Notes under the pieces: generated by a model
What the model was told of the DNA's origin: nothing
The model's input: only the letters and a program-made list of their open reading frames with translations
Databases searched by the model: none
Translations under genes and position numbers: made by a program
Assembly: GCA_018715645.1 (NCBI GenBank)
Contig: DVLE01000001.1
Location: 1-64,000 of the forward strand
Source of the DNA: Candidatus Merdisoma merdipullorum
Lineage (GTDB): Bacteria > Bacillota > Clostridia > Lachnospirales > Lachnospiraceae
DNA: 64,000 nucleotides
Direction: 5' to 3'
Shown here: positions 1 through 64,000 of the stretch, one piece after another
Layout of the letters: every line of letters starts with the position of its first letter
How positions within the stretch are numbered: the first letter of the stretch is position 1

Positions 1-315
1 TACGGTCCTAACAACGACGGCGTTACCGACTACAATGACACCGACTACGGCCCCAACAACGACGGCGTTACCGACTACAACGACACTGACTACGGTCCTA
101 ACAACGACGGCGTTACCGACTACAATGACACCGACTACGGCCCCAACAACGACGGCGTTACCGACTACAACGACACCGACTACGGCCCCAACAATGACGG
201 CGTTACCAATTATGACGACACCGACTACGGCCCCAACAACGACGGCGTTACCAATTATGACGACACCGACTACGGCCCCAACAACGACGGCGTTACCAAT
301 TATGACGACGGCGGC
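1..315 (+). repeat. 45-bp tandem repeat, about 7 units, encoding YGPNNDGVTDYNDTD
   Basis: Units start at 1, 46, 91, 136, 181, 226 and 271. Confidence 0.95.
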
Positions 316-411
316 GCCACAAATTACGGCAGCACAAACTACGACGACGGCGGCACCACCAACTACGGAAGCAGCAACTACGACGACGGCGGCAGCGATT
401 ACGACGACTAA
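1..411 (+). CDS. C-terminal part of an Asp/Asn/Tyr/Gly-rich tandem-repeat protein (5' end outside window)
   Basis: Frame 1 is open from base 1 to TAA at 409-411 and encodes (YGPNNDGVTDYNDTD)n then NYDDGG-type repeats. Most differences between 45-bp units (GGT/GGC, CCT/CCC, AAT/AAC, ACC/ACT) are synonymous in this frame but not in the frame of listed ORF 35..457. Confidence 0.8.
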   Translation, partial: YGPNNDGVTDYNDTDYGPNNDGVTDYNDTDYGPNNDGVTDYNDTDYGPNNDGVTDYNDTDYGPNNDGVTNYDDTDYGPNNDGVTNYDDTDYGPNNDGVTNYDDGGATNYGSTNYDDGGTTNYGSSNYDDGGSDYDD

Positions 412-501
412 GCTGTATCTCGCGCAGCTTCCCCGCGAGACGCCGTATGCCGCATGACGGGATCTCCCGCAGTCCGCTGACGTTTCCGCGAGGAAAAAAT
501 C

Positions 502-1944
502 ATGAGAAAGCAATGGCACAGCAATAAAATTTTTCTTGGAACGGCAAGCCTTATCCTTCTGTTCATTGTCCTGTTCACATCAGGAAGCAGAACCGCTCCA
601 AAAAATGACTCCCTGCCGGATTACGCATCGCGGCTGTTCGACGACAGCCGCGTACATACTATCGACATCCAGATCGATGACTGGAAGGCCTTTGTCAAAA
701 ATGCTTCCAACGAGGAGTATGTATCCTGCACAGTCGAAATCGACGGGGAGACCTTTTCCCATATCGGTCTGCGGGCCAAGGGAAACAATTCTCTGCATCT
801 TACGGAGTCCTACGGCCTGTCCCGCTACAGCCTCAAGCTGGAATTCGATCAGTTCCGGGACGGCGGCAATTATTACGGACTTGACAAGCTTTCCCTGGAT
901 GCTTCTTTTCAGGACAATTCCTACCTGAAAACGTATATGACCTACGACATGATGAATTTCATGGGAGTTCCCACGCCGCTGTGCAGCTATGTCTGGGTGA
1001 CTGTAAACGGAGAAGACTGGGGACTGTTTCTCGCCATAGAAGAACCAGAGGAAGCCTTCGCCAGGAGAAATTTTGGCTTAGACCACGGAATGCTCTATAA
1101 GCCTGACTACCGCTCTCTGAATGACGAAAACGCCGACATCGCTTTGAAGTACATCGACGACAATCCGGACAGCTATCCCGGCATCTTTGACAATGCCAAA
1201 TTTACAGTCGGCTCCGACGACCAGTCTCGTCTGATCGAAGCCCTGAAAACGCTGTCCACGGGAGAAGATCTGGAAACAGCAATCAATACAGACGAGGTAC
1301 TCCGGTATTTTACGGTTCAGGTCTTCGTCATGAACTGGGACAGCTATATCGGATACACCGGCCACAATTATTTTCTATACGAGAAGGACGGCATCTTGAG
1401 CATTCTGCCATGGGATTATAACCTGGCCTTTGGCACCTACGCATTGGGAATGACAAATCCCATCAAAGATCCGACCCTCCTCATCAACTATCCTGTCAAC
1501 ACCCCGGCGGAAGGGGAGGTCATGCTGAACCGCCCTCTGTATCACAATCTGATGCAGAATGGCACGTATTTTACTCAGTATCACGAATACTTCGATCTGT
1601 TTCTGACCGACTACTTTGAGAATGGACGTTTTGAAGAAAAGCTCCGGCAAACGGAGGCTCTGATCGCGCCTTATGTGCAGAACGATCCCACTGCCTTCTG
1701 TTCCTACGAAGACCACAGGCTTGCCGTAGATACTTTGGAACAGGTCTGCCTGCTCCGGGCAGAAAGCATCCGGGGACAGCTTGAAGGTACGATTCCTTCC
1801 ACGCTCCGGGAACAGGCGGAACATCCTTCGGTTAAAGTCGACGCCTCACATATTCGTTTGGAGGAGCTTGGGGATTTTGATGATCTGGAAAGCGCAAAAG
1901 AAAGGCAGAACACGGCGCTGGAAGCTATTCCGCCGACAGAATAG
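502..1944 (+). CDS. cotH: CotH-family (spore coat protein H-like) kinase
   Basis: N-terminal signal/TM segment; CotH-like motifs RAKGNNSL, YLKTYMTYDMMNFMGVPTP, VTVNGEDWGLFLAIEEPEEAF, LPWDYNLAFG. Confidence 0.85.
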   Translation: MRKQWHSNKIFLGTASLILLFIVLFTSGSRTAPKNDSLPDYASRLFDDSRVHTIDIQIDDWKAFVKNASNEEYVSCTVEIDGETFSHIGLRAKGNNSLHLTESYGLSRYSLKLEFDQFRDGGNYYGLDKLSLDASFQDNSYLKTYMTYDMMNFMGVPTPLCSYVWVTVNGEDWGLFLAIEEPEEAFARRNFGLDHGMLYKPDYRSLNDENADIALKYIDDNPDSYPGIFDNAKFTVGSDDQSRLIEALKTLSTGEDLETAINTDEVLRYFTVQVFVMNWDSYIGYTGHNYFLYEKDGILSILPWDYNLAFGTYALGMTNPIKDPTLLINYPVNTPAEGEVMLNRPLYHNLMQNGTYFTQYHEYFDLFLTDYFENGRFEEKLRQTEALIAPYVQNDPTAFCSYEDHRLAVDTLEQVCLLRAESIRGQLEGTIPSTLREQAEHPSVKVDASHIRLEELGDFDDLESAKERQNTALEAIPPTE

Positions 1945-2021
1945 CTTCCGGCGCCAGCCGCTCTTTATCCGCTCTGAAGGCGGCAGTATCCGTGTACAGG
2001 CCATAAAGCCAAAGGTATCCC

Positions 2022-2672
2022 TTACATAGGGCAGATATGATTTGCTGAAATGACAAAAGCGAACAATTCCTTTTTCCCAGGTACCATGCGAATATCTACG
2101 TACCGCCCTATTTTCAGACTTTCAAGAATTCTGTCATTCAGATACATACGTCTTCTAGCCGTGGAGGTTTCCTTGTCTCCGCTGAAAAACCGAATCGTAA
2201 CTTCCGCTTCCCGTTCTCCACATTCCGCCTTTCCCGTCAGCCGAAGATTCTCCAGCAGAGCTTTTTTCTCCACACCCCTTCTGTTGATCTCCCGGCGCTC
2301 CTCCAGAGGCGTACCGCCAGGATGTTTGCTGCATTCATGCCGGTCCAGCAGTTCCTGGATATGAGCTTCATCCGGATAGCTGTCAAGAATAGCCTGCCCT
2401 TTATCCTTTGGATTATAACGAAGCGGAATCGCTGCTCCCGGAGTCAGAAGAGAAAGCTGCTGCCATGTCACAGGATGTTCCAGAAAGGTTTCAAATACAC
2501 TTCCTTCCTCATCCAGGGCATGTACAAAAATGCGCATCAGAGGAACAGTTCCAGCCAGCTTTCCTGTACGCCGTACGCCGCTGATAAAGCCTACGGTCTG
2601 CGCCGTGCATCTCTGTCTGTAAGCCCGGCGTCCCGCCGCAAATCTCCGAAATATAGAACCGCAGATATTCAT
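2022..2672 (-). CDS. hypothetical protein
   Basis: Long ORF; AGGAGGAAAAGAG upstream of ATG at 2672. Family not recognised. Confidence 0.6.
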   Translation of the reverse strand: MNICGSIFRRFAAGRRAYRQRCTAQTVGFISGVRRTGKLAGTVPLMRIFVHALDEEGSVFETFLEHPVTWQQLSLLTPGAAIPLRYNPKDKGQAILDSYPDEAHIQELLDRHECSKHPGGTPLEERREINRRGVEKKALLENLRLTGKAECGEREAEVTIRFFSGDKETSTARRRMYLNDRILESLKIGRYVDIRMVPGKKELFAFVISANHICPM

Positions 2673-2982
2673 CTCTTTTCCTCCTGACTGCACACGGCTT
2701 CCGGATGGACGCCGTCTTAAGACTGCTTTGATGCTTGTTCTGCTCTTATTATACGAAGCTCTATGAAAAAAGCGCTATCTGTATCCGGTTAAAAATATGT
2801 AAAATTCCGCTGCTCTTTCTCAGCTTTCTTTCCGCCAGCCCTTCCTTCTTTTTCTCCCATTGCTCTGCAGTCTGCAATGAGTTATACTTGGTTTATGTGT
2901 TTATGCGCAGGACAGAGACAAATCTGAATCCATATATCCTGTCATACACATCTTCAGAACATACGGAGAAAGGGGCTTTGCT

Positions 2983-3987
2983 ATGACCGCGCCGGAGGCG
3001 TATCAGATACTTGGACTTCCCATCGGGAGCGATTTCAGCGAGATAAAAAAGAAGTACCGCCGTCTCATGCTGCAGGTACATCCCGACGCAGGCAGCCGCA
3101 CAGGCGCCGTCCTGGCAGCACGCGCCCAGGAAATAAATGTCGCTTACTCTGTTTTAAAGAGACTGGCCTGCAGCGGAGATTCTTTTGTTTTCCAGTCAAA
3201 CGGCGGCTTCGCGCAGGAAGGGTATTCTTCTTGCGGGTATCAGACGAAAAAGAAAGAGCGTTCCGCCTGGAACGCCCCCATAAACCAATGCGCTTACCGG
3301 GAACGGGAAATCCTTCACTATGCGGAAGATTCCGAAGGTATGACTCTTGGAAGCTTCCGCATCGCAAAAGGGAAATATCTGTGGATCACAGAGGAGGATT
3401 TTCCCTTATTTCTCCTGAGCGTCTACCGCTGCGGAAAAGAAATCCTGGATGAGATTGACTTTAGCCGGCGGCAGGAACCGGAGCCCGCAGTTCGTCAGCA
3501 AATCCACGCAGAGCTGGTCTATCTGCTGGCTCAGCAGTTTATCGACGGCACCGCTTTGCTGCGTGAGCTTGCGAAAAGAGCTTCCGGGAAGACGGACAGC
3601 GACGTTTTTTATCTCCCGGCCATGCTGGAAAACACCGGCCTTTATCCTGTATCATATGAAGAAGCTCTTTTTCCTTCCAGACTTCAAAAGCACCGCCTGT
3701 ACCTGAAAAACAGCTCAGGTCAGGAGCTTGGCTATCTCTCCTTTCCGGACGATCGCCTGTATTATGTGGTCATTCCGCTCTTTGAACAGCGCCGGGCTCA
3801 GGTACGGATACAGACCGCAGAGCAGCAGTCCGGCTGGCCGGCAGGCGGCAGACGCAAAAAAGACGCCGGCGCTTACCGGCGTCTCCACCTGTGGATCAAG
3901 CTTTCCTCCGGAGAACAAAACGGTCTGCCCGAAAACCTGAATCTGCAGATTGAGCAGCTTCTGAAACGCTACCGGCAGAGCCCTTAA
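2983..3987 (+). CDS. J-domain (DnaJ-like) protein
   Basis: N-terminal AYQILGLPIGSDFSEIKKKYRRLMLQVHPDAG with the HPD motif. Confidence 0.8.
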   Translation: MTAPEAYQILGLPIGSDFSEIKKKYRRLMLQVHPDAGSRTGAVLAARAQEINVAYSVLKRLACSGDSFVFQSNGGFAQEGYSSCGYQTKKKERSAWNAPINQCAYREREILHYAEDSEGMTLGSFRIAKGKYLWITEEDFPLFLLSVYRCGKEILDEIDFSRRQEPEPAVRQQIHAELVYLLAQQFIDGTALLRELAKRASGKTDSDVFYLPAMLENTGLYPVSYEEALFPSRLQKHRLYLKNSSGQELGYLSFPDDRLYYVVIPLFEQRRAQVRIQTAEQQSGWPAGGRRKKDAGAYRRLHLWIKLSSGEQNGLPENLNLQIEQLLKRYRQSP

Positions 3988-4056
3988 GTTCTTTGTTCCT
4001 ATTTTGCAAAACCGCATACGAACGAATACCCGGCATATCCGCGCAGAACCTTCTTC

Positions 4057-4707
4057 TCACGAGCGCTCGATACATCTGCGCAGCTTTGCTACGCTTTCGG
4101 CTATCTGCATGGCTCCTGCCTGCGAAAGCTCCTCGCGGCTTCCGTATCCATACAGAACTCCAATGGAATCCAGACCATTTTCCCGCGCGCCCTGGATGTC
4201 ATTTTCCCGATCTCCAACCATCACAGCCCCCGACAGTTCCCGCAGTCTCGCGCGTTCCAGCGCATAGCGGATCACATCTCCCTTCTCCACGCGGCTCCCA
4301 TCCATCGTGGCTCCCGCTATGATGTCAAAATAAGAAGCGAGATGAAAATGCTCCAGGACATGAATCGCTGAAGGCTCCGGCTTTGACGTGGCCACAATCG
4401 CGCGCCTCCCCGTATCCTGGAGCCAGATAAGAAGGTCCTCGATTCCTTCATACACCCGGTTTTCATAAATTCCCCTTTCATGGTAATATTCCCGGTAGTA
4501 TTCGATAGCCTTTTCGCATTCTTTCGGTGAAAATCCGTAGTATTTCGCAAAAGACTGAGCGAGGGGCGGTCCTACGAATTTATTCAGCGCCGTCCTGTCT
4601 TTTTCCGTAATATTCCATTTTTTCAGCGCATAGGCTACGGAATTTGTGATGCCGATTCCCGAATCCGTCAACGTCCCGTCCAAATCAAACAAGATCGTCC
4701 TGTACAT
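4057..4707 (-). CDS. HAD-family hydrolase, phosphoglycolate phosphatase-like
   Basis: MYRTILFDLDGTLTDSG (DxDxT), VATSKP, VMVGDRENDIQGA. Confidence 0.9.
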   Translation of the reverse strand: MYRTILFDLDGTLTDSGIGITNSVAYALKKWNITEKDRTALNKFVGPPLAQSFAKYYGFSPKECEKAIEYYREYYHERGIYENRVYEGIEDLLIWLQDTGRRAIVATSKPEPSAIHVLEHFHLASYFDIIAGATMDGSRVEKGDVIRYALERARLRELSGAVMVGDRENDIQGARENGLDSIGVLYGYGSREELSQAGAMQIAESVAKLRRCIERS

Positions 4708-4759
4708 TTCCTTCCTCCTCTATTTTCCGGCTGCCAAAAATGCTGGAAGCCCGATCTTT

Positions 4760-5215
4760 CTACCTTGCTTCCAGCATCTCACAATATTCCGCCAGCCTGT
4801 CGTTGATGGCGGAAAATACTCTGTAAAAGGCTGCCTCCCGTTCCGTCGTGAGATCACCTCTTATCTTCCCTACAATATCCTCTATCAGCACGTCGACCTT
4901 TTTTGCGACCTCCTGTCCATGTTCCGTAAGCACGATCTTGGAGCGCCACCGGCGTTTTGCCTCTGTTCCTTCATAGGACACATACCCCTTCTCCGCGAGA
5001 CTGTCCACAGTCCTTGAGATAGCGGCCTTATCCTCACAGCAGCGAGAAGAAAGTTCCGTTACGGTAAGGCCCTCCGGATGTTTCCCCAAAACCACCATAC
5101 ACATGACATGGATCCCTTTGATCCCAAAAGTTCCGCTCTCTACTTTTTTGATCTGCTGGACGTATTTATATGCGCGCGTAACTGACATGACAAAAAGTTC
5201 AAATCTGTCTTCCAT
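4760..5215 (-). CDS. MarR-family transcriptional regulator (candidate FabT-like regulator of the adjacent operon)
   Basis: Winged-HTH pattern LTVTELSSRCCEDKAAISRTVDSLAEKGYVSYEG; position at the end of the fab operon. Confidence 0.85.
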   Translation of the reverse strand: MEDRFELFVMSVTRAYKYVQQIKKVESGTFGIKGIHVMCMVVLGKHPEGLTVTELSSRCCEDKAAISRTVDSLAEKGYVSYEGTEAKRRWRSKIVLTEHGQEVAKKVDVLIEDIVGKIRGDLTTEREAAFYRVFSAINDRLAEYCEMLEAR

Positions 5216-5256
5216 ATCACAAACACACCTTCCTGTCTCGTAACCAACAACTGCAT

Positions 5257-5403
5257 CCGGACCGGCGCTGGTATAATAGCTATCGCTATTATACCATGTC
5301 CTGCGGACATGATAAATGGATGCACACGGTCCGGCAGGGAATCGCCTCCCTCCGGTCGGCGCCGGACCGGCGCTGGTATAATAGCTATCGCTATTATACC
5401 ATG
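5257..5403. repeat. Palindromic intergenic repeat, two identical 42-bp copies (5257-5298, 5362-5403)
   Basis: Both copies read ccggaccggcgctggtataatagctatcgctattataccatg; each holds the perfect inverted repeat GGTATAATAGC-TATC-GCTATTATACC (5270-5295, 5375-5400). Confidence 0.95.
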
Positions 5404-5417
5404 GATAATCCGCGGGT

Positions 5418-7067
5418 TCAACCGGCCGCTCTTACGCTGTCCTCGCGGAGCCGGGCTTTCCGTATCTTGCCGCTGATGGTTTTGGGCATCTCGTCTACAA
5501 ATTCCACCATGCGTACCCATTTGTACTCGGCCAGCTCAGAATTGCAGAATTCCCGAATCTCTTTGTCAAGCTTCCGGGAAGCTGTGTAGCCGGGGCCAAG
5601 TACGACGACTGCCTTGATGGCCTGACCTCTGAGCTTATCCGGCACGCCGATGACGCTGCACTCTGCCACAGCCGGATGCTTCATCAGTACGTTTTCCACC
5701 TCGTAAGGCCCGATGCGGAAGCCGCCGCTCTTGATGATGTCGTCAAAGCGTCCGTGAAACCAGTAGTAACCGTCCTCGTCGCGCCATACCGCATCTCCTG
5801 TATGGTACACGCCGTTTCTCCAGACCTTCTGATACCGTTCCTCATCATCGAGATAAGCGCAGAAGATTCCCAAAGGCCGCTTTCCGTCCTTCGGAACCAC
5901 GCAGACCTCTCCGATCTCTCCGTCCGGCACAGGCTTTCCGTCCTTGCCCAGCAGTTCAATCTGATACATGGGTGAAGGCTGGCCAAGGGAACCGTCCTTC
6001 GACGCCATACCTGTAAAGTTGGCCAGGAGAAGCGTCGTCTCCGTCTGACCGTAGCCCTCCCGGAGCGTAAGGCCCGTCTGTTTTTCAAAGCGTTCAAACA
6101 CTTCCTCGCTCAGATATTCTCCCGCTGTCACGGCATGTTTCACCGAGGGAACCGCCGGAGCGTCCTTGCGCGTCAGATAACGGTAAACCGTAGGCGGCGC
6201 GCAGAACGAGGTCACGCCGTATCGGTTGATCACTGCGGCAAGCTGCTTGGGCTCAAAATTGTCAAAGTCATATACCATGACCGCGCTGCCTACAAGCCAC
6301 TGTCCATAGAGCTTTCCCCAGGACGCCTTGGCCCAGCCGGTCTCGGAAATCGTAAAATGAAGTCCCCCGTCTTCCGCGTGCTGCCAATACTTGGCCGTCA
6401 CATAATGTGCCAGCGGATAGGTGAAATCATGAATGACGCCTTTCGGATAACCGGAGGTTCCTGAAGTAAAGTACATGACCATGTGATCCGTAGCCTTCGT
6501 TTCTATACGCGCAAGCTCTGCCGAAGCATGCTTACACGCCTCCGTAAAGTTCTCAAATCCGGGGACATTCTCCTTTACCGTCCACAGCAGGCAGTCCGCA
6601 TCCAATTCCTCCACGGCTTCCCGGACTTTTTCCGGCACCTCGTCGAGAGGCGTACAGATCACAGCCCTGACTTTCCCGCTGCGGATCCGGTAGACAAAAT
6701 CTTCTGTCGTCAGCATATGTGTGACCGGAATCAGCACAGCCCCAATCTTATGGAGAGCCACAGAGAGAAACCAGTATTCATAATGGCGCTTCAGCGCCAG
6801 CATCACGCGGTCGCCCCGCCGGATTCCCGCCTTCAGCAGAACATTCGCAGCCCGGTTGCTCTGCTCCCGAATGTCCGCAAAGGTGAAAATATGTTCCTCA
6901 TGCTCCGTGTTGCACCAGACAAGCGCGCGTTTATCCGGGGTTTCCTCCGCCATTGCGTCCACCACGTCGTAGCCGAAGTTAAAATTATCCGGCCACTGCA
7001 CCTGGAGGTCTGTCAGACGTCCGTTTTCATCTAAGGTTTCTTTAAAAAAGTTCTGAACGATACTCAT
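5418..7067 (-). CDS. AMP-binding acyl-CoA synthetase (medium-chain/ACSM-like)
   Basis: YFTSGTSGYPKG, YGQTE, YHTGD, GRFDDIIKSGGFRIGPYEVE, KTISGKIRK. Confidence 0.9.
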   Translation of the reverse strand: MSIVQNFFKETLDENGRLTDLQVQWPDNFNFGYDVVDAMAEETPDKRALVWCNTEHEEHIFTFADIREQSNRAANVLLKAGIRRGDRVMLALKRHYEYWFLSVALHKIGAVLIPVTHMLTTEDFVYRIRSGKVRAVICTPLDEVPEKVREAVEELDADCLLWTVKENVPGFENFTEACKHASAELARIETKATDHMVMYFTSGTSGYPKGVIHDFTYPLAHYVTAKYWQHAEDGGLHFTISETGWAKASWGKLYGQWLVGSAVMVYDFDNFEPKQLAAVINRYGVTSFCAPPTVYRYLTRKDAPAVPSVKHAVTAGEYLSEEVFERFEKQTGLTLREGYGQTETTLLLANFTGMASKDGSLGQPSPMYQIELLGKDGKPVPDGEIGEVCVVPKDGKRPLGIFCAYLDDEERYQKVWRNGVYHTGDAVWRDEDGYYWFHGRFDDIIKSGGFRIGPYEVENVLMKHPAVAECSVIGVPDKLRGQAIKAVVVLGPGYTASRKLDKEIREFCNSELAEYKWVRMVEFVDEMPKTISGKIRKARLREDSVRAAG

Positions 7068-7846
7068 AAACTGCTCCTTCCAAAGCCCCGGAATCTCTCA
7101 TAACGCTGTTCTCTCAGATCAGATACCTCCAAAAGCTTTTCTATCTCCTCCGAAATTTTCCGGCGAAGCTCTGCATAAAAGACCGGCTGGCCAAGCTGCT
7201 CCTCAGAGATAATCTCCTCCACAAAGCCAAACTTCTCCGCATCCTGGGCCGTCAGCTTCAGGCAGGCCGCAGCCTCCCCCGCTTTTCCGGAATCCTTCCA
7301 CAGAATACTCGCGCAGCCTTCCGGAGAAATCACCGAATAAATGGCGTTTTCCAGCATCCATACCCGGTCCGCCACGGCCAGCGCCAGAGCGCCGCCGCTT
7401 CCGCCTTCTCCGATGAGAATCGAGATCACAGGCACAGAAAGTCCCATCATGGTCATCAGATTTTCCGCAATGGCCTGCCCCTGTCCCCTCTCCTCGGCTC
7501 CGACGCCGCAGTAGGCTCCTGAGGTATCCACAAAGCAGATCACCGGACGTCCGAATTTTTCCGCCTGCTTCATCAGGCGCAGCGCCTTACGGTAACCCTC
7601 CGGTCCCGGCGCTCCAAAGGATCTGGCCGCCCGTTCCTTCACCGTATGTCCCTTTTCGATGGCAATGACCGTCACGGGACGTCCGGAAAGCCTGGCCAGC
7701 CCGCCCACGATCGCGGCGTCGTCTGCAAAACGGCGATCTCCGTGCAGTTCAAAAAACTCCGTGAAAATCTCTTTGATATAATCAAGCCCTGTGGGGCGGT
7801 TGTTGCCCCTGGCAATTTTTACACTGTCATACGCTGTCTTGTTCAT
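7064..7846 (-). CDS. accA: acetyl-CoA carboxylase carboxyltransferase subunit alpha
   Basis: FTEFFELHGDRRFADD, DTSGAYCGVGAEERGQGQAIAENL, GEGGSGGALALAVADRVWMLENAIYSVISPEGCASILWKD. Confidence 0.95.
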   Translation of the reverse strand: MNKTAYDSVKIARGNNRPTGLDYIKEIFTEFFELHGDRRFADDAAIVGGLARLSGRPVTVIAIEKGHTVKERAARSFGAPGPEGYRKALRLMKQAEKFGRPVICFVDTSGAYCGVGAEERGQGQAIAENLMTMMGLSVPVISILIGEGGSGGALALAVADRVWMLENAIYSVISPEGCASILWKDSGKAGEAAACLKLTAQDAEKFGFVEEIISEEQLGQPVFYAELRRKISEEIEKLLEVSDLREQRYERFRGFGRSSL

Positions 7847-7861
7847 GTTCCGCCTCCTGGC

Positions 7862-8761
7862 TTATCTTTCCCTGCTCCCGCCGCACGGTGCGTCCGGCTG
7901 TGAAGCGTGGCTTCCTTCCCCATGGAATCTCAAAAGCTGAGCGATCACCTTCCGCTGCCGGTTCCGTGGTACGATCGCGTCCACAAAACCATGCTCCAGC
8001 ATGGATTCCGCCGTCTGGAAGCCTTTCGGAAGGGGCTTTCGCGTGGTCTGCTCCACAACCCTGGCGCCTGCGAAGCCAATGGTCGCTCCAGGCTCTGCCA
8101 GAATAATATCGCCTTCCATGCCAAAGCTTGCCGTCACCCCGCCCGTCGTGGGGCCTGTGAGTACCGGAAGATAGAGAAGCCCTTTCTCGCTGTGCCGCAG
8201 CACGGCTCCGCTGGTCTTGGCCATCTGCATCAGGGAAAAGAGGCCCTCCTGCATCCGGGCTCCTCCGGATACGGTAAAGCCTACCACCGGAAGCTCCTGC
8301 TCTATGGCATATTCAAAAAGCCGCACAATCCGTTCTCCGACTGCCGCTCCCATGCTTCCCATCATAAACTGAGGTTCCATGACAAAGAGGCAGCATTTCT
8401 GACCGCCTATGGCGGCAGTTCCGCAGATAACGGCTTCCTTCTCATTGCTGGCGGCCCGGACTACGGACAGCTTCTTTGTGTATCCCGGAAACTTCAGCGG
8501 ATCCGAAGACACAATATCTGAAAACATCTCCTCAAAGGAGCCTTCATCCACGGTAAAGCTAATCCGTTGTCTCGCCCCTGTGCGATAGTGATAACCGCAG
8601 CCGGGACAGGTGTTGTAGTTTTCCCAGACAGCGCTCACGGGCCAGGATCTGTGGCAGTTTGGACAGGAAGTCTCCGGATCGGTCTGATCGTCCCGGACTC
8701 TGGAACGTCCGCCCCGCTCCAGTTCATTCTGGGGACGGCGTCTGAAATTTAAGATAGGCAT
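7862..8761 (-). CDS. accD: acetyl-CoA carboxylase carboxyltransferase subunit beta
   Basis: Zinc ribbon CPNCHRS...CPGCGYH; SGGARMQEGLFSLMQMAKTSGA; GPTTGGVTASFGMEGDIILAEPGATIGFAG. Confidence 0.95.
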   Translation of the reverse strand: MPILNFRRRPQNELERGGRSRVRDDQTDPETSCPNCHRSWPVSAVWENYNTCPGCGYHYRTGARQRISFTVDEGSFEEMFSDIVSSDPLKFPGYTKKLSVVRAASNEKEAVICGTAAIGGQKCCLFVMEPQFMMGSMGAAVGERIVRLFEYAIEQELPVVGFTVSGGARMQEGLFSLMQMAKTSGAVLRHSEKGLLYLPVLTGPTTGGVTASFGMEGDIILAEPGATIGFAGARVVEQTTRKPLPKGFQTAESMLEHGFVDAIVPRNRQRKVIAQLLRFHGEGSHASQPDAPCGGSRER

Positions 8762-8770
8762 ACGCTAGTC

Positions 8771-10078
8771 TCACCTGCTTTCCATAAAGCGTAAATCATA
8801 GGTTCCTTTGGCAAATTCCGGCTCGTTTACAAGAGTAAGCTGCTCCTCCAGATTCGTATCCACTCCTTCAATCACAAGCTCACATAAGGCTGCTTTCATC
8901 TTCCGTACAGCTTCCTCCCTGGTCCCCGCATAGACGATCAGCTTGCCGATCATCGGATCATAGAAGGGGGTAATCTCCACACCCTGAACCAGATAGGTGT
9001 CAAAGCGTACAAAGGGACCGCCTGGAATATGAAGAGCCGTAATCTTTCCGGGGGATCGGGCATTGATGCGGCACTCGATACAGGAACCTGTCAGCGGAAT
9101 CTCTTCCTGCCGCTGCTTCAGTTCGATTCCGGCCGCCGCGCGGATCTGCCATTTTACCAGGTCCACGCCTGTCAGCATCTCAGTCACCGCATGTTCCACC
9201 TGAAGTCTGAGATTCATCTCCATAAACCAGAATTCTCCTTTGGAATCCAGAAGAAATTCCAGCGTTCCCGCTCCTACATAGCCGATTTTCGGGACAGCCT
9301 CCCGCACCAGAGCTACCAGCTTCTCTCTCTGGGCGTCGCTCACGGCCGGAGAGGGCGATTCCTCGATCAGCTTCTGATGCCTCCTCTGCACGGAGCAGTC
9401 ACGCTCCCCAAGACAGAGCACATGACCGGTTTCATCTGCCAGGATCTGCACCTCAATATGACGGGCCGGATAAATATATTTTTCCAGGTACAGACTTCCA
9501 TCCCCGAAGGCAGAGCGGCTCTCAGCCTCGGCCGTGGCGTATACCTTCTGAAGCTCCTCCCGGTCATGAATCACGCGGATTCCTCTTCCTCCTCCTCCGG
9601 AGCGTGCCTTCAGCATCACCGGATAGCCGATCTTATCCGCTTCCTTCAGGGCTTCTTCCAGGCCAGCCAAAGCTCCGGTTCCCGGTATCACGGGCAGTCC
9701 GGCCGCTTTCATCATTTCCTTGCTCCTGGCCTTATCGCTTAACGCCTTCATCGTCTCCGCAGACGGACCGATAAAGGCAATGCCATTTTTCTCGCAAAGC
9801 TCTGCGAAATCCTGATTCTCCGACAGAAAGCCGTAACCCGGATGAATCGCCGCGGCCCCTGTGGCCAGCGCCGCGCTGACGATCCGCTTGGCGTTCAGAT
9901 AGCTTTCGGCGGCCGACGCCGGACCGATGCAGATGCTCTCATCCGCCAAAGCTGTATGAAGGGTCTCCCTGTCAGCCTCAGAATACACCGCTACCGAAGC
10001 CACGCCCATTTCCTTGCAGGCCCGGATAATACGAACCGCGATCTCACCCCGGTTCGCGATTAAAATCTTTGTAAACAT
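8771..10078 (-). CDS. accC: biotin carboxylase
   Basis: MFTKILIANRGEIAVRIIRACKEMGV; HPGYGFLSEN; MEMNLRLQVEHAVTEMLTGVDLV. Confidence 0.97.
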   Translation of the reverse strand: MFTKILIANRGEIAVRIIRACKEMGVASVAVYSEADRETLHTALADESICIGPASAAESYLNAKRIVSAALATGAAAIHPGYGFLSENQDFAELCEKNGIAFIGPSAETMKALSDKARSKEMMKAAGLPVIPGTGALAGLEEALKEADKIGYPVMLKARSGGGGRGIRVIHDREELQKVYATAEAESRSAFGDGSLYLEKYIYPARHIEVQILADETGHVLCLGERDCSVQRRHQKLIEESPSPAVSDAQREKLVALVREAVPKIGYVGAGTLEFLLDSKGEFWFMEMNLRLQVEHAVTEMLTGVDLVKWQIRAAAGIELKQRQEEIPLTGSCIECRINARSPGKITALHIPGGPFVRFDTYLVQGVEITPFYDPMIGKLIVYAGTREEAVRKMKAALCELVIEGVDTNLEEQLTLVNEPEFAKGTYDLRFMESR

Positions 10079-10110
10079 ACGCAGTTCCTCTCAAATGAGC
10101 TCTCGCCCTC

Positions 10111-10572
10111 TCAGTTCTTTTCCTGATCGATGATCGCGAAGGACAATTCGCCCTGCACGCAGAGCTTTCCTTCCACATAGCCGCTTGCTTCCGCAAAATA
10201 GAAGGGGCCTTTGGAGCGCTTGATACGGCAGCGTGTCGTAAAGGTATCTCCCGGCTTTACCGGAGAGCGGAATTTTACATTATTCATTCCTGTATAGAAG
10301 GGCAGTTTTCCCTTCGTCATCTCATCCTTCAGAAGAATACAGGAAGACTGAGCCAGGATTTCGCAAAGAATCACTCCCGGCACCACAGGATTTCCGGGAA
10401 AATGTCCCTGCAGAAACCATTCGTCTCCCCTGATGCGGAGCTTTCCTACAGCCGTATCTTCCTCCCGCGCCACCTCGTCGAGGAGCAGCATGGCATCTCT
10501 GTGAGGGAGAATCGTCTTGATCTCCTCCCGTGTCATCACGGTTTCTTCCGCTGTCTGCTTTATGTCTGTCAT
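10111..10572 (-). CDS. fabZ: 3-hydroxyacyl-ACP dehydratase
   Basis: LPHRDAMLLLDEV, GHFPGNPVVPGVILCEILAQ. Confidence 0.95.
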   Translation of the reverse strand: MTDIKQTAEETVMTREEIKTILPHRDAMLLLDEVAREEDTAVGKLRIRGDEWFLQGHFPGNPVVPGVILCEILAQSSCILLKDEMTKGKLPFYTGMNNVKFRSPVKPGDTFTTRCRIKRSKGPFYFAEASGYVEGKLCVQGELSFAIIDQEKN

Positions 10573-11096
10573 GCGCTCAGCTCCTTTATACGGAAAAGTT
10601 CCGTGCCGTATTCTACAATCTGCCCGTTCTTCGCGCAGATAGCTTCGATAACGCCGTCCTTCTCAGCCAACACCTCGTTCATCAGCTTCATGGCTTCGAT
10701 GATGCAAAGCACCGTTCCCTTATGGACCACGTCGCCCACTTTCACATAAGGATCCGCATTTTCAGCCGGAGCCGCGTAAAAAACTCCCACAGTGGGGGAA
10801 GTCACGCTGTCCAGAACGCTCCCGTTTTCCAGGCTGACGCCCGCAAGGCCGCCCGCCTGAACACTGGTGTTTGCCGCCGCGGCATTTCCCAAAAACTCCG
10901 TGCCTGCGGACGGAGCGCTATTCCCGGAAAATTCATCCATTCCCTGGGCTTTTGCTCCGTCCAGAAAGGCGGAACCGCCGGAGGAATCTTTCTCCCGCTC
11001 CAGACGGATGACGCCCTTCTTTTCGTCTATCTCCATTCCTGTCAGATCCAGCTCCCTCATCAGAGAAGCGTATCTTCTGATCTCTGCTTCATTCAT
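10569..11096 (-). CDS. accB: biotin carboxyl carrier protein
   Basis: C-terminal biotinyl domain with IEAMKLMNEV. Confidence 0.95.
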   Translation of the reverse strand: MNEAEIRRYASLMRELDLTGMEIDEKKGVIRLEREKDSSGGSAFLDGAKAQGMDEFSGNSAPSAGTEFLGNAAAANTSVQAGGLAGVSLENGSVLDSVTSPTVGVFYAAPAENADPYVKVGDVVHKGTVLCIIEAMKLMNEVLAEKDGVIEAICAKNGQIVEYGTELFRIKELSA

Positions 11097-11102
11097 ACTT
11101 AC

Positions 11103-12344
11103 TTACACCTTCCTAAACGCAAGACATGCATTGTGTCCGCCAAATCCAAGAGAATTGGAAAGACACAGATCAATATCAGCCTTCACAGCCTGATTCGGCA
11201 CATAATTCAGATCGCAGGCCGGATCCGGCTCCAACAGATTCAGCGTAGGCGGGATAACGCCTGTTTCCAGAACCTTCAGGCAGACAATAGCCTCCATGGC
11301 TCCGGCCGCTCCCAGCATATGGCCCGTCATAGACTTCGTGGAACTTACATAGGAAGCGTATGCCTTTTCCTCCCCAAGCGCTGTTTTAATCGCAATGGTC
11401 TCCCCTGCGTCGTTCAGCGGAGTTCCGGTTCCGTGAGCGTTGATGTAGATCTTTTCCTCTCCCGTATAGCCAGACTCCTCCATAGCCTGCTTCATAGCTC
11501 TCGCTCCGCCTGATGCGTCGGGAAGGGGAGCTGTGATGTGATAAGCGTCGCAGGTGGAACCATATCCGCAGATCTCGCCGTAAATCTTGGCTCCACGCTT
11601 TACTGCGTGCTCATACTCTTCCAGCACAAGAGCCGCCGCTCCTTCGCCGATAATGAAACCTGCCCGCCTCTTGTCAAAGGGCAGAGAAGCCGCGTCGATA
11701 TTTTCCGCTACGGACAACGCCTGCATATTTACAAAGCCTGCCACGCCGCATTCATTGATGGAAGCCTCCGCTCCGCCCGCAATGACGGCGTCCGCATAAC
11801 CATGACGGATCACGCGAACTGCTTCCCCTATGGCGTTGGAACCGGAAGCGCAGGCCGTAACCGCCGGCAGGGCCGCGCCCTGACAGTGAAACCGGATCGC
11901 GATCATGCCCGCTCCCATATTTGCGATCATCATCGGAATAAAATACGGGGAAACTCTTGACGGTCCCCGGTCAAGCAGCTTTTTATGCTCTCTTGTAAAA
12001 GTGTCGATTCCTCCGATTCCAGAACCGAAATACACGGCAAAGCGTTCCGGGTCTACGGTTCCCTCAATGCCGCTTTCCTCTACGGCCTGGCATGCGGAAG
12101 CCAGCGCGTACTGCGCGTAAAGATCGCTTCTTAAGGTTTCCGCCTTTTCCATATACTGTCTGGCGTCAAAATTTCTTACTTCAGCCGCCAGCTTCGCCTT
12201 ATATTCCGTTGTATCAAACCGGGTAATTGGTCCGATTCCATGTACGCCGGACACCAGGTTATCCCAGCTCGTCTCCACATCATTTCCCACGGGCGAGATG
12301 GCTCCCATTCCGGTAACCACTACCCTGCGATTTATCTGATTCAT
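11103..12344 (-). CDS. fabF: beta-ketoacyl-ACP synthase II
   Basis: RRVVVTGMGAISPVG; ACASGSNAIGEA; NAHGTGTPLND; GHMLGAAGA; NSLGFGGHNA. GGAGGAGAG precedes ATG at 12344. Confidence 0.95.
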   Translation of the reverse strand: MNQINRRVVVTGMGAISPVGNDVETSWDNLVSGVHGIGPITRFDTTEYKAKLAAEVRNFDARQYMEKAETLRSDLYAQYALASACQAVEESGIEGTVDPERFAVYFGSGIGGIDTFTREHKKLLDRGPSRVSPYFIPMMIANMGAGMIAIRFHCQGAALPAVTACASGSNAIGEAVRVIRHGYADAVIAGGAEASINECGVAGFVNMQALSVAENIDAASLPFDKRRAGFIIGEGAAALVLEEYEHAVKRGAKIYGEICGYGSTCDAYHITAPLPDASGGARAMKQAMEESGYTGEEKIYINAHGTGTPLNDAGETIAIKTALGEEKAYASYVSSTKSMTGHMLGAAGAMEAIVCLKVLETGVIPPTLNLLEPDPACDLNYVPNQAVKADIDLCLSNSLGFGGHNACLAFRKV

Positions 12345-12358
12345 AAACTCTCCTCCAC

Positions 12359-13093
12359 TCACATACCCATGCCGCCGTCTACCCGCAGCACCTCGCCTGT
12401 GATATAATCTGCCTTTGCCAGAAATACAATCGCCTTCGCGACTTCCTCCGCCGCTCCGGCGCGTTTCAGCGGAATCATGTTCATCCAGGTTTCTTCAGCC
12501 CCGGACAGCTCCTTCGTCATATCCGTCTCAATAAAGCCCGGAGCCACCGCATTGCAGAGAATGTTCTTCCCCGCCAGCTCCTTCGCCACAGACTTGGTCA
12601 GTCCGATGATTCCGGCTTTGGACGCCGCGTAATTGCTCTGTCCGGCATTCCCGTGAAGTCCTACTACGGAAGACACGTTCACGATTCTGCCGCCTTTGTT
12701 GCGGATAAAGATACTGCTGCAGTGACGAATCATATGGAACGCGCCTTTCAGGTTCGTATCCAGAACAGAGTCGAAATCCTCCTCTTTCATCATAATCAGC
12801 AGTTTATCCCGTGTGATTCCCGCGTTATTGATCAGAATATCCACGGTTCCAAAATCTTCTTTGATCCTGGCGACGGTCTCTTTTGCCGCTTCAAAGTCCG
12901 CCACATTGCAGCAGTAGCTTCCGGCTCTCACGCCGTATCTCTCCCGGCACTCCTGGCAGACCTTCTCCGCCAGTTCCTGGCTGCCCGCGTAGATAACCGC
13001 TACGTCTGCGCCCTCCCGTGCCAGCTCCTTTACAGTCGCCGCTCCGATTCCGCGGGAGCCGCCTGTCACTATCGCGACCTTTCCTTTTAACAT
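12359..13093 (-). CDS. fabG: 3-oxoacyl-ACP reductase
   Basis: VTGGSRGIGAATV; NNAGITRD; YAASKAG; FIETDMT. Confidence 0.95.
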   Translation of the reverse strand: MLKGKVAIVTGGSRGIGAATVKELAREGADVAVIYAGSQELAEKVCQECRERYGVRAGSYCCNVADFEAAKETVARIKEDFGTVDILINNAGITRDKLLIMMKEEDFDSVLDTNLKGAFHMIRHCSSIFIRNKGGRIVNVSSVVGLHGNAGQSNYAASKAGIIGLTKSVAKELAGKNILCNAVAPGFIETDMTKELSGAEETWMNMIPLKRAGAAEEVAKAIVFLAKADYITGEVLRVDGGMGM

Positions 13094-14019
13094 CCTGCTA
13101 CCTCCGTCTTTACTGCCTCCAGTCCGGCCATATCTGATACCGCGAAGGTTCTGACATTTTTATCGATTCTCTTGATCATGCCTGCCAGGGTTTCTCCCGG
13201 TCCCAGCTCCACAAAGGTATCGGCGCCGTCCGCGATCAGATTGCGGACAGTCCGCTCCCACTGTACCGGGGAGACGATCTGACTTGCCAGCAGCTCCTTT
13301 GCCGCCTGCCCGTCTTCGGGATAGGGGAGAGCCGTACGGTTCCCGTATACCGGAATCTTCGGCGCTTCCAGAGATGACTTGAAAAGCTCCGCCTGAAAGG
13401 CTTCTGCCGCCGTCTCCATAAACGGAGAATGGAATCCTCCCTTTACCTTCAGAGGAATCATGCGTCCTCCCGCCTGTTTCACCGCTTCGCCAAAGTCCGC
13501 CATCTCCTCTGCTTTTCCTGATACGGAAATCTGTCCCGGACAGTTGAAGTTCACGGGATACACCTGAGAAAAGCCCCTGCAGATCTCCTCCACCTGCTCC
13601 GCCGTCAGCTTCACGACAGCCGCCATAGAAGCCGGCGTACGCTCCGCCGCTTCCTGCATCAGCTCCCCGCGGCGGCAGACCAGAGTGAACATCGTATCGA
13701 AATCCGCAGACTTCGCGTAAGTCAGAGCGCTCAGTTCCCCAAGGGAAAAGCCTGCGGCCAGATCCGCCCTGATTCCGGCTGCTTCAAGAGCCGCGGCCGC
13801 TGCCAGCTCCATGGCAAAGAGACAGGGCTGCGTATTTTTTGTCACGCTTAAAAGCTCCGCGCTTCCATGAAAGCATTGCTCCGAGGTTCCCGGACGAAGT
13901 TCATCCGCCCTCTGGAATATTTCCCGCGCCGCAGCCGACTTTTCAAAAAGCTCCTGTCCCATGCCTGGGTACTGGGCGCCCTGCCCGGAAAATACGAATG
14001 CTATCTTACCCATTTGCAT
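13087..14019 (-). CDS. fabD: malonyl-CoA:ACP transacylase
   Basis: FVFSGQGAQYPGMGQ; AGFSLGELSAL; GGFHSPFM; ELGPGETLAGM. Confidence 0.95.
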   Translation of the reverse strand: MQMGKIAFVFSGQGAQYPGMGQELFEKSAAAREIFQRADELRPGTSEQCFHGSAELLSVTKNTQPCLFAMELAAAAALEAAGIRADLAAGFSLGELSALTYAKSADFDTMFTLVCRRGELMQEAAERTPASMAAVVKLTAEQVEEICRGFSQVYPVNFNCPGQISVSGKAEEMADFGEAVKQAGGRMIPLKVKGGFHSPFMETAAEAFQAELFKSSLEAPKIPVYGNRTALPYPEDGQAAKELLASQIVSPVQWERTVRNLIADGADTFVELGPGETLAGMIKRIDKNVRTFAVSDMAGLEAVKTEVAGC

Positions 14020-14945
14020 GCTCCCTTCAGAATCGGTTCCGCTTCTTCCATAACCTCACGGACGATCTCAGCCGCCGGCTGCTCTTTCTTTACGAAGGCC
14101 GCCGCCTGGCCTGCCAGAAAACATCCCTTTTCCATATCGCCTTCCTTTACTGCTTTGCGAAGGGCTCCCACGCCAAGCTGCTCCAGCTCGTCGTCCGGCA
14201 TTCCGCCGAACTCCGCCTTCGCGTAATCCCGCGCGAACTGAGTACGGAGGCTTCGCACCGGATGTCCCAGACGCTTTCCTGTCACAGTCGTACACAGGTC
14301 CGTAGCGTGGAGAATCCTATCCTTGTAGGTCGGATGAATGGAACATTCCTTTGCGCTCAGAAACCGGGTTCCCATCTGAACGCCGCAGGCTCCCAGCATA
14401 AAGGAGGCCGCCACGCCGCGTCCGTCCGCAATACCGCCTGCCGCGATAACCGGAAGTTCTGTCGCGTCGCATACGAGGGGAACCAGAACCATCGTCGTAA
14501 GCTCTCCCACATGGCCGCCGCTCTCGCCGCCCTCGGCGATCAGTGCGCTGGCTCCAAGTCTCGTCATCAGTTTTGCCATAGCCACAGAGGGAACCACCGG
14601 AATCACATGAATACCGGCCTCCTTCCAGGCTTTCATATATTTGGAAGGATTGCCTGCCCCGGTAGTGACTACGGCAACCTTTTCTTCACATACAAGCGCT
14701 GCTATCTCATCTGCAAAGGGACTCATCAGCATGATATTTACGCCGAAAGGCTTATCCGTCAGCGACTTCGCGATCCGGATCTCCTCTCTTATCACATCGG
14801 CCGGAGCGTTTCCTGCCGCCACGATGCCGAGGCCGCCGCCCTCCGATACTGCCGCCGCAAGACGGCCATCTGCTATCCATGCCATTCCGCCCTGAAATAC
14901 CGGATACTGGATTCCCAGCATCTCACATATTGGTGTTTGGATCAT
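14001..14945 (-). CDS. fabK: enoyl-ACP reductase II (FMN-dependent FabK)
   Basis: GIQYPVFQGGMAWIADGRLAAAVSEGGGLG; EGGESGGHVG; IAAGGIADGRG. RBS-supported ATG at 14945. Confidence 0.93.
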   Translation of the reverse strand: MIQTPICEMLGIQYPVFQGGMAWIADGRLAAAVSEGGGLGIVAAGNAPADVIREEIRIAKSLTDKPFGVNIMLMSPFADEIAALVCEEKVAVVTTGAGNPSKYMKAWKEAGIHVIPVVPSVAMAKLMTRLGASALIAEGGESGGHVGELTTMVLVPLVCDATELPVIAAGGIADGRGVAASFMLGACGVQMGTRFLSAKECSIHPTYKDRILHATDLCTTVTGKRLGHPVRSLRTQFARDYAKAEFGGMPDDELEQLGVGALRKAVKEGDMEKGCFLAGQAAAFVKKEQPAAEIVREVMEEAEPILKGACKWVR

Positions 14946-15053
14946 ATCAATTTTCCTTTCCTTTCCGAAACGCCGGAGCGGCAGACTCTCTTCCTTCAAA
15001 GCCTGCATCTCCGGCGCCGCCCTTCTTCCCGCATACGCCGGTTCCCTGGGCTC

Positions 15054-15278
15054 TTACTGCTGCTGTTTTTTCTCGATCAGCTCTGCCAGCTCGCCTACGG
15101 TCTCTACCTTCTCGTCAAGCTCGATGCTGATACCCAGCTCATCCTCCAGATTCATCAGAAGATCCACGGTGTCCAGGGAGTCAATTCCCAGGTCATGGAA
15201 GGTGTCCTCTGCCTTAATCTCAGATACCTCACAGTCCAGTCTGTCTGCCAGCAGCTTTGCAATCGTCTCAAATACCAT
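15054..15278 (-). CDS. acpP: acyl carrier protein
   Basis: Phosphopantetheine site LGIDSLDTVDLLM. Confidence 0.95.
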   Translation of the reverse strand: MVFETIAKLLADRLDCEVSEIKAEDTFHDLGIDSLDTVDLLMNLEDELGISIELDEKVETVGELAELIEKKQQQ

Positions 15279-15303
15279 GATAAAATCCTCCAGATTTTTA
15301 AGT

Positions 15304-15358
15304 TTGTTGAGAAATCAACAAGATGGATAATATCACCACTATGTTGATTTGTCAACAA
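15304..15358 (-). promoter_or_regulatory. acpP/fab operon promoter with two near-identical MarR-type operators
   Basis: Minus strand TTGACA (15350-15355), 17-nt spacer, TATTAT (15327-15332). Palindromes TTGTTGA-GAAA-TCAACAA (15304-15321) and TGTTGA-TTTG-TCAACA (15342-15357). Confidence 0.8.
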
Positions 15359-15547
15359 GTTTTTTTTACGATTATATGTGTATCCATATGAATACTTAAA
15401 TGAGCGACAATCAGCTTTTCTCATCTGCGGTTTTCTGGAAGTTCAGATTTTCCAGTTTTTCCATACAGTGCAGATTCTTCTGCTACCATTCCTAATGAAG
15501 ATTGGGGCGAGGCGCTTCTTAAACCCCTCTCACAAAAAAAGCAAAAA

Positions 15548-15584
15548 ATAAGACCCAGAAGAATTAACTCTTCTGAGCCTTATG
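15548..15584 (-). terminator. rho-independent terminator after the Panacea antitoxin gene
   Basis: CAGAAGA/TCTTCTG stem; minus strand continues into TCTTATTTTTTGCTTTTTTT. Confidence 0.75.
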
Positions 15585-15619
15585 ACCTGACTTTCTAAAC
15601 CTGATTCAGTTATTATGGA

Positions 15620-16630
15620 TTATGATGCCTTGCCAAGCATGTCATGGATGTATGTCCGCAAGCCATCCTCCGTATCTATCCCATATTTCTGGTTTATCAG
15701 GATATAATACTTCATGATCCTCTCTTTCGGCAGAAGTTCACTGGAAGGAATGCTGTCGCCATATCCTTTTCTCGCTCCCATCCAAGGATCCTCATTATGC
15801 GTGATCCTCTCCAATACCTTCCCGCCATACATTCCGAATGTATTCACAACAAGATCTATCACCCGCTTTTCTTCATCCGCCAGAGCATCCCCCGTTCCTT
15901 CCAGAAGTGCGAACCGTGCGTCATCGATTGGATTATATTTGAAATCCCGGAACAGCTCATACACCTCTGGATAAACCGGACCGTGAACCCACGCCCTGCA
16001 ATCCTCTTCAAAGATCGGTCTCCCATACAATGCGGAGTATACGCCCTGGATAAAATAAAGAAGTTTCTGCAGCATAAGCGGTGTTACCTCTTCCAGTTTT
16101 TCAAAGATATATGCGATTACCCGGAGCATCTTATCCGAAACGGAAAAAAGGCTCACTATGCTTTCTGCTGCGGCAAAAGCTTTCCTGAATGCCGGATCCG
16201 TCAACTTCTCACGGTTCTCCATGAGCTTCTGTTTCATATAAGCTGGGGATGAAAGCGCCGCTTTGATAATATTCGAATACTCTTTGGAAGGCATCTGCCC
16301 TTCCAGATACCTCGGAATCGTCACCTCTCCGAACCCAAGCGCCAGAGACAGGGGAGCCTTTCCGATCTTATAGATTTTCATCAGCCTTTCAATGTCATCA
16401 ATCGATACAATCCCCTCTGCAGCCCTGTACTGCTCGTCGATTTCCTGAACATTCTTATCGATAAGCCCCGGAATGCTCATTTCCTCTCCGCACTCTGCAC
16501 AGACAGCCACGGTGATTGCAAAGGTATATTCCTTATCCCTTATATTCTTTACGATGTCCTTCTTCTGCAAAAGGTACTCGGTCTCTTTCCTGCACTCTAT
16601 GCAGAAATCTCTTCTTACCTTCTCTGTCAT
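15620..16630 (-). CDS. putative antitoxin: YgiT/MqsA-type zinc finger, HTH, and Panacea (SocA/DUF4065) domain
   Basis: CIECRKE...CAECGEE zinc pairs; HTH-like ERLMKIYKIGKAPLSLALGFGEVTIPRYLEGQMPS; C-terminal TPLMLQKLLYFIQGVYSALYGRPIFEEDCRAWVHGPVYPEVYELF. GGAGG before ATG at 16630. Confidence 0.8.
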   Translation of the reverse strand: MTEKVRRDFCIECRKETEYLLQKKDIVKNIRDKEYTFAITVAVCAECGEEMSIPGLIDKNVQEIDEQYRAAEGIVSIDDIERLMKIYKIGKAPLSLALGFGEVTIPRYLEGQMPSKEYSNIIKAALSSPAYMKQKLMENREKLTDPAFRKAFAAAESIVSLFSVSDKMLRVIAYIFEKLEEVTPLMLQKLLYFIQGVYSALYGRPIFEEDCRAWVHGPVYPEVYELFRDFKYNPIDDARFALLEGTGDALADEEKRVIDLVVNTFGMYGGKVLERITHNEDPWMGARKGYGDSIPSSELLPKERIMKYYILINQKYGIDTEDGLRTYIHDMLGKAS

Positions 16631-16657
16631 AATAGTCACCTCCGATTTGCCTCCTGA

Positions 16658-17083
16658 TTATCTGAAATAGTATGTAAGCGGATGCTTCTGTTCATGGAAT
16701 GAAATTACGATCACGAAACAGTTCTCCAGCTTGTTGAACTTGATATACAGAGATACCGTCTTTTCTTCTGTCCCGTTCCTCTCCAAAAGAGTCACATCCT
16801 TGCCGAATACATACAGTTTTTCATGCTCATACCCCTTATGTTCATTCTGTAGGATTGCCGAAAAATCCATTGCATTAAGGCTCAATATGATTTCCTTGGC
16901 TTTCGCCTCGTCAATAACATAATCCAGAAACAGATTGATGTTATCTTGCCGCTTGGCATTCCTGTCAAGCCTATAATTGTCCTTTTCAACAGCATCCTTC
17001 ACCTTGGATAGATACTGTTCTATGTCTTTCTGATCTATGTTCAATACTTTATCCTCCGCAGAGTATATGATGTGTTTTTTCAT
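16658..17083 (-). CDS. putative MqsR-like toxin
   Basis: Immediately upstream of the antitoxin; C-terminus AKEIILSLNAMDFSAIL...VSLYIKFNKLENCFVIVISFHEQ resembles the MqsR fold. Listed start (17125) falls in the promoter; ATG 17083 or 17095 is more likely. Confidence 0.55.
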   Translation of the reverse strand: MKKHIIYSAEDKVLNIDQKDIEQYLSKVKDAVEKDNYRLDRNAKRQDNINLFLDYVIDEAKAKEIILSLNAMDFSAILQNEHKGYEHEKLYVFGKDVTLLERNGTEEKTVSLYIKFNKLENCFVIVISFHEQKHPLTYYFR

Positions 17084-17086
17084 TTT

Positions 17087-17136
17087 TCCTATCATCAATA
17101 TAACTCCGTGATTGCTTTTTGTCAATATCCTATCAT
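17087..17136 (-). promoter_or_regulatory. Toxin-antitoxin promoter flanked by direct repeats
   Basis: Minus strand TTGACA (17120-17125), 17-nt spacer, TATATT (17097-17102). ATGATAGGA occurs at 17087-17095 and 17128-17136. Confidence 0.65.
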
Positions 17137-17143
17137 AAGAAAA

Positions 17144-17177
17144 GAGCAGCAGTTATAGCTTTCCGCAACTGCTGCTC
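17144..17177. terminator. Hairpin between the decayed HsdS region and the TA promoter
   Basis: GAGCAGCAGTT (17144-17154) / AACTGCTGCTC (17167-17177), 11-bp stem. Confidence 0.6.
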
Positions 17178-17246
17178 CAATATTACTTTTTGACCTCAAT
17201 CAACTGACCGATATTGTCTTGATTTCATCCTCTATCTGGCTTAACT

Positions 17247-17816
17247 TCAGTCATCGTCTCTTTTCTTTCCGTATGAAACAGGCTCTTCTGCAACCATTAA
17301 GATTTCCTGCGACGGAACATTATAGAAACTTGCGTTTCCTGTAGATGGTGTTGTTCCACTACCGATGATTTTACATTTCCTCTTGATTTTTGTTAAATTC
17401 CAATTGTTGGGGATATATCCGATCCATTTTTCGCCGCTGTTTTTAAACTCCACATTTGGGTTAACACCCTTTGTCACAACGCATCTAATAATAGCTCTTT
17501 TTAATTCCTCCAACTCTGCAATCTGAAGTTCTCTAATACCAATCAGCCTATTAACACTCGAAACCTTCCAATCAAGAAAGCGCACAATCTGATCCTGCTC
17601 ATCACGGGGAGGGACAAGAAACGGAATCTCTTTCATTCGTTCCACTGACAAATCCCACTGTCCAACGCGGATGCCATCTGAAGCCTGTCCAAAATAACTT
17701 ACATAGGCAATAAATGTCCGGTAAATTGTATCGTTTGCGACAGGGCCAAAAACAATATCATAAGGCTCTCCGTTGTAACTTCCGTTTCGATTGACAAATA
17801 CAAAATCCAGCCATTC
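17247..17816 (-). pseudogene. Hybrid remnant: DUF3990 C-terminal fragment joined in frame to a type I restriction specificity (HsdS) fragment
   Basis: One open frame after TAA at 17817-17819: EWLDFVFVNRNGSYNGEPYDIVFGPVANDTIYRTFIAY / VSYFGQASDGIRVGQWDLSVERMKEIPFLVPPRDEQDQIVRFLDWKVSSVNRLI...GYIPNNWNLTKIKRKCKIIGSGTTPST. Confidence 0.65.
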
Positions 17817-18104
17817 TTAATTAGGTTCCGGAAAGATCAGAACCTTATCAAAGTTAATTGCCTGGATATGTCTGCGACGATCAATTTGCTTCTGCAGTTC
17901 TTCAACTTTATCACTTTGTCGCCCAATATATTTTGAAACGATCTTTTTTCCATTGCGATACTGCAAGTAAAAGTATTGACTTCCCTTAATGGATTTTGTG
18001 AGCAGCACACCTTTAGGTAAACAGGAAAGCTCCGTTTCATATTGGCTGATCATCCGTTTTATCCTCTGCTGCTCCTGTGCAACAGCTTCCGTCAATAAAC
18101 TCAC
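17817..18104 (-). CDS. small charged hypothetical protein, possibly truncated
   Basis: 95-aa ORF, MSLLTEAVAQEQQRIKRMISQYETELSCLPKGVLLTKS...; ends directly at the hybrid remnant. Confidence 0.45.
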   Translation of the reverse strand: MSLLTEAVAQEQQRIKRMISQYETELSCLPKGVLLTKSIKGSQYFYLQYRNGKKIVSKYIGRQSDKVEELQKQIDRRRHIQAINFDKVLIFPEPN

Positions 18105-18259
18105 ACTATCACCCCTCTATATCATAACCAACAAATAAGGAATAATCAATCAAATTGCGTGTTAACTTTTTGAACCTAAAACTCATATCGTTTCCCTTGT
18201 TATTTCCCCGTAAATATGCTATCTTTTAAGGAAACATATTAACTGTCAAGACAACTGAC

Positions 18260-18297
18260 GGTACCAGGGGACGCGAAAATTCTTCGTTCCCTGTACC
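18260..18297 (+). promoter_or_regulatory. Structured 5' leader hairpin of pncB
   Basis: GGTAC-c-AGGG / CCCT-GTACC about 30 nt upstream of the pncB start. Confidence 0.4.
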
Positions 18298-18324
18298 CGC
18301 CGGCTTATCTGTGCAAAGGAGAGC

Positions 18325-19791
18325 GTGAAAAATATTATGAGTACCATGAGGCTGACTCTGCTGACCGATCTCTATGAGCTGACCATGATGCAGGGCTATT
18401 TCAAGAACCAGACCAATGAAACCGTAGTCTTCGATGTCTTTTACCGCAAAAACCCGTCCGGAAGCGGCTTTGCCATAGCAGCCGGTCTTGAGCAGGTAAT
18501 TGACTATATTAAAAATCTGAGCTTTGAGAAAAATGATATTGAATATCTGAGAAGTCTGAATCTGTTCGATGAAGATTTTCTGGAATATCTGAGTAATTTC
18601 CGTTTTTCGGGAGACATCTACGCCATCCCGGAAGGTACGGTCGTATTTCCGAGGGAGCCCCTCATCAAGGTCATTGCCCCCATCATGGAGGCCCAGCTTG
18701 TGGAGACGGCTATTCTGACCATTGTGAACCACCAAAGCCTGATCGCAACAAAGGCGGCCCGCGTAGTCCATGCGGCTAAGGGCGACGGCATCATGGAATT
18801 CGGCCTGCGCCGTGCGCAGGGGCCGGACGCCGGAATCTACGGAGCCCGCGCAGCCATGATCGGCGGCTGTATCGGCACCTCGAACGTACTGGCCGGACAG
18901 CTCTTTGACGTACCCGTCAAAGGTACCCACGCCCATAGCTGGATCATGAGCTTTCCGGATGAGTACACGGCTTTCAAGAAGTACTCTGAACTCTACCCCG
19001 ACGCCTGCATCCTGCTGGTGGATACCTACGACACACTGAAATCCGGCGTGCCGAACGCTATCCGCGTCTTTACTGAGATGCGCGAAGCCGGAATCCCTCT
19101 GAGTTTCTACGGCATCCGCCTGGACAGCGGAGACCTGGCCTATATGTCCAAGAAAGCCCGCAAGATGCTGGATGACGCCGGATTCCCGGACGCAGTCATC
19201 TCTGCCTCCAGCGATCTGGACGAGTATCTGATCACGAGCCTCAAGGACCAGGGAGCGGCTATCACCTCCTGGGGCGTCGGCACGAACATGATCACCTCCA
19301 GCGACTGTCCCGCTTTCGGCGGCGTCTACAAGCTGGCTGCCGTGCTGGATGAAGAAGGGGAATTTATACCAAAGATTAAGCTTTCCGAGAATACGGAAAA
19401 GATCACGAATCCGGGCAATAAGACAATTTTCCGAATCTATGACAATGAGACAGGAAAGATCCGCGCGGACCTGATCGCCCTGGCGGACGAAAGCTTCGAC
19501 TGCGAGCAAGATCTTCTGATCTTTGATTCCATCGAGACCTGGAAAAAGACAAAGCTCAAGGGCGGCACCTACCATATGCGGGAGCTTCTTGTTCCCATCT
19601 TCCTGAAAGGAGAGTGCGTCTATACTTCCCCAAGCGTCATGGAGATCCGCGACTACTGCATCCAGGAGCAGAATACGCTCTGGGATGAAACCAGACGTCT
19701 TACGAATCCCCATGAGGTCTACGTGGATCTGTCAGACAAGCTGTTCCGAATCAAGTCCGGGCTCCTGGACCAGATGAATCAGGAGCTGTAA
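18325..19791 (+). CDS. pncB: nicotinate phosphoribosyltransferase
   Basis: LLTDLYELTMMQGYF; EFGLRRAQGPDAG; GTHAHSWIMSF; RLDSGDL; GVGTNM. GTG 18325 or ATG 18337 start. Confidence 0.92.
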   Translation: MKNIMSTMRLTLLTDLYELTMMQGYFKNQTNETVVFDVFYRKNPSGSGFAIAAGLEQVIDYIKNLSFEKNDIEYLRSLNLFDEDFLEYLSNFRFSGDIYAIPEGTVVFPREPLIKVIAPIMEAQLVETAILTIVNHQSLIATKAARVVHAAKGDGIMEFGLRRAQGPDAGIYGARAAMIGGCIGTSNVLAGQLFDVPVKGTHAHSWIMSFPDEYTAFKKYSELYPDACILLVDTYDTLKSGVPNAIRVFTEMREAGIPLSFYGIRLDSGDLAYMSKKARKMLDDAGFPDAVISASSDLDEYLITSLKDQGAAITSWGVGTNMITSSDCPAFGGVYKLAAVLDEEGEFIPKIKLSENTEKITNPGNKTIFRIYDNETGKIRADLIALADESFDCEQDLLIFDSIETWKKTKLKGGTYHMRELLVPIFLKGECVYTSPSVMEIRDYCIQEQNTLWDETRRLTNPHEVYVDLSDKLFRIKSGLLDQMNQEL

Positions 19792-19794
19792 TTT

Positions 19795-20397
19795 CTAAAT
19801 GGAGAAGCCGGGGAATCCATGCTTATATTTTTCGTCGTCAGAAGATTTGATTTTCCGTATGACTTTGCATGGATTCCCTGCGGCCAGCACCCCGGCAGGA
19901 ATATCCTTTACGACAACGCTTCCTGCCGCGATTATCGTATCATCGCCAATGGCTACTCCTCCTACAATCGCTGTGCCCGCGCCTATCCAGACATTGTTTC
20001 CTATTCTCACAGGCCAGCCGTATTCTATTCCATCTTTTCTGTCCTTCGGATCAAAGGGATGTCCCGCAGCATAGATTCCGCAGTTCGGGGCAAACTTGAC
20101 ATCATCCCCTATTTCAATCTTATTGGCAGCCAGAATGATAAAATTGTAGTTGGAGAAAAAGCGCTCGCCAATCGTGACATTTTTCCAGAAATCGCAGTAA
20201 AACGGCTGTTCAATACGAAATCCTTCCCCGATGCTTCCCATCTCTCTTTTGATAAACTCCATTCTCTTTTCCGACTCCACCGGAGACAATAAATTGTACT
20301 GGTAGGAAAGCTCCTGCGAGCGAACTCTTTCCTCGTCAATTTCCTTTTCCTGCGCATCGTAAAACATACCTGCCAGGGCCTTTGCCTGCTCCGTCAT
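19795..20397 (-). CDS. sugar O-acetyltransferase (maltose/galactoside acetyltransferase-like)
   Basis: Hexapeptide-repeat C-terminus [53 protein letters not shown]-terminal Mac-like domain. Confidence 0.9.
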
Positions 20398-20414
20398 AGC
20401 TTCTCCTTTCCCTT

Positions 20415-21149
20415 CTAGCGAATCTCCCGGTCCAGATATTCCAGCGTACGGCGCACAATTTCATCGCCAAATTCTTTGCTGGCTTCCGCCGCACTCTGCG
20501 CATACCATTCCGTGTTGTCCTTTCTCCGTTCCAGATCCACCCTTTCCGGGTACAGGCTCAGCATCATGCTCGTCTCCACCTTACCCGCGTGATCAAAGCC
20601 GCAGATCTTCTGCACCTCAGCTCCCAGAAGCGGAAGCACTTTGATATAGGAAAACGGATCATCGCCAGTCGTGCAGTCTTCGTAGTAGTTTGCGTAAGAA
20701 TCCTTTCCCCACCAGCCAGGACCCTGGGTACCTTCCAGATACTCCATGATCACCTTTTTCGCGGCTTTGTGGCAGGCCAGCGTCATCGGCATCAGCCCGG
20801 CATTCTCCGTCTGATGATGCGGAATGCAGTATATGTTCTTGACGCCTCCCCAGACAAGCGACTTCAGGATATGGTAAAGATACTGTTCATAGGCGTCCAC
20901 GTCCACATGAATCGTACCGCTTTCCGGTCCCGCCACGGCGTAGCTTGCGACGCCGTACCAGATGGGCGGGCAGACTACGATTTCCTTCTTTTTCTCAAGT
21001 TCTCTTAAAACGCCTGTGACTACAAAAGTGTCCGTACCCATGCTCAGATGCCTGGTATGGTATTCTATCGTTCCGATAGGAATGATAAACGGAACCTTTC
21101 TTTCCCTTGCATCCTCCAATTCCTTGTAAAAAATGTCCAATAACTGCAT
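20415..21149 (-). CDS. creatininase-family amidohydrolase
   Basis: [13 protein letters not shown] (ExH...D), [19 protein letters not shown]. Confidence 0.85.
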
Positions 21150-21183
21150 ACGTTTCCTCCTTATTCTTCCTGTATTTTTTCCT

Positions 21184-21519
21184 TCATTTCACGTAAAAAA
21201 TGCGTTCCATATCATGATAATAGGGGCTGTCTTTATCAAAGGCATACTCCTCAAAGCAAGGGTGCGTATGCTCCCACCACCTCTGCGTGACCGGATCTTC
21301 TTCCATTTTCTTCATATCAGCCTCGTAATCCGTTCCAACATATTCAAAATAAGCAAACACGAGCCTTTCATGAATGAAAATGGAATAATTGGTAAGATTG
21401 CATTCCTGTATCATTTTCACCACATCCGGCCAGGGCGCGGCGTGCAGCCTCACATATTCTTCCTCCATACCTTCTTTGAGAAGACCTAGTTGTCCGAAAT
21501 ACTTAATCGTTTCTGCTAT
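21184..21519 (-). CDS. L-rhamnose mutarotase-like protein (apparent non-AUG start)
   Basis: WPDVVKMIQECNLTNYSIFIHERLVFAYFEYVG...VTQRWWEHTHPCF. Homologous N-terminus IKYFGQLGLLKEGMEEEY continues in frame upstream of the first ATG (21468); candidate starts ATA 21519, ACG 21510, ATT 21507. Confidence 0.75.
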   Translation of the reverse strand: MAETIKYFGQLGLLKEGMEEEYVRLHAAPWPDVVKMIQECNLTNYSIFIHERLVFAYFEYVGTDYEADMKKMEEDPVTQRWWEHTHPCFEEYAFDKDSPYYHDMERIFYVK

Positions 21520-22462
21520 CGTTCTCTCCTCCTTCCGCCAAGGCCACGATCTGCTCCCAGCTCGGCATGGCCGCGATCCCCGTTCTTCCTGTAGCGCAGA
21601 TCGCGGCTGCGGCGTTCGCGTATCGCGTCCTTTTTCCTATACTCCAGCCGGAACGATGAAGCAGCAGATAGTGCATCGTTCCTAAAAATGCGTCGCCGCA
21701 GCCCGTCGTATCGACAGCCTTCACTGGAAATGCCTGTTCAAATCCTATCTCCCCCCTGACTCCGTACCATGCGCCTTTCCCTCCCGCTGTGACAAATACA
21801 TAGCGAATCCCTTTGTCCAACAGTTTTTCTATCGCTCTTTCCGGATCGGCTGTCTCGGTCCCGGAAATCAGGTACAGTTCTTCTTCCGAAAGCTTCAGAA
21901 TGTCACAGCCATCCAGATTTTCCAGCATAATTGTCCTTGCGGCTTCCTCCGACTTCCACAGGTTCTCTCTGTAATTCGGATCAAAGGAAATCAGAACGCC
22001 TTTCTTCCTGGCCATATTTCTCATCTCCCGCACGGCGGAGGCGCAGGGCTCGTCTGTAAAGCTCAAGGTTCCATAATGAAAAATCTTTGCGTCAAGCCAC
22101 CAGCCGTCCCGGATATGTTCCAGGCTCAGCCTGGTGTCCGCTCCCGGATTTCGGAAGAACGCGAACTGCCTTTCCCCATTCGCGTCATTGGCCACAAAAT
22201 CGATGGTGGTCAGTTCCGGAACCTCCACAACCCCTCTCGTATCGATCCGCAGTCCTTCCAACTGCTCCCGCAGAAATTTTCCGAAAAAATCCTGACCAAC
22301 GCTGCCGATGAACGCGCAGCTTCCGCCCAGCTTTGCATTCGCCGCCAGACAGTTCGCCGGAGCTCCGCCCGGATTCATCTCAAAGCCCGGATTCCCCATA
22401 GGGCCCTGAAAGGACGGAGAAAAATCTATCAATACCTCTCCAACTCCCACAACATCATACAT
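21503..22462 (-). CDS. PfkB-family carbohydrate kinase (fructokinase-like)
   Basis: GVGEVLIDFSP; NPGGAPANCLAANAKLGG; AVDTTGCGDAFLG. Confidence 0.9.
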   Translation of the reverse strand: MYDVVGVGEVLIDFSPSFQGPMGNPGFEMNPGGAPANCLAANAKLGGSCAFIGSVGQDFFGKFLREQLEGLRIDTRGVVEVPELTTIDFVANDANGERQFAFFRNPGADTRLSLEHIRDGWWLDAKIFHYGTLSFTDEPCASAVREMRNMARKKGVLISFDPNYRENLWKSEEAARTIMLENLDGCDILKLSEEELYLISGTETADPERAIEKLLDKGIRYVFVTAGGKGAWYGVRGEIGFEQAFPVKAVDTTGCGDAFLGTMHYLLLHRSGWSIGKRTRYANAAAAICATGRTGIAAMPSWEQIVALAEGGENDSRND

Positions 22463-23981
22463 ACTCGCTTTCCTCTTTATGAATCTTTCTCAGCATATGA
22501 AAACTACCCTTCAAGGACGGGTATAAAGAACGGTAAATCCTGTAATAAGGATCATAACGCTCATATCTTTCCCCGGATGGCTCAAACCGTTTCTCTTTTT
22601 GTGAAAAGATTTCGGACGCCTTTTTCCAGGTCACTGCCGGATCAGCGGCAATCATGGTGCACATTGCTCCCGCCGCGCAGCCTGCCTCCTGATTTTTCAT
22701 CCTTACAACGGTTCTTCCGGTAATATCCGCTTTTAACTGCAGCCAGTAATCCGATCTGGATCCGCCTCCAGCCGCCCAAAGCTCTTTTATCTGTATATTA
22801 CATCCGCGCTCTATCATTTCCAGATTCTGCCTCAGCTCATAGGTGATGCCCTCAAGAATCGCCTGCAGGATCTGTACTCTCTTTGTGCCAAGCTGGACTC
22901 CTATGACAGCTCCCAGTGAATCCGCGTCCTTGTAGGGCGGACCGGAACCTGCAAAATGCGGCAGAACCAAAAGGCCGGAGGGGCTGTCCGTACACTGTCC
23001 GATCATGGCGTCATATCCCTGCGTTTTCACGTCCGGCCGTTCAAGCTGATCGCAGTACCAGTTTACAATGGAACTTCCGCCCACGTTCGTCGCCGTACAG
23101 ATATAGAGATTCGGATACAAGTGATAATTCACCGCATATTTGTTTTCCATGAAATACGGCGTCAGCATAGGATCTTTCATGGATATGCTCAAAGCTTCCA
23201 TCGTACCCGTTCCTACTACTGCCGTGCCGCTTTCGGAAAGTCCCGCCCCCGTCGCCGTACACGCCTGGTCAAAACCGCCCGCGGCCACACGGACCGGACC
23301 TTTAAATCCAAGCCTCTCTGCCTCATCTGCATCCAGCCAGCCCACGGTTTCTCCGGAGTTTTTAAGCTCCGGCAGCCAGTCTTTACATAGTCCCGCCGCC
23401 TCAATGACCTCGTCGAGATAACTATGTTTCTTTATATCCACAAGCATCAGCCTCGCTGCCGAGGAGTAACTGCAGGCGGGCTTCCGAAGTCCTATCCTGT
23501 ACTGCAGAAAATCCTCCCAGGTCATCACATGCCGGATTTCCGAGTATAAAGCAGGCTCATGTGTTTTGTACCACATGAGCCTGAAAACACCATACTTTCT
23601 ATGTATCGGCAAGCCTGTTTTTTCAAAGAGATACCTGGCAGGGAATCTGGTCAGAAGCTGCAGGACTTCTTCCTGCCCTCTCACGTCGCAGGACATAATC
23701 ACCGGCCCCAGGCTTTTCATCCCGGCGTCCAGAATCACACACTCATCACCGGAAACGCTGATGGACAGGCCGGAGGCCGTATCCTCTCCCATATATGCGT
23801 TATTCTCCGCAATACATTCCCGCACAAGGACAGCCACAAGCTCCGGATCCAGTTCTTCCGCGCCAATGCGTTCTCTCTGATAGGGATACCTCCGATACGC
23901 TCTGTACAGCAGGTCTCCGGTTTCAGAAAACGTACATACTTTACACCCTGTCGTCCCTACGTCTATTCCCATATAGTTCAT
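22455..23981 (-). CDS. FGGY-family carbohydrate kinase (xylulokinase-like)
   Basis: MNYMGIDVGTTGCKVCTFSETG; AAGGFDQACTATGAGL; LWAAGGGSRSDYWLQLKADITGRTV. Confidence 0.9.
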   Translation of the reverse strand: MNYMGIDVGTTGCKVCTFSETGDLLYRAYRRYPYQRERIGAEELDPELVAVLVRECIAENNAYMGEDTASGLSISVSGDECVILDAGMKSLGPVIMSCDVRGQEEVLQLLTRFPARYLFEKTGLPIHRKYGVFRLMWYKTHEPALYSEIRHVMTWEDFLQYRIGLRKPACSYSSAARLMLVDIKKHSYLDEVIEAAGLCKDWLPELKNSGETVGWLDADEAERLGFKGPVRVAAGGFDQACTATGAGLSESGTAVVGTGTMEALSISMKDPMLTPYFMENKYAVNYHLYPNLYICTATNVGGSSIVNWYCDQLERPDVKTQGYDAMIGQCTDSPSGLLVLPHFAGSGPPYKDADSLGAVIGVQLGTKRVQILQAILEGITYELRQNLEMIERGCNIQIKELWAAGGGSRSDYWLQLKADITGRTVVRMKNQEAGCAAGAMCTMIAADPAVTWKKASEIFSQKEKRFEPSGERYERYDPYYRIYRSLYPSLKGSFHMLRKIHKEESEYV

Positions 23982-24006
23982 TGCTTATCCCATACCTCTG
24001 TGTCGG

Positions 24007-24846
24007 TCAGCGGTTCGCAAATATCTCCATCAGATGCTCCACTTCTCCTGTGACGCCCTTCTTGGCTTCCATCAGAAGTTCCGGGAATCTCATTCTGCCG
24101 TTTTCCAGCACGCGTATGATCTCATCGACTGCCGCCGTAGAAACTCTCGTAAAAATACTAATCTTATGAACGCCAATATCAATGGCTCTCCTGTAGGAAT
24201 CGTCCGCCACGCCGCTGCCGCCGTGCAGAGAGATAAATACGTCTGTTTTATCGCAGATCTTTTGAAGCCTGTCGTAATCCAGATGGCTTTCGCCCGCTGC
24301 TTTTCCATGGGTGGTGCCTACAGACACAGCCAGGATGTCCACGCCCGTCCTTTTTGTAAATTCCTCTACAAGCTCCGGATCCGTAACGGCGTCATGATCA
24401 TATTTGGCTGTGTTGTCCTTTCCCACGGTTCCGATCTTGCCCAGAGGAGCTTCCACCAGTACTCCATGCTTATGAGCCATCTCTACAATGTCTTTTGTCT
24501 GGTGAATCTTTTCCTCAAACGGAAGTTCATACCCATCGAACATCACCGTTGAGAAGCCTGCTTCAATCGCTTTCTCAATCGTCTCGACCTTCTTGGCATG
24601 ATCAAGCTGAAGCGCGATAGGAACGGAAGCCTTGGCCGCCTGGTTTTTCATAATATAGGTGATCAGCTCCCAGTCCGAAAACTTGATGTGGCTTTCCGCA
24701 AGCGGAAGAATAAGCGGATATTTCTTTTCTTCGGCGGCAGCTATAATCCCCTGTACCATTTCGATATTGAAGCAGTTAAAGGCTCCGACCGCATATCTGC
24801 CCTTTCTCGCTTCCTCCAGCATTCCCTTCATTTCCACAACAGCCAT
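24007..24846 (-). CDS. class II ketose-bisphosphate aldolase (GatY/KbaY/Fba family)
   Basis: AVGAFNCFNIEMVQGIIAAAEE; IALQLDHAKKVE; VGTTHG; ISLHGGSGV. Confidence 0.88.
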   Translation of the reverse strand: MAVVEMKGMLEEARKGRYAVGAFNCFNIEMVQGIIAAAEEKKYPLILPLAESHIKFSDWELITYIMKNQAAKASVPIALQLDHAKKVETIEKAIEAGFSTVMFDGYELPFEEKIHQTKDIVEMAHKHGVLVEAPLGKIGTVGKDNTAKYDHDAVTDPELVEEFTKRTGVDILAVSVGTTHGKAAGESHLDYDRLQKICDKTDVFISLHGGSGVADDSYRRAIDIGVHKISIFTRVSTAAVDEIIRVLENGRMRFPELLMEAKKGVTGEVEHLMEIFANR

Positions 24847-24887
24847 TTTTGTGCATCTCCTTTCCGTCTTTCCTGCATCTATCTGCG

Positions 24888-26057
24888 TCAGCAGTCTATC
24901 TCATGAATCGTTCCAATCTGCGGGCTCAAAAGGTCGCAGCCCTCCTCCGTGATCACAATCGGCTTTTCCCATCTCAGTCCAAAGTCCGGTCCCATAGCAA
25001 AGGTATCGATCTGGAAAGTCATATTCTTTTTCAGCGGATAATCGGAAATCGTCTCCATCCACGGCGCCTCTACCTCAATCAGCCCCAGTCCGTGGCAGGG
25101 ACCATAGAGCAGGTTTTCTCCATAGCCGTTTTCCTGGAAGAACGTGATGAAATCCTTCGCGATTGTCGAGGCCACAACGCCTGCCTTCAACTGTTTCTCC
25201 GTCCACATGTGCGCTTTCAGGCAGAACTCAACCAGTTCTCTTTTCAGCCCTGTCAGCGGTCCCATGGAAACAGGGATTCCGATAGACGGGGAATAACCGT
25301 CTATTTTGGCTGCCAGATTAATCTGTACAATGTCTCCCTTCTCTATCTCCCTGTAGCTGGATCTTGAGATCGCATGCTGCGTGGATTTTCCGGAAAATAC
25401 ATACAGAGGAAGTCCCTCATATTCGGCGCCGTTCTCATAGATACACTGCTGCGCTACTCCTACCATCTGCAGCTCCGTCACACCGGGTCTTAATTTCCGA
25501 ATCACTTCATCCGTCGCAAGCTTTGTGATGCGCGCCGCCTCTCTCAGGCAAGCGATTTCGTTGTCGGATTTAACCGAACGCAGCGTCGTCATAATATCGT
25601 CGCATCTGACAATCTCCGCCTTCGGATATGCTTCCTTCAGCCCTTCGTAAACTACCAGATTCGTATCCAGCCATGCAGCCATACCGATACGGATACAGTC
25701 GCCTGTCACATGCAGCTCCTGAAATACCTCCCGGAAGGTCTGGCATTTCAGTTCCGGGTACGCGGGATTGGCGGATTCTCTGTATTCTCTTAATACTCTT
25801 ACTTTCTCAATCTTTCCAAAGTCGCTTGCAAAAATCTCGCTCTCAGGGCCTACCATAAGCGCGCAGTCTCCATTCGGAGTAATCGCGACGCCTACTCTCT
25901 CAAATACCGGCCAGAAGCCCGAAAAATATCTTGTATTTGCATAGTCAGCTTCCGAACCATTTACCACAAGAATATCCAGTCCTTTTTCTTTCACAAGCTC
26001 TGCGGCCCTTTTGATTCTTTCTTTATATTCATAGTCAGGTATACATACTCTGCTCAT
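24888..26057 (-). CDS. M24-fold (Xaa-Pro peptidase/creatinase-like) protein
   Basis: ITRYFSGF-type N-domain (ANTRYFSGFWPVF), LRSVKSDNEIACLREAARIT, GPCHGLGLIEVEAPW, FGLRWEKPIVITEEGCDLL. Confidence 0.85.
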   Translation of the reverse strand: MSRVCIPDYEYKERIKRAAELVKEKGLDILVVNGSEADYANTRYFSGFWPVFERVGVAITPNGDCALMVGPESEIFASDFGKIEKVRVLREYRESANPAYPELKCQTFREVFQELHVTGDCIRIGMAAWLDTNLVVYEGLKEAYPKAEIVRCDDIMTTLRSVKSDNEIACLREAARITKLATDEVIRKLRPGVTELQMVGVAQQCIYENGAEYEGLPLYVFSGKSTQHAISRSSYREIEKGDIVQINLAAKIDGYSPSIGIPVSMGPLTGLKRELVEFCLKAHMWTEKQLKAGVVASTIAKDFITFFQENGYGENLLYGPCHGLGLIEVEAPWMETISDYPLKKNMTFQIDTFAMGPDFGLRWEKPIVITEEGCDLLSPQIGTIHEIDC

Positions 26058-26090
26058 AGTTCGCTATCTCCTTTTATTTCGCCTTTCTTT

Positions 26091-26462
26091 TCAGTCTGCA
26101 GCATATCCCATAACCGTATAATACGCCAGATTCGTCTGTCTTGAGTCAAGACGGCCATACTGCACAATCACCGGAACCGAGCTTTCCACCTTCAGGGCGT
26201 ACTGGGTTTCCAACGGTTGTACCTTATCTTTCAGGTATTTTTCTTCGTGTGTTTTCATGCAGCACACACGCTCTGCGCCGACACAGATCTCCTCTGTCGT
26301 AACAGGATCTTTGTCTTCGTAATAAAAAGTGATTTTGATGATGGCCTGCTCTTTGTTTGGATTCAGAATCACAATGGATTCATGCCCCTTAAGCGGGCTG
26401 TCTCCAAACGGCGGCCTGTCCCCATCCGGGAAAAACCATATTTTCTTTCCGTATTCTTTCAT
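26091..26462 (-). CDS. Anabaena sensory rhodopsin transducer (ASRT)-like protein
   Basis: PPFGDSPLKGHESIVILNPNKEQAIIKITFYYEDKDPVTTEEICVGAERV...VPVIVQYGRLDSRQTNLAYYTVMGYA matches the ASRT pattern (HEtvcILN...ItiYYsDkEPVgp...vPivVQhtRLDSRQ). Confidence 0.8.
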   Translation of the reverse strand: MKEYGKKIWFFPDGDRPPFGDSPLKGHESIVILNPNKEQAIIKITFYYEDKDPVTTEEICVGAERVCCMKTHEEKYLKDKVQPLETQYALKVESSVPVIVQYGRLDSRQTNLAYYTVMGYAAD

Positions 26463-26480
26463 ATCGTCCCTTCATATTCC

Positions 26481-26510
26481 GCGCAACGAGCAAACGATTG
26501 CTCATTGCGC
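26481..26510. promoter_or_regulatory. LacI-type operator upstream of the enzyme operon
   Basis: GAGCAAACGATTGCTC (26488-26503) is the reverse complement of the 16-bp core at 31271-31286; flanked by GCGCAA/TTGCGC. Confidence 0.8.
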
Positions 26511-26534
26511 AAAATATTATCCTCATTTTTCTTA

Positions 26535-27533
26535 TCAGTTCTTCTTCAGCGTATGACCTTCCAGGAACTTATATGGCAACAGCTTGCGGCAATGCTGTCC
26601 GGGATTCTTCATGTTATTCAAAACCATCTCCACAGCGGCTTCCGCAATCTCTTCCACAGGCTGTACGATTCCTGTTATGTTGATCCCATGCAGCGACATC
26701 GGATCCTCGCCATCAAAACAGACAAGCCCAATATCTTCCGGCACGCGTATTCCATGTTTTCTCAGCGCCGCGTATGCTCCGAATGCTTCTACGTTGTTGT
26801 GCGCATAGATACATTCCGGCAGCTTATGATCCTGAATCAGCCTCTCAACTATCTCAAAACCGCTTTTATAATGACAGTCGCCAAAATAGATTCTGTCCTG
26901 GGTACATCCGATATGATTTTCCCGAAGACAATTCTGAAAACCCACCAGACGCTGATTGCTCGATGTCTCATCCAAATCCCCGGTTATCATGATAATATCC
27001 CTGTAGCCCGCATCAATCACGTACTGCGTAAGCTCCATCGACGCCTGCATATTATTGATACTCACAAACGAATACGGCTTTTCCGTCATGTATGGCTCAT
27101 TGTCTACAAACACACAGTTAATATTCTGCGATTCATTTTCATATATCATGCTTCTTCTCGCAGGCGACACAATAATTCCCGCTACATTTTTCTCTTTTAA
27201 CAGCTGATAATACTCCAGTTCACGTGCAACGCTTTCATCCGTATCGCAGAATATGATATTATAGCCCTGTTCCCATAATTTATGGTCGATACACTTCAAC
27301 ATTCTCACAAAAAATGTATTTGTAACGTCCGGTATAATCACACCAATCGTAGAACTTGTCTGTTTTTTCAGCTCACGTGCATTCACATTCGGCGTATAAT
27401 TCATTCTCTTTGCAGCATCCAAAACAGCCTTTCTTTTTTCAACGCTGATTCTGCCTGTATTATTCAATACCCTGGAAACGCTGGATACGGATAATCCGAC
27501 TTCCTCCGCAATGTCCTTCAATGTTGCTCTCAT
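26535..27533 (-). CDS. LacI-family transcriptional regulator
   Basis: MRATLKDIAEEVGLSVSSVSRVLNNTGRISVEKR HTH plus periplasmic-binding-protein-like domain; TTGGAG upstream of ATG 27533. Confidence 0.93.
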   Translation of the reverse strand: MRATLKDIAEEVGLSVSSVSRVLNNTGRISVEKRKAVLDAAKRMNYTPNVNARELKKQTSSTIGVIIPDVTNTFFVRMLKCIDHKLWEQGYNIIFCDTDESVARELEYYQLLKEKNVAGIIVSPARRSMIYENESQNINCVFVDNEPYMTEKPYSFVSINNMQASMELTQYVIDAGYRDIIMITGDLDETSSNQRLVGFQNCLRENHIGCTQDRIYFGDCHYKSGFEIVERLIQDHKLPECIYAHNNVEAFGAYAALRKHGIRVPEDIGLVCFDGEDPMSLHGINITGIVQPVEEIAEAAVEMVLNNMKNPGQHCRKLLPYKFLEGHTLKKN

Positions 27534-27621
27534 ACCATACTCCAATTCTGAAACTTTTTTCATAGCCTACTGTTGTTTCAGAATAACATCTTTGATAAGA
27601 AATGTCAAAACTATACAAATA

Positions 27622-28674
27622 TCAGTCGTACAGCAGAGGAGCGATTTCCGGGTCATCCATATTGGAAGCGTCATACCAGTAGCAGCCGGTATCAATAAAG
27701 GATTCCACTTCTTCTCCATTCAAAAGCTTTACAGCGCTTTCCACTGCCGCACGTCCCATACCGATCGGATCCTGCGTGATTGCTCCAACGATCTCGCCGC
27801 TTCTCACTGCGTCTTTCATCGCTGCTGAGGAATCGAAACCGATCAGCATTACTTCGCCGATCTTGCCGATTTCCTTCAGTCCGTTATATGCTCCTACGCA
27901 GCTTCCTTCATTAGAGGTATAAATCAGATCCAGGTCCGGAACGGCAGTAACCATACTCTTGGCAATCTCGGCAGACTTCACATGATCTCCATCGCCGTAC
28001 TGGATGTCCACGATCTCAATATTCGGATAATCCGACTCAATCTTATCTTTAAAGCCCTGTACACGCTCTACCGCGTCTACTACTGTCTGGGAATGGCCGA
28101 TAATGGCGATCTTTCCCTCGCCGCCCAGGAGCTCTCCCGCATGTTCCGCCGCAAGCGCGCCGGCAGCTATAGAATCCGTGGAGCATTTTACGTCTGATTC
28201 TTCTTCGCCTACGCCCGCGTCAAAGCCAACGATCGGAACGCCCTGCGCCTTCTCTTCCTGAAGAATCGAAGCTACTGACCCCGTGTCAATCGCCGCCATG
28301 CAGATCGCGGCGGGATTATTCTGGATTGCCGTCTTCAGCATGTCTACCTGCTTATCTACCATAGTTTCCTGTTCCGGTCCTTCAAAGGTAATGGTATATC
28401 CCAGTTCTGCGGCAGCTTCCTCTGCGCCCTGCTTTACAGCCTGCCAGTACTGATGGGAAAATCCCAGCGCAATCATAGCGATATACTTATTATCCTCCTC
28501 ATTCGCTGCTGTGGTTTCCGTTTCGGTTCCCGTATCTGCTTCCTCAGTCGTCTCTCCTGTGCTTTCCGCTGCGGCGTCCGCAGAACTCTCCTGGCCTGTC
28601 TGAGAAGAACAGCCGAATAACGTCGTCGCCAGCATTCCTGCCACCATCAATAATGCTACAAGTTTCTTTTTCAT
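27622..28674 (-). CDS. sugar ABC transporter substrate-binding lipoprotein (RbsB-type)
   Basis: Lipobox LFGCSS; MVDKQVDMLKTAIQNNPAAICMAAID; FDAGVG. Confidence 0.92.
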   Translation of the reverse strand: MKKKLVALLMVAGMLATTLFGCSSQTGQESSADAAAESTGETTEEADTGTETETTAANEEDNKYIAMIALGFSHQYWQAVKQGAEEAAAELGYTITFEGPEQETMVDKQVDMLKTAIQNNPAAICMAAIDTGSVASILQEEKAQGVPIVGFDAGVGEEESDVKCSTDSIAAGALAAEHAGELLGGEGKIAIIGHSQTVVDAVERVQGFKDKIESDYPNIEIVDIQYGDGDHVKSAEIAKSMVTAVPDLDLIYTSNEGSCVGAYNGLKEIGKIGEVMLIGFDSSAAMKDAVRSGEIVGAITQDPIGMGRAAVESAVKLLNGEEVESFIDTGCYWYDASNMDDPEIAPLLYD

Positions 28675-28760
28675 TTACTTACCTCCGTTTTCTTTTTATT
28701 TATAATGACCTTTTCCGGTCACTATCTTCTTGTACCTGTACCGGCTCTTTTGCTTCAGAA

Positions 28761-29738
28761 TTATCTGCTCTCTTTTTTCTTCTTTCTTCTCTGATCAAAG
28801 GCCACCGTCACAATCAAAACAAAGCCGATGATCGCGTACTGCGTCTCCGTCGAAATCTGAAGAATACGAAGGCCATTCTGCAGAGAACTGATGATCAGGG
28901 CTCCTATCAGCGTACCGATAATCGTTCCTTCGCCTCCCATAAGAGAGTTGCCGCCGATAACAGCCGCCGCGATCGCGTCCATTTCATAGCCTGGACCAAG
29001 AGCGGGCTGAGCTGAATTCAGTCTGGATGAAAGTACAAGTCCGGCGATTCCCGCGTATGTACCGCACAGAGTATACACTCCAATCAGCCAGTTATCCGTA
29101 TTGATGCCTGACAATCTTGTTGCCTCAATATTGGAACCGATGGCGAGCGTATATCTTCCGAAAATGGTCTTTGAGAAAATGATATACGATATGACGCACA
29201 TTCCGATCAGAATGATAATCGCATTGTAAAAGCCATTGATCCCCAGAAAATTTCCTGTGGCAATCTTCTGATACCAGGAACAGTCCGTAAAGTATACCGG
29301 CTTGATTCCGGATACGACAAGGGAAAGTCCCTTGGTGATCATCTGCATGGCCAAGGAGGCAATCATTGGAGGCAAGCCCAGCTTGGCGCTCATGAAACCA
29401 TTCAGGAAACCACAGAACGATCCGACCAAAATGCCGAATATAATACACAGACCAATGGGAAGTCCAAGCGAGTTAAAAACCACGCCGCTGAGAACGCAGC
29501 TAAAAGTCATTACTGTTCCCACGGAAATATCGATTCCGCTCGTCATAATCGGCCAGGATACTCCCAGAGCCAGCAGGCCGTTTGTGCTTGTGGCCAGAAG
29601 AATGGTCATAATATTGGTATAACTCAGATACGCCGGATTGATAAAGCCGAACGCAATCCAAAGGACTATAAGCGCCAGCACTATAACCAGCTTTCTCTTA
29701 AACTCCGTCTGTTTTGTTAAAGTACTCAATCTATTCAT
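28761..29738 (-). CDS. sugar ABC transporter permease (RbsC-type)
   Basis: LLALGVSWPIMTSGIDISVGTVM; IAAAVIGGNSLMGGEGTIIGTLIGALI. Confidence 0.93.
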   Translation of the reverse strand: MNRLSTLTKQTEFKRKLVIVLALIVLWIAFGFINPAYLSYTNIMTILLATSTNGLLALGVSWPIMTSGIDISVGTVMTFSCVLSGVVFNSLGLPIGLCIIFGILVGSFCGFLNGFMSAKLGLPPMIASLAMQMITKGLSLVVSGIKPVYFTDCSWYQKIATGNFLGINGFYNAIIILIGMCVISYIIFSKTIFGRYTLAIGSNIEATRLSGINTDNWLIGVYTLCGTYAGIAGLVLSSRLNSAQPALGPGYEMDAIAAAVIGGNSLMGGEGTIIGTLIGALIISSLQNGLRILQISTETQYAIIGFVLIVTVAFDQRRKKKKESR

Positions 29739-29753
29739 ATCTACCTGTCTCCT

Positions 29754-31250
29754 TTACATCTCCCTCTGGGTCGCAAGCCTCATAATAATGTCCTGATCCA
29801 CCTCGTCGCCCGTCACCTCTCCTGTCATCCTGCCCTCGCACATGACCAGGACTCTGTGACAGCATCTCATAACCTCCGGAAGCTCCGAGGAAATCACAAT
29901 AATCGTTTTTCCCTGCTCAGCCAGCATATTCATCAGTTTATAGATCTCACTTTTAGCGCCTACGTCGATTCCTCTGGTCGGCTCGTCGAAAATAATAATT
30001 TCAGCGTCCTTTGTCAGCCATTTGGCAAGAACCACCTTTTGCTGATTCCCGCCCGATAAGTATTTGACCAACTGTTTGATAGACGGCGTCTTAATAGAAA
30101 GTTCCTGAAGCTGATGCTCTGCGTTTTCTGAACATTCTTTAAATTTGATGAAACCGCCTTTCGACATCTTGAGAAGATTCGCCATGGATATATTCGCTTC
30201 CACGTCAAGGCCAAGCGCAAGTCCATATCTTTTTCTGTCCTCTGACAGATAAGCGATTCCGGCTTTTACCGCGTCCGCCGGCGAATTGATTTTCTGTTCC
30301 TTTCCATTAATGATGATCTTTCCTGAACTGTGCGGATCTGCTCCGAAGATAGCTCTCGCTGTTTCCGTTCTTCCCGCTCCGACCAGACCGGCAAAGCCCA
30401 AAATCTCTCCCGCATAAGCCTTAAAGCTGATATTTTTTACCTGCGGTCCCGCATTCAGGTCCTGAACCTCCAGCGTCAGTTTCAGATTCTTTCGTTCCAC
30501 CGGCTTCTGCTTTTCCACGAAGATTTCCCGTCCCACCATCATCCGGATCAGAGCGTCGATCGACACATCCTTTGCATCTACCGTATCAATGTACTCGCTG
30601 TCTCTCATCACTGTGATTCTGTCCGCTATAAGCTTCAGCTCCTCAAGCCTGTGAGAAATATGTATGATAGCCTTTCCCTCCGAACGGAGCATTTTAATCA
30701 CTTCAAATAAATCTTCAATTTCGTTGTCTGTCAAAGAAGCCGTCGGCTCGTCCATAATCAATACCTTGATATTAAAAGACAGGGCTTTGGCGATCTCTAC
30801 CATCTGCTGCTGGGCTACCGTCAGATTTCCGACCTTTTCCCTCGGATCGATTTTTACATGAAGTTTTTCAAATAACTTTTCCGCTTCTTCATTTTGTTTC
30901 TTCTTATTCAGAATAAACCTTCCCTTTTTAAATTCCCTCCCGATAAAAATATTTTCCGCCGCGCTTAAATGATTCATCAGATTCAATTCCTGGTGTATCA
31001 TAATCACTCCCGCATTCTGCGCCTCCTTCACATTGCGGAAGTTTACCTCCCGACCTTCCAGAAATATTTTCCCTGCGTCCTTGGAATACACTCCTGTTAG
31101 GACTTTCATCAACGTCGACTTTCCCGCCCCGTTCTCTCCCACAAGAGCATGTACCTCCCCTGCGTTCAGAGAGAACTTTACGTTTGACAAAGCCTTCACC
31201 CCAGGGAATTCCTTCGTGATCCCCTCCATCCTGATAACTTCTTTAGACAT
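29754..31250 (-). CDS. sugar ABC transporter ATP-binding protein (RbsA-type, two ABC domains)
   Basis: GENGAGKSTLMKVLTGVY; LSGGNQQKVVLAKWL; FDEPTRGIDVGAKSEIY. Confidence 0.95.
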   Translation of the reverse strand: MSKEVIRMEGITKEFPGVKALSNVKFSLNAGEVHALVGENGAGKSTLMKVLTGVYSKDAGKIFLEGREVNFRNVKEAQNAGVIMIHQELNLMNHLSAAENIFIGREFKKGRFILNKKKQNEEAEKLFEKLHVKIDPREKVGNLTVAQQQMVEIAKALSFNIKVLIMDEPTASLTDNEIEDLFEVIKMLRSEGKAIIHISHRLEELKLIADRITVMRDSEYIDTVDAKDVSIDALIRMMVGREIFVEKQKPVERKNLKLTLEVQDLNAGPQVKNISFKAYAGEILGFAGLVGAGRTETARAIFGADPHSSGKIIINGKEQKINSPADAVKAGIAYLSEDRKRYGLALGLDVEANISMANLLKMSKGGFIKFKECSENAEHQLQELSIKTPSIKQLVKYLSGGNQQKVVLAKWLTKDAEIIIFDEPTRGIDVGAKSEIYKLMNMLAEQGKTIIVISSELPEVMRCCHRVLVMCEGRMTGEVTGDEVDQDIIMRLATQREM

Positions 31251-31266
31251 TCGTTCACCCCTTTTG

Positions 31267-31290
31267 ATTTGAGCAATCGTTTGCTCAAAT
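31267..31290. promoter_or_regulatory. LacI-type operator upstream of the ABC transporter genes
   Basis: ATTTGAGCAA-TCGT-TTGCTCAAAT, just downstream of a minus-strand promoter TTGACA (31321-31326), 17 nt, TTTATT (31298-31303). Confidence 0.85.
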
Positions 31291-31520
31291 ATTAAAAAAT
31301 AAAATATATTTAAATTTAATTGTCAATATATTTCGTCTTTCTTGATAATTAGAATACCACTTTACCCTCCCCCCGGCAAGTCTTTTCTGTAATTTTCTCT
31401 AATTTTATGAAGTTTTGCTATATTATTGTATGATTCTTTTTGTTTTTCCACCTATTTTTTGTGCATTTTAACGGCATACGTTTGCTCAATCTTTTCCTTC
31501 ACCGCATCCTTCAGAAGTCT

Positions 31521-31549
31521 GACACCGCAGGGATTTTCCCTGCGGTGTC
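31521..31549. terminator. Strong hairpin after asnB
   Basis: GACACCGCAGGGA / TCCCTGCGGTGTC; no good T-tract. Confidence 0.45.
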
Positions 31550-31581
31550 TTCACCCCCGCTGCAATATTGCCATGAGCCGC

Positions 31582-33438
31582 TCATAAAAAATACATCTCA
31601 TACCAGATGCAAAAGGCATAAAGACACCACAGTTTTCTGCTGTAATCTCTCCCGCCTCTGCGGTGCTCCTCCAACAGCCGTAAAATCTCCTCCTGCCGAA
31701 AGTACATACGGGCCGCTTCTCCTTCAAAAACCGCCTTTACCCTCCGGTATCCTGCGTCTTCCCGCATCCAGTCCCGCAGCGGAACCGGAAAGCCCAGCTT
31801 TGGCCTTTCGCTGGCCGCAGCGCTCAGACTGCGTGCCGCTACCCGGCGTAATATGTATTTCGTCACCCTTCCCTTCTGCTTGAGGCTGCCAGGCAGGCGC
31901 CTCGCCAGTTCAAAAACCTCTTTGTCAAGATAAGGCACGCGGATTTCCAAAGAATGAGCCATACTCATCCGGTCCGCCTTCTGCAGAATGTCTCCCGGAA
32001 GCCAGCGGCGCAGATCGATCTCCTGCATCCGATCCGCATCTCTCATTCCCTTCGTTCTGTTATAATCGCCCTCCAGAAGGCGGGCCGGAGAAGGTGCTCC
32101 AAAAGGCTGCTTTAACACCTTACGCCTCTCCTCACAGGTAAAAACATTCGCATTTCCGATAAACCGTTCTTCTATACTCTGACTTCCCCGTATCAGAAAA
32201 TTTCTTCCCTTCCTCTCCGGAAATCTCCTTGCAAGCTCCGCCAGACTCCTGCGGAAACCTGACGGAAGAAGCTGCCAGCGACGTAAGGCTTCCGGTTCAC
32301 AATAGATACGGTAACCTCCAAACAGTTCGTCCGCTCCTTCTCCCGACAATACTGCCTTTACCTCCCGCGAAGCCGTTTCGCACAAAAAGTAAAGCGCTAC
32401 TGCCGAAGGGTCTCCCAGAGGCTCATCCATATAATAGAGGACTTCAGGCGCAGCCTGCCAGAACTCCTCCTGACTAATAAGCCTTTTCGTATGCTTCAGT
32501 CCGCAGTTCTCAGCTGTCGCGGCTGCCTGAGGAATCTCGTTATATCCTTCACCCTTTTTCCCATTTCCTTCAAAGCCCACCGTATAAGCTCTGTTTCCAT
32601 GAAAATACCGAGCTGACAGCGCGGAATCCACCCCGCCTGACAAAAAGCAGCCCACCTCTGTGTCCGCCTGTTCATGAAGCTCCACAGATTTTCTCAGAGC
32701 TGTCTCTAAAAGATCCGTCCATTCCTTCTCGCTTTGCTTTCCCTCCTGTTCCGGCTCCAGCGAGGGTTCAAAAATTCTTCGTATCTCCAGAACCGGGCTT
32801 CCAGCCGCAAAGCGAAGCCAGCTCCCAGGCTCCAGCCGATAGATCCCACGGAAAAAGCTTTCTTCCAATACAGAATACTGAAAGGAAAGATACTGCTCCA
32901 AAGCTTCCTCATTCAATCTGGGAATAAAACCCGGATAACGCAGCAGTCCCTTTATCTCCGACGCGAACACAAACGCCTTTCCTGTCTGCATATAATAAAG
33001 CGGCTTGATTCCAAAAAAGTCCCGCGCCGCGAACAATTCTCTTCTCCCGGAGTCCCAGATCACAAAGGCAAACATCCCCCGCAGGCGTCCCGGCAAACTA
33101 CTTCCCCACTCCTCATAGCCGTGCAGCGCCACCTCCGCATCACATTGGCTTGAAAAGCGATGCCCTGCCCTGACAAGCTCGCTGCGCAGTTCCCGATGAT
33201 TGTATATCTCTCCGTTAAAAACAAGGGTTATATCCCCTGATTCATTCTTCATGGGCTGAGCCCCTCCCTCCGGATCCACAAGGCTTAGCCGGCAAAATCC
33301 CAGGGCAGCCGTATTATCCATGCAGATACCCTTTCCATCCGGTCCCCTATGGCGAATCGTTCCCAGCATATCCTCCAGGATTCTTTGCTTTTCCTCCATT
33401 GCTCTTTCTTCTCCGATAAAACCACAAATGCCACACAT
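31582..33438 (-). CDS. asnB: asparagine synthase (glutamine-hydrolysing)
   Basis: MCGICGFIG places the catalytic Cys at position 2 if ATG 33438 is used; RHRGPDGKG; FLSGGVDSALSA; GEGADELFGGY. Confidence 0.93.
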   Translation of the reverse strand: MCGICGFIGEERAMEEKQRILEDMLGTIRHRGPDGKGICMDNTAALGFCRLSLVDPEGGAQPMKNESGDITLVFNGEIYNHRELRSELVRAGHRFSSQCDAEVALHGYEEWGSSLPGRLRGMFAFVIWDSGRRELFAARDFFGIKPLYYMQTGKAFVFASEIKGLLRYPGFIPRLNEEALEQYLSFQYSVLEESFFRGIYRLEPGSWLRFAAGSPVLEIRRIFEPSLEPEQEGKQSEKEWTDLLETALRKSVELHEQADTEVGCFLSGGVDSALSARYFHGNRAYTVGFEGNGKKGEGYNEIPQAAATAENCGLKHTKRLISQEEFWQAAPEVLYYMDEPLGDPSAVALYFLCETASREVKAVLSGEGADELFGGYRIYCEPEALRRWQLLPSGFRRSLAELARRFPERKGRNFLIRGSQSIEERFIGNANVFTCEERRKVLKQPFGAPSPARLLEGDYNRTKGMRDADRMQEIDLRRWLPGDILQKADRMSMAHSLEIRVPYLDKEVFELARRLPGSLKQKGRVTKYILRRVAARSLSAAASERPKLGFPVPLRDWMREDAGYRRVKAVFEGEAARMYFRQEEILRLLEEHRRGGRDYSRKLWCLYAFCIWYEMYFL

Positions 33439-33545
33439 CGCTGTCTTCCTCCTTTGTCTTGCTCTGACAGCTTCAGTGTAGCATTCGCTTATTTCCATCG
33501 ATTTTCACTGTTGTAACATTTTTGTATCTTCCCGGAACGATTCTG

Positions 33546-34868
33546 TCACTCCCCAAATTCCAGGATCAGAGCCTGCCCCTTTGAATACAGCTCGCAGGCC
33601 TGCCGTTCATAAATTTCGCTTCCCGCGTCGGCAAGCAGACGCCGGAATACCGGATCGTACTGAAGACGGAATACAAACCCAAGCCCCCGGTAAAGCACCT
33701 GCCTTCCTCCTCCTGTGTCCAGCTGATACAGGCACAGGCTGTTCTCCTCCGTCTGCATATCGAATTCCGCTGTCACTGCCGCAGCTGCGCCATCCAGAAG
33801 AAGGATTCTCCTGACCTCCGTATTGACAGGAAGGTGCAGAAAGTTTTTTAAATCCCCCGTTCCCGTATCCAAAAACAGGAGTCTCTCCCCCTCCTCTTTT
33901 AAAGCTATACAGCAAAGGTTTGCTTCTGCATCCAGGCAGATACCGGCCCTCTCCTCATATAAAGTCTCAAAGGAACAGGGCATCTCCTGGCTTTCCTCTC
34001 CTGAAAGCCTGAGTTCAAACACACAGGCAACTGAATCACTAACAGGTTTTTCTTCCGGTTCTGTCTGCGCCAGAGCAAGCAGAAGTCTTTCTTCCTCTCT
34101 GTCCGCATAGACACGGATCCTTTTTTCCTTTGGATCTCTGAAGATCCCCAGTTCTCCATAAGAGGGATAAGCAGGAGGAAGCCCTTCTCCGGTTTTCAGA
34201 TCCAGAAAATCTATTCGGTAACTGTCTGGATCCTCCGTATCCCTGCTGTTCCAAATATCTCTGCTGCGCGGACAAAACCCATAGCAAAACAGGGAACTGT
34301 CCGTATCCCAGCCAGCAAGAATCTGCCATTCATCCGCCGGACATCCGACTCCATTGCCGTCCAGTAAAAGTCTTTGCTCTCCGGTCTGAAGATTCAGAAG
34401 CAAAAGCTTTTCTCCTGCTTCACCCACTTCCCTTTCCTTCCAGAAAAACCACTGTCCGTCAGGTGAAAACTGATTTTCCGGCTCCTGTCCCGTAACATTC
34501 CCCCCGTATAGGTACAGCTCCTCCACCGCCTTATTCGCGATTACCTTCCCTGTCTCATAAAATCCATAACGATAATCCAGCCTTACTTCCTGAGTCACTT
34601 CTCCCTCCCGCTTAAAATAGCGGATTCCATGCCTTTCATTCTCCTGCAGGCTCACCTGATTCATGCTGTAAAACAGCCGTTCATATTCTCTGGAATAGAT
34701 CTTCTGCACCGTATAGCATCCCTCTCCCGCCTGTCCCTCATCCTGTTCCTGCTCTGGTTCAGGAAGAAGAATCAGCCTCGATTCAGGCGTCCTGCCGCAG
34801 CCAGAACATATAAGGGCCAAAGCGAACGTCAGCAGAATCCTGCGGTACAGTCCGTTTTTTTCTTTCAC
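33546..34868 (-). CDS. lipoprotein of unknown function, translationally coupled to the histidine kinase
   Basis: Lipobox ALICSGC; start overlaps the histidine kinase stop (34865). Confidence 0.65.
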   Translation of the reverse strand: MKEKNGLYRRILLTFALALICSGCGRTPESRLILLPEPEQEQDEGQAGEGCYTVQKIYSREYERLFYSMNQVSLQENERHGIRYFKREGEVTQEVRLDYRYGFYETGKVIANKAVEELYLYGGNVTGQEPENQFSPDGQWFFWKEREVGEAGEKLLLLNLQTGEQRLLLDGNGVGCPADEWQILAGWDTDSSLFCYGFCPRSRDIWNSRDTEDPDSYRIDFLDLKTGEGLPPAYPSYGELGIFRDPKEKRIRVYADREEERLLLALAQTEPEEKPVSDSVACVFELRLSGEESQEMPCSFETLYEERAGICLDAEANLCCIALKEEGERLLFLDTGTGDLKNFLHLPVNTEVRRILLLDGAAAAVTAEFDMQTEENSLCLYQLDTGGGRQVLYRGLGFVFRLQYDPVFRRLLADAGSEIYERQACELYSKGQALILEFGE

Positions 34869-36415
34869 ACTATCTCCTTCCCGGTCACATCTTTGCTGTC
34901 AGACGGAAAAATCAGAGAAAACCAAAGCCAGCCCCTCTCTCCCCGCTCAGCCCAAATGCTTCCTCCATGCTCCTCCATAATTTTGCGGCAGATAGACAGG
35001 CCGAGTCCTGCGCTTCCCTGCTCTCTGGAATATTCCTTATCCGCTCTGTAAAAGGGTTCAAAAATCTTCTCAAGCTCCTGATCCGAAAGTGAATTCGCTT
35101 CCCTGCTGCCTACACAAAGCAAACTGCCCTCTGGAATCCCCGTTACCCGAAGCCGAATCTCCTCTCCCGGTTCTCCATACTTTAAGGCGTTGTCAAGAAG
35201 ATTGATCACTACCTGACGCAGACGCTCCTCCAGCCCCCACACGATTTGACTATCCGCCAGTTCCAGACGCAGACGGCAACCATAACGATCCGCCCTTATC
35301 TTCATCGTTTCCGCGACGCTTCGCACCAGCAGGCCCAGATCTACCGGCCGTTTTTCCTCCTGCCTGGGACGATCAGACATCTCCAAAAGCTCCACTACCA
35401 TATGATGCAGCCGGGTACTCTCATGAAGAATATGCCCCGTTCCCTTCTCCAACAGCTCCTTATCCTGCCCCATGTCCGCTTCCAAAAGCTGTGCATACCC
35501 TTGTATCGTCGTAAGCGGCGTCTTCAGCTCATGCGTTACGTTATTGTAAAACTCCTGCCGGCTCTCCAGCAGCTCCTGAATCCTGTCTCTGTCTTCCTGC
35601 ATCTTCCTGATATAGCGATCGATCCGTTCCATCATCTTGCTGTAGCTGCGGGCCAGCTCTCCCACCTCATCTCTCCGTCTGGATCCTGCCAGAGCAGACA
35701 AAAGCTCCGTATCCATGCAGCCCCGTTCCAAATCCCCTGTAATTTTTCCGGAAACCCCGGACAACCTTTCTATAGGCTTTAAGATCCTGTTCAGAAACAG
35801 GGCGGTCAGCAAAAACGCTGCCGCAAACACAGCCCCTGCCGTTCTGAGTATCATAGTCTCAATCTCTCTGCCCTGCTTCCAGAGAGACGTATAATCCAGC
35901 CTGCAGCGGATAATTCCAATACTTTTATTTTCTACTGTGACCGGCATGGAAAACAAAACATCCAGCCTGTCCTCACTGTAAAGAAGAAGAAAGGCCGGTC
36001 TTCCATCCATAGCCTCTGCCAAATCCTGTTTCTCCCCCTCTGTCCTTCCGCCTGTATATCCCTTTTCCTTATACGCCAGAAGTTCTCCATCCCTTGTATA
36101 GACCGAAAGCCCATTTGCTCCGGATACCCAAAGCTCTTCTGCCATATCCTCAGCTAAATTGCGGAAGCTGCTCTCATCATTGTTCGCTTCGTTCAAAATC
36201 AAAAGCTGGCGCACATAGATCTCGATATTTGCCTGGATATTCTGAAGTTCTCTGGCAATCTGCTCCTCTCTGCCCAGGCGCAGTCTGCGCCCGGTCATCC
36301 AGCTTAATGTCAGGCAAAAAAACAGAAAAATGAGAAGGAGCCCCAGAAGCATCTGGGCCCGTAATCCAAAAAACATCCTGTCTTTTTTACGGAACATACT
36401 TGTACCCCACTCCAA
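34865..36415 (-). CDS. HAMP-domain sensor histidine kinase
   Basis: FYNNVTHELKTPLTTIQGYAQLL; LLDNALKYGEPGEEI; AGLGLSICRKIMEEHGG. Confidence 0.92.
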   Translation of the reverse strand: MEWGTSMFRKKDRMFFGLRAQMLLGLLLIFLFFCLTLSWMTGRRLRLGREEQIARELQNIQANIEIYVRQLLILNEANNDESSFRNLAEDMAEELWVSGANGLSVYTRDGELLAYKEKGYTGGRTEGEKQDLAEAMDGRPAFLLLYSEDRLDVLFSMPVTVENKSIGIIRCRLDYTSLWKQGREIETMILRTAGAVFAAAFLLTALFLNRILKPIERLSGVSGKITGDLERGCMDTELLSALAGSRRRDEVGELARSYSKMMERIDRYIRKMQEDRDRIQELLESRQEFYNNVTHELKTPLTTIQGYAQLLEADMGQDKELLEKGTGHILHESTRLHHMVVELLEMSDRPRQEEKRPVDLGLLVRSVAETMKIRADRYGCRLRLELADSQIVWGLEERLRQVVINLLDNALKYGEPGEEIRLRVTGIPEGSLLCVGSREANSLSDQELEKIFEPFYRADKEYSREQGSAGLGLSICRKIMEEHGGSIWAERGERGWLWFSLIFPSDSKDVTGKEIV

Positions 36416-37085
36416 ATACCGTCACCAGCTTGTCTTCCAGCTCCGCCTTTCGGCGAAGCCTCTGGACGTGAATATCCACTGTCCGTGTGTCTCCCATATA
36501 ATCATATCCCCAAAGCCTCTCAAGCAAAGCATCCCTGGTAAAGACCTGCCGGGGGTGCTTCAGGAAATACAGAAGCAGCTCATATTCCTTAGGCGTCAGT
36601 TCCACTTCCCTTCCGTTTCTGCACACAAGCCTCTCCTGTTCTGATACTGTAAGTCCCTCTCCATATTCCTCCGGCCGCGTCGTCTCCCCGCTTCTGGCTT
36701 TTTCAAAACGCCTCAGAACCGTCCTCACTCTGGCTGCTACTTCCCGAAGATCGAAAGGCTTCGTCACATAATCGTCCGCCCCTGCCTCCAGACCATACAG
36801 CTTGTCTTCCACACTTCCTCTGGCTGTCAGCATCAGAATCGGTATGTTATGCTGTTCCGTCAGCATTCTGCACACATCCACACCGGCAATATCCGGAAGC
36901 ATCCAGTCCAAAACCACCATATCCGGGCGAAAGCTCTTTGCCGCTTCCAGACCACTCCCACCCGCAAATGCACAGACTACCTGAAATCCCTCTTTCTCCA
37001 GACCGTATTTCAAAATCTCCGCAATAGGTTTTTCGTCCTCAATGACAAGGATTCTTTTTTTCTCCATTTCGTTCTCTACCCTCAT
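36387..37085 (-). CDS. OmpR/PhoB-family response regulator
   Basis: ILVIEDEKPIAEIL; VVLDWMLPDIAG; GADDYVTKPFDLREVAARV; winged-helix C-terminus. Confidence 0.95.
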   Translation of the reverse strand: MRVENEMEKKRILVIEDEKPIAEILKYGLEKEGFQVVCAFAGGSGLEAAKSFRPDMVVLDWMLPDIAGVDVCRMLTEQHNIPILMLTARGSVEDKLYGLEAGADDYVTKPFDLREVAARVRTVLRRFEKARSGETTRPEEYGEGLTVSEQERLVCRNGREVELTPKEYELLLYFLKHPRQVFTRDALLERLWGYDYMGDTRTVDIHVQRLRRKAELEDKLVTVFGVGYKYVP

Positions 37086-37165
37086 ATATCCGCCTTACTC
37101 CCCGTTCCCGCTCTGCGGAATTGTCCAGATGAAGCCCGTCCTGGCAAAGGCAAATCTTCTCTGCA

Positions 37166-37204
37166 ATAAAAATATGCTATACCAATGATATAGCATATTT
37201 TTAT
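37166..37204. terminator. Strong hairpin terminator downstream of the CdaR-type regulator
   Basis: 16-bp perfect stem ATAAAAATATGCTATA / TATAGCATATTTTTAT with 7-nt loop. Confidence 0.8.
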
Positions 37205-37232
37205 CGAAGTTGTAAATAAATTGTATCAAGCT

Positions 37233-38306
37233 TTATTTTGACATGTATTTCATATAGGCATCCACCAGCATTCCTATACGAAACATCATGGCGTCCTCAA
37301 ACACTCTTATATCCAATCCCATTTTCTTTTGGATACGCTCCAGCCGATAAACCAGTGTGTTTCTGTGTGTGTAGAGCTGTCTTGCTGTTTCCGAAACATT
37401 CAGATTATTTTTAAAGAAGATTTTTATTGTATTTAAAGTCTCCTTATCCAGACTCTCCAGTTTCTGCTCTCCAAATACCTCTTTAATATACATTTCACAA
37501 AGAGACATGGGAAGCTGATAAATCAGCCGGCCAAGCCCCAGGCTTTCATAAGCACACACAGTGTTGTCCGGATAGAAAATCTCGCCTACCAAGATGGCAG
37601 TACGGGCCTCTTTATACGCCTTTGACAATTCCTTCAAATTATCAGCTGTCCTACTATACCCTATCCGCACCTGTATCATGGCTTCCGAATTAAGTAGATC
37701 TACCAAAAGCCTTGCTGTTTCCGCACCTGAGCCTTCCGTATTACCCGCGTGGCTTTCCCGGATAAACGCAATCGTTCTTTCATCCAACTCTACGATCACA
37801 TCGTTCCTGGTTTTGTCTGCAAATTCGTTTAGAATCCTTCCTAGTTCTGCACTGCGCTCATTCTGAAATTCGATCAGATATACGGTACGCTGTATTTCTA
37901 CACGGACATGTAGTCTTTTTGCCTGGATATATATATCCGTAATAAAAGCTTCATCCAGAAGCAGATTCTTAAAAAACGCTTTTTTATCCGGCCTGCTCCC
38001 ACCTGAACAAACAAGAGTTTCTATCTGCGCAGCCTCCAGCTTTCCCATAGCATAGCTGTCTCCGCCCTTAGAAATCAGAATATATCTCAGTCGCCCTTCC
38101 TCAAATATTTTGAAAAAATAATATCCCTGGAAAACTTGGCTTTCCACCTGAGAACAAATGAAATTTTCGATAATTTCTTTTGAAATTTTTTCTATATTCA
38201 ATGTGGTCGCTACAATCATTCCATTCGTGTCAAGAACACACAGTTCTGTTCTGGCAGCCGCCTTCACATGATTAAGGCTTTGCTGAATCAACCGATTTAT
38301 ACTCAT
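37233..38306 (-). CDS. CdaR/PucR-type helix-turn-helix regulator
   Basis: N-terminal diacid-recognition-like region; C-terminal FKNNLNVSETARQLYTHRNTLVYRLERIQKKMGLDIRVFEDAMMFRIGM. Confidence 0.85.
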   Translation of the reverse strand: MSINRLIQQSLNHVKAAARTELCVLDTNGMIVATTLNIEKISKEIIENFICSQVESQVFQGYYFFKIFEEGRLRYILISKGGDSYAMGKLEAAQIETLVCSGGSRPDKKAFFKNLLLDEAFITDIYIQAKRLHVRVEIQRTVYLIEFQNERSAELGRILNEFADKTRNDVIVELDERTIAFIRESHAGNTEGSGAETARLLVDLLNSEAMIQVRIGYSRTADNLKELSKAYKEARTAILVGEIFYPDNTVCAYESLGLGRLIYQLPMSLCEMYIKEVFGEQKLESLDKETLNTIKIFFKNNLNVSETARQLYTHRNTLVYRLERIQKKMGLDIRVFEDAMMFRIGMLVDAYMKYMSK

Positions 38307-38363
38307 CCGAGCCTCCTAAAAATATAGTCTGCCGTATCCGGTTGACAAGGGTTTGCCAAAAAG

Positions 38364-39785
38364 TCACACCGGGATCATTTCTCCATTTTTAAATAAAGTC
38401 AACGATTCCAAGATAGTGTTTACATAGCTTTCCCGAATCATTCCATAAACCTGTCCATTCAGCAGCACATAAACTTGCCGTGCGGGACCTTCAAAAAAAC
38501 TTATCTCGTCTTTGCTGCCGTCATGATATTCGTATTCAATACGAATAAGCAAGGCCTGTTGCTCTTTGGCTTCACTGCACAGGCTGTCCACCTCAGCCGA
38601 AATGATAATCTGATACAGCTTCTTAAATTCATCAATGCTGCAAAACTCCCCATTAAGCGTAGCCTGAAGCTCTCCCTCAGCGTCTGTTTCCAACTGTACT
38701 GTAAAAGCTTCTTCTGAGGTCTGCAAAGTTACGGCAGCTACATCTGTGATATTAGGTACCAGAATTTGTCTTCCTACAATTTCCTCCATCGTTGCATGAT
38801 ACCAGGCAGCATCCTCGGTTTGATACCGATAAACCACGTCCAGACCATCCACCATCAGATAAACATAGCCCTCCTCATCCGCCTCTGACACTGAAAACTG
38901 AATCCCATAATCTTCACCCTCACGGCTCATATAAGCCGCCTGAACAATCTTCTGGGGATCCTCAAGTCCATATACAGAAAGCTCCTCCTGTGACGGCCAG
39001 GCTTTTACCGGCTCTGCTTCCATACCAAATACAGACTGTAGAAACTGCGTCCCTTCCTCATTGTAAGAAATTTCATATTCTTCTGGAGAAATAATATGAT
39101 ATGCTGCCATATACTGCCCGTTTGTCGTCTCCCTTGCCTCCTGATAACTGACTGTAAGCGGCTTCTCCTCATCAGAATTTTTGACAGACAGATAGAGCAG
39201 AATATAATCGGCATTTTCATTTCCAGGCGTCAGCTCGCCGCTGATAAAGTATTCTTTCTCATTCAAAAACGGCTCTAAATGAAGCTCATACATAGTATAA
39301 ATCTGATCTCCATACAGAACGTATCGGCTGTCATTCGACACCCCTTGAGCTAAAGTGCCTATCCAAAGCTCCTCCGTCTTTCCATTCTCAAACACTATTT
39401 CCACATGGACTGCGTCTTCTTCATTCAATCCGTATTCTTTCAGATTGTCTTTCGCAGTTGTTACCCTCTCCTGCCCGCGCAGCAGACAAGCGTATTTGCA
39501 CAGCTCATCGATTTTCTCCTGATCTGTCGGCAGGCCTTCCAAAGACGGAATCTTCATTTGATTCTGCGCGTCTTTTTCCGCATAGAAATCCCCGGAATTT
39601 CCCTCTACAGTCACAGAAAACAACTGCTCTGTATCTTCCTCCAGCAAGATCTCTGCTGCCTGCCCTCCTGCCTCTCCTTCCGTTTCTGACTGTGTGTCCC
39701 CATCTGCAAGCAGACCTGACCACAAAAATCCCAGGCCCGCTGCTAACGCCACAGCCGCTGCAAATCCCCAAAATCGCTTTTTCAT
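38364..39785 (-). CDS. DUF4340-type membrane-anchored protein of a Gld-like ABC system
   Basis: Starts MKKRFWGFAAAVALAAGLGFLWS; repeated LEDPQKIVQ-type segments; next to the GldG-like gene. Listed start at 40061 overlaps that gene and is unlikely. Confidence 0.7.
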   Translation of the reverse strand: MKKRFWGFAAAVALAAGLGFLWSGLLADGDTQSETEGEAGGQAAEILLEEDTEQLFSVTVEGNSGDFYAEKDAQNQMKIPSLEGLPTDQEKIDELCKYACLLRGQERVTTAKDNLKEYGLNEEDAVHVEIVFENGKTEELWIGTLAQGVSNDSRYVLYGDQIYTMYELHLEPFLNEKEYFISGELTPGNENADYILLYLSVKNSDEEKPLTVSYQEARETTNGQYMAAYHIISPEEYEISYNEEGTQFLQSVFGMEAEPVKAWPSQEELSVYGLEDPQKIVQAAYMSREGEDYGIQFSVSEADEEGYVYLMVDGLDVVYRYQTEDAAWYHATMEEIVGRQILVPNITDVAAVTLQTSEEAFTVQLETDAEGELQATLNGEFCSIDEFKKLYQIIISAEVDSLCSEAKEQQALLIRIEYEYHDGSKDEISFFEGPARQVYVLLNGQVYGMIRESYVNTILESLTLFKNGEMIPV

Positions 39786-39811
39786 CTTCTTTTCTTCCTC
39801 TTCTTTTACAC

Positions 39812-41896
39812 TCAGCGTCTGCGCCGTATAATCCATACCGCAACACCTGCGATAAGGATAGCTGCCGGCAGAACTGCCGCAAATATAACTGCTCTGCTGT
39901 AAATCTGCTCTACATTCAGACTGTGTCTGGCCGATGAAAAATCTTTGGCCGCAATCTGTATTGCCGCCTCCCTGCCTGTAAGCTGATTCATTATCCCAAG
40001 CAGATATTCTGCATTGGAAAATGTCTGGTCTGTAAGCAGCGTGGAAGAAAATGCATAGCAAGAACCCGACAGAAGCACTGAAGAACTGTTTGTCTCTGTT
40101 CCATAATTTGTGTGCGTGGAAAGAAGCATCGTATAGATCTCCTGCTCCGATTCCGTAAGATTGCCTTCCTCATCCATAACTGCCGCTGTATCGGCAAGAC
40201 CTAGGAGCGGGGTCACCTGATAGCCAGAAGGCGTATCCGTAATGCCTAAAGGAGAAGTCAGCGCCATGATCAATGGATTGTCCGAATCCGCAAGTCCTCC
40301 CGCATATTCTTCCTCCTGATATTCCGCAACCGGATAATAGGGGTAATAATAATAGTTCCCCGTCTCCGTTTCCACTGCCACACCTTCTCCCAAAGTCATT
40401 CCCCATTCCTGAAGGAACAGCTTCATATTGGGAAGCTCGCCCGCATTGGCGTCTGCGAAAACAAGCAGGTTTTTTCCCTGTTTTCCTCCGTTGTTCAACC
40501 AAGTATCCAGTTTTTCCAGAATGTCTTCACCCAAGTCACTCTGAAGTCCATATAAGATTGCTACCTCCGCCTGCGGATCGATCTCCTCTGTGATAAGCGA
40601 CTGCTGTTCTATCAAAAAACCATTGTTTTCCAGAAGATTTACAAAAGATTCTGCCGAAATATCCGAATATCCTGTCAGAACCGTAACCGTAATCAAATCG
40701 TCTGTCGATACAGATAATACTGCATTGGTAAGCTGCTGCTCCGCCTCTGATGCCGCTATTGTTGTCGCGGAACTGTAGGAGGTATAATTCAGGGACGTCT
40801 CTGTTTGAAGCATATCGTAAAGATTCAGTATCCGAATGCGATCTCCACAGCTTACAATCACATCATTTTCTTCTAGCTCATATTCCGAATACTGCGCCAC
40901 AAAAGTGGGATGCAAAGTCAGATTTACATAATCTACTGTAATAAAATCGTATTCATCATAGTTTTCAAGCGTTTGATAAAGCTGAAGCAGATAGGTATTT
41001 CCCGCCGCCAGCGATTCCTCTTCCGCCAGAACATGAATCTCCACTTCTCGATCCAGGGTTCTCAAAAATTCTGCTGATTCCTCCGAAAGTCCGTACATCC
41101 GATTCTCGGTCAGGTCCAACGCCAGCCCTTTTCTGTCAGAAACCTCTCCAACAATCGCATTTAAAATCAAAAGGACGGCAATTACAGGTACAGAAAACAG
41201 AACACTTCTTCGCTTAAGCACCTGAGCCGTCACAAATACAAACAGCACACAGATCGTTGCAAAAAACCACAAATCTGACAGACGCAGGATTCCTGCGGTA
41301 AACCCGTAATAGCTGTTATAAAAGGAAAAGCGATACAAAACTGTCCGGATAAACTCTATCGGTATTGCACTTGCCAGCGTGTTGATAAGTAATACAAATA
41401 TCATCACGGCGAAGCCGCCAATCGCGGCCACTATTTGATTTTCTGTCAAGGCGGAAACAAGCATACAGATAGCAATACAGGCCATTCCTGTCAATGTGAG
41501 TCCCAAAAGATTTCCAAAAAATATACTCCAGTTGATTGGGGCATATTTCTCCAAAGAAGCTGCCTGAAGGAACACAAAAAAGAGTCCCATAATGTACACT
41601 GCACATGCCGCCAGATATTTTCCCAATATGATTTCGACAATCCTGACCGGAGCCGAAAACAGCAATTTTTCTGTTCCTTGTTTTCTTTCCTCGCTCATAA
41701 GCCGCATCGTCAGGACCGGCGTCAGCAAAAGAGTCACTGTAAACAAAAAAGAAAACTCCATGCCAATCTCAGCGCTGCCCTGAAATAAAAGCATTACATA
41801 ATAGACGGCGGAAAGAACAGCCATAGCCGTCAGATACACATAAGCAATCGGCGTAATAAAATAGCCCTGTATTTCTCTCTTAAAAATTGCCCACAT
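39812..41896 (-). CDS. fused ABC-2 permease (GldF-like) and GldG-like protein
   Basis: N-terminal six-TM ABC-2 permease MWAIFKREIQGYFITPIAYVYL...; C-terminal GldG-type region and final TM. Confidence 0.85.
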   Translation of the reverse strand: MWAIFKREIQGYFITPIAYVYLTAMAVLSAVYYVMLLFQGSAEIGMEFSFLFTVTLLLTPVLTMRLMSEERKQGTEKLLFSAPVRIVEIILGKYLAACAVYIMGLFFVFLQAASLEKYAPINWSIFFGNLLGLTLTGMACIAICMLVSALTENQIVAAIGGFAVMIFVLLINTLASAIPIEFIRTVLYRFSFYNSYYGFTAGILRLSDLWFFATICVLFVFVTAQVLKRRSVLFSVPVIAVLLILNAIVGEVSDRKGLALDLTENRMYGLSEESAEFLRTLDREVEIHVLAEEESLAAGNTYLLQLYQTLENYDEYDFITVDYVNLTLHPTFVAQYSEYELEENDVIVSCGDRIRILNLYDMLQTETSLNYTSYSSATTIAASEAEQQLTNAVLSVSTDDLITVTVLTGYSDISAESFVNLLENNGFLIEQQSLITEEIDPQAEVAILYGLQSDLGEDILEKLDTWLNNGGKQGKNLLVFADANAGELPNMKLFLQEWGMTLGEGVAVETETGNYYYYPYYPVAEYQEEEYAGGLADSDNPLIMALTSPLGITDTPSGYQVTPLLGLADTAAVMDEEGNLTESEQEIYTMLLSTHTNYGTETNSSSVLLSGSCYAFSSTLLTDQTFSNAEYLLGIMNQLTGREAAIQIAAKDFSSARHSLNVEQIYSRAVIFAAVLPAAILIAGVAVWIIRRRR

Positions 41897-41914
41897 AGAA
41901 ATGCCTCCCGTCTC

Positions 41915-42844
41915 TCAAGCCTCATCTGTAAGCTGCAGAAAAACATTCTCAAGTGTCATCTCCAGGGGAATCAGATACAGCAAAGAACAGCTTCTTTCTG
42001 TCAGCCTGCGCGATATTTCCCGTCGTATATCTTTTCCCTGTTCTGCGTCCACCAGGAAATCATAGCTTCCTGCTTCCTGCATTCCCAGACATTTGACCTT
42101 TGCCACTCCCGGAATACCGGATAAGACCGTCTCAATTCTGTCTTTTTTCCCTTCCGCCCGTACCTTCAGCTCTGTCCCTGCTCGGTATTTCATCAGATTT
42201 TCCGGCGTATCATCCGCTGCGATATGTCCCTCATTCAACACTACAATTCTATCGCATACATACTGAATCTCTGTGAGGATATGGGAAGACAAAAGCATGG
42301 TATGCGTTTTTTTCAAACGCCCAATCAGTTCTCTCACTTCGACAACCTGCTGCGGATCCAGCCCTACCGTCGGCTCATCCAGAATCAGTACATCGGGATT
42401 TCCTATCATAGCCTGTGCGATTCCCAGTCTTTGGCGGTATCCCTTCGACAAATTCCGAATCAACCGCCCCCTCACCTCGGAGATGCCAGTCTGTTCACAT
42501 ACTTCCTTAATATGATTGTCACGGGTAAGCCTGCATCTTTTCAAGTCATATACAAACCGCAGATAATTGTTAACACTCATCTCCGGATATACTGGAGGAA
42601 GCTCTGGCAGATAACCTATCTTTGACTTTGCTGTGAGCGGTTTTTCCGCGATGTCGTATCCGTCCACCGCAACTGTACCCTCCGTCGCCGTCAGGTTCCC
42701 CGTAATAATATTCATGATTGTCGACTTTCCGGCTCCGTTCTTTCCCAAAAGTCCAAGGACCTCGCCCTTCCCAATCTCAAAGCTTACATGATCCAACACT
42801 TTTTTGTTTCCATATTGTTTGACAAGCTCTCTGACCTGAATCAC
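41915..42844 (-). CDS. ABC transporter ATP-binding protein (GldA-like)
   Basis: GLLGKNGAGKSTIMNIITG; LSKGYRQRLGIAQAMIGNPDVLILDEPTVGLDP. Confidence 0.93.
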   Translation of the reverse strand: MIQVRELVKQYGNKKVLDHVSFEIGKGEVLGLLGKNGAGKSTIMNIITGNLTATEGTVAVDGYDIAEKPLTAKSKIGYLPELPPVYPEMSVNNYLRFVYDLKRCRLTRDNHIKEVCEQTGISEVRGRLIRNLSKGYRQRLGIAQAMIGNPDVLILDEPTVGLDPQQVVEVRELIGRLKKTHTMLLSSHILTEIQYVCDRIVVLNEGHIAADDTPENLMKYRAGTELKVRAEGKKDRIETVLSGIPGVAKVKCLGMQEAGSYDFLVDAEQGKDIRREISRRLTERSCSLLYLIPLEMTLENVFLQLTDEA

Positions 42845-42856
42845 TGTATATCCTCC

Positions 42857-43519
42857 TTAATCTGCCTTCTGTTCCTTCGGAAGCTCCCAGTTTCCCCTCT
42901 TTTCTCTTTCTTCCGAATCCACATATCTCACAAAAACTCGTTCCGTTAAAAAAGAAGCCGCCAGTGCCGCCGCTCCCGGCAGTATCAATGCAAGTACAGG
43001 CATGACAAAGATGATAAGCAACGACACCCCATACAAAACAACGAGAACTGCAGTGGTTACCCAGTGTCTGACAGAAATATAAAAAGCTGTCCGAATCAAT
43101 ACCGTATTTTTCATGGTAAACCGGGACAGCAGGGGAAATATCCAGGGGAGGGTAAGCAGCAGCGGAAGGATAAGCATCCGGGCCATAATCCAGTAGATTA
43201 TGGACAGCCCCTGTTCCGGATCCAGGGAATTAGAAAATGTCAGACATATAAAAGTGGCTGCCAGATACAGCAGAAAAACTATATTCAGGAAAAATCCCTG
43301 ACGGAGATTCGTGCGGAAGGAATGAAAAAATTCCTTCCGCGCAGTGCCATACTCACTCCGTATACTTTTTACAGAAGCGTAGTAGACTGCCGCCCATGCG
43401 GGACATGCCAACAAAACCGTCACCGACAGCAGGCTTCCGAAAAAGCTTATAATAATCAAATCTCCCACCTTACCCATAAAACTGCTGAAACCACTTTCCG
43501 GATCAAAAAGTCCACCCAT
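42857..43519 (-). CDS. YesL-family (DUF624) membrane protein
   Basis: MGGLFDPESGFSSFMGKVGDLIIISFFGSLLSVTV..., multi-TM. Confidence 0.75.
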   Translation of the reverse strand: MGGLFDPESGFSSFMGKVGDLIIISFFGSLLSVTVLLACPAWAAVYYASVKSIRSEYGTARKEFFHSFRTNLRQGFFLNIVFLLYLAATFICLTFSNSLDPEQGLSIIYWIMARMLILPLLLTLPWIFPLLSRFTMKNTVLIRTAFYISVRHWVTTAVLVVLYGVSLLIIFVMPVLALILPGAAALAASFLTERVFVRYVDSEEREKRGNWELPKEQKAD

Positions 43520-43536
43520 ATATTCGTTTCTTCCTC

Positions 43537-46017
43537 CTACACTCCCAGCCTGGAACGTCGAAGCAATTCTTCGTTCGTCATATCCTTTACCGGCTTGTAT
43601 CCCGGCAGAGGACGGATATTTTCATGAATAGCGTCTATCAGCCACTGTGCCTGAGGCGCATATTCCTGATCGTATTCAAAAGCCGGCGTAATCCAGTTTC
43701 GCGCTCCAACTACAATCGGCGGACCATCCAGATAATCAAAGGCCAATCTTGTGACATTGGCGGCAATATCATTCAAAAAGCTGCCTCGCGTCACTGCGTC
43801 TCCCATTAAAAGCAGACGCCCTGTCTTTTTTACGGAAGCCACCAGCTTGTCATAATTGAACGGTACCAGGCTTCTGGCATCTATAATTTCTGCCGAAAAG
43901 GCAAACTCCTTCTCCAGCCTTTCAGCCGCTTCCATAGCCCGATAGAGAACCGCGCCTACTGTCAATATCGTGACATTGCTTCCCTCCCGTTTTATATCAG
44001 GCTCTCCAATGGGGATTTCATAATATCCTTCCGGCACCCCGTCCCTGTAAAACTCCTCCCCCTTATCATAGATTCTCTGACACTCAAAAAACACAACGGG
44101 ATCCGTTCCAGCCAGCGCACTATTCATCAATCCTTTTGCGTCATAGGGTGTGGCAGGCATCACCACCTGTAATCCCGGAATATGCGCCACCAGCGATGCC
44201 GGATCCTGCGAATGCTGCGCTCCATATTTTGAACCTATGGTTGCCCGTAAAATCACAGGTATTCGCAAAGCTCCTCCGCTCATGGCCTGCCATTTTGCCA
44301 TCTGATTAAAAATTTCATCTCCGGCACAGCCAAGGAAATCCGCAAACATCAGCTCGACGACAGCTCTCCCTCCGGCCATGGCATAGCCTACGGCAGAACC
44401 CACAATAGCGCTTTCAGAGATAGGCGCGTTGAACATTCTATGATAAGGCAAAGCTTCTGTAAGGCCTCTGTATACACCATAAGATCCTCCCCAGTCTCGC
44501 ACATCCTCCGCATAGGATACCATCGTAGGATCTTTCTGAAACCGATACAAAATCGCTTCAAATAGCGCATCACGAATCTGCATCACCTGCATTTTGGGCA
44601 ACTCTTTCCCATTTGCATCCAGAGCAAATCTGGCTCTTTTTTTTATCTGCGCTATCCTCGGATTATCCTGCAGTTCATAAACTTCTGCTGGTCGATCATC
44701 GAACGCCTCCACATGTTCTCTGGAAAATATTACATTCTCCACATATCCAGGATTTTTTTCAAAATCTGCAAGAGGACTGAGAGCGGGATCCGAAGCAAGC
44801 AAAAAGATCTCCTCGTTCTGACGTTCAATTTGGCTGCGTATCGCAGACAGTTCTTTCTCATTCAGAATCCCTGCTTGTTTCAGTTCTTTTCCGTACGCCG
44901 CCAGGGAATCCTGCGCTTCCCATGCTTCCAACTCCTCCTTCGTTCTGTAGGAAGGATTCGCATCAGAAGTGGAATGTCCGGTCAGTCGATAGGTCATAAC
45001 CTCCAAAAGAACCGGACCTCCCTCCTCCTCTATGATTTTCTTTTTCCGCCTGTAAGCATCGATCACAGCCAGAGGCTTATATCCATCCACCCGCTCGGCA
45101 TGAAGCTGGCTTGGCGCCACCCCTGCTCCAAAGCGAGCCGCCTGCTTATAGGCCATTGTTTCGCCGCAGGTCTGCCCGCCCATTCCGTAATGATTATTTG
45201 CAATATTGAACAGAATTGGGAGTCCGCCTTTGTTGTAGCCTTCCTCCCACAGTTCTTGGTACTGATCCATGGCAGAAAAGTTGATGCTTTCCCATACTGG
45301 GCCTCTCCCCAAAGAACCATCGCCTAAATTGGCTATCACCATTCCTCTTTTCTGGTTGCACTTTTTATAAAGAGCGGCTCCCGTGGCCGTACATGCGGAG
45401 GCTCCTACAATTGCATTGTTCGGATAGATTCCAAAAGGAACGAAAAATACATGCATGGAACCTCCAAGCCCATGTCCGAATCCCAGCTCCTTTGCAAATA
45501 TTTCCGCCATGACTCCATACAGAAAAAACTTCTCGGCCAGTTTGCGTATATCTTCACTTCCGTATCTCTCTTTTATAAGCCGATACTGAGCTCCCTGATG
45601 GTAATTTTCCATAATGCGGAGCAGCTGTTCCTCTGAGAGCTTTCGGATTGCAGAAAGTCCCTTGGCCAAAACTTCATGATGTCCCCGATGGCTCCCAAAA
45701 ATAAAATCCTGTTCATCCAGCAGGAAGGCCTCTCCCACCGCATAAGCTTCCTCGCCAATCGACAGGTGGGCGGGGCCGGTATAGGTAAAAGTATGATCCT
45801 TGTAGCTGCCAAGCAGCTTTATGGAATGAAGCATTTTCTCAAAGGTCCGAATCAGGTACATATCATAATAGATGTGAACCAGTTCCTCCTTCGTATAATT
45901 TCCCTCCTGATATTCCTCCTGAACCGTCTTCTGATAGACATTCATGGGAATATCCTGAAATACAATTTTTCCCGGCGCACGCACCTCATCCGGATTGACA
46001 AATATGCTTTTCGGCAA
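43537..46017 (-). CDS. fused alpha+beta dehydrogenase E1 component (thiamine pyrophosphate-dependent)
   Basis: NLGDGSLGRGPVWESINFSAM...NIANNHYGMGG (TPP motif), RLTGHSTSDAN, then beta-type YAEDVRDWGGSYGVYRGL...MFADFLGCAGDEIFNQMAKWQAMSGG. Confidence 0.9.
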   Translation of the reverse strand: MPKSIFVNPDEVRAPGKIVFQDIPMNVYQKTVQEEYQEGNYTKEELVHIYYDMYLIRTFEKMLHSIKLLGSYKDHTFTYTGPAHLSIGEEAYAVGEAFLLDEQDFIFGSHRGHHEVLAKGLSAIRKLSEEQLLRIMENYHQGAQYRLIKERYGSEDIRKLAEKFFLYGVMAEIFAKELGFGHGLGGSMHVFFVPFGIYPNNAIVGASACTATGAALYKKCNQKRGMVIANLGDGSLGRGPVWESINFSAMDQYQELWEEGYNKGGLPILFNIANNHYGMGGQTCGETMAYKQAARFGAGVAPSQLHAERVDGYKPLAVIDAYRRKKKIIEEEGGPVLLEVMTYRLTGHSTSDANPSYRTKEELEAWEAQDSLAAYGKELKQAGILNEKELSAIRSQIERQNEEIFLLASDPALSPLADFEKNPGYVENVIFSREHVEAFDDRPAEVYELQDNPRIAQIKKRARFALDANGKELPKMQVMQIRDALFEAILYRFQKDPTMVSYAEDVRDWGGSYGVYRGLTEALPYHRMFNAPISESAIVGSAVGYAMAGGRAVVELMFADFLGCAGDEIFNQMAKWQAMSGGALRIPVILRATIGSKYGAQHSQDPASLVAHIPGLQVVMPATPYDAKGLMNSALAGTDPVVFFECQRIYDKGEEFYRDGVPEGYYEIPIGEPDIKREGSNVTILTVGAVLYRAMEAAERLEKEFAFSAEIIDARSLVPFNYDKLVASVKKTGRLLLMGDAVTRGSFLNDIAANVTRLAFDYLDGPPIVVGARNWITPAFEYDQEYAPQAQWLIDAIHENIRPLPGYKPVKDMTNEELLRRSRLGV

Positions 46018-46103
46018 CGAGACCGCCTCCTTATGCTGTAGTTCTGCCGTATATTTAAGTAAGTTTTCAGTAAAGGGCCATATTTTCAGCCAGACGTTTC
46101 ATT

Positions 46104-47621
46104 TCAGTCAAGCTGCGACGCATTTTGGTACAGTTCAGACTCTGTAAACAGTCCGTCTGCATTCAGCTTCCAGATGTTCATACTGCATCTGCCGCTGCCG
46201 GAGATCTCAATCACCGTATTTTCATAGACAGGCTCAATAATTCTGGTACAGCAGTCCTTTTCATCCACGTAAATGTCCGTAATCATTTTGTCAACAAAGA
46301 TATGGATGTGATGTACGCCATCTTCCGTTTCATGAACCGGAAATACCACATCAGCGGCCCGCAGCTTTCCATTTTCAAAGCATACCGGCATATGGTAATC
46401 GCCGCATACCAGTTCCAGTCCGTTCCCATCTTGTCCTTCTATCGTCATCTCGATCTCAAAGGTTCCGCCGCTTATCTCCTGTACTTTTCTTGGCTCCTCT
46501 GTCAATTCACAGTCGACACTGTATTTTTCTCCCCTTAAAGTTTCAAGCTCCGGCGCAGGCCGCTGCATCAGAATATTCTTCTCCTCATCCAGGTCCAGGA
46601 TTCTTGGCAGGGACAGGCAACATTGCCAGCCAACGGAATCTTTAAAGGTATCTACAATCGAGCCCCACATGATCTTGCGTCCGTTATCCTCAGTCAGAAT
46701 ATTCGTGGCGTAAAACTGATTGCTGAAGTCATAATAATCATGAGCTTCTACTGTAAATGTGCAGTTTTCCAGATCCGCCTGCCCTACAAAATACTCCACT
46801 TCTTTATGAGGTGAAATGAAAATCACCCATTTATCCTTAAACTTTGCAATATTAGGGCATTCGATACTGGGAGTTTTCACATCCTTGTACTCAAACAAAA
46901 TACCTTTAAATTTCCATTCTGTATAATCATCGTTCATAGCTTCATACAACGAAATGGCCGGATAGCCATGTTCATCCTTCGGAAGCCTCGTTCCCCCCAG
47001 AATCATATACGTCTTCCCGTTTTCCTCCAGAATGAACGGATCTCTCCACTCTCCCAGCCTCGTATCTCCATTCGCTGAATACGTCAGAACGGGGTTATTC
47101 TCATAAGGCGTCCAGTGTATCATGTCCTCGTCTCCGATTGCCGCCCATTGATCTGCTGTATCCTCCGGTCGCCTGTCCGGTCCCACCGCTGTATAGAAAG
47201 CCATAGGAACACCCTTTTTATTGATTCTCGTACAGCCAAACCAGATAAAATGCTCCCCCTTGTCTATATCGGGATAAATAGCAATGGGAAGATGCTCCCA
47301 GTGGATCAGATCCTTGCTCCTGGCATGTCCCCAGACTCCGACGCCGCCTGTCCAGTCTTCGCTGTCCGGATCCCAGATACGCTCGGCTGTCTTATAGACC
47401 ATTCCGGCACGCTGCGCATAGCTGTTGGGATTCCAGCAATAGAACATATGATAATAGCCATTATGCCAGATGCCGCCGTTCGGATCATCCATCCACTGAC
47501 CGGGGGCGCGGAAATGGTACATCGGCCGTTTCAGATCCTTCTCAGCCAGCTTTGATGCCGCTTTGATGTCTTTATACGCATTCGCCAGCAATTGTTTTAA
47601 TTGTTCAGGTGTCTCTCTCAT
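46104..47621 (-). CDS. glycoside hydrolase family 32 enzyme
   Basis: GQWMDDPNGGIWHNGYYHMFYCWNP, EWRDPFI, SIECPNI: the three GH32 acidic motifs. GGAGG before ATG 47621. Confidence 0.9.
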   Translation of the reverse strand: MRETPEQLKQLLANAYKDIKAASKLAEKDLKRPMYHFRAPGQWMDDPNGGIWHNGYYHMFYCWNPNSYAQRAGMVYKTAERIWDPDSEDWTGGVGVWGHARSKDLIHWEHLPIAIYPDIDKGEHFIWFGCTRINKKGVPMAFYTAVGPDRRPEDTADQWAAIGDEDMIHWTPYENNPVLTYSANGDTRLGEWRDPFILEENGKTYMILGGTRLPKDEHGYPAISLYEAMNDDYTEWKFKGILFEYKDVKTPSIECPNIAKFKDKWVIFISPHKEVEYFVGQADLENCTFTVEAHDYYDFSNQFYATNILTEDNGRKIMWGSIVDTFKDSVGWQCCLSLPRILDLDEEKNILMQRPAPELETLRGEKYSVDCELTEEPRKVQEISGGTFEIEMTIEGQDGNGLELVCGDYHMPVCFENGKLRAADVVFPVHETEDGVHHIHIFVDKMITDIYVDEKDCCTRIIEPVYENTVIEISGSGRCSMNIWKLNADGLFTESELYQNASQLD

Positions 47622-47643
47622 AGTAAGTTCCTCCAAATATTAT

Positions 47644-48474
47644 TTATTTCATACCAGTCAGCGCCACACCTTCTACAAACAAATCCTGCAGACAAAGGAA
47701 CACTATCAGGACGGGGATGATGCTTACCATAACCGTACACATCAAGACCGGCCAGTTTGTAGAAAAAGCACCTTGCATATTATAAATGCCTAATGTTATC
47801 GTCATCATTCTGTCATCTGTCAGATAAATCAACGGTCTCAAAAAGTCATTCCAGGAACCGACCAGCGAAAAGATGCCAAGGGTTGTCAGCGCCGGCTTTG
47901 CCAGCGGCACATACATTCTTGTAAATACTCCCCAGGGACTGCATCCATCTATTTTTGCTGCCTCACCCATCTCTGAGGGCAACGACTGGAAGGATTGCCG
48001 CATCAAAAATGCTCCAAAAGGCGTTACTGCAACCGGAAGAATCAAAGACCAAAGTGTATTGATCAAATTCATCTCTCTTAAAAGCATAAAAGTGGGAACC
48101 AGCAGCACATGATACGGCACCATCATAGAGAAAAGAAACAACATAAAAATCTTATCTCTTCCCCGAAATTTCAGATACGAAAAAGCGAAGCCTGCCATTG
48201 CGCTGGTAATGAGCTGCAAAACTACAGTTGCAGCCGCTACAAGAGCCGTATTTTTAAACATATTCAGGAAGTCAAAACGATCGGAAATTCGTAAATAATT
48301 CTCCCAAAGAATTTCTTTTCCAAATAAAGTCGGAGGATACACAAAGGCCTCATTGGTTGCCTTCAGTGATGTAGTAAAGGCCCAAATTAACGGCACCAAC
48401 ATGATAATCGCTCCAATTCCCAGAACAACATAGGATACAGTCAGGGAAATCCTTCTTTTTGATTTCTGATTCAT
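47644..48474 (-). CDS. carbohydrate ABC transporter permease (MalG-type)
   Basis: EMGEAAKIDGCSPWGVFTRMYVPLAKPAL EAA loop. Confidence 0.93.
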   Translation of the reverse strand: MNQKSKRRISLTVSYVVLGIGAIIMLVPLIWAFTTSLKATNEAFVYPPTLFGKEILWENYLRISDRFDFLNMFKNTALVAAATVVLQLITSAMAGFAFSYLKFRGRDKIFMLFLFSMMVPYHVLLVPTFMLLREMNLINTLWSLILPVAVTPFGAFLMRQSFQSLPSEMGEAAKIDGCSPWGVFTRMYVPLAKPALTTLGIFSLVGSWNDFLRPLIYLTDDRMMTITLGIYNMQGAFSTNWPVLMCTVMVSIIPVLIVFLCLQDLFVEGVALTGMK

Positions 48475-48488
48475 GTTCTCTCCTCCTT

Positions 48489-49370
48489 CTAATCTATGGA
48501 AAACCTACTATTTGCCCGGAACTGTACGGCCGTAATAATAATGATGAAGATTGCCAGCAGCCATCCAAGCGCGCAGGCATAGCCCATATCATAGAATTTG
48601 AATGCGCACTGATAAATATAATGAACCAATACAGAGGAAGAACGCGCAGGTCCTCCGCTTGTCATAACTACAATGGTGTCAAATACCTGGAAAGAGCTCG
48701 AAATCGTCATAATAGTTACAAACAGTGTCGTCGGCTTCAGCAGAGGCCAGGTGATTTTCGTAAACTTCGTCCACATATTAACGCCATCCAGGGCTGCAGC
48801 CTCATAATACATACTCGGTACATTCTGAAGTCCCGCCAGAAAAAGCATCATATTGTAGCCAAGGGTTTTCCAAATATTCGCCACAATGACGGCTATCAGC
48901 GCCCAAGGCTTGCTGGTCAGCCAGCTTGGTCCTGTGATTCCAATCTGCTCCAGAAAATAATTTACAATACCAAACTCTGCGTTGAACATCCACTGCCAGA
49001 TAATACCCGTCGCCACCATGGAGATCATCGTGGGAACAAAATACACTGCTCTGAAAAAACGAACTCCCTTAAGCTTTTGATTCAATGCACAAGCAAGAAA
49101 TACAGGGACTATAATTAATACGGGAACACTGCAAAGCGTAAATATAATCGTATTTTTTAATACCGTCCTTGCCGTATCATCTGTAAACGCAGTAATATAA
49201 TTATTCAGGCCAACATATTGATAATCCTCTCTCATCGCGTAATCCGTAAAACTCAGGCGAAAGGACTCTATCATCGGATACGCAATAAAGACCAGAAACC
49301 CTATCATAACCGGCAAAAGGAATACAAACCCCCACCAGCCGTCGCCTGAGAAAAATTTACGTCTTTTCAT
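48489..49370 (-). CDS. carbohydrate ABC transporter permease (MalF-type)
   Basis: FLLPVMIGFLVFIAYPMIESFRLSFTDY; YYEAAALDGVNMWTKFTKITWPLLKP. GGAGG before ATG 49370. Confidence 0.93.
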   Translation of the reverse strand: MKRRKFFSGDGWWGFVFLLPVMIGFLVFIAYPMIESFRLSFTDYAMREDYQYVGLNNYITAFTDDTARTVLKNTIIFTLCSVPVLIIVPVFLACALNQKLKGVRFFRAVYFVPTMISMVATGIIWQWMFNAEFGIVNYFLEQIGITGPSWLTSKPWALIAVIVANIWKTLGYNMMLFLAGLQNVPSMYYEAAALDGVNMWTKFTKITWPLLKPTTLFVTIMTISSSFQVFDTIVVMTSGGPARSSSVLVHYIYQCAFKFYDMGYACALGWLLAIFIIIITAVQFRANSRFSID

Positions 49371-49462
49371 CGCACCCTCCATAATCATCATCCCTCTCTT
49401 GGCGGAATATGTCCCAAAAGCCTTTCCTGTCTTTTGGGACATTCCCCCTTAAAATTTAGTCA

Positions 49463-50884
49463 TCAGCTTCCGTAAACTTCACTCAGGAGACTATTTACTT
49501 CCTCCTGCATACTGCTTAAGGATTCCTCCAAATCTGCATCGTTATAGAAATAATCTTCCAAATAATACTGAGTTACGTCATAAACCTGCTCGGTATTTAC
49601 CATGTGATCAAACCAACGGCAGTCAGCCTCTGTAAATCTCCACAACAGATCATCCCAATGTTCCGGATAGATGTCACCGTCCATATACTCATAAACAGCT
49701 TCATCGTACGCAGACAGCTTATTAGGCATCCAGAGACCGGCCTCGTACAGCGGAACTCCAAAATCGTCTGAAGTCAGATATTTCAGGAACTCTGTAGCCT
49801 CATCATAATGCTCTGTATTTGCCCAGACATAATAAAGATTTGCAGAACATATCGGACTGTAATCATAATCATCTGTGATCATCGGCGGCAGGCAGACGTC
49901 ATAATTCACATCATAAGTAGCCAGCTCACACAGAGAATAGGAACCAATATAGATAGATGCCACCTGCTCATTCGCAAACTGCTGGATCGCGGACAGATTC
50001 GTAGAAACACCGATTACATTCGGATCCGGCGCCACACCGTATTCCGTACGCAGAGACTTAATCTTGGAAAGTACCTCTATCGTTGGTTCTGAGGTCATTC
50101 CTACCGCCTCGGTAAAATCATCGTTGAACCAGTTGGCCCCTGCGCTTGTGAGCATTTCCAGTGTAGAATACAGGGACATGGCCTCCTCAAAATTTGTGGT
50201 TCCATAGACCGTCACTTCACCGTTCTCATCATACTGAGTTACGTTCTGCATGATTTCCACAAATTCCTCCCAGGTCCACATTTCCTCCTCTGTAAGAGGC
50301 ATGCTGTCCTGTGAATATCCGGCTGCTTCAAACATATCCACGTTGTAGAAGAACATTGTTCCCACATCACATACATCAATGCCATAAATATGGCTTTCGC
50401 CGTTCTGATCCGTGTACATCATCTTTTGCTGTGAAGCGGGAATAAAGTCATCCCAGTTATACTCTGTCTGAACCAGTTCCGTCAGATCACAAAGCTGTCC
50501 GTCCAGAATAAAATCGATCTGATATTCCGGATTCAGCCAGAATACATCCGGGGCCTCTCCGGCAGCCATAAGAGTCCGAAGTCTGCCGTGGTACTCGCTC
50601 CAGGGAACCGTACTTTTTACCACCGTATTCCCTGAGGCCGCCTCATAATTGGCGATTCCATTGTCGATGGGTTCCGTCTCCGCTTCTGATGCCTCCCACA
50701 GCATCAGTCCGAGCTCCACCGGTCCTTCATCTCCTGATGTCTCCGCAGCATCAGAATCCGTGTCGGACGCCGCTTCCGTTTCCTCACTCTCTGCGGCGTC
50801 TTCTCCGCCACCGCTGCCGCAGCCGCCAAGCAAGGTCATAACCATGCTTAGACAAAGGACTGCTGCCAGTAGTTTCTTTTTCAT
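49463..50884 (-). CDS. extracellular solute-binding lipoprotein (carbohydrate ABC transporter)
   Basis: Lipobox LLGGCGSG; AAGEAPDVFWLNPEY; WTWEEFVEIMQNVT. Confidence 0.92.
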   Translation of the reverse strand: MKKKLLAAVLCLSMVMTLLGGCGSGGGEDAAESEETEAASDTDSDAAETSGDEGPVELGLMLWEASEAETEPIDNGIANYEAASGNTVVKSTVPWSEYHGRLRTLMAAGEAPDVFWLNPEYQIDFILDGQLCDLTELVQTEYNWDDFIPASQQKMMYTDQNGESHIYGIDVCDVGTMFFYNVDMFEAAGYSQDSMPLTEEEMWTWEEFVEIMQNVTQYDENGEVTVYGTTNFEEAMSLYSTLEMLTSAGANWFNDDFTEAVGMTSEPTIEVLSKIKSLRTEYGVAPDPNVIGVSTNLSAIQQFANEQVASIYIGSYSLCELATYDVNYDVCLPPMITDDYDYSPICSANLYYVWANTEHYDEATEFLKYLTSDDFGVPLYEAGLWMPNKLSAYDEAVYEYMDGDIYPEHWDDLLWRFTEADCRWFDHMVNTEQVYDVTQYYLEDYFYNDADLEESLSSMQEEVNSLLSEVYGS

Positions 50885-50943
50885 CCTAAAACCTCCTTAC
50901 ATTTTTTATTGTAACAATTTCTGTGTTACCATACCCCTCACCG

Positions 50944-52170
50944 CTACCAGGCATCGCCGCCGCTCTCTATGAATCCGTTCAATATGAACGAGGCTGCTCC
51001 TATAGCGCAAAGATGTTTTCCCAGGCTTGCCAGTTCCAAAGTAAACGCACTGTTTGGCAAAAATCGTTTTTCTTTTTCCAGCTTATCCCGCAGCTCCTGC
51101 ATGAAAACCTGGGAATTTCTCATAATTTTCCCTTCCACAATGACCATCTGAGGATTAAACATACAAACCATATTCATAATAGCCATTCCTATATAATCTG
51201 CCGCTCTTTTCATGATTGAGACCCCCAGCTGATCTCCATTTTCAGTAGCATCAATAAGTGTGTAAAGATTAATCCAGTCCAGATGTCCGTACACCATATC
51301 CAGAATCTGTGTTACCTGACCTCCCTTTAGTCCTGCAGCCACAGCTCTGGCCTCTCGTTCTATGGCTCTCGGTGTCGCTACTGTATTCAGGCATCCCCGC
51401 CTTCCACATTCACATAAAGCACCGTTTTTCTCTACGGTCATGTGGCCTGCTTCTCCTGCCGAAAATCCTGTTCCATAAAACAGATTTCCGTTCAATACCA
51501 GAGCTGCATCTACATTGTAGCTGACATTGACGCAGATAAAATTTTCGATTCCACATGCAATCCCTACCAGCTTTTCTCCCATAGCCATAGCCCTTGTATC
51601 ATTATCTACCACTACCGGAAGCCCAAAACGCTCCCAAATCGGCGTCGTTACATTGATGTCCTTCCATCCAAAAGCCGGCATCTGTCTGACCGCACCTTTA
51701 TGGGTATCTACCATCCCCTCGATTCCAATTCCAATTCCCAGAATCATCTCCCCGCTTATTCCGGAAGACTGCAAAAGGGATTCTATCAGAACAATCACAT
51801 ACTGAATAACCTGCTTAGCACTGTAATTTTTCCCCACGTCCCGTATCTGATCACAGATCACATTCGCTGCCATGTCCATAAGCACTACATCAATCCGGCT
51901 GCTGTTTATGTCAACGCCAATGATATAATGTGACCGATAATTAAACTTAAGAAGCTTCGGGGGCTTACCTCCTGTGGACACTCCGCTTCCTGCGTCCAGA
52001 ATCAAATCCTTCGCAATAAACTCGTCCACCAGCTTCATAACGGTCGGCAGAGACAGATTCGTCTGCTGTGCAAGCTCCACTCTTGAAATCTGAGCCGTAT
52101 TTCGCACAATCTCCAATATATTTCTCTTATTAATACTGTTTACTACAGACTTATCCGCCTTCATCTCCAT
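50944..52170 (-). CDS. ROK-family transcriptional regulator (NagC/XylR-like)
   Basis: NKRNILEIVRNTAQISRVELAQQTNLSLPTVMKLVDEF; CECGRRGCLNTVA. Confidence 0.92.
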   Translation of the reverse strand: MEMKADKSVVNSINKRNILEIVRNTAQISRVELAQQTNLSLPTVMKLVDEFIAKDLILDAGSGVSTGGKPPKLLKFNYRSHYIIGVDINSSRIDVVLMDMAANVICDQIRDVGKNYSAKQVIQYVIVLIESLLQSSGISGEMILGIGIGIEGMVDTHKGAVRQMPAFGWKDINVTTPIWERFGLPVVVDNDTRAMAMGEKLVGIACGIENFICVNVSYNVDAALVLNGNLFYGTGFSAGEAGHMTVEKNGALCECGRRGCLNTVATPRAIEREARAVAAGLKGGQVTQILDMVYGHLDWINLYTLIDATENGDQLGVSIMKRAADYIGMAIMNMVCMFNPQMVIVEGKIMRNSQVFMQELRDKLEKEKRFLPNSAFTLELASLGKHLCAIGAASFILNGFIESGGDAW

Positions 52171-52173
52171 ATC

Positions 52174-53859
52174 TCACTTTATATTTTCAAGCTCCGCCCT
52201 TATCGTTTCTTCGTGTCGGCACAGATTCAGATATTTTCGATATAGCAAATCGTACCGTTCTTTATTCTGCGGATCCGGCATATATGTTTTTTCTATGCTT
52301 TCCGACATGTGGCCGCTGGCCGACAGGACATCCGGATAGATTCCTGCTGCTACCGCCGCATAAATAGCCGCTCCTGTGGCACAGCACTGTTCTGCCCTTG
52401 AAACCATGATCGGACGCTTTACCACATCCGCCAGCATTTGCATCATGTACGCTGATTTTTTTGCGACTCCTCCCACCGCTATGATATTGTCTATCTTCAG
52501 CCCTCTCGTCACCATTGCTTCCAGAATTCGCTTTGCGCCGAATACTGTCGCTGCGGCCAGAGCAGCATAGATCTGCGGAGCTGTCGAGCCCAGCGTCAAA
52601 CCGCTGATCATACCCTTCACTGAATCATTTGCCATCGGATACCTTCTTCCGTTAAACCACTCCAGTGCAATAATGTCCGGATCGGGTTGCTCCTCCAGAT
52701 TAATCTGCTCCAATCTGGCAATCACTTCTTTATAGTACTTCTTTTCTATATTCTCCTTTTCCGGTTCTGGTATATCCACAAGTTCTTTCAAAAAATCCTT
52801 TACCGGCCACATCATAATACGCCTGTACCAGGAAAAGACATCTCCAAAAGCTGCCTGCCCTGACTCAATCCCTACGTATCCTGGAATAATCGAGTTCTCT
52901 GCCTGTCCACAGATGTCCTGTACATCCTTTCCCCGCAAAATATCCCTTTCCTCTACCAGCATGTCTACTGTAGAGGTTCCAATTACCTTCACAAGGGTCC
53001 TCGGCTTAATCCCTGCCCCTACCGCTCCAGCGTGAGCATCAAAGGAACCGCTCCCAATAATCACATCTGTATGCAGTCCCAGGCGTTCCGCCCATTTTTC
53101 CGTAATCGTTCCAATATTTGTCCCAGCCGTTACCGGAGCTTTATAGGTATCCGCTATCTGAAGGAAATAAGAATCCACTTGCTCCAAAACATTTCTGGAA
53201 GGTAATCCGCCAAAATCACTGTGCCATAAGGCCTTATGTCCGGCTCCACACGCATTTCTTACCAATTCCCTCGGTGCAGTCTTACCAGTTAAAACAGCTG
53301 GAATCCAGTCGCTGTGTTCCACCCAGCTCGCCGCCGCCTCACATACTTTCGGAGCAGTGCGCTTTGCATGGAGAATTTTGGCCCACCACCATTCGGAAGA
53401 ATATTTTCCCTGAAATCTCGTGTAATCTTCCTGCTCAAAGCTGGAGAATATCTTATTGACTTCTTCCGCCTCCTCAATCGCCGAATGATCTTTCCACATA
53501 TAAAACATTGCGTCTGGATTGTTACAAAACTCATCCTTCAGCGCCAGAGGCGTTCCCTTCTCATCTACGGGAGCAGGTGTAGAGCCCGTGGTATCCACTG
53601 CAATTGCCTTCACACCGGCTGCAGCTTCCAGACCTGCTTCCTGCAGAGCCCTTTTTACGCAGTTCTCAAAGGCTTCCAGATAATCTAAGGGGTGTTGCCG
53701 AAATATAGATCTTCTAGAATCGCTGTATTTTCCCTCCATCCAGCGCACGTATTCGCACATCCCCTGCCCAACCGTCTCTCCTGTTTCCGTATCCATGATA
53801 ATTGCGCGAGCAGAATCGCTCCCAAAGTCCACGCCGATTACGAATTTTTTCCTGGTCAT
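52174..53859 (-). CDS. araB: ribulokinase-like FGGY kinase
   Basis: VDFGSDSARAIIMDTETGE; VDTTGSTPAPVDEKG; GHKALWHSDFGGLP; VKVIGTSTVDML. Confidence 0.85.
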   Translation of the reverse strand: MTRKKFVIGVDFGSDSARAIIMDTETGETVGQGMCEYVRWMEGKYSDSRRSIFRQHPLDYLEAFENCVKRALQEAGLEAAAGVKAIAVDTTGSTPAPVDEKGTPLALKDEFCNNPDAMFYMWKDHSAIEEAEEVNKIFSSFEQEDYTRFQGKYSSEWWWAKILHAKRTAPKVCEAAASWVEHSDWIPAVLTGKTAPRELVRNACGAGHKALWHSDFGGLPSRNVLEQVDSYFLQIADTYKAPVTAGTNIGTITEKWAERLGLHTDVIIGSGSFDAHAGAVGAGIKPRTLVKVIGTSTVDMLVEERDILRGKDVQDICGQAENSIIPGYVGIESGQAAFGDVFSWYRRIMMWPVKDFLKELVDIPEPEKENIEKKYYKEVIARLEQINLEEQPDPDIIALEWFNGRRYPMANDSVKGMISGLTLGSTAPQIYAALAAATVFGAKRILEAMVTRGLKIDNIIAVGGVAKKSAYMMQMLADVVKRPIMVSRAEQCCATGAAIYAAVAAGIYPDVLSASGHMSESIEKTYMPDPQNKERYDLLYRKYLNLCRHEETIRAELENIK

Positions 53860-53894
53860 CCCGTTCCCCCATCATTTCTTGTGTATGTCAACTT

Positions 53895-53948
53895 ACTTAG
53901 TTCACTTAACTTAGTTCCAAGTATAGGTGAATTAACTGATAATGTCAA
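53895..53948 (-). promoter_or_regulatory. Promoter and direct-repeat operator upstream of the araB-ROK-ABC-GH32 genes
   Basis: Minus strand TTGACA (53943-53948), 17 nt, TATACT (53920-53925); AACTAAGT twice with 14-bp period (plus strand ACTTAGTT 53895-53902, 53909-53916). Confidence 0.7.
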
Positions 53949-54244
53949 TTATTTTCAGAAAATTATGTACAATTGCACAAATTTATTCATCATCACTATT
54001 CCTTTTTCACAAAAAACGCGACCATGTTCTTGAATTTTTTTCCTTTTTCTTTCATTTTTTTCTTTTTCTTTCGTCAAAAAATAAAAAAATGCAATATTCT
54101 TTCGTGGTTTTGACGAAATATTGTGAAACTGACGGAAACGAATCCTCCAAAACCAGAGGAACCAACATGGTTTTTCTCTCAGAATACTGTTACGATACCC
54201 TTGTCATTAAGGACACAAAAACCGAAATAAGGAGGTTCATTTTC

Positions 54245-55348
54245 ATGGCAAGTGTTTCTTTACAAAATGTTAAAAAAGTATATCCGAATGGTTTTGAAGC
54301 CGTAAAAAATTTCTCTCTGGATGTGGAAGATAAGGAATTTGTGATTTTTGTCGGACCATCGGGATGTGGAAAATCAACAACTCTGCGTATGATCGCTGGT
54401 TTGGAAGAAATTACAGAGGGAGACCTGATTATAGATGGAAAACGGATGAATGATATGGCGCCCAAAGACAGAGATATTGCCATGGTCTTTCAAAACTACG
54501 CCCTATACCCTCATATGACAGTCCGGGAAAATATGGCGTTTGCATTAAAACTGCGCAAAACTCCGAAAGATGAAATTGAACGGCTGGTAAACGAAACAGC
54601 CAAAATTCTTGACCTGGAAAGTCTTCTGGATCGCAAACCAAAGCAGCTGTCTGGCGGGCAGCGCCAGCGCGTGGCGATGGGACGGGCAATTGTCCGCAAT
54701 CCCAAGGTCTTTCTAATGGATGAGCCTCTTTCCAATCTGGATGCAAAGTTGCGCGTCCAAATGCGTATTGAAATAGCCAAGCTCCATGAACGTCTGGGCG
54801 CTACGATTATCTACGTCACCCACGATCAAACAGAAGCTATGACGCTGGGTACCAGAATTGTCGTCATGAAAGACGGAATTATTCAGCAGGTAGATACCCC
54901 GCAAAACCTGTACAACAATCCTGCAAATCTTTTTGTGGCAGGCTTTATCGGTTCTCCTCAAATGAATTTCTTTGATGCCGAATGCAAGATCTCAGGAGAC
55001 GACGCTTTCTTGATGCTTGCCGGTTATGCACTTCCTCTTCCTCACGATAAAAGTATCGCTCTGAAAAACGGAGGTTACGATGGAAAAACAATTGTAATGG
55101 GAATCCGTCCTGAGAATATATCTGATGCCCGCCAGCACGATACAGACAGCGTCATTGCGGCTCCCGTCAAGGTATATGAACTTCTGGGCGCTGAAGTCTA
55201 TCTGTACGCTGAGCTGGAAGGCGCGAACATGACATCCCGCGTAAAATCCGAGACAACTGCCAAGACAGGAGATACTGTAGACTTTTACTTTGATGTGAAC
55301 AAAATTCATCTCTTTGATAAAGACACAGAAAGAGTTATTATGAATTAG
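54245..55348 (+). CDS. multi-sugar ABC transporter ATP-binding protein (UgpC/MsmK-like)
   Basis: MASVSLQNVKKVYPNGFEAVKNFSLDVEDKEFVIFVGPSGCGKSTTLRMIAGLEEITEGDLIIDGKRMND; LSGGQRQRVAMGRAIVRNPKVFLMDEPLSNLDAKLR. ATG 54245 preferred over 53942. Confidence 0.93.
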   Translation: MASVSLQNVKKVYPNGFEAVKNFSLDVEDKEFVIFVGPSGCGKSTTLRMIAGLEEITEGDLIIDGKRMNDMAPKDRDIAMVFQNYALYPHMTVRENMAFALKLRKTPKDEIERLVNETAKILDLESLLDRKPKQLSGGQRQRVAMGRAIVRNPKVFLMDEPLSNLDAKLRVQMRIEIAKLHERLGATIIYVTHDQTEAMTLGTRIVVMKDGIIQQVDTPQNLYNNPANLFVAGFIGSPQMNFFDAECKISGDDAFLMLAGYALPLPHDKSIALKNGGYDGKTIVMGIRPENISDARQHDTDSVIAAPVKVYELLGAEVYLYAELEGANMTSRVKSETTAKTGDTVDFYFDVNKIHLFDKDTERVIMN

Positions 55349-55446
55349 TCTTTCTCTCCAAAAGACGTCTCAAAACGCTAACTTCATATAGAAGACGTAA
55401 TTTAATCACAACATGAAAATACGGCTTGATAAGCGTTGCGAAGACA

Positions 55447-55487
55447 AAAGACACCGCGAAAAGTATTTACCTTTTCGCGGTGTCTTT
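55447..55487. terminator. Strong hairpin between ugpC-like and uracil-DNA glycosylase genes
   Basis: AAAGACACCGCGAAAAG / CTTTTCGCGGTGTCTTT. Confidence 0.75.
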
Positions 55488-55500
55488 GCGCACATTATTC

Positions 55501-56055
55501 TTAATCGGTACAGAGAGAAAGCTTCTCCCTAATCGCCGCAAAATCCTGCTTGCCTATCTCCATTTTTGAAGGATCCCGCAGCAAAGCTGAAGGATGATAA
55601 GTCGCCGTCAGAAAGCAGTTTTTTCGCTCTACCCAGGTTCCATGCTGCCTTGTGATACGGTAATCCGGGGCGATCAGTCTCTGTGCCGCCACCCTCCCCA
55701 GGCATACGATGATCCGCGGCTTCATCAGATACGTCTCATACTTCAGATGAGGCATACACGCTTCCTTTTCCTCCTCCAGAGGATCTCTGTTTCCCGGCGG
55801 ATGGCATTTCAGAATATTTGTGATATAAATCTCCTCCCGCCGAAGTTCCACCGAAGCCAGAAGCTCGTCCAGTATCTTTCCAGCCGGCCCCACAAACGGG
55901 ACTCCCGCCAAATCTTCCTGGCCTCCCGGCGCCTCCGCCACCAGCATCAGTTTTCCTTTATGGTCTCCCCTTCCCATGACCGGATGCCTCCTGGTCCGGC
56001 AGAGAGGGCAGGCCGTGCAGGCGTTTACATGCTGCTCGATTTCTTCCCAAGTCAT
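55501..56055 (-). CDS. uracil-DNA glycosylase (type 4/5-like)
   Basis: MLVAEAPGGQEDLAGVPFVGPAGKILDELL; YITNILKCHPPGNRDP; ATYHPSALLRDP. GGAGG before ATG 56055. Confidence 0.9.
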   Translation of the reverse strand: MTWEEIEQHVNACTACPLCRTRRHPVMGRGDHKGKLMLVAEAPGGQEDLAGVPFVGPAGKILDELLASVELRREEIYITNILKCHPPGNRDPLEEEKEACMPHLKYETYLMKPRIIVCLGRVAAQRLIAPDYRITRQHGTWVERKNCFLTATYHPSALLRDPSKMEIGKQDFAAIREKLSLCTD

Positions 56056-56108
56056 GAAATACCTCCATATTTTCTGTTCATACACCACAATAGTACCCCT
56101 GTACGTTT

Positions 56109-56687
56109 ATGAAATCAAGCATGATATATGTGGACGCAGCCGTGATAAACGATATGCTGACACGTCTGGCGAACGCCCCGAATGGAGGCAACAAACAACA
56201 GGTGGAATTTACGCTGATCGACGACAGAATACAGATGAATAGATTTCGTCATCTTGCCTATTCCCGAATGGAAGAATTGGCCGCGCAAGGAATTTATCCA
56301 AAGGGATTCGACAAAGAATCTTACGAAGACATGAAACATTGGGAAAAAACCGTCCGTCCCGATATGCTTTTCTGCGGAGCGCCGCATATCCTGATTCCTC
56401 ATGCGCCGTTAGGAAAGGGAGAACCAGTACAGGATGTGCTGATTGCCGGAACTTATTTTGAACTGCTTTGCGCCTCCCGTGGTCTTGGAGCCGCAATGCT
56501 GACATTTCCTCTCGGAGCATTGGAACAAATGCCGGAGATAAAAGCGATGCTGAATATTCCGCAGGACCATTATATCGGCATGATCATCGGTTTCGGTTAT
56601 CCAGAAATTCAATATGCGAGAGGCGTGCAGAAAGAAATAGACAAAGGCCGTATTCATCGGCTGAATTTTAATCGCCTCAAAAGATAA
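56109..56687 (+). CDS. nitroreductase-family protein, N-terminally short
   Basis: MLTRLANAPNGGNKQQVEFTLID; CGAPHILIPHAPLG; LLCASRGLGAAMLTFPLGAL; IIGFGYPEIQYAR. Confidence 0.75.
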   Translation: MKSSMIYVDAAVINDMLTRLANAPNGGNKQQVEFTLIDDRIQMNRFRHLAYSRMEELAAQGIYPKGFDKESYEDMKHWEKTVRPDMLFCGAPHILIPHAPLGKGEPVQDVLIAGTYFELLCASRGLGAAMLTFPLGALEQMPEIKAMLNIPQDHYIGMIIGFGYPEIQYARGVQKEIDKGRIHRLNFNRLKR

Positions 56688-56743
56688 GTATGTACTTCCC
56701 CCTTTTCCTTTCTGCCGGAAACGGGGGAAGTATCGTCTTTTCA

Positions 56744-57292
56744 TCACTGTTCCATCTGGCGTCCCAGAAAATTTGCGGCGGCCAGAGCCAGCTTCTGTTC
56801 CACCTCTCCCATGCGTATTTTCGCATCGCGGCTGAATAGAGCCACGGCTCCAATCGCATCTCCTTCACTGATAATCGGGCAAATCGTCTCGGCAAAACAA
56901 TCCTCCAGCTCCTCTTCAATCAGGTTCACATATTTTCGCTCTCCCACTGCTGCCTGCACGTTTTCACGCTCCTGGATCATATCCTCCAGCTCCTGACTGA
57001 TTGCCTTGCCCATGTAATCCTTCTTCGCTCCGCCTGCGGCTGCTATCACCGCGTCATGATCTGTAATGCAGACCATAAGACCGGATACCTGAGCCAGACT
57101 TTCCGCATACTGCTTTGCAAATGTCCCCAGTTCTCCTATCGGAGAGTATTTTTTCAATATGATTTCACCTTCCCGGTCAGTGAAGATTTCCAGAGGATCT
57201 CCCTCCCGGATCCGAAGTGTCCTGCGGATTTCCTTGGGAATAACCACCCTTCCCAGATCATCGATCCTCCTGACTATTCCTGTAGCCTTCAT
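56744..57292 (-). CDS. spoVT: stage V sporulation protein T
   Basis: MKATGIVRRIDDLGRVVIPKEIRRTLRIREGDPLEIFTDREGEIILKKYSPI plus GAF-like C-terminus. Confidence 0.95.
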   Translation of the reverse strand: MKATGIVRRIDDLGRVVIPKEIRRTLRIREGDPLEIFTDREGEIILKKYSPIGELGTFAKQYAESLAQVSGLMVCITDHDAVIAAAGGAKKDYMGKAISQELEDMIQERENVQAAVGERKYVNLIEEELEDCFAETICPIISEGDAIGAVALFSRDAKIRMGEVEQKLALAAANFLGRQMEQ

Positions 57293-57528
57293 AAAAATAT
57301 TCCTCCATTTACTGTGCTTTTACGATTCTGGAAATAGTATTCTGTAAATGGCGGATTTTTATACGTCCATGAAAATTATGGCATTGCTGTTCGCTCCGCT
57401 TACAATAACGATTCTCAATTCCATAAAAATAAGTGCGGCTTTCTGATTTTGCATCCGCAGGCTTTGACTGTGTGCTGCGGATGCTTGGCCGATTCCCTAG
57501 CAAGCTGATGGGACATGAAAATCATTAG

Positions 57529-57544
57529 CGCAGCTTAAGCTGCG
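57529..57544. repeat. Perfect 16-bp palindrome CGCAGCTTAAGCTGCG
   Basis: Read directly from sequence. Confidence 0.9.
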
Positions 57545-57612
57545 GGATATTTATACCCAAAGGGCGCTTACCCTCGCGGCGCTCGCCAACCGGACGCGCG
57601 AGAGCAAGGTCA

Positions 57613-57687
57613 AGAGGGCGGCCTGGGCCGCAAGGTGAATTGGCTGGGGGGCAAGAGAGGGCGGCCTGGGCCGCAAGGTGAATTGGC
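57613..57687. repeat. Two 32-bp direct repeats, 43-bp period, each with GCGGCC-TG-GGCCGC
   Basis: agagggcggcctgggccgcaaggtgaattggc at 57613-57644 and 57656-57687. Confidence 0.95.
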
Positions 57688-57812
57688 CGGGGGCAATCAA
57701 GAATGAATTATGAATTTCAGAGGCTGCCCTTAGCTGACAAGGGTATCTATTTCTTGTCTTACAAATCACAGTCCAGTGTGATATGATGAAGAAAAAAGGG
57801 ATGGTTATAAAA

Positions 57813-59312
57813 ATGAAAGCGCTATATGACGCAGTTCAGATTCATAGGGAGGACAATGTCGCTGTAGCTGTGCGGCCTCTGTCTCAGGGCTGCCAGGTCA
57901 CTGTAGCCGGACAGGCCTACACGCTGCAAAACGAGATCCCCTTTGGGCACAAGTTCGCCTTACGCCCCATCGCTCAGGGAGAACGGGTCGTCAAATACGG
58001 GCACGGCATTGGCTATGCCCTCCAGCCTATCCGGACAGGGGAGTGGGTTCACGTTCATAACGTACGGACCTCTCTGTCCGGCCAGCTAAACTACGCTTAT
58101 GAGCCGGCGGCGACCTGCCGTGAGGATTTGGACGGCTGTCCTGATACTTTTGAGGGCTACTTCCGGTCGGATGGTTCTGTGGGCATCCGCAATGAGCTAT
58201 GGATCCTGCCGACAGTTTCCTGCGTCAACTCCACTGTCAGCACCATTGCCCAGGAGGCGCGGCTGCGGTACGCCGGACGCTGTGACGGCATCTACGCCTT
58301 TCCCCACAATTCCGGCTGCTCTCAGTTGGGAGACGATCACCTGATAACACAGCGGCTGCTGCGCAGCATTGTCAAAAATCCCAATGCCGGAGGCGTACTG
58401 CTGGTGAGTCTGGGCTGTGAGAACAACAACCTGGGCGAGTTCCTGCCTGTACTTGGCCCCGTGGATGAAGCCCGTGTAAAGTGGATGATTGCTCAGGAGA
58501 CGGAGGACGAGGTGGAGCACGCCCTGGAGCTGATTGGGCAGATTCTGGACGTCATGGAGCAGGATCACCGGCAGACGGCTCCGGCCTCCAAACTCCGCCT
58601 GGGCTTCAAGTGCGGAGGATCTGACGCCTTTTCCGGCATCACCGCTAATCCTTTGTGCGGCCGGATCTCAGACCGGCTCACCGCCCTTGGCGGCACGGCA
58701 GTTCTGACGGAGGTGCCGGAGATGTTCGGCGCTGAACAGCTTTTGATGAACCGCGCTGCCGACGAGGAGGTCTTTCAGAAAATAGTCCGCCTCATCAATG
58801 GCTTTAAGCAGTACTATATGGACTACAACCAGCCCATCTATGAAAACCCATCCCCAGGCAACAGGAAGGGTGGAATCACCACCCTGGAAGAAAAGTCCCT
58901 GGGCTGTATCCAGAAGGGCGGCGGTGCCGTCGTGACGGATACCCTGGACTATGGCCAGCAGTGCTCCAAACCGGGGTTGAATCTGATGACCGGGCCTGGC
59001 AATGACAGCGTCTCCCTCACAGATCTGCTGGCAGCCGGCGTACAGATCATCATCTTCACCACTGGCCGGGGCAACCCTCTGGGCTCGGCGGTACCGGTAA
59101 TCAAGGTAGCATCCAACAGCAGTCTCTATCGCCGCAAACCCGGCTGGATCGACTTCAATGCCGGAGAACTACTGGAAGGCAGCTCCAGCGATGAGGTTCG
59201 GGATCAACTGTGGCAGCTGCTTCTGGATACGGCTTCAGGACGGTATATTACCCGTAATGAGGAACAAAACAACCGGGAAATCATGATTTTTAAAAACGGC
59301 GTACTGCTGTAG
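57813..59312 (+). CDS. uxaA: UxaA-family hydratase (altronate dehydratase-like)
   Basis: N-terminal SAF-like domain; GYFRSDGSVGIRNELWILPTVSCVNSTVSTIA; LGCENNN; GFKCGGSDAFSGITANP; TTGRGNPLGSAVPVIKVASN. Confidence 0.88.
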   Translation: MKALYDAVQIHREDNVAVAVRPLSQGCQVTVAGQAYTLQNEIPFGHKFALRPIAQGERVVKYGHGIGYALQPIRTGEWVHVHNVRTSLSGQLNYAYEPAATCREDLDGCPDTFEGYFRSDGSVGIRNELWILPTVSCVNSTVSTIAQEARLRYAGRCDGIYAFPHNSGCSQLGDDHLITQRLLRSIVKNPNAGGVLLVSLGCENNNLGEFLPVLGPVDEARVKWMIAQETEDEVEHALELIGQILDVMEQDHRQTAPASKLRLGFKCGGSDAFSGITANPLCGRISDRLTALGGTAVLTEVPEMFGAEQLLMNRAADEEVFQKIVRLINGFKQYYMDYNQPIYENPSPGNRKGGITTLEEKSLGCIQKGGGAVVTDTLDYGQQCSKPGLNLMTGPGNDSVSLTDLLAAGVQIIIFTTGRGNPLGSAVPVIKVASNSSLYRRKPGWIDFNAGELLEGSSSDEVRDQLWQLLLDTASGRYITRNEEQNNREIMIFKNGVLL

Positions 59313-59363
59313 GTCCGGAAAAAAAGTCAAGAAAATTTGTGCCGCCTGACAAAAGGCGGCGGA

Positions 59364-60137
59364 ATGGAGCTTCCCATGCTTATCTTCCTGTCCGGCTTCG
59401 CCCCGTCGCTGCTTCTGGCTCTGCAGGCCAGCCGCCTCTGTGCCCGGAAGCAGACATTTCTCCTGAATATCCTTGCCGTTCTGTTTCCGGTATCTGAGAT
59501 CTGGAAACAGCTTTTGCTGACTCTTACAAACGGCGGCAGCTACCTCTGGTGGTACTTTCCCTTCCAGCTCTGCAGTATGCCGCTTTACCTGCTGCCGCTC
59601 CGGCAGCTCCTTGTGCTGCGGCTGCAGCGCAGCCGAAACCAGCAGGATGGACAGACGGTTGCCGCCCGCAGCCATGCCGTCTGCGCAGGCATGGTTTCCG
59701 TCCTCACAGATTTCCTTGCGGACTTCGGCCTGCTGGCCGGAAGCTTTGCCTTTGCGGACCAGACAGGCATGCGCTATGCGCTCCCGGCGCTGAGCGTCCA
59801 CAGCTATCTCTGGCATTTTGCGATGATCTTTCTGGGCTTCTTTCTGATATTCTCCCGAAAGCACTCCGGGATTCCCCTTCGTTTCCTTCGATCTGCCATT
59901 CTTTTCTTGCTGCTTTCAGGAATCGCGGAGCTACTGAATCTGCTGCTCCACAAGAAGGGCTCTATCGATATGTTCTATATTAGTCCCTGGAAACCGGCGA
60001 CGCAGGTGATTCTCCGCGATATTGCGGCCCGGATTGGGAGATGGCCGGAGATTCTGCTCTATCTGTGCCTGATTCTTGCAGGCGCGGGACTGATTCATAT
60101 TTTCTCCTGTTTACTTTGTTCCCGAAACCGCCCGTAA
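59364..60137 (+). CDS. YwaF-like (TIGR02206-type) integral membrane protein
   Basis: Multi-TM; YFPFQLCSMPLYLLPL and SVHSYLWHFAMIFLGFFLI pattern; ATG 59364 preferred. Confidence 0.6.
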   Translation: MELPMLIFLSGFAPSLLLALQASRLCARKQTFLLNILAVLFPVSEIWKQLLLTLTNGGSYLWWYFPFQLCSMPLYLLPLRQLLVLRLQRSRNQQDGQTVAARSHAVCAGMVSVLTDFLADFGLLAGSFAFADQTGMRYALPALSVHSYLWHFAMIFLGFFLIFSRKHSGIPLRFLRSAILFLLLSGIAELLNLLLHKKGSIDMFYISPWKPATQVILRDIAARIGRWPEILLYLCLILAGAGLIHIFSCLLCSRNRP

Positions 60138-60162
60138 GGAGAGAGGTAAAAGGAAATGCGCA

Positions 60163-61551
60163 TCAATACTCCGTTGCTTCGCAGGTTTTGTCACCCCTTT
60201 CCTCCAGTCGCTTTGCAATGATACGCGGGAAAAAATGAAGGAACAAAACCGTCGTCATCACAGCGGCCGTCACATCTGCCACCGGCTCCGAGAAAAAAGC
60301 GGCTTCAGCCGACAGTAAAGCCGGAAGCAGCAAAAGGCTTCCCAGATAGATGAGCTTCCGGAACGCGGAGCAAAACAGAGCAAGCTTTACCTGGCCCAGC
60401 GCCGTGGTCTCATCTACCAGAGGATACTGTATTGCCAACGGAATAATCATGGCGGTAAAAATTTTGATATACCTTACAGAGCGTTCCATGATCGCGGCGT
60501 CTTTCGTAAACAGTCTCACATAAACCGGCGAGATTGTATAGGTTGTCAGCATCATAAGGGCGCAGAAGCCCACGCACAGCCCCACAATGCACCGCAGAGC
60601 CTTTTTAATGCGTCCCGCATCTCCCATACCATAATTAAAGCTTATCACAGGCTGGCTTCCCAGCGTGATCCCGCCCATAGGCATCGTAATCAAAAGAAGA
60701 TAACTCTGTACAATCGTCGCGCAGGTAACGAGAGTGTCCCCTTCTCCCGGTCCTCCATACCGCTGAAGCACTGTGTTCAGCACAATCAGCAGAATGCTGT
60801 CGCTGGCGATAATCAGAAACGGCGACAGTCCGAAAGCGGCGATCCTCCGTATAGCCTTCCACTGGAAACCTCCCCAGCCCAGCCGAACCGGCATCCGCCG
60901 GCTGCGCAGGGCCGCGAGCACAAAAATGCAGGAGGCGATCTGAGAAATTACAGTCGCGATGGCAGCGCCCGCCACTCCCATATGAAAGATAAAAATGAAA
61001 ACCGGATCGAGCACAATGTTCATCGCGGCTCCCAACACCACCGTGGCCATTCCAAGACCGGAAAAGCCCTGAGCGATCAGAAAGCTGTTCATTCCGCCTG
61101 CCATCAGTGCAAAAAAAGTTCCCGCCGTATAAATCGTCATATAGGTATTCGCGTAGGTGAACGTGGCCTCGCTTGCGCCAAACCACATCAGCAGCCGTTC
61201 TCTGGAAAACAAAAACACCACTGTCAGTATCACAGACAGCGCCGCCAGCATCAAAAAGCCATTGTTGAGGATCCTTTTTGCCTCTTTTTCATTTCCCTCC
61301 CCCATACGCATCGCCATGATCGGAGAGCCTCCCATTCCCACCAGGGAACCGAAGGAAGACAAAAGCGTCACAATCGGCGCGCAGACTCCCGCCCCCGCCA
61401 GAGCCAAATCGCCCACTCCCGCGCCGATATACATGCGGTCTACAATCGAATACAGCACGTTCACAAGCTGAGCCAGCATCGTAGGAATTGCAAGACGCAG
61501 CACAAGCGGAAAGACCGCGTCGCGTCCCAAATCATTTGTATGTTTCATCAT
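60163..61551 (-). CDS. MATE-family efflux transporter
   Basis: LVLRLAIPTMLAQLVNVLYSIVDRMYIGAGVGDLALAGAGVCAPI; MGGSPIMAMRMGEGN; GSQPVISFNYGMGD. Confidence 0.93.
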   Translation of the reverse strand: MMKHTNDLGRDAVFPLVLRLAIPTMLAQLVNVLYSIVDRMYIGAGVGDLALAGAGVCAPIVTLLSSFGSLVGMGGSPIMAMRMGEGNEKEAKRILNNGFLMLAALSVILTVVFLFSRERLLMWFGASEATFTYANTYMTIYTAGTFFALMAGGMNSFLIAQGFSGLGMATVVLGAAMNIVLDPVFIFIFHMGVAGAAIATVISQIASCIFVLAALRSRRMPVRLGWGGFQWKAIRRIAAFGLSPFLIIASDSILLIVLNTVLQRYGGPGEGDTLVTCATIVQSYLLLITMPMGGITLGSQPVISFNYGMGDAGRIKKALRCIVGLCVGFCALMMLTTYTISPVYVRLFTKDAAIMERSVRYIKIFTAMIIPLAIQYPLVDETTALGQVKLALFCSAFRKLIYLGSLLLLPALLSAEAAFFSEPVADVTAAVMTTVLFLHFFPRIIAKRLEERGDKTCEATEY

Positions 61552-61557
61552 AGGATC

Positions 61558-61578
61558 GGCCGCCCTAAAAGGGCGGCC
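61558..61578. terminator. GC-rich hairpin upstream of the MATE gene
   Basis: GGCCGCCCT-AAA-AGGGCGGCC. Confidence 0.6.
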
Positions 61579-61602
61579 TTATACACCTTCCATTTCTTTC
61601 GT

Positions 61603-63999
61603 TTATTTTTCAAAATCCTTTTCCAAAAGAATCAGATGACCAAACTCATCCATCCGGCTTCTCTTGGTCTTTCCAAACAATCCTTTCTTGCCGCGGCGCT
61701 CAATCGCCTCATCCACCATTTCTTTAACTTCAGCCACATTCACCAGATGATCGCTGGTCTGACTGTTCCCAATCCGGTTATACAAAGCCAGCACTGCCAT
61801 CTCATCCAGCACGCAGTCCCGTTCCTGAGCATAGGATTCTCCGAAAGCTACCAGCTCCTTGTTTGTAAATACCGGGATCTCGATAGTCCGTGTAAACTTG
61901 GCTCCCAGGCTCTCGCAGCGAATAAAGAGCTTACGGATTTCGTCCTTTTCATCCTCCAGAATCACCAGGAGTCCTCCCGTCTTGCGCGTCATAGCATGGG
62001 AAAGCTGTACGGCCGTCTGTGTCTTCAGATTTCCGGCGCGCTCGATCAACAGGGCTCCGCCGCCAAGCTTTGCAAGAATGCCTGATACATCCTTTCCGTT
62101 CAGACTGTCAGCCGGAATCTTTGCCATCTTCGCGCCCTTAATCCGCCTCTGCTTCTGAAGCGCTTTCACAATATCAGCCGCAAGGGTGGATTTTCCATTT
62201 CCTCTTTTTCCGGTAATAACGATATTGCCGATGAGAGAATCCTCACGGCGCTCCTTTCTCATCCGGTCTTCCTCAAGAAGTTCCGCCAGCTGCTTGTTCA
62301 TTCCGCGCACTGAAGTGAAATAGGCAAACAATTTTTTCTGCTCCTCGGAAAGCTGTCCGGGGGGCAGCGTAGAAAGGGTTTCTTCCAGAGACTTTTCCAG
62401 ATTTTCAAGCATCGGAGAGGGGGAACCCTCTTCCTCCTTTTTCTGTCTGGCTTTTTTCCCCTCCTGACCCTGCTTCTCTCTGTCTGTGTCTTTTTTATCC
62501 TGTACGGCCTTACTTTCCGTCTTATCCTGCTCTTCCCTGCGGGCGGTCCGCTGTACGGACTTTGTTCCGCTTTGCCTATGGTCTGTCTGCTTCGCAGGCG
62601 TCTTGGACGGCGCTTCAAGAATATCGAGGATTTCCGCCGGGCCTTCGCGTACCGGCTCTTCCAGAATATCCAGGATCTCCGCCGGCTCTTTTCCCGTATG
62701 CTCCGTCTCAGGCGCCGGAACTGCCGTATCCGCTTCTGCTGCCTTGGAACCTGTTTGCTTGATAGGCTCCAGCTCTACATGCACCTTTACAGGAATCCGT
62801 CCCTCGATCTCCTCAATCAGACGCTGGATGTCCTCAGGCACGGTAGTCTTAACCTCTGTTTTCAAATCCGGCAGCTGGCCGGTAGCGCGCAGACGCTCCC
62901 TTTCTTTCCGCCGTTCTTCATCTCTTTTGGCCGCTTCCGCGATAGCAGCCTCAGTCTCCCGCTTTTTCGCCTCCCAGTCATTCATGATGTCTTCTATACT
63001 TAACTGGCCGGTAATCTGACGATCCAGTACGTTTTCCTCCATATCGAAGGTAAGCTGGCCGCTCTCGTCCTGTCCGAGGAATTTGGGAATCTGCATGGTA
63101 TCCTGAGAAGCCCCCGACCAGGATGGATTTTTCTCCTCTGCTGCCAAAGCCTGCGGGGAGTCTGCTTTCTTTTCGGCGCCGGACCCCGGCCATATCTCCG
63201 AGCCCGTCTCTAAATCTGTACTGCCGGACATCTCACGCGATGACTGTAACGGTTCTGCCTCTTCTTCCTGCTCCTCCGGAACTGCCATCTCCGAAAGTCC
63301 CTCATCAGCTTCAGCCTGTTCTTTTTCCTCTTTGCCCTCTTCAGAGCTCTCCGCGCTTCCCTCAGGCGTCTGCACAGCTTCCTGCGCGCGCCCGCGCTCC
63401 TGCTCCTCTTTGATAAAGTCCTGAAGACTTTCCGCCAGGGCCGCCTGGAGATTCGTCGTATTGAACTGCTCCATATTCACGGGCTTGACTTTGATCTCGT
63501 CAAGTCTGGGATCTTTCACCATCTGGCGGTACTTTTCCTCCTGAGAGGCCGTCAGCGGCTGAATCCGCATCTTCAGCTCCATGGCCTTGACGACGTATTC
63601 TCCTTCGCTGAACCACAGGATCAGATCGTCGCACTCCTCCACGCACTTGGAAAGCATCCCCGCTTTATAATACAGCTCAGCCAGCTCATAGGCCCACTGC
63701 TCCTGATATTCCCGGCTCTTGTATTCCTCCAGAATCGCTATCTGATCTTCTATGGAAGCTCCGCGCCCTCTGTAAATCTCATATTTCAAAACATAGCGTC
63801 CCAGATCGTGCGGCGCTATACGGATAAATTCCTTGTAAAGCTCTACTGCCTCGTCGAAATCCTGCAGCTTTACGGCTATCTCCGTCATCTTATAGACAAT
63901 CATCCGTCCGATAGGCGCGCAGTCGTACGCTATGTTCAGAATCTCATAACAGTCCTCATAGCGTTCCGTCTTTTCGTAGGCTTCGGCCACTTCCGTCAA
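61603..63999 (-). CDS. TPR-repeat/disordered-linker/AAA-like ATPase protein (N-terminus outside window)
   Basis: TPR-like N-part (AVELYKEFIRIAPHDLGRYVLKYEIYRGRG), acidic low-complexity linker, C-terminal VITGKRGNGKSTLAADIVKAL (Walker A) and GALLIERAGNL. Confidence 0.7.
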   Translation of the reverse strand: MTEVAEAYEKTERYEDCYEILNIAYDCAPIGRMIVYKMTEIAVKLQDFDEAVELYKEFIRIAPHDLGRYVLKYEIYRGRGASIEDQIAILEEYKSREYQEQWAYELAELYYKAGMLSKCVEECDDLILWFSEGEYVVKAMELKMRIQPLTASQEEKYRQMVKDPRLDEIKVKPVNMEQFNTTNLQAALAESLQDFIKEEQERGRAQEAVQTPEGSAESSEEGKEEKEQAEADEGLSEMAVPEEQEEEAEPLQSSREMSGSTDLETGSEIWPGSGAEKKADSPQALAAEEKNPSWSGASQDTMQIPKFLGQDESGQLTFDMEENVLDRQITGQLSIEDIMNDWEAKKRETEAAIAEAAKRDEERRKERERLRATGQLPDLKTEVKTTVPEDIQRLIEEIEGRIPVKVHVELEPIKQTGSKAAEADTAVPAPETEHTGKEPAEILDILEEPVREGPAEILDILEAPSKTPAKQTDHRQSGTKSVQRTARREEQDKTESKAVQDKKDTDREKQGQEGKKARQKKEEEGSPSPMLENLEKSLEETLSTLPPGQLSEEQKKLFAYFTSVRGMNKQLAELLEEDRMRKERREDSLIGNIVITGKRGNGKSTLAADIVKALQKQRRIKGAKMAKIPADSLNGKDVSGILAKLGGGALLIERAGNLKTQTAVQLSHAMTRKTGGLLVILEDEKDEIRKLFIRCESLGAKFTRTIEIPVFTNKELVAFGESYAQERDCVLDEMAVLALYNRIGNSQTSDHLVNVAEVKEMVDEAIERRGKKGLFGKTKRSRMDEFGHLILLEKDFEK

Positions 64000-64000
64000 A

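Follow-up and report, generated by a model that had tools for sequence, protein, structure and literature searches.

A Cys-less branch of the ASRT family, linked to an M24 protein, in a sugar operon with LacI-type operators of Candidatus Merdisoma merdipullorum

The DNA analysed here (the window; 64,000 nucleotides of a contig of Candidatus Merdisoma merdipullorum) encodes, within a sugar operon, a small soluble protein with a beta-sandwich fold that belongs to the ASRT/ASRAH family. The gene is a member of a branch of the family that lacks the predicted ligand Cys of the pocket (C-) and is accompanied at most loci by a gene for an M24 protein (creatinase/prolidase fold). This branch is apparently undescribed and has a predicted change in its ligand pocket. 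We give the broad claim, that an M24-linked branch serves light-independent sugar catabolism, much more confidence than the mechanism proposed for it.

The ASRAH superfamily was defined by De Souza, Iyer and Aravind in 2009, with rhodopsin-free carriers already noted and with sugar binding proposed from operon context and from the cleft that holds 1,2-ethanediol in structure 1nc7 (PMC2739507). The original prediction for our gene, a sugar-binding or sugar-processing protein independent of light sensing, is therefore largely the 2009 proposal, and this reading was already known; what is new is the separate branch, whose partner seems not to have been reported before. The main text of PMC2739507 makes no mention of M24, prolidase, creatininase, mutarotase, rhamnose or a Cys-less branch of the stand-alone family, and no work joining ASRT with M24 or creatininase was found in open-access text.

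Family, fold and pocket of the window protein

The 123-amino-acid product matches the PF07100 ASRT profile at E 1.8e-32 and 112 bits (cut-off, 25), with residues 5-121 aligned to profile positions 2-119 of 119. The VPxxVQxxRLDSRQ stretch, quoted originally as part of a retained ASRT core, is present as SSVPVIVQYGRLDSRQ. Sequence matches in the PDB are 2ii7 and 2iia (Anabaena ASRT) and 1nc7 (T. maritima TM1070). An AlphaFold2 monomer model built from 20 homologues (mean pLDDT, 88) has a beta-sandwich fold like that of 1nc7 and 2ii7, superposing on the former with TM 0.84 (2.2 A, 33% identity) and on the latter with TM about 0.7; the remaining structure matches are weak, CBM6 and other carbohydrate-binding modules among them. 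The profile search and the fold comparison suggested as checks on family membership thus both came out in its favour, the fold at the level of the monomer only. The coordinates first given for the gene were exact, its minus strand having gone unstated.

Within the superfamily the signature SHEshChhN is described as nearly absolute, with its His and Cys touching the ligand (PMC2739507). In the window protein the corresponding residues are GHESIVILN; the His, Glu and Asn are retained and the Cys is missing. The protein is thus classed within PF07100 but on a separate branch, and is no strict-sense ASRT. It resembles TM1070, an ASRAH protein, in its fold, its sugar operon, the lack of a rhodopsin and the invariant His, Glu, Asn, Arg and Arg, but in TM1070 the pocket Cys is present (C29, PMC2739507) and the linked genes encode isomerase, aldolase and kinase, whereas the window gene lacks that Cys and is M24-linked. 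With Anabaena ASRT it shares PF07100, the fold and a similar VPxxVQxxRLDSRQ core; it differs in having no rhodopsin partner, no pocket Cys and a different operon. As described for the ASRAH superfamily (PMC2739507), it belongs to a stand-alone intracellular family with predicted sugar binding.

The operon and its LacI-type operators

The gene lies in a minus-strand run of twelve genes, from 31250 down to 19795, with intergenic gaps of -8 to 86 bp; Table 1 gives the genes in operon order. A LacI regulator, an ABC importer and sugar enzymes in this run confirm the sugar-operon setting that had been assigned to the gene. The best NCBIfam matches of the substrate-binding protein, the kinases, the aldolase and the creatininase-family enzyme all fall below their cut-offs, and no isomerase was recognised among the twelve genes.

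Table 1. Genes of the operon, in order, and operator sites in the window
Feature	Coordinates	Strand	Remarks
Sugar ABC transporter ATPase	29754..31250	-	Identified from the translation; related loci have homologues at the matching position
Sugar ABC transporter permease	28761..29738	-	Identified from the translation; related loci have homologues at the matching position
Sugar ABC transporter substrate-binding lipoprotein	27622..28674	-	Best NCBIfam match RhaS, below RhaS cut-off
LacI-family regulator	26535..27563	-	Profile matches
ASRT-family (PF07100) protein, C- branch	26091..26462	-	123 aa ORF; motif GHESIVILN, Cys68
M24 (creatinase/prolidase fold) protein	24888..26057	-	The two Asp metal ligands are N and S here, and one Glu is Asp; His and last Glu retained
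Class II ketose-bisphosphate aldolase (PF01116)	24007..24846	-	Profile matches
FGGY carbohydrate kinase, XylB-like	22455..23981	-	Profile matches
PfkB-family sugar kinase	21503..22462	-	Profile matches
RhaM-like mutarotase (PF05336)	21184..21468	-	Below TIGR02625 equivalog cut-off
Creatininase-family (PF02633) amidohydrolase	20415..21149	-	Profile match; E29, H31, D40, H112
Maltose-O-acetyltransferase-type (Mac/Hexapep) enzyme	19795..20397	-	Profile match
LacI-type operator GAGCAAACGATTGCTC, 16 bp	26488..26503	.	In lacI-ASRT gap, 25 bp upstream of ASRT gene
Second operator copy	31271..31286	.	Upstream of ABC transporter operon

The LacI-type operator claimed to precede the gene is indeed there, and within 2 mismatches the 64 kb hold only one other copy of GAGCAAACGATTGCTC. 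The site is a CG-centred palindrome that stands before each regulated unit and recurs in relatives, after lacI in L026, L043, L044, L045, L046, L047 and L049, and before the ABC gene in L045, L046, L047 and L049, with a degenerate copy in L043. Because both operator positions are conserved in relatives, a two-unit LacI regulon is well supported, and we infer that the LacI protein of the window binds both copies.

Three near relatives of the window operon (L043, L044 and L049) have an insertion after the M24 gene that is missing from the window; it encodes a 228-amino-acid protein with a weak Methyltransf_2 match only (L044:3848-4534). The contig of a close relative (L042) carries the record name uncultured Merdimonas sp.

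Two branches of the family and their neighbours

ASRT loci were gathered, with no choice by context, from relatives, from Bacillota and from Planctomycetota, and were supplemented by a similarity search and four plasmid records. A tree of 80 ASRT domains, built with the Cys column left out, has about 120 columns only and a poorly resolved inner order; one branch of it (SH-aLRT, 98) separates the 51 rows lacking the pocket Cys (C-) from the 29 rows having it (C+). At position 31 all 29 C+ rows have Cys (HExxC), and the 51 C- rows have an aliphatic residue, rarely Ser or Thr. Position 68 is His in every C+ row (29/29) and Cys in 46 of the 51 C- rows, while Gln occupies position 87 in 51/51 C- rows and mostly Pro does so in C+. 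His27, Glu28, Asn34, Arg65 and Arg104 are invariant in all 80 rows.

C+ genes of Bacillota are mainly found in rhamnose or rhamnogalacturonan clusters, where they adjoin genes for L-rhamnose isomerase, alpha-L-rhamnosidase GH106, GH88, a rhamnogalacturonan lyase-like protein and class II aldolase; one group of C+ loci, L131-L134, adjoins large glycosidase genes instead (GH42 beta-galactosidase in L131). The rhamnose context of the C+ branch supports a sugar role for the family.

The neighbours of the C- branch are different. An M24 gene lies within 6 kb of the ASRT gene at 46 of 51 C- loci and at 0 of 29 C+ loci. The same comparison gives 28/51 against 0/29 for a nearby creatininase-family gene and 13/51 against 0/29 for a RhaM-like mutarotase gene; since flank lengths differ among loci, none for C+ here means none within the available flanking stretch. 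The Fisher p of 5e-17 for these branch-linkage counts ignores relatedness and is not taken as evidence. Among the five C- loci without M24, three end at a contig edge (L059, L066 and L067), one has a cut M24 gene at the edge (L136) and L074 is a true exception; an additional C- gene, L157, has no M24 over about 8 kb. In the context-independent samples M24 was present at 22 of 23 C- loci (the exception being L157) and at no C+ locus.

The linkage also appears in the reverse direction. This type of M24 (E<=1e-60) was found in 14 of 145 relatives, including 10/10 of those with a C- ASRT and 0/3 of those with only C+. Since four of the 14 carry it without any ASRT, and since L074 and L157 have ample flank but no M24, the pairing is strong but not obligatory. 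The C- branch arose once, so repeated independent co-change of Cys and M24 cannot be shown, and an independent-pairs test of Cys loss against M24 yields one pair only. The weight of the pairing comes from its being kept, in differing operons, across at least six phyla (Bacillota, Planctomycetota, Spirochaetota, Verrucomicrobiota, Kiritimatiellota and Acidobacteriota). The original prediction was right about family and sugar setting, but it missed the separate Cys-less branch with its M24 partner and, often, a creatininase-family enzyme.

No fusion of ASRT with M24, creatininase or RhaM was found among the frames scanned; apparent ASRT-M24 overlaps (e.g. in L141) are long stop-to-stop frames and were rejected as fusions. 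A Mac/Hexapep sugar O-acetyltransferase is fused in-frame to a C- ASRT domain in two species (L038:9792-10793, L040:9858-10841 (minus)), and the window operon ends in an acetyltransferase of the same type. A family of about 600 amino acids without a Pfam match adjoins the M24-creatininase-ASRT module in Planctomycetota and relatives (L068:10348-12174; equivalents in L060, L061, L063-L067 and L069-L073). Several C- operons include a protein of about 700 amino acids that matches GH20 domain 2 and has no GH20 catalytic match (L031:4874-6976; equivalents in L032, L033, L037, L039, L050 and L053). A phosphotriesterase-family (PTE) gene recurs near some C- ASRT loci: L157:8834-9901 (by eye), L025, L028 (Pfam) and L029.

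The partner proteins and the role of the C- branch

The ASRT-linked M24 proteins depart from the metal-ligand set D, D, H, E, E. In their alignment both metal Asp residues are replaced in every readable copy, the His and the last Glu are kept in 53/53 and the other Glu has become Asp in 51/53. In the same genome, two further M24 proteins retain the His, both Asp residues and the first Glu (the last site is aligned as D in L152). Since the linked proteins retain the His and a Glu and have Asp for the other Glu, a single metal could still be held, and the partner may be an enzyme with one metal, a hydrolase with none, or a protein that only binds.

The model of the window M24 protein (pLDDT, 92) is about as close to prolidase as to creatinase and the ectoine hydrolase EutD (TM about 0.80-0.84), and there is a distant profile match to creatinase 1chm (E 2.5e-34). 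It shares the M24 fold with creatinase (1chm, 7yto) and EutD (6twk) at TM about 0.82, but identity to them is 16-19% and, unlike them, it sits in sugar operons beside ASRT. Creatinase lacks a two-metal site, and the M24 partner is like it in this respect. NCBIfam models for ectoine hydrolase score 48 and 41 bits, against cut-offs of 575 and 613. The name Xaa-Pro peptidase was rejected, both metal-ligand Asp residues being lost. In the creatininase-family neighbours, E29, H31, D40 and H112, positions with a known role in the family, are invariant in 32/32 ASRT-linked copies, and because all four are kept, the neighbours are predicted to be catalytically intact.

The reading that we favour, which we judge about equally likely to hold or to fail, is that C- ASRT handles substrate as the dedicated partner of the M24 protein, in a sugar pathway under LacI control. 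As long as the sugar is absent, LacI would repress both the importer and the catabolic operon. ASRT would bind what the importer brings in, whether the compound as such or a single anomer, ring form or open-chain form of it, in a pocket to which the invariant His27, Glu28, Arg65 and Arg104 probably contribute. From there the ligand would go to the M24 protein, or the two proteins would act on it jointly; the M24 protein is probably a hydrolase that, like creatinase, does without a two-metal site. A further amide or cyclic bond would be opened by the creatininase-family enzyme, and the freed ketose would pass through the FGGY and PfkB kinases to the class II aldolase. The exchange of Cys31/His68 for aliphatic31/Cys68 may mark the change of ligand from the rhamnose-linked C+ branch. 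A more ambitious proposal, which is tentative and as a whole rather unlikely, joins C- ASRT, the M24 protein lacking the metal site and the creatininase-family enzyme in a single conserved system of catabolism found in six phyla or more. The system would cleave a sugar compound bearing nitrogen or an amide, and ASRT would be its substrate-binding subunit, whose pocket would have switched from Cys/His to aliphatic/Cys when the partner changed.

ASRT might itself be a small sugar-converting enzyme, most likely a mutarotase, with C+ replacing RhaM in rhamnose pathways and C- serving another sugar; we consider this possible, though on the unlikely side. The rhaMADBC operon of T. maritima is induced 27-37-fold on rhamnose (PMC3750489). 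This organism has PF07100 but no match to the PF05336 mutarotase, so its 'rhaM' is probably TM1070, a C+ ASRT, by an elimination that the text of PMC3750489, which gives no locus tag, leaves as such. The lack of RhaM-like genes around C+ within the available stretch points the same way, and the invariant His, Glu, Arg and Arg would suit acid-base catalysis. A second mutarotase would, however, be redundant at the C- loci that have their own RhaM-like gene, the window locus included, which argues that C- ASRT does something else.

Handling of substrate for the M24 protein also accounts better for the tight pairing with one enzyme type than does a sugar sensor that regulates neighbouring enzymes or the transporter by protein contact, as proposed in 2009. 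Operon context and the 1,2-ethanediol pocket of 1nc7 are in keeping with such a sensor (PMC2739507), but regulation is already provided for by LacI and two operators, and we find the sensor improbable. LacI equally explains regulation without a DNA-binding ASRT. Anabaena ASRT binds and loops DNA in vitro (PMC8660804), and a role as transcriptional co-regulator of the operon, as reported for that protein on the pec promoter, could be imagined by analogy; with a KD of 1.7 uM, measured at 50 mM NaCl, it is very improbable here.

A rhodopsin transducer in the strict sense is encoded with and bound to a sensory rhodopsin. The host genome (a 2.87 Mb draft, 87% complete) has one PF07100 gene, and no PF01036 rhodopsin was found in this draft, nor in any of the 28 related genomes to which C- loci led; the same search matches 8 of 200 planctomycetes and is thus able to see rhodopsins. 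The remark that the window holds no rhodopsin was correct and extends to the draft genome. A genuine light-signalling transducer with its rhodopsin elsewhere in the genome, for which the family name and the incompleteness of the draft might speak, can be set aside almost entirely on these searches. Six planctomycete frames of 1800-2500 amino acids (L111, L112, L113, L116, L117 and L118) have weak ASRT-domain matches; three genomes carry them, and two of the three (G604 and G666) also have a rhodopsin.

Taken together, family membership, the sugar operon, the operator and the lack of a detectable rhodopsin make light-independent work on a sugar or sugar derivative well supported by context, and to this extent the sugar role first predicted for the gene stands. 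Public annotation names such genes 'sensory rhodopsin transducer' regardless of context, which is misleading here. The family divides into two branches, one linked largely to rhamnose and one found with an M24 protein that lacks the metal site; each gains a concrete partner and substrate class for testing, and residues 31 and 68 likely set the choice of ligand. The results also suggest that gut Lachnospiraceae, Planctomycetota and Spirochaetota have a sugar pathway, as yet uncharacterised, in which creatinase-fold and creatininase-family proteins occur together.
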